In this document: positions 1-52,203 of the stretch, piece by piece
Layout of the letters: every line of letters starts with the position of its first letter
Position numbering within the stretch: position 1 is the first letter of the stretch
NCBI RefSeq assembly: GCF_002633015.1
Contig: NZ_NSIU01000014.1
Coordinates: 1-52,203, forward strand
Length of the DNA: 52,203 bases
Direction: 5' to 3'
DNA from: Sulfuricurvum sp. PD_MW2
GTDB lineage: Bacteria > Campylobacterota > Campylobacteria > Campylobacterales > Sulfurimonadaceae
The notes under the pieces: model-generated
The model's input: the letters and a program-made list of their open reading frames with translations, nothing else
Databases searched by the model: none
What the model was told of the DNA's origin: nothing
Made by a program: the position numbers and the translations under genes

Positions 1-199
1 AAAATTCGACAGAATTGATTTTTCCCCGATTATTAGTCCATAAAAGGAATATTTTGAACCTATTATCTGATGCTTCAAAAACTGAAATTTGAGGGAAACC
101 TTCAAATCGAAAAAGATTTATTCGTAAATCATGAAGCGCTGAAAGAGCAATAGCACCTGCAATTTCACAACTTGAAATTTTTTCTTTTGGAAAATACAT
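1..199 (-). CDS. hypothetical protein, N-terminal part only
   Basis: An open frame starts at an ATG at 199 and runs off the left edge of the window without a stop (66 codons visible). A strong ribosome binding site, a GGGGGGAG run, lies just upstream on the minus strand. The visible protein begins MYFPKEKISSCEIAGAIALS and shows no signal peptide, membrane segment or family I recognise. It is AT-rich like the next gene and probably shares a transcript with it, since the 27-base gap holds only the ribosome binding site. Function unknown. Confidence 0.55.
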   Translation of the reverse strand, partial: MYFPKEKISSCEIAGAIALSALHDLRINLFRFEGFPQISVFEASDNRFKIFLLWTNNRGKINSVEF

Positions 200-226
200 T
201 ACTCCCCCCCTTCTTTTCACTGTAAC

Positions 227-712
227 TTATTTTACAGAGACAATCCAATTACCACCTTTATTTTCAATATCATAATTATATCGGTGGTCATTACAATAAA
301 CGTGATACCCTTCACTTGTGAAAAATCTATTCATTCCATCTATGGAATCACAAGTGTATCCATTAGCCGAAATAAGTTCTTTTGCAGCTATTTTTTGAGC
401 ATCAGTTACTGTGACATCTGCTGGGGCATCTACTTCTGATGTTGCAGGTTTAACTTTATCATCACTTCCAGAACAAGATCTAATAAATATGACAATAACA
501 ATTAAAATGAATAAACTTGTAAAAATTACGGAAAAAGCTTCACCGCCTTTGCTGGCTTCATTTGTTTTAGGGGCAATGTTATCTTTCTTATTTAATTCAA
601 TTGTTGGTTCTTCTTCTTTCGGTTCTGATGTCGCTGGAGCACCACAGTGAGGGCAAGACAAAGCTTTGTCTGAAATTTCTTTTTCACATTCATAACACTT
701 AATTAATGGCAT
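227..712 (-). CDS. zinc-ribbon membrane protein of unknown function
   Basis: 161 residues. The N-terminus carries a CxxC-x10-CxxC zinc ribbon (C6, C9, C20, C23; CYEC and CPHC), as in the 'zinc-ribbon domain' proteins that join such a finger to a membrane anchor. An acidic, Lys-rich linker (about 28-58) is followed by one hydrophobic segment (about 61-77) and an external C-terminal domain with two further cysteines. The zinc ribbon should be cytoplasmic and the C-terminal domain periplasmic, though topology is inferred. The gene is AT-rich compared with the core genes to its right and lies beyond the 3' end of tRNA-Phe, which fits accessory DNA. Exact role unknown. Confidence 0.7.
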   Translation of the reverse strand: MPLIKCYECEKEISDKALSCPHCGAPATSEPKEEEPTIELNKKDNIAPKTNEASKGGEAFSVIFTSLFILIVIVIFIRSCSGSDDKVKPATSEVDAPADVTVTDAQKIAAKELISANGYTCDSIDGMNRFFTSEGYHVYCNDHRYNYDIENKGGNWIVSVK

Positions 713-1060
713 TTAATAGTCCTTGTCTTTTATTATAAGGTATGATACATTAAGTGAAGGGAAAATTAGTTATTTCATTCCATTGGTAATGTTAATATAT
801 TCATTCGGTTGAATATAAGGTATTGCATTTTTAAATCCATTTCAGAGCTACTATCTAAAAAAATAAACCGACTATACGGGAAAGAAAGGGAGTCTATATT
901 CCCCAACTTTTCAAAATTATAAACTCTTATTCTGTAGCTTAACCGTGTGTTGCACTTACTACTTGAATTGGCGTGTTGAATGGGAGGCGCTATAAAAATA
1001 ACGTTGTTGCACTTGATTGTTGAATGGGCGGATTGTATTAGAAGGGATTGTTTTGTAAGG
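713..1060. other. gene-free AT-rich stretch downstream of tRNA-Phe
   Basis: 348 bases with no reading frame I can support. Short frames on both strands run through the tRNA and lack ribosome binding sites. The only structure seen is a pair of short direct repeats at 948-1028. Confidence 0.6.
948..1028. repeat. two imperfect composite direct repeats
   Basis: TGTTGCACTT occurs at 948-957 and 1005-1014. Each copy is followed by GTTGAATGGG (975-984 and 1019-1028), with 17 bases between the two words in the first copy and 4 in the second. The repeats lie between the accessory genes and the 3' end of tRNA-Phe. Their role is unknown; they could be recombination debris. Confidence 0.55.
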
Positions 1061-1136
1061 TGGTGGCTAATCTCGGAATCGAACCAAGGACACAATGATT
1101 TTCAGTCATTTGCTCTACCGACTGAGCTAATTAGCC
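1061..1136 (-). tRNA. tRNA-Phe (GAA)
   Basis: A 76-base cloverleaf reads on the minus strand. The acceptor stem GGCTAAT pairs with ATTAGCC and is followed by discriminator A and an encoded CCA (complement of 1061-1063). The D-arm starts TAGCTCAGT, the anticodon loop is CTGAAAA with anticodon GAA, and the T-arm contains GGTTCGATTCC. All stems pair. The 3' end faces the accessory left end of the window. Confidence 0.97.
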
Positions 1137-1153
1137 ACGTTTGTGAGGACGAA

Positions 1154-1159
1154 ATTATA
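1154..1159 (-). promoter_or_regulatory. -10 box for tRNA-Phe
   Basis: TATAAT on the minus strand, preceded by GC, sits 17 bases upstream of the tRNA 5' end. No convincing -35 box is present, which is common in Campylobacterota. Confidence 0.55.
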
Positions 1160-1165
1160 GCTATG

Positions 1166-1185
1166 TAAGCTTAAAAAGAAGCTTA
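1166..1185 (-). terminator. hairpin after murD
   Basis: TAAGCTT-6 nt-AAGCTTA forms a 7-bp stem about 15 bases past the murD stop codon. On the minus strand the loop is T-rich, but no long U run follows. It probably separates murD transcription from the tRNA promoter. Confidence 0.4.
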
Positions 1186-1200
1186 AAGCTATAAAAGTCT

Positions 1201-2409
1201 TTATTTTGTTCTTTGCGCGAGGGTTTTGAAAAGATTTCCACGCTCTGCATAAGATGTAAATTGATCCAAACTTGCTGCCGCCGGTGAGAGCATTGCGATA
1301 CTGTGTTCATCTAGACGTTGATCGATTGTAGCAACGGCAATATCCAAGGTATGACAAAGAGTGCAGGGGATACTATAGCGCTCACACAGTCCATTTAATC
1401 GCTCGGCATTGCTACCGATTGCATAAACCTCGACATCGTAAGATTTAAGAGGCGTAAAAAGCTCTTCAAGTTCTACCCCTTTATCATCTCCTCCGAGAAT
1501 CAGATGAATCTTTTGGTTTGGATACGTACGTAAAGCTGCGAGGGTTGCATCGATATTGGTTGCTTTTGAATCGTTGATCCACAATCGTCCGCGAGAGTCT
1601 CGAACTTCTTCTTGGCGATGAGGATCGAGGATAAAGGCGTTGATTTTATCGTAATCGATACGATCATAGAGAATTTTGTCGATTCCCATCGCGATGAGGG
1701 CGTCCATCAAAAACGCCCCTTTGAATTTGACTCGGGAGGCATCGATCCCGAAATACTCTGCCAGATCATTTTCATCTTCATAAGGGATAACAAAAGCTTT
1801 CGTCGGCGTGTCGGCATACGCTTTTGGGAGGATAACAGCTTCTCCTTCCTTCATGGTTTCGAGGGGTTTGAGTTTGGCAGCAATGTATTCTTCCATACTC
1901 CCATGCCAGCTCACATGATCGGGCGTGATCGGAAGAAGTGCGTAGATATTAGGAGATGCAATTTTATTGTAATGCATACTGAAAGAACTCGTCTCCAAAA
2001 TCCAAATTGGAGCTTCACCTGACATGTCTGCGAGGGGAGTACCGATGTTTCCGCCGCTGATCGCTCCCTTGTCGGCAAGGAGATGTTCAACCATTTGCGT
2101 TGTCGTTGTTTTGCCGTTCGTTCCGCTGATCCAGATTGAAAACGGGGTTTGCGAAGCAAAAAAATCATATTCGCTGATAAGATGTGTCGCATTTTGGATG
2201 AGGGGATGACTCGGAGGAAAACCGGGAGAGGGAATTTCATGTGTGAAAAGAGTGGTGTCAAATTCACTTGCCGGACGGATTATATTTCCCGCTTCATCAG
2301 TATAGGTTTGCGTTGTTTTATCATCGAAAAAAGTACAGGGACCAACTTTGTTAGCAATCGCTCGGGTCGTTTTGGCATACCCGAAGCAGGCGATGTTTTG
2401 ATCTTTCAT
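1201..2409 (-). CDS. murD: UDP-N-acetylmuramoyl-L-alanine:D-glutamate ligase
   Basis: The cytoplasmic Mur ligase that adds D-glutamate to UDP-MurNAc-L-Ala in peptidoglycan precursor synthesis. I start it at the ATG at 2409 (402 residues, MKDQNIACFGYAKTT). A longer in-frame reading would run back through the mraY end and lacks a homologous N-terminus. The P-loop GTNGKTTTT lies at 96-104, and later come the Mur-ligase HR pair (DPHRQE) and NDSKATN. The length is usual for Campylobacterota, shorter than the roughly 440 residues of enterobacteria. Its ATG shares one base with the mraY stop codon (TAATG), so the two are translationally coupled. Confidence 0.95.
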   Translation of the reverse strand: MKDQNIACFGYAKTTRAIANKVGPCTFFDDKTTQTYTDEAGNIIRPASEFDTTLFTHEIPSPGFPPSHPLIQNATHLISEYDFFASQTPFSIWISGTNGKTTTTQMVEHLLADKGAISGGNIGTPLADMSGEAPIWILETSSFSMHYNKIASPNIYALLPITPDHVSWHGSMEEYIAAKLKPLETMKEGEAVILPKAYADTPTKAFVIPYEDENDLAEYFGIDASRVKFKGAFLMDALIAMGIDKILYDRIDYDKINAFILDPHRQEEVRDSRGRLWINDSKATNIDATLAALRTYPNQKIHLILGGDDKGVELEELFTPLKSYDVEVYAIGSNAERLNGLCERYSIPCTLCHTLDIAVATIDQRLDEHSIAMLSPAAASLDQFTSYAERGNLFKTLAQRTK

Positions 2410-3467
2410 TAGCGAATCTTTAGTGTGATAAGAGCGAAGATATTGGATAACAAAGAGATAATCCAAAAACGGACGATGATTTTGTTCTCGGCCCATTGTT
2501 TCATTTCAAAATGGTGATGAATAGGTGCCATCAAAAAGACCCTCTTTTTGCGGAGCTTGTAGCTTCCGACCTGCAAGATAACCGAAACGGTTTCGATGAC
2601 GAAGATAAGTCCGATGAGGATAAGAAGAATTTCGCTTTTTCCGATGATCGCTAAATAGGCGATAAAAGCACCGATCGTGAGTGAGCCGCTATCGCCCATG
2701 AATACTTGTGCCGGATGGCAGTTGTACCACAAAAAGCCCAGCAGTGATCCCATAAGAGCAGCAGCGATGATAACTACTTCCCCGGCAGGAATTTTCGGCA
2801 TCAAAAGGTAGTGGGACAACGCAGCATTCCCTACGATATAGACGATAATACTAAGTGAGAGCAGAGCAAAGATAGAGGGGACTGTCGCAAGCCCGTCCAA
2901 TCCATCGGTAAGATTGACGGCATTTGAGGTTGCAATCATCACAAACACCCAAAAAGCGACACTCCACCATCCCATATCAAAAAGGCTTGCTTTGATAAAG
3001 GGAACGTAAAAGCCGGTTTCGAGTTTGGCGTAGTGGATTAAGAAAATACCGATCGCAACACCGAAAACAAGTTGCAATGCCATTTTTGCGCGTGCACTGA
3101 GTCCGGCAAGGTTGTTTGCGCCCCGAATTTTTCCCCAGTCATCCGTAAAGCCGATATACGCATAAAAGATCAGTGTAAGAAGGCCGCCGATCACAAACGG
3201 GTTCATAATGTTAACGGTCAGCAAGGAAGCGATGATGGTAGAAACGATAAAAACGATCCCCCCCATCGTGGGTGTTTTGGCTTTTCCCTGATGAGCGCTA
3301 ACATATTCGTTGATGGGCTGAACACGTGCGGAACGCTGTGCCCACGCAATAAAACGCGGCATAAAAAAGAGGGTGAGGAGCAAACCGATAAAAAACGAAA
3401 CCCCGGCACGGAGGGTGATGTATTGAAATAGATTAATGCCGAGTGCTTTGTGAAACCAATATAACAT
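2409..3467 (-). CDS. mraY: phospho-N-acetylmuramoyl-pentapeptide transferase
   Basis: An integral membrane enzyme that moves phospho-MurNAc-pentapeptide onto undecaprenyl phosphate to make lipid I. 352 residues with about ten hydrophobic segments. Family motifs are present: the aspartate pair in TDDWGK (109-110), NAVNLTDGLDGLA (182-194), GDSGSLTIG near 258 and the HHHFE loop near 316. It is the first gene of the leftward mraY-murD pair and is divergent from gpmI. The ribosome binding site is weak (AAAGAG). Confidence 0.97.
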   Translation of the reverse strand: MLYWFHKALGINLFQYITLRAGVSFFIGLLLTLFFMPRFIAWAQRSARVQPINEYVSAHQGKAKTPTMGGIVFIVSTIIASLLTVNIMNPFVIGGLLTLIFYAYIGFTDDWGKIRGANNLAGLSARAKMALQLVFGVAIGIFLIHYAKLETGFYVPFIKASLFDMGWWSVAFWVFVMIATSNAVNLTDGLDGLATVPSIFALLSLSIIVYIVGNAALSHYLLMPKIPAGEVVIIAAALMGSLLGFLWYNCHPAQVFMGDSGSLTIGAFIAYLAIIGKSEILLILIGLIFVIETVSVILQVGSYKLRKKRVFLMAPIHHHFEMKQWAENKIIVRFWIISLLSNIFALITLKIR

Positions 3468-3515
3468 CTATTAACTCTTTGTGATTAAATTTTGAAAGCA
3501 ATGCAAAAGTGACAT

Positions 3516-3526
3516 TTTAATATAAT
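3516..3526 (+). promoter_or_regulatory. -10 region for gpmI
   Basis: TTTTAATATAAT (TATAAT at 3521-3526) lies 33 bases before the gpmI start codon. The T-rich extension before the -10 box is the usual Campylobacterota sigma-70 pattern. No -35 box at the right spacing. Confidence 0.55.
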
Positions 3527-3559
3527 CCCCAAAAAGTTTGATTAATCGAAGGAGCCAAT

Positions 3560-5035
3560 TTGAGTAAAAAAACCGTTTTGGTCATCACAGACGGCATCGG
3601 TTATTCGCCGAAATGCGATTTTAACGCTTTTCATAAGGCTAAAAAGCCCACCTATGAGCGTTTATTTAAAGAGGTTCCTCATTCTCTGATCGATACCTTT
3701 GGCTTGAGCGTGGGACTTCCTGAAGGGCAAATGGGGAACTCTGAAGTGGGACATATGTCTATTGGAAGCGGCCGTGTCTTGTACCAAGATTTGGTGAAAA
3801 TTTCACTTGCTCTTGCCGAAGGAAAATTTGCCGATAACGATGTTTTTTCAGCATTGATGAAAACCAGCAAGCGAATCCATCTTATCGGTTTGATGAGTGA
3901 TGGAGGAGTCCATTCTCATATCGATCATATCATGGGAGTTGCGGAGATCGCTGCCGATGAGGGCAAAGAGGTATGGCTTCACTTGATTACTGACGGTCGG
4001 GACGTCGCCCCGACATCAGCAAAACTGTTTTTACATACGATCGATGCGCACACATCAGAGAATATTAAAATTGCCTCGATCGGAGGACGGTTTTATGCGA
4101 TGGATAGAGATAATCGATGGGACCGTGTTCAAAGCGGTTATAACGCTATCGTCAATGCCACTCCTAAGAGTGAGCAAAGCGTTGCAGACTATATTGAAAA
4201 TGCGTACGCCGCGGGTGAAACCGATGAGTTTATCACCCCGAGCGCCTTTGAAGGATATGAAGGGATTAAAGAGGGTGATGCCGTTTTAATGCTTAATTTC
4301 CGAAGCGACCGCATGCGTGAGTTGACTACAGCCATCGGAGACAAAAACTTTAGCGGATTTAGCCGAGCGTTTGTACCAACGCATCTTGCAACGATGACGC
4401 AGTATGACAAAAGCTTTCCTTATCCGGTACTGTTTCCAAAAGACGCACCGATCAATACACTCTCCGAAGTGATCTCAAAAGCAGGACTTCGACAGCTTCA
4501 TACGGCTGAGACGGAGAAATATGCGCATGTCACCTTCTTTTTTAACGGCGGTATCGAAGAGCCCTATGAAAATGAGACGCGCGTATTAATCCCAAGTCCG
4601 CAAGTCAAAACCTACGATATGCAGCCGCAGATGTCTGCACCTGACGTAGGAGACGCGGTTCTCAAAGCGCTCGATGAAGGGTACGATTTTGTCGTGGTCA
4701 ATTTCGCCAACGGCGATATGGTTGGGCATACCGGTAATTTTGATGCTGCAATCAAAGCGGTCGAAGCGGTTGATTATGAGCTGGGACGAATTGTAGAATC
4801 GGCAAAACGTAACGGTTATTCTATGGTACTTACTTCGGATCACGGAAACTGCGAAGAGATGCGTGATGATGCTGGAAATGTTCTAACCAACCACACAGTT
4901 GGAAAAGTATGGTGTTTTGTAATGGCGGATGGAGTGAATGAAGTTCACCCGGGTGCACTTAATAATGTTGCCCCAACTGTTCTAAAACTCATGGAACTTG
5001 ATATTCCGTCCGAGATGGACACACCACTTATATAA
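3560..5035 (+). CDS. gpmI: 2,3-bisphosphoglycerate-independent phosphoglycerate mutase
   Basis: Interconverts 3- and 2-phosphoglycerate in the cytoplasm using two Mn ions and a phosphoserine intermediate. 491 residues, a little under the usual 510. The metal aspartate is D11 (VLVITDGIG), the phosphorylated serine is S61 in MGNSEVGHMSIGSGR, and the C-terminal metal site LTSDHGNCEEM is present. It starts with TTG at 3560, preceded by GAAGGAG. No ATG in frame lies nearby. fabG follows after 6 bases, so the two are probably co-transcribed. Confidence 0.96.
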   Translation: MSKKTVLVITDGIGYSPKCDFNAFHKAKKPTYERLFKEVPHSLIDTFGLSVGLPEGQMGNSEVGHMSIGSGRVLYQDLVKISLALAEGKFADNDVFSALMKTSKRIHLIGLMSDGGVHSHIDHIMGVAEIAADEGKEVWLHLITDGRDVAPTSAKLFLHTIDAHTSENIKIASIGGRFYAMDRDNRWDRVQSGYNAIVNATPKSEQSVADYIENAYAAGETDEFITPSAFEGYEGIKEGDAVLMLNFRSDRMRELTTAIGDKNFSGFSRAFVPTHLATMTQYDKSFPYPVLFPKDAPINTLSEVISKAGLRQLHTAETEKYAHVTFFFNGGIEEPYENETRVLIPSPQVKTYDMQPQMSAPDVGDAVLKALDEGYDFVVVNFANGDMVGHTGNFDAAIKAVEAVDYELGRIVESAKRNGYSMVLTSDHGNCEEMRDDAGNVLTNHTVGKVWCFVMADGVNEVHPGALNNVAPTVLKLMELDIPSEMDTPLI

Positions 5036-5041
5036 AGGATA

Positions 5042-5788
5042 ATGATGAAATTCACAGGCAAAAATGTATTGGTAACAGGTTCGAGCCGAGGTATCGGCGC
5101 GGAAGTGGCAAAAGTATTGGCAGGTTATGGGTTAAAAGTATGGATCAACTACCGAAGCGGTGCAGCGGCAGCCGATGCCGTGAAAGCTGAAATTGAATCT
5201 GCAGGCGGTCAAGCGGCAGTGATCGGATTTGACGTTGCTGATGAAGCAGCGTTTGTCGATGCGATCAAAACGATTGTCGATGCAGATGGAGAACTTTCGT
5301 ATTTGGTCAATAATGCAGGAATTACGAAAGACGGCTTAGCGCTTCGTATGAAGAGTGATGATTTTATGGCGGTGATCAATGCAAATCTGCTTTCTGCATT
5401 CGTCGGATGCCGCGAAGCGTTTAAAAGCATGCGCAAACAAAAGTTTGGTGCAATTGTGAACATTGCTTCTATTGTAGGTGAAACCGGTAATGCAGGGCAA
5501 ACGAATTATGCGGCTTCCAAAGGGGGCGTTATCGCTATGACGAAAAGTTTCGCACAAGAGGCTGCATCAAGCGGTATCCGTTACAATACTGTTACTCCGG
5601 GATTTATCGCTACGGATATGACGGATGTACTCAGTGAAGAGATTAAAGCTTCATTTACCTCTAAAATTCCGATGGGGCGTTTTGGAAACCCGAGTGAAGT
5701 AGCTGAAGCGACCGCTTTCTTGCTTAGTGATCATGCAAGTTATATCACGGGAGAGACTTTAAAAGTCAACGGCGGGATGTTTATGTAA
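5042..5788 (+). CDS. fabG: 3-oxoacyl-[acyl-carrier-protein] reductase
   Basis: NADPH-dependent reduction of 3-oxoacyl-ACP in fatty-acid elongation. A 248-residue short-chain dehydrogenase with the TGSSRGIG dinucleotide loop (12-19), NNAG (90-93) and catalytic S143, Y156 and K160 (YAASK). Two ATG codons are adjacent (5042 and 5045) and either could be used. The acpP-fabF-accA run follows, so four fatty-acid genes are consecutive, but acpP has its own promoter. Confidence 0.95.
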   Translation: MMKFTGKNVLVTGSSRGIGAEVAKVLAGYGLKVWINYRSGAAAADAVKAEIESAGGQAAVIGFDVADEAAFVDAIKTIVDADGELSYLVNNAGITKDGLALRMKSDDFMAVINANLLSAFVGCREAFKSMRKQKFGAIVNIASIVGETGNAGQTNYAASKGGVIAMTKSFAQEAASSGIRYNTVTPGFIATDMTDVLSEEIKASFTSKIPMGRFGNPSEVAEATAFLLSDHASYITGETLKVNGGMFM

Positions 5789-5808
5789 CTTCTCCAAAAG
5801 AGCGCAAT

Positions 5809-5836
5809 TTGCCTCTTAAGGTAAATATGGTATAAT
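5809..5836 (+). promoter_or_regulatory. acpP promoter
   Basis: TTGCCT (5809-5814), a 16-base spacer and TATAAT (5831-5836) stand upstream of acpP. The bases after the -10 box (TTGCCGATTTTATTCAT) resemble those after the prs and ABC-F -10 boxes. Confidence 0.65.
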
Positions 5837-5869
5837 TTGCCGATTTTATTCATAGGAACAGGAGCTATT

Positions 5870-6100
5870 ATGGCACTTTTGGAAGATATTAAAGAAGTAG
5901 TGGTTGAGCAATTAAGCGTTAACCCGGATGAAGTAAAAGCGGATTCTAGATTCGTTGAAGATCTTGGCGCTGACAGTCTTGACGTTGTTGAATTGGTAAT
6001 GGCTCTTGAAGAGAAATTCGACATCGAAATTCCTGATGATCAAGCGGAAAAAATTGCAACTGTTCAAGATGTAATCAACTACATCGAAAGCAAAAACTAA
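5870..6100 (+). CDS. acpP: acyl carrier protein
   Basis: A 76-residue acidic carrier whose serine in [11 protein letters not shown] (S36) takes 4'-phosphopantetheine. It carries growing acyl chains for FabG, FabF and the rest of the pathway. I start it at the ATG at 5870 behind AGGAGC, because this gives the family's normal N-terminus and length. The frame continues 11 codons upstream but those residues match nothing. Confidence 0.97.
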
Positions 6101-6106
6101 AAACGA

Positions 6107-6185
6107 TTATCGAGGGGCTCCTCGATAAACAAATTTACTAAATGGTCTAAAGTATTGGCTTAGCGGAGCCAAAGTTTCAGACCAT
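6107..6185 (+). terminator. two hairpins between acpP and fabF
   Basis: The first is a perfect 9-bp stem TTATCGAGG/CCTCGATAA with a 4-base loop (6107-6128). The second is a long imperfect hairpin (6142-6185): outer stem ATGGTCT/AGACCAT, a bulged AAA/TTT, and inner stem TTGGCT/AGCCAA. Neither is followed by a U run, so they may tune the acpP:fabF mRNA ratio by processing or partial termination and not end transcription fully. Confidence 0.55.
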
Positions 6186-6202
6186 CACGATCAGGAGAGA
6201 AT

Positions 6203-7420
6203 GTGAGAAGAGTAGTAGTAACCGGAATGGGAATGATCAATGCGCTTGGTCACGATAAAGAGAGCTCATTTAAAGCAATTTGTGAAGGTGAGTGCGGGAT
6301 TGATATGATTACAATTTTTGATGCATCTGCTCAAAGTGCTCAAATTGCCGGTGAAGTTAAAAATTTTGATCCAGAGACTGTTATGGATCCAAAAGAGGTC
6401 AAAAAAGCGGACCGTTTTATTCATCTTGGGATTAAAGCAGCTCAAGAAGCGATGGCAGATGCGAATTTCCCGGAAGATTTTGATAAAGAGCGCTTCGGAA
6501 TCGATGCCGCATCGGGAATCGGCGGTCTTCCTCTAATCGAAAAAAATTCGATTATCTTGGAAACAAAAGGGCCGCGTCGTATTTCTCCATTCTTTATTCC
6601 TGGTGCATTGGTTAATATGCTCGGAGGATTTATCACTATTGATCACGGTTTGCTAGGACCGAATCTTTCAGCAGTAACTGCATGTGCTGCGGGTACACAC
6701 GCGATCAGTGAAGCGGCAAAAACAATCATAACAAACGGTGCGGATCAAATGTTGGTGGTTGCGGCTGAATCAGCGATTACAGGTGTTGGAATCGGTGGAT
6801 TTGCATCGATGAAAGCACTTTCAACGCGCAATGAAGATCCAAAACATGCATCGCGTCCGTTTGATGCGGAACGTGACGGATTCGTAATGGGAGAAGGTGC
6901 TGCTGCGCTGGTTCTTGAAGAGTATGAGAGCGCTGTAGCGCGTGGTGCACGTATTTATGCAGAAGTGATCGGATTTGGTGAGAGCGGCGATGCAAATCAC
7001 ATTACGACTCCTAGTTTGGAAGGGCCACTTCGTGCAATGAAAGCAGCTCTCAAAATGGCAGGTAATCCAAAAGTAGATTATGTAAATGCACACGGTACAA
7101 GTACACCTACCAACGATAAAAATGAGACTGCAGCACTGAAAATTGCATTCGGTGGAAAAGAGAATTGTCCTCCGGTGAGCTCAACAAAAGGTCAAACAGG
7201 TCACTGTCTTGGAGCAGCCGGCGGTATCGAAGCTGTCATCAGTATTATGGCTATGCGTGATGGTATCATCCCTCCAACCATCAACTATGTTAACCCGGAT
7301 GAAAATTGTGATTTGGATATCGTTCCGAATGCTGCACGTAAAGCAGAACTCAATATTGTTATGTCTAACTCATTTGGATTTGGCGGCACAAACGGTGTCG
7401 TTATTTTCAAAAAAATATAA
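6203..7420 (+). CDS. fabF: 3-oxoacyl-[acyl-carrier-protein] synthase II
   Basis: Condenses malonyl-ACP with acyl-ACP in chain elongation. 405 residues, usual length, with the Cys-His-His triad: C161 in TACAAGTH, H297 in NAHGTST and H334 in GHCLGAAGG. The start codon is GTG at 6203 (MRRVVVTGMG). It overlaps an out-of-frame ATG two bases earlier, and CAGGAGAGA is its ribosome binding site. It follows acpP after a hairpin-containing gap, and accA follows after 12 bases. Confidence 0.96.
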   Translation: MRRVVVTGMGMINALGHDKESSFKAICEGECGIDMITIFDASAQSAQIAGEVKNFDPETVMDPKEVKKADRFIHLGIKAAQEAMADANFPEDFDKERFGIDAASGIGGLPLIEKNSIILETKGPRRISPFFIPGALVNMLGGFITIDHGLLGPNLSAVTACAAGTHAISEAAKTIITNGADQMLVVAAESAITGVGIGGFASMKALSTRNEDPKHASRPFDAERDGFVMGEGAAALVLEEYESAVARGARIYAEVIGFGESGDANHITTPSLEGPLRAMKAALKMAGNPKVDYVNAHGTSTPTNDKNETAALKIAFGGKENCPPVSSTKGQTGHCLGAAGGIEAVISIMAMRDGIIPPTINYVNPDENCDLDIVPNAARKAELNIVMSNSFGFGGTNGVVIFKKI

Positions 7421-7432
7421 GAGGGCAAGCCT

Positions 7433-8368
7433 TTGGCTACCTATTTAGATTTTGAACAAAACATCCGTCAAATTCAAGAGGAGATCATATCTGCAGAAGT
7501 GCGTTATGATCATCATGCAGTAGAGATACTCAAGCAGGATTTGGCAAAAGAGGTTGAAAAAACCTATTCAAATCTCTCTCCGTATCAAGAGTTACAGTTG
7601 GCTCGACACGCTGATCGTCCGTATGCTTTAGACTATATCAATCTTTTGTTGGACAAAAAATATGAGATTCATGGAGATCGCCATTTCCGTGATGATCTCT
7701 CTATCATCTGTTATCTTGGCACTATCGGTGAAGAGCGTGTTATGGTTATCGGTGAACAAAAAGGGCGTGGAACAAAAAATAAGCTCAAGCGGAATTTTGG
7801 TATGCCGCATCCTGAAGGGTATCGAAAAGCTCTTCGCGCTGCAAAAATGGCGGAAAAATTCAATATCCCGGTATTGATGCTCATTGACACTCCGGGCGCC
7901 TATCCGGGATTGGGTGCCGAAGAACGCAATCAAAGTGAAGCAATTGCCCGTAATCTTCTCGAGCTTTCGAACCTGAATACAATTACTGTATCGGTCGTAA
8001 TCGGTGAAGGGGGAAGCGGAGGAGCATTGGCTATCGGTGTTGCTGATCGCCTCGCAATGATGCGTTACTCTGTTTTCAGTGTTATCTCTCCGGAAGGGTG
8101 TTCTGCGATTTTGTGGAATGATCCCTCAAAAGTAGAAGCAGCGACAAAAGCACTTAAAATTACTTCATCCGATTTAAAAGAGCTTGATTTGATCGACGAT
8201 GTTGTTGATGAACCACTGATCGGTGCCCACCGTGATAAAGAAGGTGCCGCAATCGCGCTAAAAACCTATTTTATGAACTCTGTCAATGAGCTGAAAACAT
8301 TGAGTGATGCAGAGCGTCTCGAAAAACGCTATAACCGTCTTGTGGGGATGGGACGATTTTCTGAATAA
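7433..8368 (+). CDS. accA: acetyl-CoA carboxylase carboxyltransferase subunit alpha
   Basis: Part of the carboxyltransferase that makes malonyl-CoA with AccD. 311 residues with the AccA N-terminal helical region ([14 protein letters not shown]) and the crotonase-like core carrying [23 protein letters not shown] and [11 protein letters not shown]. The start is TTG at 7433 with AGAGGG upstream; no ATG alternative fits the family N-terminus. It is the last gene of the fatty-acid run and converges on the dnaQ-like gene. Confidence 0.96.
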
Positions 8369-8375
8369 GAAAATC
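8355..8375. terminator. bidirectional hairpin at the accA stop
   Basis: GATTTTCT (8355-8362), a 5-base loop and AGAAAATC (8368-8375) form an 8-bp stem between convergent genes. The accA stop codon TAA lies in the loop and 3' arm. It could end transcription from both sides. Confidence 0.5.
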
Positions 8376-8379
8376 ATTC

Positions 8380-9168
8380 TTATCCCTCTGTAGTAGACCC
8401 TTCTATCTTCTCTTCTTTTTTCACTTTTGGCCGTTTCAACCGTTTTGCCTCTTTAGAAAATGCAATAAGTTCTTCAGTATTTTTGATGGTTTCAGGAATA
8501 ATGGCTAGAGTGCGTTTGAGAAGCTTTGTGGTTGTAATAGCATCTGAGAGAGCTCTATGATGAGTTGCATCTTTATAAAGCTCTAGTGCCTCATTAAGAT
8601 ACGCAAGCCCGTAGCGTTCAGATTCGATTGTACGTTCAGCTAGATCTATCGTGCATAACGAACGGTTCAGAAGACGTGAAAGACCGACCCGCTCCATCAT
8701 TGCGGAGACAAAATTATAGTCAAATTTAGCATCATGACCGACAAATACGGCATCCCCCAAAAAGAGGCGGAATTCTCGCATCACTTTCGATAATCCGGGA
8801 GCTTTGAGGGTTTGATCGGGTGTGATTCCGGTGATTTCCTGGATTTGATCTGAGATTTCAGTGCAATAAACAAGGCTTTCAAACGTATCAAGAATCTGTC
8901 CGTTTTGCATTTTGACGGCACCGATTTCGATAATCTGGTGATGAGAGGGTTTAGATCCGTTAGATTCGATATCAACGATGCAAAACAACGTATTGTTGAC
9001 AGAAGTTACGGCACTTTCAAATGTATAGTGATCGTTATCCAGGATGATATTTGCACCCTGAGCTTTTAAGAGTTCACGTTCCGTCTCATCTGCGATGGAT
9101 TCAAATTCGTCTTTAGGGATACCGTTTTTAGCAAGACGAAGGACTATTTTTTGATCAAGCAAACTCAC
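8380..9168 (-). CDS. DnaQ-like 3'-5' exonuclease
   Basis: 262 residues. A DEDDh exonuclease domain covers roughly 60-235: ExoI FCIVDIESNG (D66, E68), ExoII GHDAKFDYNF and ExoIII HRALSD. This suggests a DNA polymerase III epsilon-type proofreading subunit or a repair/RNA exonuclease of the same family. About 60 N-terminal residues precede the domain, and the C-terminal tail is Lys/Glu-rich. The start codon overlaps the trpF stop (ATGA), so translation is coupled. Whether it is the replisome epsilon subunit cannot be told from sequence alone. Confidence 0.85.
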   Translation of the reverse strand: MSLLDQKIVLRLAKNGIPKDEFESIADETERELLKAQGANIILDNDHYTFESAVTSVNNTLFCIVDIESNGSKPSHHQIIEIGAVKMQNGQILDTFESLVYCTEISDQIQEITGITPDQTLKAPGLSKVMREFRLFLGDAVFVGHDAKFDYNFVSAMMERVGLSRLLNRSLCTIDLAERTIESERYGLAYLNEALELYKDATHHRALSDAITTTKLLKRTLAIIPETIKNTEELIAFSKEAKRLKRPKVKKEEKIEGSTTEG

Positions 9169-9752
9169 ATTTTTGCCTTTGTGATGAAAGAAAGCACTTT
9201 TTGATGATCTTTTTTCCCTTTAGACACTTCAACTCCGCTGCTAACGTCGACACCGTAAAATCCGTAAGATTTCAGTGATGCAACGTTATCGGGATCGAGG
9301 CCACCGGCAAGGATGATTTTTGAGCAATCGATCCCTTCAAACCACTCTATATTGAGTCGTTTTCCACTTCCTCCGTAGCCTTCACAATAAGCATCAACCA
9401 AACGGTATTCATTACAGAATGCCAAAATATCTTCTTGCTTTTGAGCACGAATAACGCGTAAAGAGGGAAAACGGATCTGATCAATAAAATGATCGTCAAC
9501 GTCAAAATGTATTTGTGCCAGAGTACATCCGGTCTCTAAACAGACAGATCGGATTGTTTCAGGAGTCTCATTCACAAAAAGAGCCACTTTTTCAACAAAC
9601 GGGGGGAGTTTCGAAATAATATGTTTGACATTTTCAGGAGTGATATAGCGAGGAGAATCAGGATAAAAAACAAATCCGAGTGCATCGGCACCCGCATCGA
9701 TAGCTTGAAGTGCGTCATTGAGATTGGTAATTCCGCAGATTTTTACCCGCAT
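9165..9752 (-). CDS. trpF: phosphoribosylanthranilate isomerase
   Basis: Amadori rearrangement step of tryptophan synthesis, a single-domain TIM barrel of 195 residues. The catalytic cysteine is in VKICGIT (C7). The early GADALGFVFYPDSPRY, the phosphate-binding ILAGGLDPDNV and the GVDVSSGVE C-terminus are all present. It lies apart from other trp genes, between rpe (2-base gap) and the exonuclease (4-base overlap). Confidence 0.94.
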   Translation of the reverse strand: MRVKICGITNLNDALQAIDAGADALGFVFYPDSPRYITPENVKHIISKLPPFVEKVALFVNETPETIRSVCLETGCTLAQIHFDVDDHFIDQIRFPSLRVIRAQKQEDILAFCNEYRLVDAYCEGYGGSGKRLNIEWFEGIDCSKIILAGGLDPDNVASLKSYGFYGVDVSSGVEVSKGKKDHQKVLSFITKAKM

Positions 9753-9754
9753 CG

Positions 9755-10396
9755 TTAGATTTTTAAACTTTCGATCGCAGCTTTATAGTCTTCTTGTCCA
9801 AAAACATAGCTTCCTGCAACACATACATCAACACCGGCGTCTTTGAGAAGTTGAATATTGGAGTTTCCGACACCACCGTCGATTTCAATCAGACAATTCG
9901 GATTAATGCGATCACGAAGTATTTTTAGGCGGCGAATTTTTTCAATAACAGTCGGGATGAATTTTTGTCCACCAAAACCAGGATTGACGGACATGACCAA
10001 AACCATGTCTACATCACCAAGAAGGTATTCAACCGCTTCCGCAGGAGTATGGGGGTTTAGAACAATACCGGGTTTTATCCCTAGCGATCGAATATAATGG
10101 ACAAGACGGTGAGGATGCTTTTCTTCTTCGATGTGAAAGGTGATGTATTCTGGTTTGAGCGGAGCGAAAAGATCAACAAAAAAAGTATTGTTTTGTACCA
10201 TAAGGTGTATATCCAGAGGCTTGGTAGCAGCACGTGCAATCGAACTTACGACAACCGGTCCGATAGTCAGATTAGGAACAAAGTGTCCATCCATAACGTC
10301 AACATGGACTAAATCGCATCCTGCGTCACAAATTGCACGAACATCGTGCGCTAAATTCCCAAAATCGGCGGAAAGGACGCTTGGAGCGACTAACAT
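9755..10396 (-). CDS. rpe: ribulose-phosphate 3-epimerase
   Basis: Interconverts ribulose 5-phosphate and xylulose 5-phosphate. 213-residue TIM barrel with HVDVMDGHFVPNLTIGP, MSVNPGFGGQKF and EIDGGVGNSN, which carry the metal-binding His/Asp residues. First gene of the rpe-trpF-exonuclease operon. Confidence 0.96.
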   Translation of the reverse strand: MLVAPSVLSADFGNLAHDVRAICDAGCDLVHVDVMDGHFVPNLTIGPVVVSSIARAATKPLDIHLMVQNNTFFVDLFAPLKPEYITFHIEEEKHPHRLVHYIRSLGIKPGIVLNPHTPAEAVEYLLGDVDMVLVMSVNPGFGGQKFIPTVIEKIRRLKILRDRINPNCLIEIDGGVGNSNIQLLKDAGVDVCVAGSYVFGQEDYKAAIESLKI

Positions 10397-10474
10397 CGGT
10401 ATACCTTATGTAATATTTGTCGTATTTTAGCAAAAAAGTTTTGCATGGAGCTTTTATTCTTAATAGTGTTAAAA

Positions 10475-11869
10475 TTACCGAGTTAGAAAAAAGGTAAAAT
10501 GACTTCCTTCAAAACTAAGATCAACTTGAACCCCTTTTTTATTTTGGGCCATTTCAAGTAACGAGTTAACATCAGAATAGGTACGCGGCAACGTAATATC
10601 GACGCGGTTCTTTTTCTCTCCCAAAATCGTTTTGGCACGCCCCCCGATAATATTAACAAACTCGGCCAACGAGTCAAGGATTGCTTCTTCATTCTCTGTT
10701 TCTTCGCCAATCAGTAATTCACACGCTTTTTTAGCAACCGTTTTTGGAAAGATTAAAATGATCATCCCATCCAAATCTCCATAAAAACCGATGGAACTGG
10801 CATACTGATTTTGGCTATCTTTGACTTCAAGCGTCTGTATGTTCATAGACTCTTTAGCCGCTTTTGCATTCGTCATCATAACCAGAGTTGATACGGTAGC
10901 ATCGATAAATCCGGGAAGTTCGTTAATAAGCCCTTTGGTAAGGGATCGAGTCTTTTTCGAAGCTGTGGCACTACTTCCGCCAAGCTCTTGAAGAAGCTCT
11001 TTATTTTTTAGAATATCTTCCATTTGATCGAAAAAGAGCATACCGGCATCTTCAAGATCATTTTTGAACGTGATAGGCGTTTTATCAAATGTCAATCCGA
11101 CAAAACAGATGGTGGCATTGTATTCTGCAGCGGATGAAGCGAGTTTCGTGAAGAAATTCAATGCATGTACGTTCATCGATACGACTTTATACGCATCGAA
11201 AATAAAAAGACGAAATCCGACGTTCAAAGAGTTGTTATGATAGGCGATATTGAAGGTATTTCCGATTTCCGCATCCAAGAAATTACCAATCGTATAAATA
11301 ATGGCATTCCCGGTTACACGTGTTGCTACTTTTTGACCGAATAATCCTAAATAGGTATCCTCGACAATCGCATAATAGAGATCAGGGTTTTGTTTTTTTT
11401 CTTCAAACTCTTTTTTGCTTTGGACGATAATGGGGTTGTGCCCATAATCAAACAGCTCAATCGCCATAGCCGAACGTTGAGACGGATCTTCATTATAAAG
11501 CAAAATAGTTTTTGGGTCACTTTTGTTTGTTGCGACAAAGAGTTCTGCAATTTTTTCGGTACGAAACAATGAGAAATTGAGATTACTGCCGTAAAAAATC
11601 TGAATAGTTTTGAATTTCGCGGAATCGTAATCACATAAACCGACCGCAATATGTTTTTGATTTCGCATATTAATCAACATACGGATAAAAACATCAAGAC
11701 CGTTTTTATTGAAAAAAATAACCTTTTTGAGCGATACCAAAAGCATATCGATGTTAAGCGATTCGGTTGCTCTGATATCGTCTATTGTTAAAAATGAAGG
11801 GGCGTTGTTTCCATCTAAAAACCCTTGCGGGTGGAAAACGGCGACTCGTCCTTTAACCGTTGCACGCAT
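10475..11869 (-). CDS. STAS / receiver-like / CheX-type fusion protein
   Basis: 464 residues without membrane segments. Residues 1-112 look like a STAS domain (VAVFHPQGFLDG; LLVSLKKVIFFNKNGLDVFIRM). Residues about 119-200 look like a degenerate receiver (TILLYNEDPSQRSAMAIELF). About 215-290 resembles a second STAS-like fold. The C-terminal region (about 315-464) resembles CheX/CheC phosphatases, with the ExxN catalytic pattern E403-F-V-N406 in LAEFVNIIGG. A role in chemotaxis or two-component phosphate control is inferred from this. The gene overlaps the HDOD gene by 17 bases, so the two form one unit. Domain calls other than CheX and the first STAS are tentative. Confidence 0.65.
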   Translation of the reverse strand: MRATVKGRVAVFHPQGFLDGNNAPSFLTIDDIRATESLNIDMLLVSLKKVIFFNKNGLDVFIRMLINMRNQKHIAVGLCDYDSAKFKTIQIFYGSNLNFSLFRTEKIAELFVATNKSDPKTILLYNEDPSQRSAMAIELFDYGHNPIIVQSKKEFEEKKQNPDLYYAIVEDTYLGLFGQKVATRVTGNAIIYTIGNFLDAEIGNTFNIAYHNNSLNVGFRLFIFDAYKVVSMNVHALNFFTKLASSAAEYNATICFVGLTFDKTPITFKNDLEDAGMLFFDQMEDILKNKELLQELGGSSATASKKTRSLTKGLINELPGFIDATVSTLVMMTNAKAAKESMNIQTLEVKDSQNQYASSIGFYGDLDGMIILIFPKTVAKKACELLIGEETENEEAILDSLAEFVNIIGGRAKTILGEKKNRVDITLPRTYSDVNSLLEMAQNKKGVQVDLSFEGSHFTFFLTR

Positions 11870-12662
11870 CGTACTCTACCACCTGCATAAAAGATTCATA
11901 AATATCTTGAACAAAATCAATTTTAAATTCGATAAACTCGTTCAAACCGGCACTCACATAGGTGCTTTGACTGAGTTCAAAAAAGAGAAGAAGATGCATC
12001 CATTGTGCTAGTACGTTCTCTGTAGGGTTTAGATTATGATCATTACCTGAGGATGCGTGCACAACGCGGCTAACTGTTTCAGGAAGTTCCCATTTTTTTG
12101 CTATTTCATTACAAATATCGAATAGGCTTAATTGGCATAATCGAAAAAGTATCGTATTGTAATCGAGCGATTTAACCGACTTTAACTGTTCTACTTCATG
12201 TTTATGAGTACCAAAGAGTGCGTCACAAACGATAATACTTGCAGGTAAAAGGGTAATGGCACTTTCGTTATCATGGTTGAGCAATCCAAGATGGGAGAGA
12301 ATTTTCGTCCATTTATTGCTTAGTGATGCTTGCAAATCATAAAATGCATGATGATCCAATTCAAAAAGATCCCATTTTTTTGGCACTAAAACACTCATAA
12401 GATAATTATAGAGAATCTGTTGAGCTGTCGAAACTCCTAAAATGCCGAATATCTGAGGCAGATCGGTAACTTCGTTCCGAAAGCCGTATACTGGGCGGTT
12501 CACTAGGGTTTTGAGATAGAGTTTGAGTGCAGGATCTTCTTCTGCACATTTTGCCGCTTTGGTTAAATCACCTGCTCTCGTAAAATCGAGAGTTTGTTTT
12601 ACTATTGAAGGAGCAGGGGGGATGTTTTGTATATAATGTACGATTTCATCTTTGGTCACCAC
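11853..12662 (-). CDS. HDOD-domain signalling protein
   Basis: 269 residues. The HDOD domain covers about 5-200: IQNIPPAPSIVKQTLDF, a region of AEEDPALKLYLKTLVNRPVY, and ILGVSTAQQILYN. HDOD is an HD-like fold that lacks nucleotide hydrolysis residues and is common in Campylobacterota signalling. In that phylum an HDOD protein has been linked to motility. The start is GTG at 12662 (a second GTG follows at once). The ribosome binding site is weak. It leads the two-gene unit with the STAS/CheX protein. Confidence 0.8.
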   Translation of the reverse strand: MVTKDEIVHYIQNIPPAPSIVKQTLDFTRAGDLTKAAKCAEEDPALKLYLKTLVNRPVYGFRNEVTDLPQIFGILGVSTAQQILYNYLMSVLVPKKWDLFELDHHAFYDLQASLSNKWTKILSHLGLLNHDNESAITLLPASIIVCDALFGTHKHEVEQLKSVKSLDYNTILFRLCQLSLFDICNEIAKKWELPETVSRVVHASSGNDHNLNPTENVLAQWMHLLLFFELSQSTYVSAGLNEFIEFKIDFVQDIYESFMQVVEYDACNG

Positions 12663-12789
12663 GCGTAACAGTATCCCATCTTAAATTTTTTTTAGTGTTA
12701 AACAGTTCTAATTGTAATGGGGGTTAGATTAAAGAAGCCTTTTATCGAGGTGATAGTATTGATTAAGGTAAACTTTGGGTTAAATAAGA

Positions 12790-12795
12790 TAAAAT
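12790..12795 (+). promoter_or_regulatory. probable -10 box for rpmB
   Basis: TAAAAT preceded by GA and followed by TCGCAACTAAAATTTACG. The layout (box, then a GC-containing word, then an AT-rich run) matches the acpP, prs and ABC-F promoters. Confidence 0.45.
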
Positions 12796-12827
12796 TCGCA
12801 ACTAAAATTTACGCAAGGAGCCTCAAA

Positions 12828-13016
12828 ATGGCAAGAAAATGTGCTATTAGCGGTAAAGGCCCAATGAGCGGGAACAACGTTTCTCACGCGAAAAACAGAA
12901 CTAAACGCCGTTTTTTACCTAACCTTCGTACTGTTCGTGTAACACTTGAAGACGGTACAACTAAAAAACTGAAAATTGCTGCTTCTGAGCTTCGTACTCT
13001 TAAAAAAGATTCGTAA
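12828..13016 (+). CDS. rpmB: 50S ribosomal protein L28
   Basis: 62 residues, basic, beginning [20 protein letters not shown] and containing [16 protein letters not shown]. This is the L28 signature and usual length. I start at the ATG at 12828 behind AAGGAG, not at the longer in-frame opening 111 bases upstream, whose residues are not L28-like. Monocistronic: promoter before it and hairpins after it. Confidence 0.97.
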
Positions 13017-13022
13017 TCTCCC

Positions 13023-13056
13023 GCGTGGTCCCCACGCATCTAGGGAGTTCGCTCCC
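13023..13056 (+). terminator. double hairpin after rpmB
   Basis: GCGTGG-TCC-CCACGC (13023-13037) is followed by GGGAG-TTCG-CTCCC (13043-13056). The second has a TTCG tetraloop, among the most stable RNA loops known, and is followed by ATCCTTT. Together they probably end or strongly reduce rpmB transcription. Confidence 0.6.
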
Positions 13057-13153
13057 ATCCTTTAAAATCCCTCAATTTAATTTTTTACATTGGTAACTCT
13101 GTTTATAATAAACCAAATATTTATTACCCTTTTTGTATTAGGAGTATTTCATT

Positions 13154-14341
13154 ATGTATAGCATAAAGTCTATTGATGGCGGTGTTTGTGCTGCGTCAGG
13201 TTTTTTTGCCGATGGTATCCATATCGGATTAAAAAAAGAGGGAGCGAAAGATCTCGCTTTTATCTATTCGGAAAAACCATGCGCGATTGCATCGGTATTT
13301 ACTACCAATAAAATGACAGCGGCTCCGATTCGACATTTTCGCGCACAAGGGGAGTTTGAAGGCAACTTTGTCTTGATCAACTCAAAAAATGCGAATGCCA
13401 TGACAGGGCGTGCGGGAATTGATGATATCGATGAGGTGCTGGATGCTCTTAAAGCAAAGTTTCCTCAAATCCAAAATCCCGTTATGAGTTCGACGGGGGT
13501 GATCGGTGTACGGCTTCCAAAGGCCAAGATTGTTGAGGGGGCGATGCAGTTTGATCTCTCTCACCGTGAGGGGATCAATGCTTCTGAAGCGATAATGACG
13601 ACCGATACGTTTGCAAAACGTATCGCGTATGAAGTGACGCTATCGGATGGGAAAACATTTCGTATCGGGGCTATGGCCAAGGGGGCAGGGATGATCAATC
13701 CTGCAATGGCGACGATGCTTTGTTTTATTACGACCGATGCGGCAGTTGATAAAGCAACGATGCAAAATATCCTTGATGAGTGTGTCCATACGACATTTAA
13801 TGCGGCGAGTGTCGATGGAGACACCTCGACCAACGATACCGTTTTAGTCATGGCGAATTCTCTCTCGGGTACGTTCCATGCAGGAGCGTTCAAAGAGGCT
13901 TTGGAATCGATCATGCTCTTTTTGGCAAAAGAGATGGTTCGTGACGGTGAGGGGGCGACAAAGCTTGTAACCTACAAAGTTACCGGAGCGATCAATCACA
14001 AAGAAGCTGAAATTGCCGCAAAAGCATTGAGTAACTCATTGTTGGTCAAAACGGCACTTTTCGGGCAAGACCCGAACTGGGGACGGATCGCATCGACGGT
14101 GGGTGCGAGCGGAGTCATGTGTGATGAAGCATTTCTCAGTATCTGGTTTGATGATATCTGCGTTTACAAAAAAGGGGAGCTTCTCTTTGATGAAAAGCTT
14201 GAACCGCTTGCGGCAGCTGTGATGCAAAAATCAGTTTTTACGATTCACTGCGATATCGGATTGCAAGATGGCGAATTCACCGCGTACGGATGTGATTTGG
14301 GGCATGAATACGTCAAAATCAACGCCGATTATCGGACGTAG
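13154..14341 (+). CDS. argJ: bifunctional glutamate N-acetyltransferase / ornithine acetyltransferase
   Basis: Recycles the acetyl group in arginine synthesis. 395 residues of the OAT family. The autocleavage site is in KGAGMINPAMATMLCF, with T187 as the predicted nucleophile of the beta chain. The N-terminal half also has VFTTNKMTAAP and SGNANA-like SKNANAMTG. Whether it is bifunctional or ornithine-only cannot be read from sequence. The ribosome binding site TAGGAG precedes the ATG at 13154. Confidence 0.94.
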   Translation: MYSIKSIDGGVCAASGFFADGIHIGLKKEGAKDLAFIYSEKPCAIASVFTTNKMTAAPIRHFRAQGEFEGNFVLINSKNANAMTGRAGIDDIDEVLDALKAKFPQIQNPVMSSTGVIGVRLPKAKIVEGAMQFDLSHREGINASEAIMTTDTFAKRIAYEVTLSDGKTFRIGAMAKGAGMINPAMATMLCFITTDAAVDKATMQNILDECVHTTFNAASVDGDTSTNDTVLVMANSLSGTFHAGAFKEALESIMLFLAKEMVRDGEGATKLVTYKVTGAINHKEAEIAAKALSNSLLVKTALFGQDPNWGRIASTVGASGVMCDEAFLSIWFDDICVYKKGELLFDEKLEPLAAAVMQKSVFTIHCDIGLQDGEFTAYGCDLGHEYVKINADYRT

Positions 14342-14369
14342 TATTATTTCGTACTAAGCCTCCTCTTGC

Positions 14370-14375
14370 TATAAT
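14370..14375 (+). promoter_or_regulatory. -10 box for prs
   Basis: TATAAT in the context TTGCTATAATCGCGTTAATT, 31 bases before the prs ATG. The same GCTATAATCGCGT word is found before the ABC-F gene at 32842. Confidence 0.6.
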
Positions 14376-14405
14376 CGCGTTAATTTATGCTCAACAGGAA
14401 GACTA

Positions 14406-15335
14406 ATGCGCGGTTATAAAATTTTCAGCGGTTCAGCGTGTACCGAATTTGCCTCAGAGGTGTGCAAAACCCTCGATGTCCCTCTCTCAAAAGCGTCGGT
14501 AAAACGATTCAGCGATGGTGAGATTAACGTTCAAATCTCCGAGAGTGTCCGTGGACGCGATGTGTTTATTATCCAAAGTACAGGTGCCCCGTCAAATGAT
14601 AATTTGATGGAATTGTTGATTATGACCGATGCTCTTCGCCGCTCATCTGCTAATTCGATTACAGCTGTCGTTCCGTATTTCGGTTATGCACGACAAGACC
14701 GTAAAGCTGCTCCACGTGTTCCGATTACGGCCAAATTGGTTGCCGATATGTTTGAAACCGCGGGGATTGATCGTGTTGTTACGATCGATTTACATGCGGG
14801 ACAAATCCAAGGATTCTTCGATATCCCGGTAGACAACCTCTATGGTGCAATCATTTTCCAAGAATACATCACCTCAAAAAATCTTCCTAACCCGATTATT
14901 GCTTCTCCTGACATTGGGGGAGTCGCACGTGCTCGATATTTTGCAGAAAAACTGGGCCTTGAGATGGTTATCGTCGATAAGCGTCGTGAAAAAGCGAATG
15001 AATCCGAAGTGATGAATATCATTGGTGATGTGACCGGTAAAGACGTTATTATGATCGACGATATGGTCGATACTGCTGGAACGATGGTTAAAGCAGCCGC
15101 CGCACTCAAAAAACGGGGAGCTGCATCGGTCATGGCGTGTGCAACGCACGGTGTTCTTAGCGGGAAAGCGTTTGAGAACATCAACAACGGTGAGCTTGAT
15201 GAACTTGTGATTTCGAATACATTGACTCTCGGGGGTCAAAGTGACAAGATCAAAGTTCTCAGCGTAGCACCGCTTTTTGCCGAAGTGATTCGCCGTGTGT
15301 ATCATAATGAAAGTGTCAACAGTCTGTTTTCATAA
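14406..15335 (+). CDS. prs: ribose-phosphate pyrophosphokinase
   Basis: Makes PRPP from ribose 5-phosphate and ATP, feeding purine, pyrimidine, histidine and tryptophan synthesis. 309 residues, usual length. It has the N-terminal KRFSDGEINVQI, the ATP region YARQDRK, and the PRPP loop MIDDMVDTAGTM near 217-228. Monocistronic by the hairpin array that follows. Confidence 0.97.
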   Translation: MRGYKIFSGSACTEFASEVCKTLDVPLSKASVKRFSDGEINVQISESVRGRDVFIIQSTGAPSNDNLMELLIMTDALRRSSANSITAVVPYFGYARQDRKAAPRVPITAKLVADMFETAGIDRVVTIDLHAGQIQGFFDIPVDNLYGAIIFQEYITSKNLPNPIIASPDIGGVARARYFAEKLGLEMVIVDKRREKANESEVMNIIGDVTGKDVIMIDDMVDTAGTMVKAAAALKKRGAASVMACATHGVLSGKAFENINNGELDELVISNTLTLGGQSDKIKVLSVAPLFAEVIRRVYHNESVNSLFS

Positions 15336-15345
15336 CCATGGATAC

Positions 15346-15414
15346 GACCAAGGAACAAAGTCCCTTGGTCTACGCTAGCCGCTTGGGCTACTGAAGCTTG
15401 CCTCCTAAGGAGGC
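15346..15414 (+). repeat. three consecutive hairpins between prs and lepA
   Basis: Stem 1 is GACCAAGG/CCTTGGTC (15346-15370), stem 2 is TAGCC/GGCTA (15376-15390), and stem 3 is GCCTCC-TAA-GGAGGC (15400-15414). No U run follows any of them. Stem 3 ends only 24 bases before the lepA start, close to its ribosome binding site, so it might affect translation as well as readthrough. Confidence 0.55.
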
Positions 15415-15438
15415 AGAAAATTAACAGGGATCAATAGC

Positions 15439-17229
15439 TTGGACAACATCCGAAACTTTTCAATTATCGCCCATATCGACCACGGTAAAAGTACGTTAGC
15501 CGATCGTATCATCCAAGAGTGCGGTTCCGTCTCTGAACGTGAGATGACTAAGCAAATGATGGATACGATGGACATCGAACAAGAACGCGGAATCACCATT
15601 AAAGCGCAAAGTGTCCGTTTGGACTACGTCAAAGATGGCAAACACTATGTCCTCAATTTGATTGATACTCCGGGCCACGTCGATTTTAGTTATGAGGTTT
15701 CTAAATCGCTTGCATCTTCTGATGGTGCACTATTGATCGTGGATGCGGCGCAAGGGGTTGAAGCGCAAACTATTGCCAACGTCTATTTGGCGATGGAAAA
15801 TGATCTCACCCTCATTCCCGTCATCAACAAAATCGATCTCCCAGCAGCAGAACCTGAGCGGGTAGCTGAGGAGATCGAGACGACCATCGGGATCGATGCA
15901 ACCGATGCGATGTTGATCTCTGCTAAAACGGGGATTGGTATCCGAGCACTCATCGATGCAATTGTCGATCGTATCCCTGCACCAAAAGGGAATCCGGAGG
16001 GGACAACCAAAGCGATTATTTACGATTCATGGTTTGATTCGTATTTGGGGGCATTAGCACTGGTGCGCGTGTTTGACGGTGAGATCAAAATGGGACAAAT
16101 GGTTCAGCTGATGCATAACGGTGAAAAGCATCAAGTGCTTGATCTTATGTATCCTCACCCGTTACGCCGTCAAAAAACACAAGCGATCAAAGCCGGAGAG
16201 ATCGGGATCGTCGTTTTGGGTCTCAAAGATGTCGGAAGTATCCGCGTCGGCGATACGATCACCGATGCCCGTAATCCCGCGAAAGAACCGGTGGCGGAGT
16301 ACGCACCGGCAAAACCGTTCGTTTTCGCGGGGCTTTATCCGATCGATACCGATCAATTTGAAGATTTGCGTGATGCACTCGATAAAATGAAGCTCAATGA
16401 CAGCAGTCTCAGCTATGAGCCTGAAACCTCTGTAGCATTGGGATTTGGTTTCCGTGTCGGTTTTTTGGGGATGCTTCATATGGAGGTTATCAAAGAGCGG
16501 TTGGAACGTGAGTTCAATCTCGATTTGATTGCTACCGCTCCTTCGGTTGTCTATAAGGTCTATCTAACGGATGGGACAATGGTTGAAGTACAAAATCCGA
16601 GCGAACTCCCTGAGCCGCAAAAGATCGACCGTATTGAAGAACCTTACGTCAAAGCGACCGTCATCACTCCGGTGGACTATTTGGGGAATATTATTACCTT
16701 GCTCACCAAAAAACGCGGGATGCAGGATAAGATGGATTATCTGAATGAAACCCGAGTTATGCTCGAATATTCTTTGCCGATGAACGAAATCGTCGTCGAT
16801 TTCTATGATAAACTCAAATCGATCTCCAAAGGGTATGCAAGCTTTGACTATGAACCGATCGAATTTCGTCAGGGTGATTTGGTGAAACTTGATGTTCGTG
16901 TCGCAGGAGATGTTGTTGATGCACTCAGCATTATCGTTCCGCGTTCCGCAGCCGAATATCGTGGACGTGAACTTACCAAAAACATGAAAGAGATTGTACC
17001 GAGACAGCTTTTTGAAGTGGCAATCCAAGCATCGATCGGAAATCGTGTTATTGCCCGTGAGACGGTAAAATCGATGGGTAAAAACGTCACTGCGAAATGT
17101 TACGGAGGGGATATATCCCGTAAACGAAAACTCCTCGACAAACAAAAAGAGGGTAAAAAACGGATGAAGGCGATCGGGAAGGTGAATCTTCCTCAAGAAG
17201 CGTTTATGTCCGTCCTCAAAATGGACTGA
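15439..17229 (+). CDS. lepA: elongation factor 4
   Basis: Ribosome-dependent GTPase that back-translocates or remodels stalled ribosomes. 596 residues, usual length. GTPase motifs are G1 [10 protein letters not shown] (11-20), [20 protein letters not shown] and NKIDLP. The C-terminal LepA-specific region ends with [20 protein letters not shown]. It starts with TTG at 15439 behind ACAGGGA. The comF-like gene begins one base after its stop codon. Confidence 0.97.
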
Positions 17230-17230
17230 T

Positions 17231-17806
17231 ATGCGCTGCATGATGTGCGAGCGCTTCAGCCTCTCACACATCTGCTCCGTATGTCAAGAATCACTGCTCA
17301 CTCCAATTCTTTATAAACGCACCATTTTCGGCTCTATTCCGGTTTACTCATTTTTCTCTTATGAAGAAATTGAACCGTTGCTACTCACCAAGCATACCGA
17401 TATCGGGTATTACATCTATTCGATTTTAGCCAAGCGGTCATTGGAGTCATTTGCACGAGAGTGGCAGTACAAAAATACCGTTGCCTCTATCGGTATCGAC
17501 GATCATTCCGCAAGCGGTTACTCCCATACGGCGGTATTGAACCGTGCATTGAAATCTCATAATATACGTCCTCAGTATGGAAAACTTCGTGCGCAAAACC
17601 AGCATAAATATGCGGGCAAAAGTATCGAAGAGCGGTTGATGAATCCACGTAACTTTAGGTATCAAGAATTTGATCAACAGGAAGTAATTTTGGTTGATGA
17701 CATTGTGACTACGGGAACAACGCTCAGTGAAGCTGCCGAGATGCTTCATCACCATGGAAAAAAAGTGATACTCTGTCTCACTCTTACCGACGCAAAGAAC
17801 CGCTAG
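17231..17806 (+). CDS. ComF family phosphoribosyltransferase-like protein
   Basis: 191 residues. A zinc-finger-like CxxC pair lies at the N-terminus (C3, C6 and C15, C18). The PRPP-binding loop VILVDDIVTTGTTLSEA lies near 152-168. This is the ComF/GntX layout, involved in DNA uptake in competent species. It could help natural transformation, but no other competence gene is nearby. The gene begins one base after lepA and overlaps the end of the convergent gene by 23 bases. Confidence 0.85.
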   Translation: MRCMMCERFSLSHICSVCQESLLTPILYKRTIFGSIPVYSFFSYEEIEPLLLTKHTDIGYYIYSILAKRSLESFAREWQYKNTVASIGIDDHSASGYSHTAVLNRALKSHNIRPQYGKLRAQNQHKYAGKSIEERLMNPRNFRYQEFDQQEVILVDDIVTTGTTLSEAAEMLHHHGKKVILCLTLTDAKNR

Positions 17807-19049
17807 GGAGTGTTTTGAGCAGATCGCGCAACATCCGCTCATTCGTTGTTGTGTTAGCAATTTCCATCCGGTTCAAATCCGATCTGAACAACATCTTATA
17901 ATGAACCCCATCTTTAGAGAGATCGGCATTGATCGTTGCATCAAAATGGATAAGCGGCTGGCTAATGTGATAGTGTTGTTTGAAGATGTTCGGAATACTC
18001 GAGCCTTTGATAACGTTGATCTGCATTTTGCCCTGGGTCGCATTGAGTTCAGCATAGGCAGAAAGTTCACCTTTGATCGGAGATGGAAGGGCAAAAAGGG
18101 TAAAAGTTTGTTCGGCATCGGCATGTTTGAGATCAAAAATAAGCGATGAGGGTTCGAGGGCAGGCATATCCACAGCAAGCGTTGCTATCCCCCCTGCGAG
18201 ATCGGATGTTGAGTGTAAGCGTAAGCGTTTTTCATCCCCTTTAAGTGTGGCGTGAAATTTCGATTTTCCCCCTAAAGGGATACCGACGAATTGTTCTAAA
18301 ATTGCTGTATCCGAGAGTAGAAGATCTACCGTAATATCACTTTTAAAGGGACGAACACGACCATTTGGATCGGAAAGCAGCGATTTAAGTGTAGTGGAGT
18401 CGTTGGAGTCTTCAGCGATAGGAAGATGTTTAAAATGGGATGTTTTTGATTGCAATTGAATGTTTCCGCTCACATCACGTCGATCAAACCCTTTGAGTGC
18501 AATAAGACCTGTGAGGGTTGTGTCGGTTTCGCATGGATAATGAAGCAACTGCATCAATGGCTCATACGCGATGTCGGTCAATTGCATATCGACCGTAGAG
18601 AGTGAAAATCGGCGAAGCTCAAGGTTGTAAATCATACGACCGTTCAAAAGTATAGCATTTCCGTGAATGTTAAAGGAGGCAATCCCTCCGCTGAGAGAAC
18701 CTTCGGTTTTGAACGGTTTTTCGAGCGGATTGAATCCCCCGTATTGAAATCCTTCTACACGGTAATGGGCATACATTCGTAGTGTAAGGAGTGAAAATCC
18801 CCCTTGTGTCGAGAGAGTATTGCCAATATTATCTTGAAACAAGAGATGAAAACGGTTGCGGGTGAGGACAAACTCTTGGACGGTTATCGGAGTATTGAGT
18901 GAACTGCTGAGCGATTTCTCGATGAGAGGGGTGAGTAGACGATTTCCCCATAGGGTAAAAAGGAGCAGATAGAATGCGATAAGTGTTCCAAAAAAAATCA
19001 GAACGACTTTTCCGTAGCGTGTGCGATGAAGGGTGCGTATACGTTTCAT
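17784..19049 (-). CDS. AsmA-like membrane-anchored periplasmic protein
   Basis: 421 residues from the ATG at 19049. One N-terminal membrane segment (about 13-33, VVLIFFGTLIAFYLLLF) is followed by a long periplasmic, beta-rich region. The region after the anchor (LLTPLIEKSLSSSLNTPITVQEFVL) and the many short hydrophobic strands resemble AsmA/DUF748-type proteins, which act in outer-membrane lipid transport or assembly. The assignment is structural inference only. Its ATG overlaps the stop codon of the DASS transporter (ATGA). Confidence 0.6.
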   Translation of the reverse strand: MKRIRTLHRTRYGKVVLIFFGTLIAFYLLLFTLWGNRLLTPLIEKSLSSSLNTPITVQEFVLTRNRFHLLFQDNIGNTLSTQGGFSLLTLRMYAHYRVEGFQYGGFNPLEKPFKTEGSLSGGIASFNIHGNAILLNGRMIYNLELRRFSLSTVDMQLTDIAYEPLMQLLHYPCETDTTLTGLIALKGFDRRDVSGNIQLQSKTSHFKHLPIAEDSNDSTTLKSLLSDPNGRVRPFKSDITVDLLLSDTAILEQFVGIPLGGKSKFHATLKGDEKRLRLHSTSDLAGGIATLAVDMPALEPSSLIFDLKHADAEQTFTLFALPSPIKGELSAYAELNATQGKMQINVIKGSSIPNIFKQHYHISQPLIHFDATINADLSKDGVHYKMLFRSDLNRMEIANTTTNERMLRDLLKTLPSGSLRR

Positions 19050-20437
19050 AGCAATGCCAAAATCCAGGGTGTACCGATCAGGATAAAGATGCAAAAGGTT
19101 AGCAGCGTCACAGCACCGCCGTAGATGTAAATATCACGTGCGCTGATGTATCCGCTGCTCAGATAAATGGCATTGCACGAAGAGCCCTGAGGGGTAAGGG
19201 TGGCATTGAAATTGGTGGCAAACAACAGCATCATCGCCATTAACTCTCCCGGTACCCCCGCTTGTACACCGACAGAGAGGAAAATACCAAACAAGGCGAG
19301 AAGATGCGCGCTTTGGGAGACAAAGAGATAGTGGATCAAGACGTAGATTGCTATCAACATCGCATAGACTACTCCCCATGAAAATCCGTTTAGGTACTGC
19401 GTGAAGTGTTCAGCAATCGTATTCATAAACCCTTGTTCTGCGAGTTGTGTCGAGAGTCCAAAAAGGATGGCAAACCAAATGAGGGTACTGAGTGCTTCCC
19501 CTTGGCTTCTAAAATCCTCAATCCCGAAGACTTTGGTTGCCATCAAAATTCCCAAACCACCGAACGCAACGGCCGCTTTATCGATAGGGAACAGTCCTGA
19601 AAGTGCCCAGAGGGTGAGCATGGAGATAAATACAGCGGCGGTGATCCACTCATTACGACTGATCGCTCCCATGTGCTCTAGTGCAGCTGCGGCATTTTTA
19701 GGGGCATCGGGTGTCTCTTTGAGTTCAGGGGGATAAATGCGATAGAGCATCCATGGAATGAGGGCAAAGGCGATCAGTGTCGGGACAATCGCACACATCA
19801 GCCAGCTTCCAAACGTGATATGAATCCCCATCTTCTGTGCAATCCCCACGCCGATCGGATTGACCGCCATCGCAGTGAGCCACAGTCCAGAAGAGATTGT
19901 GAGACCTGCCATAGAGGTTATCATCAAATAACTGCCTGCTTTGCGCTGGGTATTATCGCCCACTTTGGAACCGCAGTCATGGGCGAGACCGTAGATGATC
20001 GGATAGAGTACACCTGAGCGGGCAGTATTGCTCGGAAATGCAGGAGCGATTAGTATGTCGGTGGCGATAACGCTGTATCCCAACCCCAATGTTGAATGTC
20101 CGAAACGACGAATGATATGGAGGGATAGCCGTTTTCCAAGCCCCGATTTATGAACGGCATGGGAGACCAAAAAAGCCGCAACGATCAGGAGAATAAAACT
20201 TTCGGAAAATCCCGCGTACGCTTTGGCAGGTTCGATGACTCCGCTCAAAATACTGACGGCTAGGGCGATAATGGCAGCCGCGATAATAGGGAGAATATTG
20301 AACAAAATAGAAATAATGGTGGTAATGAATATGGTAAAAAGATGCCAGGTAGAGAGATTGATAGATAGAGGAGGATTGATGCTCCACATACTCAACGCAA
20401 AAATTACGAGCACGATAACACGCAGTGCAATCCTCAT
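19046..20437 (-). CDS. DASS/SLC13-family anion transporter
   Basis: 463 residues and about 11-12 hydrophobic segments. The family's two sodium/substrate hairpins are visible: PSNTARSG (SNT motif) in the first half and TLTPQGSSCNAIYLSSG in the second. The family moves di- and tricarboxylates or sulfate, often with sodium. The substrate cannot be told here, although dicarboxylate or 2-oxoglutarate/malate types are close in style. The start is the ATG at 20437 behind GGAGAT. The longer frame upstream includes the promoter and is not protein-like. Confidence 0.85.
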   Translation of the reverse strand: MRIALRVIVLVIFALSMWSINPPLSINLSTWHLFTIFITTIISILFNILPIIAAAIIALAVSILSGVIEPAKAYAGFSESFILLIVAAFLVSHAVHKSGLGKRLSLHIIRRFGHSTLGLGYSVIATDILIAPAFPSNTARSGVLYPIIYGLAHDCGSKVGDNTQRKAGSYLMITSMAGLTISSGLWLTAMAVNPIGVGIAQKMGIHITFGSWLMCAIVPTLIAFALIPWMLYRIYPPELKETPDAPKNAAAALEHMGAISRNEWITAAVFISMLTLWALSGLFPIDKAAVAFGGLGILMATKVFGIEDFRSQGEALSTLIWFAILFGLSTQLAEQGFMNTIAEHFTQYLNGFSWGVVYAMLIAIYVLIHYLFVSQSAHLLALFGIFLSVGVQAGVPGELMAMMLLFATNFNATLTPQGSSCNAIYLSSGYISARDIYIYGGAVTLLTFCIFILIGTPWILALL

Positions 20438-20459
20438 AAAATCTCCATTTTTAATGGAT

Positions 20460-20465
20460 ATTATA
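20460..20465 (-). promoter_or_regulatory. -10 box for the DASS transporter
   Basis: TATAAT on the minus strand in the context GTGCTATAATATCC, 22 bases upstream of the transporter ATG. Confidence 0.5.
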
Positions 20466-20489
20466 GCACGAACGGGATAGAGTTTTATT

Positions 20490-20510
20490 GTTGATATACA
20501 TAGACTCAAC
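20490..20510. promoter_or_regulatory. possible HspR (HAIR-like) operator
   Basis: GTTGATA-N7-ACTCAAC fits 10 of the 14 defined bases of the HAIR consensus CTTGAGT-N7-ACTCAAG, with the exact 7-base spacing. It lies about 30 bases upstream of the grpE -35 box. HspR controls hrcA-grpE-dnaK in relatives such as Campylobacter. The left half-site is weak, so this is tentative. Confidence 0.3.
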
Positions 20511-20539
20511 TATTTTGAATAAAAAAATTCATATACCTA

Positions 20540-20569
20540 TTGACAACATATGACTCAATGCATTATAAT
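20540..20569 (+). promoter_or_regulatory. sigma-70 promoter for grpE-dnaK
   Basis: TTGACA (20540-20545), an 18-base spacer and TATAAT (20564-20569). It is one of the few full -35/-10 promoters in the window, fitting a highly expressed chaperone operon. Confidence 0.75.
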
Positions 20570-20604
20570 AACATCAGATTTCAACAAAGGAGTCTTTAGA
20601 AATC

Positions 20605-21144
20605 ATGTCAACTGAAGTTAACGAAGAAGTAATCAGTGAAGAGCAACTTACTCAAAACGAGGGGGAAGAAGCGGTAGCTGAGAGCCTGAATGAATTAGAA
20701 ACTATCCAAGCCGAACTCGCATCGTTCAAGGACAAATATGCCCGTGTTCATGCTGATTTCGACAATATCAAAAAACGGCTTGAGCGTGAGAAATACCAAG
20801 CGCTCGAATACGCAAATGAAAAGTTTGCAAAAGATTTGATCCCGGTTGTCGATTCTTTGGGAATGGCAATCGGTGCTGCAGAGATTGATGCTGAGCCGTC
20901 TGTGTTGTTAGAGAAACTTAAAGAGGGTGTTGAACTCACGATGAAACAGCTCCTCGGAGTTCTTGAAAAACACGGTGTTACAGCCGTGGATGAGACAGAG
21001 GCGTTTGATCCGAATATTCATAATGCCGTGCAGCGTGTGGATTCACCGGATCACGAAAGCGGAGCTATCGTCAATACCTTCCAAAAAGGGTATCGTTATA
21101 AAGAGCGAACCTTGCGCGATGCAATGGTTGTAATCGCTAATTAA
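20605..21144 (+). CDS. grpE: nucleotide exchange factor GrpE
   Basis: Releases ADP from DnaK. 179 residues: an acidic N-terminus, a long coiled coil (about 25-85, including DNIKKRLEREK) and the C-terminal beta domain ending GYRYKERTLRDAMVVIAN. ATG at 20605 with AAAGGAG upstream. dnaK follows after 102 bases containing two hairpins. hrcA, usually first in this operon in Campylobacterota, is not here. Confidence 0.96.
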   Translation: MSTEVNEEVISEEQLTQNEGEEAVAESLNELETIQAELASFKDKYARVHADFDNIKKRLEREKYQALEYANEKFAKDLIPVVDSLGMAIGAAEIDAEPSVLLEKLKEGVELTMKQLLGVLEKHGVTAVDETEAFDPNIHNAVQRVDSPDHESGAIVNTFQKGYRYKERTLRDAMVVIAN

Positions 21145-21152
21145 AGTGCATT

Positions 21153-21211
21153 TGGGCTTTTACTGCCGAGGTAAAACCCAGTGTTAACGTAGCTTAAGGG
21201 GCTTTGCTCCT
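21153..21211 (+). repeat. two hairpins between grpE and dnaK
   Basis: The first pairs GGG(c)TTTTAC with GTAAAACCC (21154-21179, one bulged C). The second pairs AGGGGC with GCTCCT around a TTT loop (21197-21211, one G-T pair). No U run follows. In such chaperone operons an intergenic hairpin can stabilise the downstream dnaK mRNA after cleavage, which would suit the higher need for DnaK; this is inference. Confidence 0.45.
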
Positions 21212-21246
21212 AGAGTGTTTAAAAAAATAAAAATAAAGGAATTATT

Positions 21247-23124
21247 ATGTCAAAAGTTATTGGTATCGATTTAGGAACGACTAACTCATGTGTTGCTGTC
21301 TACGAAGGCGGCGAAGCAAAAATCATCCCGAATAAAGAGGGAAAAAATACTACTCCATCCGTTGTTGCATTTACGGATAAAGGTGAAATCCTTGTAGGTG
21401 ACCCGGCAAAACGCCAAGCGATCACGAATCCGGATAAAACAATCTATTCGGTTAAACGTATCATGGGTCTCATGATGAACGAAGAAAAAGCGAAAGAAGC
21501 GCACGACAAAGTTACCTACAAAATCGTGGATAAAAACGGTATGGCCGCGGTTGACGTAGCGGGTAAAGTGTACACGCCGCAAGAGATCTCTGCTAAAATC
21601 CTCTCTAAACTCAAAGCGGATGCAGAATCTTATCTTGGTCAAGCAGTAACCGATGCGGTTATCACTGTACCTGCGTATTTCAATGACGCACAGCGTAAAG
21701 CGACCAAAGAGGCGGGAACTATCGCGGGTCTTAACGTTTTACGTATCATCAATGAGCCGACAGCATCTGCATTGGCGTACGGTTTGGATTCAAAAGGGGA
21801 TGAAAAAGTTCTTGTTTACGATCTCGGGGGCGGAACATTCGACGTTACGGTTCTTGAAATCAGTGAAGGAACTTTCGAAGTTCTTTCAACCGATGGGAAT
21901 GCGTTCCTTGGTGGAGATGATTTCGATAACAAAATCGTAGATTTCTTGGCATCTGAGTTCAAATCCGACCATGGAATTGATTTGAAAGCCGACAAAATGG
22001 CACTTCAACGTCTTAAAGACGCGGCTGAAAATGCAAAAAAAGAGCTCTCTTCTGCTGAAGAAACAGAGATCAACCTTCCGTTTATCACAGCAGATGCGAC
22101 AGGTCCAAAACACTTGGTTGTAAAACTGACTCGTGCAAAATTTGAAGGGATGATCGATACGCTTGTACAAGAGACAATCAGCCACATCAAAACGGCGATG
22201 AAAGATGCGGGACTTAGCAAAAACGAGATCAATGAGATTATCATGGTCGGTGGTTCAACGCGTCTTCCGATCGCACAAAAAATGGTTTCCGATGAGTTTG
22301 GCGGTAAAACGCTAAACAAAGGGGTAAATCCGGATGAGGTAGTAGCAGCCGGTGCAGCGATTCAAGGCGGGGTTCTACGCGGAGATGTTAAAGACGTTCT
22401 TTTGCTTGACGTTACACCGTTGTCCCTTGGTATCGAAACACTTGGTGGTATCGCAACAAAAATCATCGAAAAAGGGACTACAATCCCGGTTAAAAAATCG
22501 CAAGTATTCTCAACAGCCGAAGATAACCAACCTGCGGTTTCTATCTCAGTTGTACAAGGTGAGCGCGAGTTCGCCCGCGATAACAAATCGCTCGGTCTTT
22601 TCGAATTGAACGGTATTCCGGCAGCACCACGCGGTGTACCTCAAATCGAGGTAACATTCGACATTGATGCTAACGGTATCTTGACCGTTAGCTCAACCGA
22701 TAAAGGGACGGGTAAATCACAATCGATCACTATCTCTGGAAGTTCAGGACTCTCAGAAGAAGAGATCAACAAAATGGTTCAAGATGCGGAAAACCACAAA
22801 GCAGAAGATGCAAAACGCAAAGAGATCGTAGATCTTCGCAACCAAGCGGATGCGTTGGCGAGCCAAACCGAAAAATCGCTCAAAGAGATGGAAGATAAAA
22901 TCGATGCTTCCGAAAAAGCAGCGATCGAATCGGCTCTCGAAGAGCTCAAAGCGGTATTGAAAAATACCGATGCAAGCAAAGAAGAGATCGAAGCGGCTAC
23001 GAAAAAATTGGCAGATGCAAGCCACAAAATGGCAGAGCAAATGTACAAACAAAATGAAGGCGGTGAAGCCGCTTCTTCATCAGCGAAAAAAGATGACGAC
23101 GTCATTGACGCAGAAATCGAATAA
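21247..23124 (+). CDS. dnaK: molecular chaperone DnaK (Hsp70)
   Basis: ATP-driven chaperone for folding and disaggregation with DnaJ and GrpE. 625 residues, usual length. The nucleotide-binding domain has [11 protein letters not shown] (4-14), [15 protein letters not shown] and [10 protein letters not shown]. The substrate domain starts at [13 protein letters not shown], and the acidic tail ends [13 protein letters not shown] hairpin follows the gene. Confidence 0.98.
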
Positions 23125-23139
23125 TTCTCCATCCTTTCT

Positions 23140-23155
23140 TGCCCCGCACGGGGCA
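23140..23155 (+). terminator. GC-rich hairpin after dnaK
   Basis: TGCCCCG-CA-CGGGGCA, 15 bases past the dnaK stop. A run of seven or more Ts comes about 20 bases later (23174-23180). TAACTCCTCC is repeated on both sides of the T run (23161-23170 and 23188-23197). Probably ends the grpE-dnaK transcript. Confidence 0.55.
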
Positions 23156-23202
23156 TCCCTTAACTCCTCCAAGTTTTTTTCATTCTCTAACTCCTCCTTT
23201 GT

Positions 23203-23208
23203 TATAAT
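23203..23208 (+). promoter_or_regulatory. -10 box for proA
   Basis: TATAAT, 25 bases before the proA ATG, in the context TTTGTTATAATG. It follows the dnaK terminator region, so proA has its own promoter. Confidence 0.55.
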
Positions 23209-23232
23209 GTTCTTAATTAAAAGGGAACTATC

Positions 23233-24465
23233 ATGGAACAATTTTTAGAAAAAGCAAAATCAGCCAGCCGTATTTTGGCAACGATGAGCGGTAATGAACG
23301 CAATCGAATCTTACGTGAAATGGCTCAATCGCTACGTGCCAATACCATGAATATCATTGAAGCCAATGCGATTGACATGAAAAAAGCGGATGAGGAGAAC
23401 CTCTCCTCGTCGCTAAAAGATCGCTTAATGCTCGATGAAAAGCGGATTGATGCTATGGCTGTGGCAATTGAAGAGATTGCAGCGCTCAAAGATCCGGTCG
23501 GTAAAGTGCTCGAAGGTTGGATCACCGAAACGGGGCTTAAAATCGAAAAAGTGAGTATCCCTATCGGGATGATTGGAATCATTTATGAGTCGCGTCCGAA
23601 CGTTACCTCCGATACGGCGGCATTGTGTTTTAAAAGCTCGAACGGATGTATTTTGAAAGGGGGAAAAGAAGCAGAGCATTCCAATAAAATCATTGCTGAT
23701 GTGCTGCAGCAAGTGTTGATACGCAACGATCTGCCAAAAGAGTTGATCTCTCTTCTGCCTGATTCAAGTAGAGAAGGGGTAGCAAAACTGATCAAAATGG
23801 ATAAATATGTCGATTTGATCGTTCCTCGCGGCGGTGAGGCATTGATCCGGTTTGTAAGCCAAAACGCGAGCGTTCCTGTGGTAAAACACGATAAAGGGCA
23901 ATGTCATCTTTATATCGATAAAGATGCAAACATTGAAGATGCTCTAAAAATTGCAATCAATGCAAAAGTACAGCGACCATCGGCATGTAATGCCATTGAG
24001 ACATTACTGGTGGATGAAAGTATCGCTGCGAGTGTCCTCCCTTTGTTTAAAGCAGTATTTGATCGAGAACACACTCAGCTCAAAGGGTGTCCGTTAACGC
24101 GTGAAATCATCGAAGTGCCACAGGCAAGCGATGAAGATTTCGATACCGAATATTTGGCCAATATCCTCAATATACGTGTTGTTGACGGAGTTGACGGAGC
24201 GATCAGTCACATCGTCCGTTACGGGTCAGGGCACTCTGAATCGATCATTACCGAAAATATTACGACGGCAGAGCGTTTCATGGAGAGTATAGATGCAGCG
24301 GCGGTTTACGTCAATGCATCGACCCGTTTTACGGATGGAGGTGAATTCGGATTTGGTGCGGAGGTGGGTATCAGTACTAACAAACTCCATGCAAGAGGGC
24401 CGATGGGTGTGGAGGGGTTAACAACCTATAAATACAAAGTGTATGGAAAAGGCCAAGTCCGTTGA
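23233..24465 (+). CDS. proA: glutamate-5-semialdehyde dehydrogenase
   Basis: NADPH-dependent reduction of gamma-glutamyl phosphate in proline synthesis. 410 residues of the aldehyde dehydrogenase superfamily. Catalytic C252 lies in QRPSACNAIETLL, and IGIIYESRPNVT and DGGEFGFGAEVGIST match the family. proB is not adjacent. Its TGA stop overlaps the TTG start of the ABC ATPase gene. Confidence 0.95.
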   Translation: MEQFLEKAKSASRILATMSGNERNRILREMAQSLRANTMNIIEANAIDMKKADEENLSSSLKDRLMLDEKRIDAMAVAIEEIAALKDPVGKVLEGWITETGLKIEKVSIPIGMIGIIYESRPNVTSDTAALCFKSSNGCILKGGKEAEHSNKIIADVLQQVLIRNDLPKELISLLPDSSREGVAKLIKMDKYVDLIVPRGGEALIRFVSQNASVPVVKHDKGQCHLYIDKDANIEDALKIAINAKVQRPSACNAIETLLVDESIAASVLPLFKAVFDREHTQLKGCPLTREIIEVPQASDEDFDTEYLANILNIRVVDGVDGAISHIVRYGSGHSESIITENITTAERFMESIDAAAVYVNASTRFTDGGEFGFGAEVGISTNKLHARGPMGVEGLTTYKYKVYGKGQVR

Positions 24466-25034
24466 ATGGTATTTTAGATATACAAAATATATCTTTTGGA
24501 TATTCAAAAGATATGCTTTTGTTTAGAAATTTTTCACTATCTTTGAATGAAGGTGAAATCAAAGCGATAGTGGGACCAAGCGGTGTGGGGAAAACGACTT
24601 TGTTTGAACTCATCTTGGGATACCGCAAACCGTATTCAGGATCGATTCGATCCAAACCTTTCTCACAAGTATTTCAAGATCCCTATAGCTCGTTTCATCC
24701 TACCTATACAATACGACAGCAAATACTCGAAGTAACGACGATGGATGGCTATGAAGCGCTATTGATGCAAATGGGCTTGGAAGAGAGCTTATTAGACTCC
24801 CTGCCTCATAAACTTTCAGGCGGACAGTTACAACGGTGTTCAATTCTGCGTTCATTGTTGATGAAGCCGAAACTGCTTTTGCTGGATGAACCGACATCGG
24901 CGCTGGATAATCTTAATCAGCTCGATATCATGAAATTAATCATTCAGAATTTAGAGGGGATGGGTGTACTGCTGATAACACATGATGGTGATTTGGCACG
25001 GTGGTGTGCCGATGAGATTATTAAGCTCGGGTAG
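24462..25034 (+). CDS. solo ABC-transporter ATP-binding protein
   Basis: 190 residues with all ATPase motifs: Walker A GPSGVGKT (38-45), Q-loop VFQDPYSSFHP, signature LSGGQLQR, Walker B LLLLDEPTSALD and the switch histidine ITHDG. The Q-loop wording resembles the DppF/OppF/NikE peptide and nickel importer ATPases, but the protein is 50-70 residues shorter than those and has no permease or binding protein next to it. The start is TTG at 24462, overlapping the proA stop. Substrate unknown. Confidence 0.8.
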   Translation: MNGILDIQNISFGYSKDMLLFRNFSLSLNEGEIKAIVGPSGVGKTTLFELILGYRKPYSGSIRSKPFSQVFQDPYSSFHPTYTIRQQILEVTTMDGYEALLMQMGLEESLLDSLPHKLSGGQLQRCSILRSLLMKPKLLLLDEPTSALDNLNQLDIMKLIIQNLEGMGVLLITHDGDLARWCADEIIKLG

Positions 25035-25755
25035 AGTGATACTGAGGCAGGGATACTATTTGGTTATCATAGGCTTGCTGCATCTTGAGTTGTGTTTCAT
25101 TTAGCCATTCCGGATTGCTTTTATCCGCTGTGAATGAGTCTAAATAGATGGCTGTGATGGTTCCTGAGCGGAATATTTTACGTTTATTGCTAAAGTGTTG
25201 AGCAGTAGCGATGAGGACGATCGGTTGAACTTTGAGATTGAACTTGTCTGCTACCATTTTAGCACCGGCTTTGAAAGGTCTCATCGTCCCTGTTTCTGTT
25301 CGTGTACCCTCTGGAAAGATAGTGATAACACGTCCGTGATCAAGCCGATCTTTACACTCTTTGATCAGTTTGACAAGAGAGGTTTTGCTTTCACGTTCCA
25401 ACGCAATGTCTTTTGGGAGCCGAACGACAAGTCCAAAGAACGGTACATCAAAGAGCTCTTTTTTTGCAACCCAAGCTAAGTCTCTGTTGGTGATGGTCTC
25501 CATAACGCCAATATCGATATCGCTTTGGTGGTTGATCAAAAACATTTGTGCTTCAGGATCAGGAGTCCCTTTCACATCAACAGGGATAAAGACCAGTAAG
25601 CGGATAAACCATGCTGAAAACTTGACAGCATAGGGCTTGGGGAGAAGATAAAAGGTGGTGATCATCAAAGTCATCCCGCTAAAGATGACGATCACCGCAT
25701 AAAGCCATTTAATTCGTGCAAATATCACGTTTGTTAATCCATCCCACTTTATCAT
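25021..25755 (-). CDS. plsC: 1-acyl-sn-glycerol-3-phosphate acyltransferase
   Basis: Makes phosphatidic acid by acylating lysophosphatidic acid at the membrane. 244 residues from the ATG at 25755 (a GTG at 25758 is adjacent; a GTG at 25728 would remove most of the overlap with the upstream gene). A hydrophobic segment (about 17-38) precedes the acyltransferase motifs NHQSDID (HX4D) and FPEGTRTETG. It overlaps the upstream gene by about 47 bases and the convergent ABC gene by 14. Last gene of the ctpA-pur operon. Confidence 0.9.
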   Translation of the reverse strand: MIKWDGLTNVIFARIKWLYAVIVIFSGMTLMITTFYLLPKPYAVKFSAWFIRLLVFIPVDVKGTPDPEAQMFLINHQSDIDIGVMETITNRDLAWVAKKELFDVPFFGLVVRLPKDIALERESKTSLVKLIKECKDRLDHGRVITIFPEGTRTETGTMRPFKAGAKMVADKFNLKVQPIVLIATAQHFSNKRKIFRSGTITAIYLDSFTADKSNPEWLNETQLKMQQAYDNQIVSLPQYHSTRA

Positions 25756-26857
25756 CACTCAGGTGAACTTTAATAAAATCACCCACCTCTTTTTCTGATT
25801 CCAAATGTTCTTCTTGTAGAGTCATCTCAAAAATAGTGCCGTTTTTGATCGGTAAAAGATAAACCGGAGCATCTTTTTTGACGCAAAGTTTTTGGTTTGG
25901 CAAAAGAGCATAAACGACATAAAACATCGGTAGTGCCGCAAGGTAAAGATACGTTTTGTTTCGTCTCCAATAAAACATTCCAAAAAGCATAAGAATAGTA
26001 ACAGCGGCACCGCCTACCTTGAGTTCGGTATGGCGTGCATCGGTCGGGGAGAGATCATTTTGTCCGGTTGAAACGGTATCATCGTCAACTTGTATAGGTA
26101 TGGTTACCGATTCATAACGCTGTTTTTGGAGATTAAAGTAGCTAAATACAAGATTTTGTTCCGTATTGGGAATGATCGCATAGTAGGTCATTTGCGATTC
26201 ACCGACATTGGAGAGTTTTGATTCAAACCCTTGCTTGATAGCATTAGGAATCGAAAAATCGCTAATGTTACAGCGTGAAGCTTTAACCGTGAAAATAACG
26301 ACATTGCTTTCGTTATTGTATGGAGTTGTTTTATAGTTGATTACAGTGAACTTATCGGCCAATACATTTGCAAAACCGTTTGGCGGACTTAATGTTGTCG
26401 CATTAAAAGAACTTCCACTCAATGTTTCAGACGTTGCGCCTGTTGATGTCAGTGTTGCAGTGATATCAGGAAGACGGATACTTTGAGATTGAACCAAGAA
26501 ATAAAAAGTATCATAAACCCCATCTTCTTTTACTTTTCGCTTAGGAGTATCACTAAAAATACGAACACCGGATTCATTGTTTAGGGTATATTCGATGTTG
26601 CCGGATGCTAAATCAACGGGAGTGAGTTTCACATTTACAGCAATAATTTCACCTATATAAGGGCGTGAAGGGAGGTTTGTAAATTCTAATTTAAGCCCGC
26701 TTTGGGAATGTACGCCCGAAAAAAGAGAATTAATATCGGATCCGGCACCCTGATCAGACTGTGCAGAGGGTTCAGCGGCTTGGGGATCGGTAAGAACCGA
26801 AGGCTCTGCAATAAGAAGTTGTCCGATAAGACAAATAAAAAGAGCTAAAGCTTTCAA
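25709..26857 (-). CDS. BatD-like membrane protein with C-terminal SH3-like domain
   Basis: 382 residues. A signal peptide (about 1-17) is followed by a beta-rich periplasmic region (about 50-270) that resembles BatD-type proteins ([22 protein letters not shown]). Two hydrophobic segments (about 282-300 and 306-320) come next. The C-terminal 60 residues ([20 protein letters not shown] ... [12 protein letters not shown]) look like a bacterial SH3 domain. No batA or moxR neighbour is present. It sits between purQ (ATGA overlap) and plsC. Role unknown, perhaps envelope sensing; the BatD match is tentative. Confidence 0.6.
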
Positions 26858-27528
26858 GCGCTTATGAACCCCTCTAGCATTGCTTTGCCATCATTTGAGC
26901 CTAAAAGAGCTTCAATGGCACGTTCAGGATGCGGCATAAGACCAAATACATTTTTGGCTTTATTGCAAATACCGGCAATACTGTCAACTGAACCGTTCGG
27001 ATTATCAATATTTCCTGATGCATCAGTGTATTTTAGAAGAACTTGATTATTGGCATAAAGCTCTTGAAGTTCTTCGCTATCAATATAAAAATTGCCGTCA
27101 TGGTGAGCAATAGGAATATTGACTACTTGATCGATGGAACAATGACGTAAAAAATCGTTCTCATTATTCACTACTTTTAGGTGGTGATGACGAGAGATAA
27201 AGTGGAGTCCTTCATTACGCTTAAGTGCACCTGGAAGGAGCCCTGTTTCGGTTAAAACTTGGAACCCGTTACAAATCCCTAGCACTTTTCCACCGTTATT
27301 GGCATACACTTTGAGTGCCTTCATGATGGGAGACATTTTTGCAATTGCACCGCTGCGGAGATAGTCACCATAACTAAATCCTCCCGCTACAACGACGAGA
27401 TCACACCCTTGTGGAATTGCATCATTTTTGTGCCAGAGAATCTCTGTTTCGCACCCTAAAGATGCAAATGCATGCTGGGTATCGTATTCACAGTTTGTCC
27501 CGGGAAATTGGATAATACCGACTTTCAT
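26854..27528 (-). CDS. purQ: phosphoribosylformylglycinamidine synthase subunit PurQ
   Basis: Class I glutamine amidotransferase that supplies ammonia to PurL in purine synthesis. 224 residues with the nucleophile C86 in LGICNGFQ and the partner His/Glu in MPHPERA. It overlaps purS by 4 bases (ATGA). purL is not in the window, so the three-part enzyme is encoded at separate loci. Confidence 0.96.
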
Positions 27529-27767
27529 GCTTGAATCTCAATCTCATAATCTTCAATAACGGTGTTAGCCAAAAGCTCTTCACACATGTGAGCAACTTTC
27601 TCTTTAGCAGTTGCACTGTCGGTTTCATTCATCTCGATGATGATTTGTTTGCCGACACGAACATCTTTTACGCTCTCAAAACCATGGCTGCTTAGTGCGT
27701 GATGTACCGCTTTTCCTTGAGAATCCAAAACACCATTTTTCAAAAATACATTGACGATTGCTTTCAT
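27525..27767 (-). CDS. purS: phosphoribosylformylglycinamidine synthase subunit PurS
   Basis: 80-residue bridging subunit between PurQ and small PurL. It has VNVFLKNGVLDSQGKAVHHAL and GFESVKDVRVGKQI, the usual PurS pattern. 5 bases after purC. Confidence 0.95.
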   Translation of the reverse strand: MKAIVNVFLKNGVLDSQGKAVHHALSSHGFESVKDVRVGKQIIIEMNETDSATAKEKVAHMCEELLANTVIEDYEIEIQA

Positions 27768-27772
27768 AATTA

Positions 27773-28483
27773 TTACCCCAAAATTCTGTTTAATACTTCT
27801 TCGTAAGCGACTTTTAGTCCGCCTAGACCTTGGCGAAAACGGTCTTTATCCATTTTCTCGCCGGTTTCTAAATCCCAAAATCGGCAGTTATCCGGACTGA
27901 TTTCGTCAGCCAAGATAATTTTTCCGTCTTTGTCACGGCCGAATTCAAGTTTGAAATCGACAAGATTGAGCCCTTTTTCATGGAAATAAGGGCGTAAAAT
28001 AGCGTTCACTTCACGAGCCATTGCGCGTAATTGATCAAGCTCCGCTTCATCGCGCACCAGTTCTAAAATCAAACAATGTTGGTCGTTGAGTTTCGGGTCG
28101 CCGAGTTCATCATTTTTATAGTCAAACTCTACCAATGTGAACGGGAGTACTTTTCCGTCGGCAATTCCGAGATTTTTGCTCAAACTTCCGGTTGCAATGT
28201 TACGAACGATGACTTCAATGAGGATGATATCTACTTTTTTACAAAGCATGTGTGTATCATCAAGCATCTCAACAAAGTGTGATTCAACTCCACGATTGGC
28301 CAACATTTTAAACAGTTCGGTAGAGATCTTGTTGTTCAAGGCACCTTTACCCGATTCATTGTCTTTTTTAGCACCGTTAAATGCGGTTAGGTCATCTTTG
28401 AACTCTGCAATAACTAAATTAGGATCATCAGTACTAAAAAGACGTTTTGCCTTTCCTTCGTAGATGAGGTCGCGTTTTTCCAT
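27773..28483 (-). CDS. purC: SAICAR synthetase
   Basis: Joins aspartate to CAIR in purine synthesis. 236 residues: YEGKAKRLF near the N-terminus, [22 protein letters not shown], and the C-terminal [15 protein letters not shown]. It begins 2 bases after the ctpA stop with GGAAAG as ribosome binding site. Confidence 0.96.
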
Positions 28484-28485
28484 GA

Positions 28486-29811
28486 TTACTTTCCTTTGAC
28501 TATGATTAAAGCTTTGATTATGTCAACACCCTCTTTGAGCTGAATATCTTTGTTCATCTGCTCTGGAGTGATGGTCGTTTTATTGGTTGCATTGGCTTCG
28601 GTCACATCTACCATACCCGGATTTTCTTTTTCCAGTTCGGATGTGAGATGTTCTTTTAGATCAGCCTCTTTGATATTGAATGATTTCGTATGATTTTTTA
28701 TTTCTCCGGAAGCCACTTCAATATCCGGTGTTACTCCAACTGCTTGAATGGTACGGCCGCTTGGGAGATAATATCGTGCTACGGTCAGTTTTATCCCCTC
28801 TGTTTCAGTGATTGGCATGACAACCTGAACAGACCCTTTTCCAAAAGTTTTTTCTCCGACGATGACGCCACGTTTGAGATCTTGCAATGCACCGCTCACA
28901 ATTTCGGAAGCGCTTGCAGAACCTTCATTGACCAATACAACTAAAGGGAGATGGGTAATGGTATTGCTTTTGGTCGCTTTGTAGGTTACGTCGTCAGCTT
29001 TGTTACGCCCTTTTTGTGAAACGATCACCCCTTCATCGACAAACAAGTCGGTGAGCTCAACGGCTTGGTCCAATAATCCTCCCGGGTTATTACGAAGATC
29101 AAGGATAATCCCTTTGCTTTTGTCTCCGTTTTTTTTGATCGCTTTTTTGACATCGGCAGCCACTTTTTTGTCAAAACTCGTAACGCGGATATAGAGGATA
29201 TTTCCGCTGATGGTACGGGTATAGACCGATTCGACGGTGATAATATCACGAATGATATGCACTTTGATCGGATCGGCAACCCCTTTGCGTACGATAGTGA
29301 GATCGATAGGAGTTTTCGGCGTGCCGCGCATCAAGCCGACGGCATCGTCGATAGTCATGCTCAGTGTCGATTTTTCATTGATTTTTAGGATGATATCACC
29401 GGCTTTTATCCCTGCTTTATCCGCAGGAGTCCCTTCGATCGGTGCGATGACGGTTAATGCATTATCTCGCATACCCACAGTGATTCCAAGTCCGCCGAAT
29501 TCACCGTCGGTTTGGGATTTTAAACTGTCGTAGCTCTTTTTATCCATATAGGTAGAGTGAGCATCGAGATTGGAGAGCATCCCCTGCAAAGATTTATCAA
29601 TGAGCTGATCGACGGTTAATCCATCAACATTGTATTGTTCAACGATTCCCAAAACTTTTGTGAATTTTGCAAGTGATTGGAGACGAGAGGCTTCAACGGA
29701 GGCTTCTGTAGGTTCGGCAACATTGTTTTTTGCTAACAGCGATGTGGAAAGGGCGACGCTGATCGTCACCGCACTGACAAAACCGATAACCATCATTTTT
29801 GTGTTTTTCAT
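28486..29811 (-). CDS. ctpA: carboxy-terminal processing protease (S41)
   Basis: Periplasmic serine protease of the tail-specific/CtpA family. 441 residues: signal peptide (about 1-28), PDZ domain (about 105-175) and the S41 core with the Ser-Lys dyad S300 (EGSASASEI) and K325 (TFGKGSVQ), 25 residues apart as in plant CtpA. It probably trims envelope proteins. It heads the operon with purC, purS and purQ, an order not explained by function. Confidence 0.93.
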
Positions 29812-29854
29812 ACGTTTTTTGAACCTTGTGCAGAGCCGCTAAATAAGATCAGGA

Positions 29855-29860
29855 ATTATA
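29855..29860 (-). promoter_or_regulatory. -10 box for the ctpA-pur operon
   Basis: TATAAT on the minus strand, in the context TCACTATAATTCC, about 44 bases upstream of the ctpA ATG. Confidence 0.5.
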
Positions 29861-29887
29861 GTGAAAACTCAATTAAATAACAATGGA

Positions 29888-30097
29888 TTAGACGATATCG
29901 ATAACGACATCTCCGATCGTAATTTTTTCCCCTTTGATGATTTTTGCCCGTTTGCGTGTTTCAATTTTTCCGTTTCGGTAAACGTGCGAGTTTTCAATAA
30001 GCATTTTGGCCTGACCGCCGGTGTCCACCAAGTCTAACAGTTTGATTAGCTTATGAAGTTCGATATAAGGTTCGGTGAGTGTATAAGTCATTGTCAT
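29888..30097 (-). CDS. small S4-like RNA-binding protein
   Basis: 69 residues from the ATG at 30097 (a second ATG lies two codons on). IELHKLIKLLDLVDTGGQAK followed by VYRNGKIETRKRAKI is the S4/YbcJ pattern. Such stand-alone S4 domains bind structured RNA, often on the ribosome. It follows the RRM gene on the same strand across a strong hairpin. The ribosome binding site is weak. Confidence 0.8.
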   Translation of the reverse strand: MTMTYTLTEPYIELHKLIKLLDLVDTGGQAKMLIENSHVYRNGKIETRKRAKIIKGEKITIGDVVIDIV

Positions 30098-30160
30098 ATC
30101 TTTTATGGAATAGTTTGTATCGATATTTGTAAGAAAATTAAAGAGAAAAGCAACGGAGAA

Positions 30161-30186
30161 TATGAAGCCCTTCAATGGGCTTCATA
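30161..30186. terminator. 10-bp hairpin between the RRM and S4 genes
   Basis: TATGAAGCCC-TTCAAT-GGGCTTCATA is a perfect 10-bp inverted repeat, 10 bases past the RRM stop. U-rich sequence after it on the minus strand is modest. Probably ends the RRM transcript. Confidence 0.6.
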
Positions 30187-30195
30187 CAGTATAAA

Positions 30196-30468
30196 CTACC
30201 AGCGATCGCGCGGAGGGCGTGGAGCGCGTGGGCGTGCTTCATTAACGCGTAGAGTGCGTCCGCCGAAATCATTACCTTCAAGAGCAGTGATTGCTTTTTC
30301 AGCTTCATCTTTGTTCGCCATTTCAACGAAACCAAAACCGCGGAAGCGTCCTGTTTCTTTGTCATTTACGAATTTAACTGAACTAACTTCACCGTATTGT
30401 CCGAAAAGATCTTTCAAATCGTTTTCGTTTTTGCCGTAGGGAATATTCCCGACATAAATTTGTGTCAC
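30196..30468 (-). CDS. RRM-domain RNA-binding protein
   Basis: 90 residues, one RNA recognition motif: RNP2 IYVGNI (4-9) and RNP1 RGFGFVEM (43-50). A short Arg/Pro tail (RPRAPRPPRDRW) replaces the Gly-rich tail of cyanobacterial Rbp proteins. Such proteins are often cold-induced RNA chaperones. Monocistronic. Confidence 0.93.
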   Translation of the reverse strand: MTQIYVGNIPYGKNENDLKDLFGQYGEVSSVKFVNDKETGRFRGFGFVEMANKDEAEKAITALEGNDFGGRTLRVNEARPRAPRPPRDRW

Positions 30469-30632
30469 ATTGTGCTCCGTGGAAAAATCGAACTATAACC
30501 TGCATAATCCTTGCGATGATTGTATCTATTCCAATCTTATGGAAATGTTAAATAATATTGTATATTTGTGATTAATCAAAAACCATGCCAAAACCTTACA
30601 AATTATGGCTTTTTGTCGCAATAATTTGGGGT

Positions 30633-32747
30633 TTAAATCGTATAAGCTAGTGAATTCGCAGGCTTGAAATAATGGACTTCATCTTGTAGTTTTGTGAGGA
30701 TTTCATTTTTTGGAAGAGGACGGCAGAGATGATATCCTTGCAATGTATCAATTTTGTTTTCAAGCAGAAAGTCGTAATGGTAGCTCTCTTCAACCCCCTC
30801 AGCGGTTACATTCATCCCTAAAATATGGGCCAGGTTGGCGATCATTTCAACAATATGGCGATTGGAATCTCCCTCAAAAAGAGGAAGGATAAACGATTTG
30901 TCGATTTTGAGTGTATCAATCGGTAATTGCGCCAAATAGGCAAATGAAGAGTACCCTGTGCCGAAGTCATCTAGGGCAATACGGATACCTCCCATTTTTA
31001 ATTCATGAAGCTGATTGCTGATAAGAGAGATGTTCTCCATCAGAGTGCTTTCGGTGACTTCAATTTTTAGAAATGAGGTAGGAATGGAGCGCTGTTTTAG
31101 ATAATCCAAGAGGGTATGGGCGAAATCTTCTTGATAGAGTTGTTTGGCGGAAACATTGATGGCAACAAAAAACGGATCATTCGTCATTAAACGTACCGTA
31201 TCAATGAAATCACATGCTTGAGAGAGCACTTCGTGTGCAAGCAAGTGAATGTCCCCGTTGGCTTCGGCAATCGGGATAAAAACATCGGGAGGAATAAATC
31301 CTTCTTTGGGATGCTGGAAACGCAAAAGGGCTTCGTATCCCTCAATATGCAGTGTTTTTGAATCGATCAGCGGTTGAAAGTAGAGTTCGAATAAATGTTG
31401 TTTTAATCCCTCGCGAATAAGGGATTCAATGCGTAAAAAGTCATACAACGCTTGTTGCATGGAGGAGTGATAATAAACAAATTGATTTTTGCCTTTATGT
31501 TTTGCGTTGTACATCGCAGTATCGGCATGTTTGATTAGATCTTCTTCATTAGAAGCATCTTGCGGATAGAGGACAATACCGATAGAAGAGGAGAGAAAAA
31601 AATCGGTCTCGTTGATTTTGAACGGTTCTTTAAAGACTTGAATGAGTCGCTTGGCAATGGTGTCGATCCAGATCAAATCGGCATTGTGAAGGACAATAAC
31701 AAACTCATCTCCACCGAAACGGGCACAAAAATCATAGACACCGATCGTATTTCTAAGACGCTGACTCACTTCGATGAGTATTTGATCCCCGATCTTATGG
31801 CCCATCGTATCGTTGATATTTTTAAAATTATCCAAGTCTAAAAACATCAGAGCAAACGGTGAATTTGCCGAATGTTCAAATCGATTGTCGAGTTGAAGTT
31901 TGAGTTTTGCCCGATTGGGCAAAAGGGTTAGGGGATCATGAAGTGCCAGAAACGCGATCTCTTCACTCTGTGCTTTCGGTGCAGTGATATCACTGGTGAT
32001 TCCGATAAAGAGATGAAGCTTGGGGTGATGATGGACACGGCTATTGAGCCAGCGTATTTGGTTGTCATTATGAATGATGCGAAAACATATTGTTTGTGAT
32101 TGTCCCGGAAGAAGTGTTTCGAAAAAGGTTTTCACTAAAAGCCGATCTTCGGGATGGATCTGTTGCTGCCAAAGAACCGGATCATTTAAAAAATCTTCTT
32201 TGGGAATGCCAAAAATATCTTCTACCGCATTGTTGACATACGATAAGGTAAGATTTTGATTGTTGATATACCAGATGACTTCATCAATGCTGCCGAGAAT
32301 TTCTTCTATTTCTTGATTTCTATGATTAAGCAGTTTGGATAATTCGTGAGCTTGAAATTCGATAAGTTCTTTAGAAAGAAGCAGCTCTTTATTGAGGTGA
32401 TTGAGTTCACTCTGATTGCGAATATTGACAAAAAAACGGGTTGTTCCGTTATGCTGTATCATCCGTACGCTTTTGGTCGTTTCTATGACATATCCGTCGC
32501 GATGGAGAAAATCGGTTGACGCATCTAATGATTTTCCATCTTGCATGACTTTTGAGATACATTTTTGAAACACATCGATATCTGCCAAAATAGATAGAAT
32601 ATTCAACCCTTTCAGCATTGTGTTTTCGTAGCCGAGCATTTCACAAAATGATTCATTCGCAAAAAGAATTACACCACGTTCATCGACAATAATAATCCCG
32701 TCTGGGAGATAATTCAAAACATCAAATAATGGAACTTCAGTGTACAT
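30633..32747 (-). CDS. PAS-PAS-GGDEF-EAL cyclic-di-GMP protein
   Basis: 704 residues and no membrane segment. PAS 1 covers about 8-115, PAS 2 about 148-258 with the usual PAC-like end, GGDEF about 265-430 (ARFGGDEF, 345-349) and EAL about 445-690 (EAL at 472-474, DDFGTGYSSF, ESTLMEN, IKID-type LKIDKSF). Both catalytic motifs are intact, so it may make and degrade c-di-GMP. The Arg of the RxxD inhibitory site is missing (GVYD). The PAS signal is unknown. Divergent from the ABC-F gene. Confidence 0.92.
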   Translation of the reverse strand: MYTEVPLFDVLNYLPDGIIIVDERGVILFANESFCEMLGYENTMLKGLNILSILADIDVFQKCISKVMQDGKSLDASTDFLHRDGYVIETTKSVRMIQHNGTTRFFVNIRNQSELNHLNKELLLSKELIEFQAHELSKLLNHRNQEIEEILGSIDEVIWYINNQNLTLSYVNNAVEDIFGIPKEDFLNDPVLWQQQIHPEDRLLVKTFFETLLPGQSQTICFRIIHNDNQIRWLNSRVHHHPKLHLFIGITSDITAPKAQSEEIAFLALHDPLTLLPNRAKLKLQLDNRFEHSANSPFALMFLDLDNFKNINDTMGHKIGDQILIEVSQRLRNTIGVYDFCARFGGDEFVIVLHNADLIWIDTIAKRLIQVFKEPFKINETDFFLSSSIGIVLYPQDASNEEDLIKHADTAMYNAKHKGKNQFVYYHSSMQQALYDFLRIESLIREGLKQHLFELYFQPLIDSKTLHIEGYEALLRFQHPKEGFIPPDVFIPIAEANGDIHLLAHEVLSQACDFIDTVRLMTNDPFFVAINVSAKQLYQEDFAHTLLDYLKQRSIPTSFLKIEVTESTLMENISLISNQLHELKMGGIRIALDDFGTGYSSFAYLAQLPIDTLKIDKSFILPLFEGDSNRHIVEMIANLAHILGMNVTAEGVEESYHYDFLLENKIDTLQGYHLCRPLPKNEILTKLQDEVHYFKPANSLAYTI

Positions 32748-32841
32748 ATAATCCTAAAATGCGTATATTCGAATATTATAATTTTTTATGCTTTAAGGTT
32801 TCCTTTCTATAGCCCTTAGGCTGACATAATTTGAATTGAGC

Positions 32842-32847
32842 TATAAT
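32842..32847 (+). promoter_or_regulatory. -10 box for the ABC-F operon
   Basis: TATAAT in the context GAGCTATAATCGCGTAATTT, 31 bases before the ABC-F ATG. CTGACA lies 15 bases upstream as a poor -35 box. It shares its word with the prs promoter. Confidence 0.6.
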
Positions 32848-32877
32848 CGCGTAATTTTATGCATAAAGAGTATTAGT

Positions 32878-34482
32878 ATGGTACAAGTAACGAAATTAAC
32901 AATGCGCTTTGGAAGTCGGATTTTGTTTGAGGGGATCAACCTGAAACTTGACCGTAATAAACGATACGGTCTTATCGGAGCTAACGGAGCGGGAAAAACG
33001 ACCTTTTTGAAGATCCTCAGCGGTGAGATCAAAGAGTATGAAGGGGATATCTCTATCGAGCCCGGCCTCAAAGTGGGTGTTTTGGGACAAAATCAGTTTG
33101 CGTTTGAAGATTTTACGATTGCAGACGCCGTATTGTGGGGAAACAAACGTCTCTATGATGCTATCAAAGAGAAAGAGCATTTGTATGCAACGGGTGATTT
33201 TGAAGACGATAAGGTCAATGATCGTTTGGCGGAACTCGAAATGATCTGTTGTGAAGAAGATCCGACGTACGAATACGACGTTCAAATCGCGAAAATTCTT
33301 GAAAACGTTGGAATCGCTGCAGAAAATCATCACGATTTGATGTCAACACTTCCGTCTTCTGAAAAGTTCAAAGTTCTTCTTGCTCAGGTTCTTTATCCGA
33401 AACCGGATGTTTTATTCCTCGATGAGCCGACCAATAACCTTGATATCGATACAATCGGGTGGTTGGAACATGAGCTTCAACGTCATGAGGGGACGATGGT
33501 TGTTATTTCGCATGACCGTCACTTTATCAATGCCGTTGTGACGAATATCCTTGACGTCGATTTCCAAAAGATCCGTGAATTTACCGGAAATTACGACGAC
33601 TGGTATCTCGCATCGACTGTTATGGCCAACCAAGCACAGTTGGAGCGGGATAAAAAATTGAAAGAAAAAGAACAGCTCGAAGCGTTCGTCCGCCGATTCT
33701 CTGCGAATGCGTCGAAGGCGAAGCAGGCGACTTCTCGTCAGAAACAACTTGACAAACTCACCATCGATGACATCAAACCATCGAGCAGACGTGATCCGAG
33801 TATCGTCTTTAAAGCCAAACGTCAGATGGGTGACGAAGCCCTCGATGTTATCGGTGTATCCCATAACTACGACGATTTAGAAGTACTTAAAAATATTGAT
33901 CTCAAAATTGTTCCGGGTGAAAAAATTGCCGTGATCGGTGCCAACGGTGTGGGTAAATCAACGTTGCTCAAAATCATCATGGAAGAGCTTACACCGAGCG
34001 AGGGAAGCGTCAAATGGGGGGCAACGATTGAGCCGACCTATTTCCCGCAAGATACGACCGACCGTATCAAAGGGACAGAGACCTTGTACGATTGGCTTCG
34101 CGCATTTGATCCAAAGCGTGAAATCTCTGAAATTCGTAACTGTTTGGGACGTATGCTTTTCAACGGTGAGCAGCAGGAGAAAAGTATCGAGAAAATCTCC
34201 GGAGGTGAAAAACACCGTATGATGCTCTCGAAGATGATGTTGGAAGGGGGAAATTTCCTCGTATTGGATGAACCGACCAACCACCTTGACCTTGAAGCGA
34301 TTATCGCGCTGGGTGAAGCGTTATATGAATTTGACGGAAATGTTATTTGTGTGAGTCATGACCGTGAATTGCTCGATGCATTTGCCGGCCGAATCATCGA
34401 ATTGCATGCAGATCGAACGTATATCGACTTCAAAGGGACCTACGAAGAGTTTGCTGAGGCAAAAGCGAATGGACAATTATAA
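32878..34482 (+). CDS. ABC-F family ATPase
   Basis: 534 residues from the ATG at 32878 (AAAGAG upstream). Two ATPase domains: Walker A GANGAGKT (34-41) and GANGVGKS in the second half, with Walker B FLDEPTNNLD and VLDEPTNHLD. A linker rich in Lys/Gln (NASKAKQATSRQKQ) joins them. No membrane part. ABC-F proteins such as YbiT and EttA act at the ribosomal E site. The length and style are closest to YbiT. It heads an operon of four overlapping genes. Confidence 0.93.
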   Translation: MVQVTKLTMRFGSRILFEGINLKLDRNKRYGLIGANGAGKTTFLKILSGEIKEYEGDISIEPGLKVGVLGQNQFAFEDFTIADAVLWGNKRLYDAIKEKEHLYATGDFEDDKVNDRLAELEMICCEEDPTYEYDVQIAKILENVGIAAENHHDLMSTLPSSEKFKVLLAQVLYPKPDVLFLDEPTNNLDIDTIGWLEHELQRHEGTMVVISHDRHFINAVVTNILDVDFQKIREFTGNYDDWYLASTVMANQAQLERDKKLKEKEQLEAFVRRFSANASKAKQATSRQKQLDKLTIDDIKPSSRRDPSIVFKAKRQMGDEALDVIGVSHNYDDLEVLKNIDLKIVPGEKIAVIGANGVGKSTLLKIIMEELTPSEGSVKWGATIEPTYFPQDTTDRIKGTETLYDWLRAFDPKREISEIRNCLGRMLFNGEQQEKSIEKISGGEKHRMMLSKMMLEGGNFLVLDEPTNHLDLEAIIALGEALYEFDGNVICVSHDRELLDAFAGRIIELHADRTYIDFKGTYEEFAEAKANGQL

Positions 34483-35302
34483 AAAATTTGTCGGCTTAGG
34501 AATCGCCGGAAATTTTGCACTCCATCTTGAACAAGCCGGAGAGAGTGCCGATTTTAAGGATGTTATCACCGAAGATCCAAACGGACCGAAAGGGATGTTT
34601 CCGTTTTATATTCCCGGACGTGAAGGACAGCTTGGGGTTTATCCGATCAGTTCTGATACGATCATATTGCCGCAAGAGGTGTGTAACGTTCAGCCCGAGC
34701 CTGAAGTAGCTTTGATCTGTGAGTTCAGTTACGATGAAAAAGGGAATATTACGGCCATCACTCCAAAATTTTTCGGTGCATATAATGATTGTTCGCTTCG
34801 CAAAGAGGGGGCGGCAAAAATCAGCCACAAAAAAAACTGGGGTGCAGCATCCAAAGGGATCTCCTCTACATTGATCCCGATCGATACGTTTGAGAAAGGC
34901 GGTGTAATGGATAGCTATCGCATTGCATCGTTTCTACGCCGAGAGGGGATGTTGATGCGTTATGGCGAAGATGTCGAGCTTAGCGGATACAGCTTCTTTT
35001 ATGGAAAACTGATTGAATGGATGAAAAAGCAGATCAACGGACAGGTTGATTTTGGTCCACTGGAACCTATAAATGAGTATTTGAAAGCATCAGGCTATCC
35101 CACCGAAGCAATCATCAGTATCGGTGCAACCCGATACACCCATTTTGGAGAAACCAATTTTCTCCAAGAGGGGGATGAAGTGATTGTGGTAGTTTATGAC
35201 AATAAAAAATACTGCATGAATCCGATTCTTACAATGGCGAATCGAAACGCTTTTGAATCGGAAGGGATCAGTGCGTTGGTTCAAAAGGTTGTACGTGGTT
35301 AA
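34469..35302 (+). CDS. FAH-like protein of unknown function
   Basis: 277 residues from the ATG at 34469, which overlaps the ABC-F end by 14 bases. The run NVQPEPEVALICEF resembles the metal-binding Glu region of fumarylacetoacetate hydrolase enzymes, and IISIGATRYTHFGETNFLQEGDEV resembles their C-terminal part. It may be the DUF5718 family, but I recall that only loosely. Substrate unknown. Confidence 0.6.
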   Translation: MDNYKKFVGLGIAGNFALHLEQAGESADFKDVITEDPNGPKGMFPFYIPGREGQLGVYPISSDTIILPQEVCNVQPEPEVALICEFSYDEKGNITAITPKFFGAYNDCSLRKEGAAKISHKKNWGAASKGISSTLIPIDTFEKGGVMDSYRIASFLRREGMLMRYGEDVELSGYSFFYGKLIEWMKKQINGQVDFGPLEPINEYLKASGYPTEAIISIGATRYTHFGETNFLQEGDEVIVVVYDNKKYCMNPILTMANRNAFESEGISALVQKVVRG

Positions 35303-35501
35303 ACCGGGGTTATACCGTCATTATAAAGGGAAACACTACGAGGTTATCGGTGTGGCGAAACACTCTGAGACGAGTGAAAACATGGTGGTCTATCGACCGT
35401 TGTACGGGGAACGCGGATTATGGGTTCGTCCGTTGAAAATGTTTGAAGAGACGATGCCTAATGGAACGAAACGGTTTGAATATTGCGGGGAAGTGCAATG
35501 A
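35295..35501 (+). CDS. DUF1653 domain protein
   Basis: 68 residues from a GTG at 35295, with AAAAGG at 35283-35288. It has PGLYRHYKGKHYEVIGVAKH, VYRPLYGERGLWVRPLKMF and an RFEYCGEV end, the DUF1653 pattern. It overlaps the previous gene by 8 bases. An ATG further upstream would overlap it by 50 bases and add residues not seen in the family. Function of the family unknown. Confidence 0.85.
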   Translation: MVKPGLYRHYKGKHYEVIGVAKHSETSENMVVYRPLYGERGLWVRPLKMFEETMPNGTKRFEYCGEVQ

Positions 35502-35833
35502 GCCGCGGAACAAAACTCTCACTTGATCTTGGGGCTTCGTGGGGTGATGGATGGAGTTTGGAGGAGGAGAAAAACACACAAGCTCCTCTTGCGATCCTTG
35601 ATCCTTCAGCACATCGTCTTGTGTTTCAAAAAGAGAAACGAAAAGGGAAAATAGTGACCCTTGTCGGAGCGTTTAGTCTCACTGAAGAGGATGCTCAAAA
35701 AACGCTTTCATCGCTTAAAAAATCGTTGGCCTGTGGCGGTGCGTACAAAGAGCAATGGATGGAGTTTCAAGGCGATATCGCTCCTAAAGTACGTGAACAA
35801 CTTGAAAAACTCTCTTTCAAGTTTAAAAAATAG
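35498..35833 (+). CDS. SUI1/eIF1-like translation factor
   Basis: 111 residues. KRKGKIVTLVGAFSL and SLKKSLACGGAYKEQWMEFQ match the bacterial SUI1 (YciH) proteins, which relate to eukaryotic eIF1. E. coli YciH affects start-site choice in vitro; the cellular role is not clear. Its ATG overlaps the DUF1653 stop (ATGA). It ends the operon, abutting the convergent GGDEF gene without a spacer. Confidence 0.9.
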   Translation: MSRGTKLSLDLGASWGDGWSLEEEKNTQAPLAILDPSAHRLVFQKEKRKGKIVTLVGAFSLTEEDAQKTLSSLKKSLACGGAYKEQWMEFQGDIAPKVREQLEKLSFKFKK

Positions 35834-37084
35834 TTACAATTTGTTGCTAAAGACAATTTGGTTGCGTCCACGCTCTTTAGCGGCATAAAGATTGGTATCG
35901 GCGGTATGGATAAGGGCGTCTTCGCTCATATCGACCGTAGGGACGATACAGACCCCTCCAATAGAGACACTGAGTGTCGGAAGAATTTTGGAACCTTTAT
36001 GCTCTATTTTTAAATGTTCAATACTGGCACGAACTTTTTCTCCCATGATTCTTGCATTTTTACAATCTATATCCGTCAGTATCACACCAAATTCTTCCCC
36101 ACCCAGACGAAAAGGGTAATCTCCGGGCCGTTGAAGGGTGGTTTTCAAGATTTTGGCGACGGTTTGAAGCGCGAGATCCCCCTGTAAATGTCCATAGGTA
36201 TCGTTATATTGTTTAAAAAAATCGATGTCGAGCATCATAAAAACAAACGGTCTGTTGGAACGGATCGCCCGTTTGAACTCTCTCTCATAGACGATGTTAA
36301 AATACCGTCGGTTATACAATGAAGTGAGAGAATCGGTATAGGATGCCTGTTCAAGTTTAAAATTGAGATGTTTTAAGGTCTCACTCGATTCGATGAGCTG
36401 TTGCTGCTGTATTTCAATCCGAGAAAAGATCATCCATGCCAGCCCCATGACTAAAGACAAAATGACCCCTAAAAACAAAAATAGCTGGACCAGAGCATTT
36501 TGGTACTGTGCAAGGAGTTGAGCGTGTTCATATTTGGCGGCCGCATTTTCATAGGCAATCAATTGTTGCAGAGTGTGCTGGATCGATTGAATATTCTCAT
36601 CCATCGTGATCAATGAAAGAGGATGAGAACGAACAGGGTCATTAATGAGAGAACGCACTTGAATAAAATAATCGGCGACGTGTTGGATCTGCTCTCCCGT
36701 GTAGGTTACATAAGCAATCTCTTCCGGACGCTTGTGGTGTGAGGTATAGGAAGCCCATAAGTGGTTTATCTGTTCTAGCGATTCCACGATTTTATTTGAT
36801 ACGTGTTCATCGCTAATAAGCTTGTTGTTCCATTGATAGATCGAAGATGCGAGATTGTTATGGTATGCGGCATTGATAGCATTGAGTTCGCTGAGCGGGA
36901 GAAGTGAACCAAAATAGAGGGTATCGAGATTCTTTTTAATATTTTGGATATTAAAATAGCCAATCAGCCCTACGACGACAAGACCAAAGCCTACAAGTAA
37001 CAATAAATACAATAGCTTTGCTTTGAGTTTTAGCGGTTTCACGTCGTTGATAAACTTTATTGTTTGGATAAAAGTTCTAAGCAA
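35834..37084 (-). CDS. membrane-bound diguanylate cyclase
   Basis: 416 residues. Membrane segments at about 24-45 and 199-220 bracket a helical periplasmic domain like the four-helix MCP sensors. A short coiled coil leads to the GGDEF domain (about 246-410) with RLGGEEF (328-332). The RxxD inhibitory site is present as RPGD (319-322), five residues upstream, so product inhibition is likely. Makes c-di-GMP. Ligand unknown. Confidence 0.92.
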   Translation of the reverse strand: MLRTFIQTIKFINDVKPLKLKAKLLYLLLLVGFGLVVVGLIGYFNIQNIKKNLDTLYFGSLLPLSELNAINAAYHNNLASSIYQWNNKLISDEHVSNKIVESLEQINHLWASYTSHHKRPEEIAYVTYTGEQIQHVADYFIQVRSLINDPVRSHPLSLITMDENIQSIQHTLQQLIAYENAAAKYEHAQLLAQYQNALVQLFLFLGVILSLVMGLAWMIFSRIEIQQQQLIESSETLKHLNFKLEQASYTDSLTSLYNRRYFNIVYEREFKRAIRSNRPFVFMMLDIDFFKQYNDTYGHLQGDLALQTVAKILKTTLQRPGDYPFRLGGEEFGVILTDIDCKNARIMGEKVRASIEHLKIEHKGSKILPTLSVSIGGVCIVPTVDMSEDALIHTADTNLYAAKERGRNQIVFSNKL

Positions 37085-37136
37085 CTCCTATACCAAATTT
37101 GTTTAGAATTGTGTAATAGAAACAGTGGAGGAATAG

Positions 37137-37451
37137 ATGGCGAAACGACTCATAAAGGATGAGCGTATTAAAACAATCGTTCATAATATAGCTGAAGATT
37201 TTCGTTTTTCTCATGAGACAGGTGATTACGCACTGTTATTTTATAAAGCCGATACGGAAGGTGCGGTGAGGGGTGCCGATATCGACTCAATGATCGAATA
37301 TCTCTCAACGGGGCTTTCTGAACTTCAGGACAACATTCAGTGGCGGAGAGAATTTTTGAGTGATAATCCCGGTGTCGATGAGATGCGAATGTTGGAAAAT
37401 TTGGGTGTAATCGAAAAAGAGTACATCGAACTATTGGAATTTTTGCGTTAA
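37137..37451 (+). CDS. hypothetical protein
   Basis: 104 residues, acidic and apparently alpha-helical, soluble, no motif recognised. ATG at 37137 behind GTGGAGGA. Divergent from the GGDEF gene. A short gap leads to the next gene (16 bases), so they may be co-transcribed. Function unknown. Confidence 0.75.
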   Translation: MAKRLIKDERIKTIVHNIAEDFRFSHETGDYALLFYKADTEGAVRGADIDSMIEYLSTGLSELQDNIQWRREFLSDNPGVDEMRMLENLGVIEKEYIELLEFLR

Positions 37452-37467
37452 TCGCCTAGGAGATAAC

Positions 37468-37854
37468 ATGAAATTACAACTCTTCTTAATAAGTAGCTTA
37501 ATGAGCCTCTCTGTATATGGGGCAGAAGATTTTAACAGTGAATTCAGCCATTTTGCCGGCGGTGCCGTTTTAGCGGGCGGAGTGAGCGCTATTGTCGATC
37601 ACTATTATCCTGAGTACCGTGCTGATAGAAGAAATATCGGATTTAGCGTCAGTACACTTGCGGTATTGGTAGATCAAAGTATCCAGTATGCCGAACACGG
37701 AAATGCAAGAGGGCAGTTGCTCGACACAGCCGCGCACATTGCAGGATCGGCACTGGGGGCCTATGTAACGGATGAATATCTGTTGACTCCGATTATCAAA
37801 GACTCATCCAGTGAAGGCAAATATGTCGGATTGGCTCTCCAACGTACCTTTTAA
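37468..37854 (+). CDS. hypothetical exported protein
   Basis: 128 residues. A signal peptide (about 1-18, ending SVYGA) is followed by small glycine-rich hydrophobic stretches (HFAGGAVLAGGVSAIV; AAHIAGSALGAYV), which may embed in or lie at the membrane. No family recognised. AGGAG ribosome binding site. The gene shares a terminator hairpin with the convergent rhodanese gene. Confidence 0.72.
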   Translation: MKLQLFLISSLMSLSVYGAEDFNSEFSHFAGGAVLAGGVSAIVDHYYPEYRADRRNIGFSVSTLAVLVDQSIQYAEHGNARGQLLDTAAHIAGSALGAYVTDEYLLTPIIKDSSSEGKYVGLALQRTF

Positions 37855-37876
37855 AAGAGAGGATTTATCTCTCTTT
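37854..37876. terminator. bidirectional hairpin
   Basis: AAAGAGAG-7 nt-CTCTCTTT, an 8-bp stem, sits between convergent genes and overlaps the stop codons of both. T-rich on the plus strand and A-rich on the left arm, so it can work in both directions. Confidence 0.6.
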
Positions 37877-38263
37877 ATAGGGTTCCAAAGGGACCTTTTT
37901 ACTCATAGCATACTGAATTCCGCCATCAAGATCGATAACATTGTAGCCTAGTTGTTTCCCTAAAAAGGTTCCAAGCACTTTACTGCGATTGCCGCTGTTA
38001 CAAATAAGGGCAAATTTTTCATCTTTTTTGACGACTTTGTTGAGTTTCACGAGAAAAGTGTCAATGTTATAGTTGCCTTGTTCGTCAAAAAACATAATAG
38101 GGACAGAACCTTTTACCAAACCGGTTGTTTTCCATTCTCCAGGAGTACGGATATCGATGATTTTTGTTTTTGAGTCGATCAGTTTTTGATCGATCGGTTG
38201 TCGAATGTACTCGGCAGTAAGTGTAGTAATGACAAATAATAGAGATAAAAGGGCTAAACGCAT
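37865..38263 (-). CDS. exported rhodanese-like protein
   Basis: 132 residues with a signal peptide (about 1-18, ending LTA). The rhodanese domain has KIIDIRTPGEW, and the active-site cysteine lies in LICNSGNRS (near 88). In the periplasm such proteins take part in sulfur transfer or redox, which would suit a sulfur oxidiser; the substrate is unknown. Short for the family. Confidence 0.85.
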   Translation of the reverse strand: MRLALLSLLFVITTLTAEYIRQPIDQKLIDSKTKIIDIRTPGEWKTTGLVKGSVPIMFFDEQGNYNIDTFLVKLNKVVKKDEKFALICNSGNRSKVLGTFLGKQLGYNVIDLDGGIQYAMSKKVPLEPYKER

Positions 38264-38325
38264 ATATAGGCTCCTAAAAGGTATAATAACGGTATTGTAT
38301 CGATGAATGACTAATATGAGGATTT

Positions 38326-38688
38326 ATGGGCGTATCTAAAGAGGAAAATTCCAAACGGCTTCGGTATATCCGTTTACTTGGACGCTTTATCAGCGGAATC
38401 ATTGCATGGCTTTCCAAAGCGGATCATCCGACCAAAGAGCAGTATGATCAAAAAGTGGATATGAATTTTCGCTTTTTAGAAAAAAATGAGGCGGTCAAAC
38501 TCTATAAAGACGAATATACCGAGCTCGAAGCACTCGGACAAAAGATACTCGATTTCCGAGCGGGTGATGAGACAATCGAAACAATCAAAGAAGAGCTTTT
38601 TTATGCTCAAAATCAGCTTGAAAAACGGATCAACGCCCGCCGGTATAAAAAATCAAAGCATGATAATCATGCGAATGACGGATGGTGA
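38326..38688 (+). CDS. hypothetical protein
   Basis: 120 residues, charged. One weakly hydrophobic segment (about 15-29, GRFISGIIAWLS) is followed by a helical, coiled-coil-like region. No family recognised. It ends one base before the end of the convergent mntP gene. Function unknown. Confidence 0.7.
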   Translation: MGVSKEENSKRLRYIRLLGRFISGIIAWLSKADHPTKEQYDQKVDMNFRFLEKNEAVKLYKDEYTELEALGQKILDFRAGDETIETIKEELFYAQNQLEKRINARRYKKSKHDNHANDGW

Positions 38689-39246
38689 TTAAAATACACC
38701 TAAATGTTCCAGCAAGATTTTGGTTCCGATCCCAATCAGAATCAAACCGCCCAAAATTTCAGCCTTGCTCTCCAAAAGCGATCCAAGCTTTTTCCCAATA
38801 AAAACAGCAATAATACAAAGCCCAAAGGTAACGAGTGCGATGAGTGCTGATGCGCTCAGAATGTCACTTTGCAAAAAGGCGAAGGTAACCCCGATTGCCA
38901 TCGCATCGATACTCGTAGCGATTCCCATCGTAATCAGTGTCTTTGTGGATAGGTCGTCTACTTCCTCATCAAACTCATTTTTATACGCTTCATAGAGCAT
39001 TTTTATCCCCAATCCTGAGAGGAGAAAAAAAGCGATCCAATGATCAAATGCTTGAACGTACTCGGCAAAACTGATACCGATAAAATATCCGGCTAAAGGC
39101 ATCGCCCCTTGAAAAAAACCGAAAACGGCTGCGGTAAAGAGAGTTTTAGACAGTAAGAGATCCCGATATTTTGAACCGATTGCAATGGATACGGCAACGG
39201 AGTCCATTGCCAAAGCGACAGCGAGGATCAAAAGAGTTTCATGCAT
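38689..39246 (-). CDS. mntP: manganese efflux pump MntP
   Basis: 185 residues with six hydrophobic segments. The acidic motifs of the family are in MDSVAVSIAIG (N-terminus) and TSIDAMAIGVTF (centre). It exports Mn(II), protecting against overload. No yybP-ykoY riboswitch is seen in the short leader. Not operon-linked: it has its own promoter. Confidence 0.92.
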   Translation of the reverse strand: MHETLLILAVALAMDSVAVSIAIGSKYRDLLLSKTLFTAAVFGFFQGAMPLAGYFIGISFAEYVQAFDHWIAFFLLSGLGIKMLYEAYKNEFDEEVDDLSTKTLITMGIATSIDAMAIGVTFAFLQSDILSASALIALVTFGLCIIAVFIGKKLGSLLESKAEILGGLILIGIGTKILLEHLGVF

Positions 39247-39272
39247 TGTTTGTCCTGAAAAATAAGTGCGCC

Positions 39273-39278
39273 ATTATA
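39273..39278 (-). promoter_or_regulatory. -10 box for mntP
   Basis: TATAAT on the minus strand in GCTATAATGGCGCACTT, about 27 bases from the mntP ATG. The leader is too short for a riboswitch. Confidence 0.5.
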
Positions 39279-39305
39279 GCGGACGAACAAGAAACTTTTT
39301 TATCC

Positions 39306-40370
39306 TTACGAGCAGCATGAACCGCCATTGCAACTTTTTTTACCCTTTTCGAATCGTGCACGAATTAAATGCCATCCTATTAACCCTAGTAAAATTGCTG
39401 CGGCAATTTTCTCTACAATACCATGATGTTCATGGATATCAACACTCATATTGAGTGCCAGTGTGTCGAAAAGCAAATCGATAGCTGCTCCGAAAAGAAG
39501 ACTCCCGATACCGATAACCGAGAGATAAATCACCAATGCGCGTGTTCCAAGCATCGATTTGACTGATCCCATCGTAACGGTATTGGTGGCGGGTCCTGCA
39601 CTGAGAAAGATAAAAGCAGCACCCGGAGAAACTCCTGCAATGAGAAGTGATGCGGCAATAGGGATGGATTCAGTCGCGCAAACATACATTGGTGCTGCAA
39701 TTGCTACGGCGATCAGATAGCCTAGGTATCGATTGTCGTTGAAAAGCTCTTGAAGATTCGATGGGATAGCGGCTGCTATGAAAGCACCGATCAAAAGTCC
39801 CCACAAAAGAGGTTTGCTAAAACTTCCCAAAAGGGTTATAAACCCGTAGCGGAAAACGGCACGCAAAGAAAATGGTTTTTTATCTTGAATAGGAGCTGTT
39901 TGTAGGAAAGATGGAGATGCTTTCGGTGCAGTAGCCGTAAAAGAAAACGGTTTTTTCACCGGTTCTTTGGGCTCAAAGATAGTAATCAACATTCCCGCCA
40001 CGATGGCGATTGCGACAGAGGTAAAAAGGCGGTAAAGGGTAAATACCCATCCAAACATTCCGAATGTTGCCAGAATGGAATCAATACCCGTTATAGGGGT
40101 AGAGATTAAAAAAGAAAGAGTTGCTCCTTTGGATGCGCCATTGTGGCGAAGTGATGCCGCAAAAGGGATAACGCTGCAAGAGCACAGGGGGAGGGGCGCC
40201 CCGAATAAAGCGGCTTTAAAGACGGAGGTATGGGTGTCTGAACCCAAATGTTTTTGTATCCATGTTTCACTGATAATCTGATGGAGTGCCCCTGCAACCA
40301 AGAGACCAAACAGAATATAAACTCCCATACTGACGCTCAAATTCCAAAACGCTTCCCATATCAAGTACAT
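39306..40370 (-). CDS. SO_0444-type Cu/Zn efflux permease
   Basis: 354 residues, eight or more hydrophobic segments, of the ArsP/UPF0718 (DUF318) permease group. The PLPLCSCSVIPFA motif and SGPATNTVTM are present. The C-terminus ends in a Cys cluster (KSCNGGSCCS) and so may bind soft metals. SO_0444-type proteins export copper/zinc in Shewanella; this assignment is by similarity. An ATAATA-AC-TATTAT palindrome lies just before its ribosome binding site. Confidence 0.8.
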   Translation of the reverse strand: MYLIWEAFWNLSVSMGVYILFGLLVAGALHQIISETWIQKHLGSDTHTSVFKAALFGAPLPLCSCSVIPFAASLRHNGASKGATLSFLISTPITGIDSILATFGMFGWVFTLYRLFTSVAIAIVAGMLITIFEPKEPVKKPFSFTATAPKASPSFLQTAPIQDKKPFSLRAVFRYGFITLLGSFSKPLLWGLLIGAFIAAAIPSNLQELFNDNRYLGYLIAVAIAAPMYVCATESIPIAASLLIAGVSPGAAFIFLSAGPATNTVTMGSVKSMLGTRALVIYLSVIGIGSLLFGAAIDLLFDTLALNMSVDIHEHHGIVEKIAAAILLGLIGWHLIRARFEKGKKSCNGGSCCS

Positions 40371-40385
40371 TGGATACTCCTGAAA

Positions 40386-40399
40386 ATAATAACTATTAT
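40386..40399. promoter_or_regulatory. palindrome, possible Fur/Zur-type operator
   Basis: ATAATA-AC-TATTAT, a perfect 6+6 inverted repeat, 16 bases upstream of the permease ATG on the minus strand. Its AT-rich dyad fits the Fur superfamily. It may also contain the -10 box. Confidence 0.35.
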
Positions 40400-40459
40400 C
40401 GAATTCTATGCATTTTGACTTAAGCGGTTCTTAGGGAATTATTCTATGGGGTGTGCGGA

Positions 40460-41392
40460 TCACACTTGGTTGATCTCAACCGTAATGTGAACCAGCTCTT
40501 CATGAATGCTCAGCTGCTCTTTGAAGTAATCGGGCGTTACTTCTTCGTTTGTGTGCAAAGAGAGAATACATGAATATTTCCCTTTTCCTACGCGCCAAAC
40601 GTGAAGGTCTGTAATGGTTGCTTTGATCGGGCTTTCATCAATGACCTCATAAATTTCGGCAACAACCGGAGCGTCCATCTCAGCATCCAATAATATACGT
40701 CCGGAATCGCGAAGCAATCCGAAAGCCCATACGCTTACCAACGCAGCTCCGACAATACCCATCATTGGATCAAGCCATGCCGCTCCCCATAGTTTTCCGC
40801 AAATGAGAGCGATGATGGCAAGAACAGACGTAGCAGCATCGGCAATAACATGCATGTAGGCAGAACGTAAATTTAGATCATGGTGATGATCATGATGGTG
40901 GTGTGTATGGTCATGACCATGATGATCATGGCTGTGCGCGTCTTTGAGCAGCCATGCGCATACAAGATTGACAATCAAACCGATGATGGCTATTTCGATA
41001 GCTTGATCATAATGGATTGGGGATGGCGATATAAGTCTCTCAACAGATTGATACAGCATCAATGCCGCAACACCAACCAAGAAAATAGCACTGGTATACC
41101 CTCCAAGCACTTCGATTTTCCAGGTGCCAAAGGCAAATCGACTGTCTTTCGCGTATCGTCGAGCCGCACTGTATGCCATAACGGAGAGTCCTAAAGCTAA
41201 TGCGTGGGTTCCCATATGCCAGCCATCGGCTAAAAGGGCCATTGAGTTGTAAATCCAACCGCCCAGAATCTCTGCAATCATCATAAATGCCGTTAAGGCT
41301 ACAGCAATACGGGTATTTCGCTCTGCCAGAGGGTTACCCTCGTCAAAAATATGGGAGTGATGCCAACGTTGCTCCGCGGATGAAATCTCCAT
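40460..41392 (-). CDS. dmeF: CDF-family Co/Ni/Zn efflux pump, DmeF-like
   Basis: 310 residues, six membrane segments. A His-rich loop lies between segments 4 and 5 (DHHGHDHTHHHHDHHHD). The transport-site HxxxD is in HVIADAATS, and the second site is in LADGWHMGTHAL. The N-terminal WHHSHIFDEG is typical of the DmeF subgroup. It pumps divalent metals out of the cytoplasm and is divergent from the RcnR-like gene, as in known dmeRF pairs. Confidence 0.88.
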   Translation of the reverse strand: MEISSAEQRWHHSHIFDEGNPLAERNTRIAVALTAFMMIAEILGGWIYNSMALLADGWHMGTHALALGLSVMAYSAARRYAKDSRFAFGTWKIEVLGGYTSAIFLVGVAALMLYQSVERLISPSPIHYDQAIEIAIIGLIVNLVCAWLLKDAHSHDHHGHDHTHHHHDHHHDLNLRSAYMHVIADAATSVLAIIALICGKLWGAAWLDPMMGIVGAALVSVWAFGLLRDSGRILLDAEMDAPVVAEIYEVIDESPIKATITDLHVWRVGKGKYSCILSLHTNEEVTPDYFKEQLSIHEELVHITVEINQV

Positions 41393-41419
41393 AGAATTAT
41401 CCCTTTTTGAAAAATTATG

Positions 41420-41436
41420 ATACTATACCCCAGTAT
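41420..41436. promoter_or_regulatory. RcnR/DmeR-type operator
   Basis: ATACTATACCCCAGTAT (reverse: ATACTGGGGTATAGTAT), a G/C tract flanked by inverted ATACT/AGTAT, lies between dmeF and the regulator. RcnR sites are TACT-G6-N-AGTA; here the tract is four G and three T/A bases. It probably represses both divergent genes. Confidence 0.7.
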
Positions 41437-41467
41437 ACTTAACGAATATTAAAAAAAAGAGAGAACC

Positions 41468-41740
41468 ATGGCACATACAATACATACTAAGAAACAACTA
41501 CTGACCCGTGTGAGACGAATCAAAGGACAAGCTGAAGCGCTGGAAAAAGCACTGAACGATGAAAAAGAGTGTTCAGCAGTACTGCAACAGATTGCGGCAG
41601 TACGGGGAGCTGTCAATGGATTAATGAACGAAGTGATCGAAGGCTATATCCGCGAACATCTAGGTGCAAATGTTCCGGAAGAACAACGAAGTGAGGACAT
41701 GGAAAAACTCATCAAAGTGCTGCATTCGTATTTAAAATAA
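41468..41740 (+). CDS. RcnR/CsoR/FrmR-family metal-sensing repressor
   Basis: 90 residues, all alpha-helical, with RRIKGQ (DNA contact), ECSAVLQQIAAVRGAVNGLM and VLHSYLK. The RcnR ligands H3, C35 and H64 are present, but position 60 is Tyr (GYIREH), where RcnR and FrmR have His. H6 could take its place. It is divergent from dmeF, so its inducer is probably Co, Ni or a related metal. Confidence 0.88.
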   Translation: MAHTIHTKKQLLTRVRRIKGQAEALEKALNDEKECSAVLQQIAAVRGAVNGLMNEVIEGYIREHLGANVPEEQRSEDMEKLIKVLHSYLK

Positions 41741-41750
41741 GTTTATAAAT

Positions 41751-41795
41751 AATAATGCTTATCAGTATTGACATTTGAATCCATTTAGGTAATAA
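41751..41795 (+). promoter_or_regulatory. Fur-box promoter for hemP operon
   Basis: A 19-base Fur-box-like site (41751-41769, AATAATGCTTATCAGTATT, about 14 of 19 to the consensus) overlaps the -35 box TTGACA (41768-41773). After 16 bases comes TAATAA (41790-41795). A weaker half-site, AGTAATTATCA, follows near 41803. Iron repression is the expected control. Confidence 0.75.
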
Positions 41796-41827
41796 TTTTG
41801 CAAGTAATTATCAAAAAGGAGTTTTCA

Positions 41828-41902
41828 ATGAACGTTGAGAGTAAAAAAGAGAAGCTTGATAACGAGCTACATCGACTGATTCGATCGGGGCGACCATGTT
41901 AG
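41828..41902 (+). CDS. 24-residue small protein / leader peptide before hemP
   Basis: A short ORF, MNVESKKEKLDNELHRLIRS GRPC, begins at an ATG with a strong AAGGAG at 41816-41821, 6 bases away. It is Lys/Glu-rich and ends in Cys. Its stop codon lies 4 bases past the hemP ATG in a different frame, so it should couple translation to hemP. It is the first ORF behind the Fur-box promoter. I do not recognise it; it could be a real small protein or a leader. Confidence 0.5.
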   Translation: MNVESKKEKLDNELHRLIRSGRPC

Positions 41903-42054
41903 TTGATCACAAAGAGTTTTCCAATGAGGGAAATGAAAATACGATAGAGAGCAAACTGCTGTTTAAAGACGGCTCATCCATACGGATTGTTCATGGAAAT
42001 GAGGTCTATACATTGCGTATTACAAAAGCTAATAAACTGATTCTCACCAAATAA
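41896..42054 (+). CDS. hemP: HemP/HmuP-family small protein
   Basis: 52 residues. The C-terminal half (IRIVHGNEVYTLRITKANKL then ILTK) is the HemP signature, in which a conserved H-x3-Y-x-LR-x-T precedes KLILTK. HemP/HmuP proteins accompany haem uptake genes and are implicated in their activation. Unusually, no haem receptor, permease or haem oxygenase is next to it. A short GGGG at 41887-41890 precedes the ATG; translation may depend on the overlapping small ORF. Confidence 0.85.
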   Translation: MLVDHKEFSNEGNENTIESKLLFKDGSSIRIVHGNEVYTLRITKANKLILTK

Positions 42055-42067
42055 GCAGGAGATAAAA

Positions 42068-42400
42068 ATGTCTGTATTGGTTATCGGAGGGGATAAAATC
42101 ACCCGTCTTCAGTCATTATTGGTCACGTTGGGAGCAACGAAAATGCACCATTGGGATAGCCGTCGCAACTCCACATCGCACAAAGAGCTTCCGCAAAATA
42201 CCGATATGGTCATAATGATGATCGATTTTTTAAAACATAACTCGATGGATCATTTCAAACGGCAAGCGAAAAAATCGAATATTCCGTTTCTTTGTGTCAA
42301 AGGGATGAGCGGATGCAGCGAATGCCAAATCCGACAAATGGTAGAAGGGATACAAGAAAAAAAATGCAATGCATCGATTTGTAAAAGGAATTGCACGTAA
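42068..42400 (+). CDS. DUF2325 domain protein
   Basis: 110 residues with a Rossmann-like layout (VLVIGGDKITRLQSLLVTLG ... MVIMMIDFLKHNSM). Six cysteines are clustered in the last 37 residues, in CVKGMSGCSECQ and CNASICKRNC, and could bind a metal or iron-sulfur cluster. The family is linked to metal and Mn/Fe contexts, but no activity is established. It is in the Fur-controlled hemP operon, 13 bases after hemP. Confidence 0.8.
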   Translation: MSVLVIGGDKITRLQSLLVTLGATKMHHWDSRRNSTSHKELPQNTDMVIMMIDFLKHNSMDHFKRQAKKSNIPFLCVKGMSGCSECQIRQMVEGIQEKKCNASICKRNCT

Positions 42401-42479
42401 ATAATCTGTGATATACTTTGTCTACGCAAGCCAATGCAAAACTGCTATTAGCCAGCATATTCTTTTCTAGGAGCTGTCT

Positions 42480-42977
42480 ATGTTAAAATCTAACATCCTC
42501 AAATTACTCAACGAACAAATCGCGCTTGAAGATTATTCCGCTAACCTATATCTTGCTATGAGTTCATGGTGCGGACATCAAAAACTCTCAGGATCGGCAA
42601 AATTTCTCGAAGCACACAGTGATGATGAGCACTCGCATATGCGAAAACTTTTTACCTATGTCAATGAAACGGGTGCGATGGCACGTGTCGGAGCTATTGC
42701 CGAACCGCCATGTGAATTTTCATCGATCAAAGATGTATTTGAAAAAACGTTTGAACATGAAAAATTTATTACCGCTAAGATCAATGCATTGGTAGAAGCG
42801 TGTTTGGAAGAGAAAGATTATTCGACCTTTAATTTTCTTCAATGGTATGTGGCTGAACAGCACGAAGAGGAGCATTTGTTTCGCTCAATCCTCGATATGA
42901 TGGACGTTGTCGGTCTGGATGGACGCGGGTTGTATCTCGTGGACAAAGAGATCGGAAAAATGTCTCAACTCGCATAA
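42480..42977 (+). CDS. ftn: bacterial ferritin
   Basis: 165 residues, four-helix iron store. Ferroxidase ligands are seen in the first helix (E17), in HSDDEHSHM (E50, H53), in the third helix and in WYVAEQHEEEH. It has no haem-binding Met pattern of bacterioferritin. The start has AGGAGCTGTCT upstream. The stem-loop after it ends the transcript before the next Fur promoter. Confidence 0.94.
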   Translation: MLKSNILKLLNEQIALEDYSANLYLAMSSWCGHQKLSGSAKFLEAHSDDEHSHMRKLFTYVNETGAMARVGAIAEPPCEFSSIKDVFEKTFEHEKFITAKINALVEACLEEKDYSTFNFLQWYVAEQHEEEHLFRSILDMMDVVGLDGRGLYLVDKEIGKMSQLA

Positions 42978-42989
42978 CGCACCCTTCAG

Positions 42990-43006
42990 GAGGTTCTTAG
43001 AACCTC
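42990..43006 (+). terminator. hairpin after ferritin
   Basis: GAGGTTCT-T-AGAACCTC, an 8-bp inverted repeat 13 bases past the ferritin stop, followed by TCCCCTTC. The true loop opens 3-5 bases. Confidence 0.5.
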
Positions 43007-43027
43007 TCCCCTTCGCCTTCTTTAAAT

Positions 43028-43101
43028 AATAATGCTTATCACTATTGACATTGAAACGGAATTCTGTTATAACTGCATTATTGAAAGTGATTATCATTAG
43101 C
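43028..43101 (+). promoter_or_regulatory. Fur-box promoter for the siderophore receptor
   Basis: Two Fur-like sites bracket the promoter: AATAATGCTTATCACTATT (43028-43046) and GAAAGTGATTATCATTAGC (43083-43101, 16 of 19 to the consensus). Between them are TTGACA (43045-43050) and, after 17 bases, TATAAC (43068-43073). The first site and -35 box are nearly identical to those before the hemP operon. Confidence 0.8.
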
Positions 43102-43111
43102 TAATCACAGT

Positions 43112-43151
43112 TAGCCAGCCAACGCTTTGGACTAAAGCCTGTAGCCAGCCA
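43112..43151 (+). repeat. TAGCCAGCCA repeats flanking a hairpin in the receptor 5' UTR
   Basis: TAGCCAGCCA occurs at 43112-43121 and 43142-43151, exactly 30 bases apart. Between them GCTTT-GGACT-AAAGC (43124-43138) forms a small hairpin with GGA in its loop, the kind of site CsrA binds. TTAGCCAGC is also found upstream of ferritin (about 42447). The role is unknown. Confidence 0.5.
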
Positions 43152-43174
43152 CTTCCAACACTAAAGGAGTGCTT

Positions 43175-45445
43175 ATGGCCTATCATCAGCGATTTATAAC
43201 ATCACGTCTTCTTCCGATCGGAGCAATGTTGCTTAGTATGAGCGCGAGTTCTGTATTGGCGGATACTAAAAACAGCGATTCCAACTCAACGCTCAAAGCG
43301 ATTGACATTCAAGAGAATATCCAAATTGAGTTGCCTCGCTATCAGCCGGGGGTTTCTAAAACAGCTAAAACCGGTCAGTTGGCTCACGATGTGCCCCAAG
43401 CGATTACCGTTGTGACCAAAGAATTGTTGCACGACAAATCGGAATTTACGGTCAAAGAGGCGTTGAGCAATGTTGCGGGATTAACGTTTAATGCTGCCGA
43501 AGGGGGGCGTATTGGGGATAACATGAATCTGCGAGGGTTTTATACGTTTGGAGATTTATACCTTGACGGTATTCGTGACGTAGCGCAATATAACCGTGAT
43601 ACGTTCAATCTAGAGTCGGTCGACGTGTTACGCGGTGGGGCGGCAATGCTGTTTGGTCGCGGACAAGCCGGCGGGGTTATCAATCAAGTGAGTAAAGATG
43701 CTGAAGCTGAAAATTTCGGAAAACTATCGATGACGGTGGGGAACGATCAGTATAAACGTGCTTCTACCGATATCAATGTGATGCTGAATGACACAACGGC
43801 ATTTCGTTTGAATGCGATGGGTATGGATGCAGGAAGTACCCGTAATGACGTTGTGAATGAATCCTACGGTGTCGCTCCGACGATAACTTTCGGACTCAAT
43901 ACCGATAATGAGTTCAGTATTTCCCATTTTTATCTGAATACCCATATCACTCCCGATTATGGGGTACCGTTTTATAACAAACGTCCTTTAGATGTAGATA
44001 AAAGTACATTTTACGGGTTTACAGATGATTATGAAGATAACAGAGTCAATATTACGACGCTGAGCAATGTTCATAAGTTTTCATCGGATACGCAGTTGCG
44101 CTCGGTAATTCGACATGCTGATTATCTACGTGATAACTGGGCGATTGCACCGGGCGGTTATGACAGTGTGACAGGATCGGTAAGCCGAAGTTCAAAAGGT
44201 AACGGTGCCAAAGAGAAAACCGATACATGGCAAAACGATTTTACGACCAAATTCGAAGCGCTCGGAATGAAACATGAAGTATTGGTCGGAAGTGAGTATC
44301 TTGCAGAAGAGCAGGAGAGATGGGGGCATGATGGGCTATCAGCCTATTATCCGAATATTACCGATGCCAACGGACCGGCAAACGGATTGCCTGACAGTGC
44401 TACCGGAAGATATGTCGCTAACAACGGGATCATCTATTCACGTACGAGTTCTACCGGATCATGGGCAGCACAGCTACCGAATACGTTGGAATCAGGCTCA
44501 ACGCTTCCGGATGCCTATAAAGCATTTTATGGCAATAAAGAGCGCAATATGAGCGGTGGATACAAAGGGAAAACGTGGGCCGTCTATTCACAAGATGTGA
44601 TTGAGTTTGTGCCGCATTGGAAAGTGATGGGGGGATTTCGCAAAGATTGGCTGAATATGGATTATCTTGATGCCAATATGAACAAAAATGGCGAACTCCA
44701 TTTTAATGAGATGAGTTACCGTGCCGGTTTGTCGTACCAGCCGAGTGCGAATCAGCACTATTATCTTGCGTGGAACAACTCGTTTAACACCACCGGAGAT
44801 TTGTACTCATTTTCAAACCAGTATGCACCGGAACGGAGTAAGACGTATGAATTGGGTGCGAAATGGGAACTGTTCGATGGTGATTTGTCATTACGCACCG
44901 CAATTTACCGAACGATCAAAGAGTGGGAACGCAATACCGACGTGGCGAGTGCTTCGAGTAACCCTATTTTGAGTAAAAAACGTCATACAGATGGAATTGA
45001 GCTCGAAGCGGCGGGACGTCTTAGCGACAATTGGGATATTTTCAGCGGGATTGCATTGATGGATCCTGAAGTCGATGAGGTAGCTCCCGGGAAAAGCAGT
45101 GTCTATATCGGACATCGCCCTCCAAACGCAACCGATTATACGTTTAATCTCTGGTCAACGTATAAATTGGGCGGAGGTTGGAAAATCGGCGGAGGCTGCG
45201 AAGGAAAAGGGGAACGTGCCGTTTACAGCTACGGAACCGCGACAACATTCGATCCGAATAAAGTGCCAAGCTATATCCGATACGACGGAATGGTTTCGTA
45301 TACCCAAAAAGAGTATGCTCTTCAGTTGAATATCAAAAATCTACTGAATACGACCTATTATGATGCAGCTTATATCAATGGCGGTTTTGTTGTTCCGGGT
45401 ATTGGACGTACCGTTCAGATCACGTTGGATTATAAATTCTTTTAA
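43175..45445 (+). CDS. TonB-dependent siderophore receptor
   Basis: 756 residues from the ATG at 43175 behind AAGGAG (a GTG two codons upstream is possible). It has a signal peptide (about 1-29, ending VLA), a plug domain (about 65-175; VPQAITVVTKELL, LNMRGFYTFGDLYLDGIRD, VDVLRGGAAMLFGRGQAGGVIN) and a 22-strand barrel ending in DYKFF with C-terminal Phe. The plug resembles Fiu/FhuE-type catecholate or hydroxamate receptors. The exact siderophore is unknown. No siderophore synthesis genes nearby. Confidence 0.93.
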   Translation: MAYHQRFITSRLLPIGAMLLSMSASSVLADTKNSDSNSTLKAIDIQENIQIELPRYQPGVSKTAKTGQLAHDVPQAITVVTKELLHDKSEFTVKEALSNVAGLTFNAAEGGRIGDNMNLRGFYTFGDLYLDGIRDVAQYNRDTFNLESVDVLRGGAAMLFGRGQAGGVINQVSKDAEAENFGKLSMTVGNDQYKRASTDINVMLNDTTAFRLNAMGMDAGSTRNDVVNESYGVAPTITFGLNTDNEFSISHFYLNTHITPDYGVPFYNKRPLDVDKSTFYGFTDDYEDNRVNITTLSNVHKFSSDTQLRSVIRHADYLRDNWAIAPGGYDSVTGSVSRSSKGNGAKEKTDTWQNDFTTKFEALGMKHEVLVGSEYLAEEQERWGHDGLSAYYPNITDANGPANGLPDSATGRYVANNGIIYSRTSSTGSWAAQLPNTLESGSTLPDAYKAFYGNKERNMSGGYKGKTWAVYSQDVIEFVPHWKVMGGFRKDWLNMDYLDANMNKNGELHFNEMSYRAGLSYQPSANQHYYLAWNNSFNTTGDLYSFSNQYAPERSKTYELGAKWELFDGDLSLRTAIYRTIKEWERNTDVASASSNPILSKKRHTDGIELEAAGRLSDNWDIFSGIALMDPEVDEVAPGKSSVYIGHRPPNATDYTFNLWSTYKLGGGWKIGGGCEGKGERAVYSYGTATTFDPNKVPSYIRYDGMVSYTQKEYALQLNIKNLLNTTYYDAAYINGGFVVPGIGRTVQITLDYKFF

Positions 45446-45501
45446 AACTCCCCGTAGGGAGTTTTGAGGGTAGAACATATCAAATGTTTTATCCTCAAAA
45501 C
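45444..45501 (+). terminator. terminator hairpin overlapped by an alternative stem
   Basis: AAAACTCCC-CGTA-GGGAGTTTT (45444-45465) is a strong hairpin at the receptor stop codon. GTTTTGAGG (45461-45469) also pairs with CCTCAAAAC (45493-45501), a perfect 9-bp stem. The two stems share 45461-45465 and cannot form at once, so this may be an attenuator between the receptor and piuC. Confidence 0.55.
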
Positions 45502-45520
45502 TTTAGGCAAAGGAAACAAA

Positions 45521-46204
45521 ATGTTACTCCACATACCCAATGTACTGACTGCTGAACAGGTAGTACGGTGCCGTGAAATTCTTACCTCTACCACATGGGT
45601 AGACGGTAATGTAACCAGCGGTACTCAGGCGGCGAAAGCCAAAAACAATTTACAGCTCCCGGAAGAGTCCGAGGCAGCGGTTGAATTGCAGAAAATCATT
45701 CTGGATGCGTTGAGCAATAACGCCCTTTTTTTTACGGCGGCATTGCCAAAGAAAATATTTCCGCCGTTATTTAATTGTTATACAGGCGAGTTTAATACGT
45801 TTGGCAATCATGTAGATAATGCCGTACGCACAATGCGAGGAGGGGGAAAACGGGTCAGAAGCGATTTGTCGTTTACACTCTTTTTCTCGGACCCGGAAGA
45901 GTATGAGGGCGGGGAACTCGTTATTGAAGATACATTTGGATCACAAGTGGTCAAACTTCCTGCCGGGGATTTGGTCCTGTATCCATCATCCAGCGTTCAT
46001 CGTGTTGAACCGGTCACACAGGGGGCTCGTATTGCGTGTTTTACATGGCTTGAAAGTATGATCCGCGAGACGGATCGCCGTCGTTTATTGTTCGATTTGG
46101 ACATGTCCATTATGGCATTTCGAGAACGTTTGGGAGATGATGAAGATACGGTCAAGCTCACCAGTATTTATCACAATCTGCTTCGCACGTGGGCAGATAC
46201 GTAA
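45521..46204 (+). CDS. Fe(II)/2-oxoglutarate dioxygenase, PiuC/PKHD-type
   Basis: 227 residues from the ATG at 45521, matching the family length. Fe ligands H97, D99 (NHVDNAVR) and H160 (SSVHRVEPV); 2-oxoglutarate Arg R170. PiuC-like enzymes are iron-repressed and lie beside siderophore receptors in many Gram-negatives; the substrate is not known. ExbB follows after 54 bases. Confidence 0.9.
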
Positions 46205-46258
46205 GAAGCCTGTCGGTAAACGGACAAAAAATATACATCTTAATTTTTGGAGATAACA

Positions 46259-46681
46259 ATGGAAGAATTAAAAATAGTAGTCGATTATGCGACAATAGGG
46301 ATTTTGGGATTGATGAGTGTTATTGCTATCGGATATGGGATAGAGCGGTTCTTTTATTATAAGTCGGTCGACATCAAAGCGTATGAAACAAAAAATCGTG
46401 CCGAAGCAGAGCTTTCCAAAAATTTGACAACGATTTCCGTCATCGGATCGAACGCCCCTTATGTAGGATTATTGGGTACGGTTGCCGGTATTATGGTGGT
46501 CTTTTATGAGATCGGAAAAAGCGGAGGGATGGAGCCTTCGGCGGTAGTGATCGGTCTGTCATTGGCATTGAAAGCAACCGCATTAGGTTTATTGGTTGCG
46601 ATTCCTTCCCTGATGATTTACAGCGCGTGTTTGCGAAAAGTTGATTTGTTGATGGGAGTATGGGAAGATGCGCGCGCTTAA
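46259..46681 (+). CDS. exbB: TonB-system energiser ExbB
   Basis: 140 residues from the ATG at 46259 behind GGAG. Three membrane segments (about 10-28, 68-88, 102-125) with APYVGLLGTVAGIM and GLSLALKATALGLLVAIPS, the ExbB/TolQ motifs. It is the short ExbB type. It overlaps exbD by 14 bases. Confidence 0.93.
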   Translation: MEELKIVVDYATIGILGLMSVIAIGYGIERFFYYKSVDIKAYETKNRAEAELSKNLTTISVIGSNAPYVGLLGTVAGIMVVFYEIGKSGGMEPSAVVIGLSLALKATALGLLVAIPSLMIYSACLRKVDLLMGVWEDARA

Positions 46682-47051
46682 ACGGGTAGAGGGGATCAAT
46701 GTCGTCCCTTTGATCGATGTTGTTTTGGTGTTGCTCGCGATCGTATTGACGATATCGACGTTTGTCGCATCGGGTGCAATCAAACTTAATCTTCCCTCAT
46801 CATCGAGTGCTATCCAAACACCGGCACAAAAAATTGATATTGCCGTTGATGAAAAAGGATCGATGTTTTGGAACGGCAAAGAGGTATCGACCCAAGAGAT
46901 AATCGCTCAAATCGAAACGCTCAACCAAGATTCTCAAGTAAGTATACGAGGGGATAAACGAGCACTATTTAACGATTTTATCTTTATACTTGATCGATTG
47001 AAGCTTCAAAAAATTGAAAAAATATCGATTGTGACGAAGAGGGAATCATGA
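46668..47051 (+). CDS. exbD: TonB-system protein ExbD
   Basis: 127 residues. One N-terminal membrane segment (about 15-37) has the proton-path aspartate in VPLIDVVLVLLAIV. The periplasmic domain follows. It overlaps tonB by 4 bases (ATGA). Confidence 0.94.
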   Translation: MRALKRVEGINVVPLIDVVLVLLAIVLTISTFVASGAIKLNLPSSSSAIQTPAQKIDIAVDEKGSMFWNGKEVSTQEIIAQIETLNQDSQVSIRGDKRALFNDFIFILDRLKLQKIEKISIVTKRES

Positions 47052-47734
47052 AAACGTCACGCTCATTCGGGTTCTCGCTTGTTTTGCATGCACTCATTAT
47101 CAGTGTAGCAGTCTTGTTTTTTTCGATTGTACCCGAAAAGGATGAGGAGGTAGTGCTTGAACTCTCTCTCAGTGCGCCCTCTGAGGAGCCCCAGCCGATG
47201 GCCAAAAATCAAATCTCACCTTCTGTGACAACCGCAATGCAGAACGTGAAGTCTTTGAATACTCCAGAACCGGTGGTAAAAGCGGTTACCGAACCGATCA
47301 AAGAAGCTATTGTTTCGGAATCAAAAGTACAAAAAGAACCGGTTGCTGTGACAAATTCGGCAGTTGTGCAACAAACGGCTTCTACCGCTACGAATAAACT
47401 GCCAGAGCCGTCAGCTCCCCCCGCACCTCCAACCGTGAATGTCGAAGAGCAATACCTCGATAATCATCTATCGGCCATACGGGATGTATTGGTTAAATAC
47501 CGTAAATATCCCAATCAGGCGGTTCGTCAAAAACAAGAGGGGGATGTACGTGTCTCATTTCGTTTGAAAGCGAACGGTGAGGTAGAAGACATTACGATCA
47601 TCAGCAGTTCGGGATATACGATTTTGGATGATGATGCGAAAGCGCTGATTGAAAAGACGTCGCTTTATTTTCCCCGACCTCCCAAAAGCATTCGGATTAC
47701 CGTCCCTTTGAGGTACAGTTTAAAAACAGCCTAA
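47048..47734 (+). CDS. tonB: TonB energy transducer
   Basis: 228 residues: anchor (about 9-26), a spacer rich in Pro, Glu, Lys and Val (about 40-135), and the C-terminal TonB domain (about 148-228, with YPNQAVRQKQEGDVRVSFRL). It couples proton-motive force to the receptor upstream. It overlaps the convergent deacetylase by 4 bases. Confidence 0.92.
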   Translation: MKTSRSFGFSLVLHALIISVAVLFFSIVPEKDEEVVLELSLSAPSEEPQPMAKNQISPSVTTAMQNVKSLNTPEPVVKAVTEPIKEAIVSESKVQKEPVAVTNSAVVQQTASTATNKLPEPSAPPAPPTVNVEEQYLDNHLSAIRDVLVKYRKYPNQAVRQKQEGDVRVSFRLKANGEVEDITIISSSGYTILDDDAKALIEKTSLYFPRPPKSIRITVPLRYSLKTA

Positions 47735-48471
47735 GGGAGTCGGTTGAGATGTTGTTTGACATCGCTAAGCCGGACAAAACCGTATCCTTGCGCTTTGAGT
47801 TTGGCAATCCCTTCGATTATCCCTTCGCGCGTACCGCTTTCGGGATGATTCATGTGAAAAATCACAACATCACCGCTATGGGCGCTCTCTAACTGTTGTG
47901 CCACTTTGGGAGCACTGAACGTTGCTCCAGCATCTCCTAAAACACTGAATCCGGCAATCTCAACACCGTTTTTATGGGCAATTGCAACGGCTTGTTCGTC
48001 ATAGTAGGCAGTACCGGAACGGAAAAATTTTGGACGTTTGCCGGTAATTTTTTCGATGAGTTCAGCATTTGTGTTGATCTCCCGCTCGACTTCTTCCGCA
48101 GAGGCTGTGCCGGGGATATTGTAGATGCTCTTTCCATTCACAGAGAGGGGACGATGCGCCGTTCCGTGGTTTGCGATTTCAAAGAGGGGATTTGCCGCTA
48201 GAGAAGCAAAGATTTCGGGATTGCTATGTATCCATCGTGAGTTGATAAAGAGGGTAGCAGGGATACGGTTTTCACTCAGAAATTTGATCAATTCTGCATC
48301 GTACCCAGAACTTTTTACGCTCCCTCCGCACGCATCGAATGTAAGAGCAATCTCTTTTTTAGGGGCTGAAAAGGTAGTAACGACACCGCTGACGTTTTCT
48401 CCCCATTGTTTCGGTTCATCCGCATAAAGAGAAAATGTCGCGATAGAGAAGATCATAAGCCACTTGATCAT
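47731..48471 (-). CDS. exported polysaccharide deacetylase
   Basis: 246 residues from the ATG at 48471 (AAAGG upstream). Signal peptide about 1-18. The NodB-type domain has the catalytic Asp in LTFDACGG, the metal His pair in NHGTAHRP, and the later FRSGTAYYDE. It probably removes acetyl from peptidoglycan or another cell-surface glycan. The substrate is not clear from sequence. Confidence 0.88.
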   Translation of the reverse strand: MIKWLMIFSIATFSLYADEPKQWGENVSGVVTTFSAPKKEIALTFDACGGSVKSSGYDAELIKFLSENRIPATLFINSRWIHSNPEIFASLAANPLFEIANHGTAHRPLSVNGKSIYNIPGTASAEEVEREINTNAELIEKITGKRPKFFRSGTAYYDEQAVAIAHKNGVEIAGFSVLGDAGATFSAPKVAQQLESAHSGDVVIFHMNHPESGTREGIIEGIAKLKAQGYGFVRLSDVKQHLNRLP

Positions 48472-48625
48472 AGGAAACCTTTGTAACAATAATGTGGTAT
48501 TGTATCGTACTTTGTAACTTAGAGTTTGAGTGGTGGATAAATGCCTTAAGATTGTTTTCACACCTGCTCAGATATGATATTCCTATTTTGGAAATCAATT
48601 TTATTTATTAATATTTGGACTGATC

Positions 48626-50587
48626 ATGCCTCATAAAACCACTTATACCAAAATCGCCGCAAAAATTATTTTTATTACGATGTTTTTTACTCTGATTGCC
48701 GCTTATTTTTATGGCGAATACATGAAAAAAGACGCGATTTCCAACCTTGCTCATGTAGATGCAAAAAAAACGAGTAAACTTGTTTTCGAAACACTCTATT
48801 CGGCGATGCAGAGAGGATGGACCAAAGATGATTTAGATGAAATCATCAGCCGTCTCAATCGTGTCGATGAACATATGAAAGTCAATGTGTATCGCAGTGA
48901 AATCGTGGCTGAGCGTTTTGGAGAAATCCAAAAAGACAAGATTGCCAGGGAAGGGAATTCGGATATCGCAAAAGCGATCAACGGTTCGGAAGTTTTGAGA
49001 ATACCGAATTCGGAGTACATTCAGTTTTATTATCCAGTTGTTGCGAAAGAGGCATGTTTGAAATGCCATACGAATGCAAAAGCCGGAGACGTTTTGGGGG
49101 TTATCGATGTTTCGTACCCGATTGATGACCTCAAAGTTTCTTTGAGTGACATGATTAACTTTTTTATTATCTTTATCGTTGCCTTTTCACTCATAGTCTA
49201 TTTGGCAATTTTTATTGAACTCAAACAGTATCTGATTAAGCCGATCAAAAATTTTGCCAATGTCATCAAAAATATTACCATGTCAAACGACATCAAAAAA
49301 CGGGTTGATGTGAATGACAATATCGAAGAGATTGACTCCATCAAAGATATCTTCAACAGTATGCTTGATTCGATCGAACATCAATTTTATTTTGACAATT
49401 TGACCGGTTTGGAAAACAGACGGATGCTGACCGAAAAATTGGATGAGAAACGTTATGCCTCTTTGATGATTATTAATATCGATTCATTTCAAGAGATTAA
49501 CGATCTTTACGGTGATCAAGCCGGAGATATTATTTTGAAAGATTTTGCACAGTTTTTACGAGAGATTATGCCGGATATGGGTGGCTTGTATCGGCTGCAC
49601 TCAGATGAATTTGCCCATTTGTGCGAGAGTGATATCGATATCAACGATTTTAAAAATTTTGCTTCGATGGTCAGCGAAAAGATTTCGCATAAAAGATTCG
49701 CGATTGGAGACAAGGGTGATGTCAGCATCAGCGCTACAATAGGGATCTCATACGGGTCGGAATTTTTGTTGATGAATGCGGATATCGCTCTCAAACTGGC
49801 CAAAAAGAATAAAAAGAATTTCTTGATTTATGACGATACGATGGCCATGGCAAAAGAGTATGAGAAAAATTTTGACTGGACCAAACGTCTTAAAAAAGCG
49901 ATTGAAGAGGATAAAATCGTTCCGGTGTTCCAACCGATCGTCGATACGTATACCCAAACGACGGTTAAATACGAAGCATTGATGCGGATGCTCGATGATC
50001 AGGGGTTGTATATTGCTCCAATCCATTTTCTCGAACTTGCCAAGAAAAATAAACTTTATCACGAGCTCACCAAAATCATCATCGAAAAATCGTTTACCAA
50101 ATTTCAGAATCTCCCTTACATGGTATCGATCAATATTTCGGTTGAAGATATTTTGAACAAAGAGATATATGGCTTTATCATAGCAAAACTTGATGAGTTC
50201 AAGATCGGCAACAAGGTGGTATTTGAGATTATAGAGTCTGAGGGGATTGAAAACTTTGATCAGGTACTCAGCTTTATTAACGACGTTAAAAAATACGGTG
50301 CCAAGATTTCGATCGATGACTTTGGAACAGGATATTCGAATTTTGAATACTTGATGAAGTTAAAAGTGGACTATATAAAAATCGACGGTTCAATGATCAA
50401 AAGTATAGACAGTGACAAGAATGCTCAAATGATTACACGATCGATTGTAAGTTTTGCTAAAAATATGGAGATCAAAACGGTTGCCGAATTCGTCCATTCG
50501 AAAAACGTCGCTGAAAAAGTCAAAGAAATGGGGGTCGATTTTTCACAAGGGTATTATTTCGGAGAACCGACCGATACGATTCGCTAA
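48626..50587 (+). CDS. c-type haem sensor with degenerate GGDEF and EAL domains
   Basis: 653 residues. Membrane segments (about 10-29 and 176-197) bracket a periplasmic Tll0287/DUF3365-like domain with a CxxCH haem c site (C144, C147, H148, in EACLKCHTN). A HAMP-like linker leads to the GGDEF domain, whose site is HSDEF (325-329) and so probably inactive. The EAL domain (EAL at 450-452) has all catalytic residues: NIS, FEIIES, DDFGTGYS, IKIDGS, AEF and SQGYYFGEP. It likely degrades c-di-GMP in response to redox or gas at the haem. Confidence 0.87.
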   Translation: MPHKTTYTKIAAKIIFITMFFTLIAAYFYGEYMKKDAISNLAHVDAKKTSKLVFETLYSAMQRGWTKDDLDEIISRLNRVDEHMKVNVYRSEIVAERFGEIQKDKIAREGNSDIAKAINGSEVLRIPNSEYIQFYYPVVAKEACLKCHTNAKAGDVLGVIDVSYPIDDLKVSLSDMINFFIIFIVAFSLIVYLAIFIELKQYLIKPIKNFANVIKNITMSNDIKKRVDVNDNIEEIDSIKDIFNSMLDSIEHQFYFDNLTGLENRRMLTEKLDEKRYASLMIINIDSFQEINDLYGDQAGDIILKDFAQFLREIMPDMGGLYRLHSDEFAHLCESDIDINDFKNFASMVSEKISHKRFAIGDKGDVSISATIGISYGSEFLLMNADIALKLAKKNKKNFLIYDDTMAMAKEYEKNFDWTKRLKKAIEEDKIVPVFQPIVDTYTQTTVKYEALMRMLDDQGLYIAPIHFLELAKKNKLYHELTKIIIEKSFTKFQNLPYMVSINISVEDILNKEIYGFIIAKLDEFKIGNKVVFEIIESEGIENFDQVLSFINDVKKYGAKISIDDFGTGYSNFEYLMKLKVDYIKIDGSMIKSIDSDKNAQMITRSIVSFAKNMEIKTVAEFVHSKNVAEKVKEMGVDFSQGYYFGEPTDTIR

Positions 50588-50593
50588 AAGCGA

Positions 50594-50749
50594 TTATTGT
50601 GTTTTCTCTTTGACATATGATGCACCCTGATTTACTTTTCCTTTGGTCCAATCGAGCGCACTTGTTGTGTCTTCTTTTACACCGCTCCATGTAGCCGAAC
50701 AACCTGCGATTGAAAATAGTAGTAACATGCTATAAACGAAAAGTTTCAT
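50594..50749 (-). CDS. small lipoprotein
   Basis: 51 residues: signal sequence with lipobox SIAGC (Cys at 17), then a short mature part (SATWSGVKEDTTSALDWTKG). ATG at 50749 with AGGAGAG upstream. Similar in size to entericidin-like lipoproteins but with no clear match. It ends 6 bases from the convergent EAL gene. Function unknown. Confidence 0.75.
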   Translation of the reverse strand: MKLFVYSMLLLFSIAGCSATWSGVKEDTTSALDWTKGKVNQGASYVKEKTQ

Positions 50750-51050
50750 AACGTCTCTCCTTGATATAAAAAAACTATCAAATATTGTAACAATTTTGGG
50801 TGTCTTTAACGGATATTATTAGAAGTTAGTATATACGAAATGTGATAAATTTTGATATTAATGCGTAAAATCTAGAATTTTTCATAAAATTAATCAAGAC
50901 ATTATTTGATGACAATGTGACAAAAAGTAAAAAAAATACTTACTTTTTGTCACATACTTGCAACACTTCAGTGTAATAATTTCATGTTTTATCTTTTTTC
51001 TTACTTTGCATAGCTAGTTGAGAGATAACCAATAAAGGAGCTTACACGGA
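50750..51050. other. intergenic region between lipoprotein and chemoreceptor
   Basis: 301 bases, very AT-rich, between divergent genes. It holds the 14-bp inverted repeat at 50917-50953 and probably both promoters. A TAATAAT lies at 50974-50980. No ORF I can support. Confidence 0.6.
50917..50953. repeat. 14-bp inverted repeat with 9-base spacer
   Basis: GTGACAAAAAGTAA (50917-50930), spacer AAAAAATAC, then TTACTTTTTGTCAC (50940-50953). All 14 positions pair. It lies roughly 100 bases upstream of the chemoreceptor ATG and far from any gene end, so it is more likely an operator or the terminator of a small RNA than a normal gene terminator. Confidence 0.7.
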
Positions 51051-52203
51051 ATGAATTTCCTTAATAAATCTGTTATAAACAGAGTACTTTTCAGTACATT
51101 AATCTCAATATTTGTCGGTATGTCAATTTTGGCATATATGGCATCATCAAAAACGTATGATGCACTCAATGAGGCAGATGAAAAATCGATTCAAAATGAG
51201 TTAACACTTATTTTAGGTACGATTAAAACATTTAACAGTGTTGCAAAATCATCTGCAGATCAATTGGGAGGGACTTTTTCCGGAATTATTGGAAGCAATG
51301 TTGTGGTTGACCCTTCGAGAACAGTAAAAGTCGGTGAATTTGACACCCCGCTCCTTACAGCCAATGGAGAAGTTATAAATTTGAACTTTGAAAAAGTTGA
51401 TCGCTTTTTAGCATTAACGAAAGGTTCAGTTGCAACTGTGTTTGTCAAACAAGGGAATGATTTTATCCGTATCAGTACCAGTCTTAAAAAAGAAGATGGC
51501 TCACGTGCTATAGGAACTAAACTAGATGTAGCTCATCCAGGGTATAAGAAAGTCCTTAACGGGGAAGAGTATGTAGGTAAGGCCAAGCTTTTCGGCAAAG
51601 ATTATATGACCAAATATATTCCGATAAAACATAATGGTACTGTTATCGGTATATTGTTTATTGGTTTTGATATTACAGCTGAGTTGGAAAAGCTGATGAA
51701 AAATATTGAAAGTATCAAAATCGGAAAAACAGGATACTACTACATTGTAGACTCAAAAGAGGGCGATACTCAGGGGACATTTTTATATCACCCTACATTG
51801 AAAGGCAAAAATAATTTAGAGACCAAAGATGTCAACGGCTTTGAATTTGTCAAAGATATGATCGCTAAAAAGAATGGAGTTATTACCTACAATCTAGAAG
51901 AAGGAACTAAATTTTCTGCTTTTCAAGAATTTGATGAATGGCATTGGCTAGTTGTCGGAGGAACATATGTTGATGAAATTGAAGAAAAAGGTAATGATAT
52001 CCGAAATTTGATTTTACTCATTTCAATTATTTTATTGGCTTTGGTTTCAGTTGTGATTTATGGTCTTCTTAAAAAAGCATTATCGCCATTGAATGCTATC
52101 CAAACCGGCCTCCTCTCATTCTTCCGCTTCCTGAATCGCGAGAGCACAAAAGCAGAGCTGATCGATCTAAAATCAGAAGATGAGTTCGGGCAAATGGCAA
52201 AAG
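51051..52203 (+). CDS. methyl-accepting chemotaxis protein, N-terminal part
   Basis: 384 residues are visible and the frame is still open at the window edge. A membrane segment (about 9-31) is followed by a double Cache sensor, of the Cache_3-Cache_2 type (VIGILFIGFDITAELEKLMK; GKTGYYYIVDS; EFDEWHWLVVGGTYVDEI). A second membrane segment (about 320-340) leads into a HAMP domain (from about 345). The signalling domain is outside the window. The ligand is unknown. AAGGAG lies 10 bases before the ATG, longer than ideal. Confidence 0.85.
   Translation, partial: MNFLNKSVINRVLFSTLISIFVGMSILAYMASSKTYDALNEADEKSIQNELTLILGTIKTFNSVAKSSADQLGGTFSGIIGSNVVVDPSRTVKVGEFDTPLLTANGEVINLNFEKVDRFLALTKGSVATVFVKQGNDFIRISTSLKKEDGSRAIGTKLDVAHPGYKKVLNGEEYVGKAKLFGKDYMTKYIPIKHNGTVIGILFIGFDITAELEKLMKNIESIKIGKTGYYYIVDSKEGDTQGTFLYHPTLKGKNNLETKDVNGFEFVKDMIAKKNGVITYNLEEGTKFSAFQEFDEWHWLVVGGTYVDEIEEKGNDIRNLILLISIILLALVSVVIYGLLKKALSPLNAIQTGLLSFFRFLNRESTKAELIDLKSEDEFGQMAK

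Follow-up and report, generated by a model that had tools for sequence, protein, structure and literature searches.

What does an HDOD protein do beside a CheX domain that does not stand alone? In Sulfuricurvum sp. PD_MW2, an HDOD gene overlaps the gene of a 464-residue fusion protein which ends in a CheX-type phosphatase. No che gene adjoins the pair in the host genome; the neighbours are housekeeping genes. The window analysed here is the whole stretch of 52,203 nucleotides of contig NZ_NSIU01000014.1 that contains the locus. The first-pass annotation described the pair as an unusual signalling unit and suggested that it is a new node of control connecting chemotaxis with a further signal network. 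We examine the domains, their spread across the order Campylobacterales, the relation of the pair to the flagellum and the state of the CheX active site.

Domains of the fusion protein and its partner

The overlap of 17 bases read by the first-pass annotation is confirmed by the ORF coordinates (Table 1). In relatives the starts of the two genes likewise overlap or abut, as locus comparison shows.

Table 1. Features of the HDOD-fusion locus in the window
Feature	Position	Strand	Evidence
HDOD protein gene, 269 aa, GTG start	11853..12662	-	Pfam HDOD, AlphaFold2, Foldseek
STAS1 - half-receiver - STAS2 - CheX fusion gene, 464 aa	10475..11869	-	ORF, Pfam, AlphaFold2, structural alignment
HDOD/fusion gene overlap, 17 bases, stop codon included	11853..11869	-	ORF coordinates
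STAS1 domain, residues ~1-114	11528..11869	-	Pfam STAS, homologue matches, hhalign
Half-receiver-like beta-alpha-beta-alpha-beta segment (at most half a receiver), residues ~118-180	11330..11518	-	Model, Response_reg in paralogue
STAS2 domain, residues ~181-296	10982..11329	-	VIA-align; Pfam STAS in homologue L109
CheX domain, residues ~312-464	10478..10936	-	Pfam CheX; T. maritima CheX alignment
ExxN active-site motif: E403 (10661-10663), N406 (10652-10654)	10652..10663	-	Sequence; homologue alignment
rpe (ribulose-phosphate 3-epimerase), conserved downstream neighbour, outside module	9755..10396	-	Synteny anchor, 28 genomes and locus maps
rpmB (ribosomal protein L28), conserved upstream neighbour, outside module	12828..13016	+	Synteny anchor; start taken at the internal ATG

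The C-terminus of the fusion matches the Pfam CheX family (PF13690) at 8.5e-16, with 58.2 bits against a cut-off of 27. Residues 313-464 of the AlphaFold2 model superimpose on Thermotoga maritima CheX (1squ) with a Z of 18.5 and an rmsd of 2.4 over 147 residues, and on Borrelia CheX from the CheX-CheY complex with a Z of 18.3. Both residues of the ExxN pair, E403 and N406, are intact in the host, as first annotated. The CheY-P phosphatases of T. maritima and Borrelia burgdorferi thus share with the fusion the whole CheX fold (Z ~18) and the active-site pair. However, each CheX protein of known structure is a separate chain of ~155 aa, whereas the host domain forms the C-terminal third of a fusion which comes with an HDOD partner.

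Two STAS domains precede CheX. For the first, the Pfam STAS match at the N-terminus (6.5e-4) lies slightly under the cut-off, and the same profile is matched by 22 of 26 fusion homologues (best 4.6e-9). For the second, residues 175-296 align with anti-sigma factor antagonists of the STAS family (SpoIIAA, TM1081) at a Z of ~13 (VIA-align), and the equivalent region of homologue L109 matches Pfam STAS at 3.2e-6. In addition, hhalign relates the two copies to one another with a probability of 95.5. The model of the whole fusion has a mean pLDDT of 80 and the expected domain order; since its pTM is 0.54, the relative placement of the domains is unsure. Structure prediction therefore recovers both the CheX and the STAS folds proposed in the first-pass annotation.

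Its degenerate receiver fares less well. Residues ~118-180 adopt a beta-alpha-beta-alpha-beta arrangement in the predicted structure, which at ~60 residues is half a fold and falls short of a complete (beta-alpha)5 domain with a phospho-acceptor aspartate. The Pfam Response_reg match in paralogue L156 (E 0.008) is limited to profile positions 1-52 of 111, and comparison of the segment with whole-receiver profiles by hhalign gave no significant match. Furthermore, the aspartate at position 171 is not conserved and varies among 89 homologues. This part of the protein thus amounts to no more than half a receiver.

Anti-sigma antagonists and proteins of the stressosome (SpoIIAA, RsbR/RsbS) share the STAS fold with the fusion, which carries two copies of it. 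Unlike in those proteins, the phospho-site is occupied by Asn56 and His235 (correspondence to SpoIIAA by eye), so that neither domain has a Ser/Thr there, and no kinase or PP2C gene adjoins. A stressosome-style kinase switch is unlikely because of the missing Ser/Thr.

The partner protein matches Pfam HDOD (PF08668) at 2.9e-8, with 33.9 bits against a cut-off of 22.9. Its AlphaFold2 model is all-helical (pLDDT 89), and the top Foldseek matches of the model are solved HDOD proteins. Among characterised members of the family, Cj0248 of Campylobacter jejuni (PDB 1vqr) is linked to motility and matches the window HDOD weakly in sequence and fold. A second host HDOD gene, at L068:4979-5818, lies between uvrA-like and polA-like genes. 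Its product matches Cj0248 at 5e-31 versus 1e-4 for the window HDOD. The window HDOD was therefore rejected as the Cj0248 orthologue, and it belongs to a different subfamily.

Distribution and genetic pairing

The fusion is not peculiar to this genome but is part of an old, order-wide gene pair. It is matched in 49 of 60 relatives, and its profile finds matches in 123 of 220 genomes sampled across the order, although the weakest matches are to CheX proteins that stand alone. The fusion occurs in many families, usually with rpmB upstream of an HDOD-fusion-rpe-trpF-dnaQ-like run. In a phylum-level scan the listed matches all fell inside the same order, and plasmids gave no match to the fusion. 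The search for the same domain order, proposed as a check, returned the full-length architecture in tens of genomes, and such recurrence argues against a chance joining.

Conservation of the two genes together, also proposed as a check, is seen outside the genus, where the HDOD gene is present in 45 of 50 long-fusion genomes (one broken copy counted) and in none of 38 fusion-free genomes. It was never met without the fusion in the genomes examined. The five fusion-bearing genomes in which HDOD was not detected at the threshold used are G104, G115, G130, G086 and G099.

Could the two genes simply be carried along, with no joint function, in a conserved housekeeping run with rpe, trpF and the dnaQ-like gene? 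The synteny with rpe is conserved in most families, as this explanation would require. However, rpe was detected in all 28 near-complete genomes tested, whether the pair was present or not. Moreover, families f13 and f16 retain both genes at separate loci, which argues for shared function over passive linkage. We regard mere co-transport as highly improbable.

Two loci show traces of disruption. In G127 (family f16) the fusion gene is split over three frames (L113:3042-4381) and the unlinked HDOD gene is intact; this reflects either real decay or an assembly error. In G022, the intact pair has next to it an incomplete second HDOD and a fragment from the first 60 residues of the fusion (L046:2883-4326), much as a past tandem duplication might leave behind.

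In a maximum-likelihood tree, 63 sequences fall into a set of 52 with HDOD as the usual partner and a set of 11 without an HDOD neighbour, the details of the smaller set being unsure owing to long branches. This set includes a short form (~350 aa) which lacks STAS2. A very divergent fusion paralogue in G118 (L118:3763-5175) also has no HDOD neighbour and sits on a long branch.

Relation to the flagellum and CheA

The link to chemotaxis suggested by the first-pass annotation gains support, since the pair tracks the flagellar and chemosensory apparatus (FliM, CheA). Ordinary FliM is present in 106 of 125 genomes, and 84 of the 106 carry the long fusion, one of them as a broken copy. The long fusion occurs in none of nine genomes with divergent FliM and in one of ten without detected FliM, that is in 1 of 19 where FliM is absent or divergent, in a non-random sample of related genomes which are not phylogenetically independent. 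The single exception, G059, is an 88%-complete draft with a large CheA. Counting one state per genus, presence to absence of the fusion is 26:14 with ordinary FliM versus 1:11.

Both genes are missing together where there is no flagellum or a replaced one. In a 99%-complete Sulfuricurvum genome (G003), neither FliM, CheA nor the pair was found, and rpmB adjoins rpe. The same empty gap is seen in G185 and G239, which have no FliM, and in G209, whose FliM is divergent. The absence of the pair from another Sulfuricurvum (G008) was set aside: this 81%-complete draft also misses rpe, and the contig is probably missing.

Outside the genus, all long-fusion relatives examined have a CheA frame of at least 773 aa, the size expected of an F3 CheA with an extra receiver, F3 class being assigned here by frame size only. 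In G043, G044 and G053 the longest CheA frames span 613-689 aa, and no fusion is present. In G037, a FapA-like gene lies directly upstream of HDOD and fusion; it matches the N-terminal region of flagellar assembly protein A at 9e-23.

The dependence is not strict. Ordinary-FliM genomes without the pair include G083, G096, G042, G050 and G052, so that the pair is not required for flagella. As the fusion is missing from 22 of the 106 genomes with ordinary FliM, it would be an optional part of the flagellar system.

Gene order favours the flagellar link. According to passages of PMC9321776, F3 genes are scattered and have fixed, unrelated downstream neighbours (cheY-prmA, cheZ-trhP, cheX-fliNO). 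The HDOD-fusion-rpe arrangement fits this habit, and we count it in favour of an F3 accessory role. The stand-alone F3-class CheX of Campylobacterota described in these passages shares the CheX family with the fusion, and is likewise a scattered gene with a fixed neighbour; it follows the F3 flagellar system, as the fusion may also do. In contrast, it is a separate gene in the host (L068:9516-9941) and has no STAS part. Neither the fusion nor STAS nor HDOD is named in the main-text passages of PMC9321776, although the supplementary tables may list the fusion under some name. On the side of the partner, loss of an HDOD protein alters swimming in several bacteria, according to passages of PMC11004494.

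Alternatively, the fusion could target a response regulator outside chemotaxis, for instance a c-di-GMP or transcription regulator, the flagellar link being indirect. The pair has no adjacent che gene, one host CheC is encoded together with a receiver and a GGDEF protein, and G054 has genes for a histidine kinase and a receiver close to the pair. These arrangements would suit such a target; however, the loss of the pair along with FliM and CheA does not, nor does the FapA-like gene next to it in G037, and we consider this reading distinctly unlikely. As no second network was identified, the proposed node joining chemotaxis to a further network is unsupported.

The host has further genes of this kind. 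The run at L070:10955-13272 comprises CheY, CheC and a PAS/GGDEF protein, which suggests a CheC-controlled receiver beside a diguanylate cyclase. At L069:9857-10784, a CheX-like gene overlaps a CheY-like receiver gene and forms a separate phosphatase-receiver pair.

Active site and proposed role

We propose, with a probability of roughly one half, that HDOD and fusion work together as a single accessory module in the flagellar chemosensory system of the ancestral (F3) class in Campylobacterales, in which CheX docks on a receiver and the STAS and HDOD domains act as a scaffold. The CheX domain would dock on a phosphorylated receiver, which could be that of CheY, CheV or CheA; the match of this domain to a CheX solved bound to CheY counts in favour of the proposal. 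In the host, where E403 and N406 are intact, docking would speed dephosphorylation of the receiver. The tandem STAS domains and HDOD might serve as a protein-binding scaffold which places or gates CheX, for example at the flagellar pole. We infer the physical contact between HDOD protein and fusion, the substrate, the direction of control and the location. Against the proposal, no che gene adjoins the pair, and the host already has a stand-alone F3-type cheX-fliN locus, a CheX-CheY pair and a CheC, which makes it less obvious why a further phosphatase would be needed.

The active site varies across the family. Of 89 distinct homologues, 72 retain ExxN, among them all sampled Sulfuricurvum sequences, and the other 17 have lost it. 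The tree requires two losses, one in the long form of family f20 and one in f11; the replacements are ExxH or ExxY in f20 and of several kinds in f11. Most homologues without ExxN still have the HDOD gene adjacent, and some f20 genomes also encode a short HDOD-free paralogue whose ExxN is intact. Because the catalytic Asn was lost in two lineages and HDOD was usually kept, what stays constant in the family may be the binding of a receiver and not hydrolysis. Judged from these sequences, phosphatase activity may not define what the fusion does.

The main rival to the accessory-module proposal takes this further: the conserved function would be non-catalytic, CheX binding a receiver or dimerising, and the pair would be a device for scaffolding or sequestration whose phosphatase is an ancestral extra kept in the host. 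The two losses, mostly with HDOD still adjacent, speak for it, as do the short ExxN-intact paralogues of f20, which look as if catalysis had moved there. However, most of the family keeps ExxN, and loss of the Asn may be simple decay in two lineages; we hold this rival to be unlikely. Within the accessory-module proposal, we tentatively suggest that CheX on its tandem-STAS scaffold, together with HDOD, controls receiver output partly without catalysis, and that pseudo-phosphatase versions arose twice.

CheX-family phosphatases are known as a kind, while the fusion architecture, the HDOD partner and the broken-site versions are undescribed as far as our searches show. A text search of the main texts of open-licence papers returned none with both HDOD and CheX and none on the fusion. 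CheY phosphatases set the response speed of swimming bacteria, and the order includes important animal-associated and sulfur-cycling bacteria. Since the pair is widespread in the order and goes with the flagellum, yet does not appear in the papers searched, a well-studied system may have lacked this component in its descriptions. Lineages with a broken active site, of which there are two, allow a direct contrast between removing the phosphate and holding the receiver.
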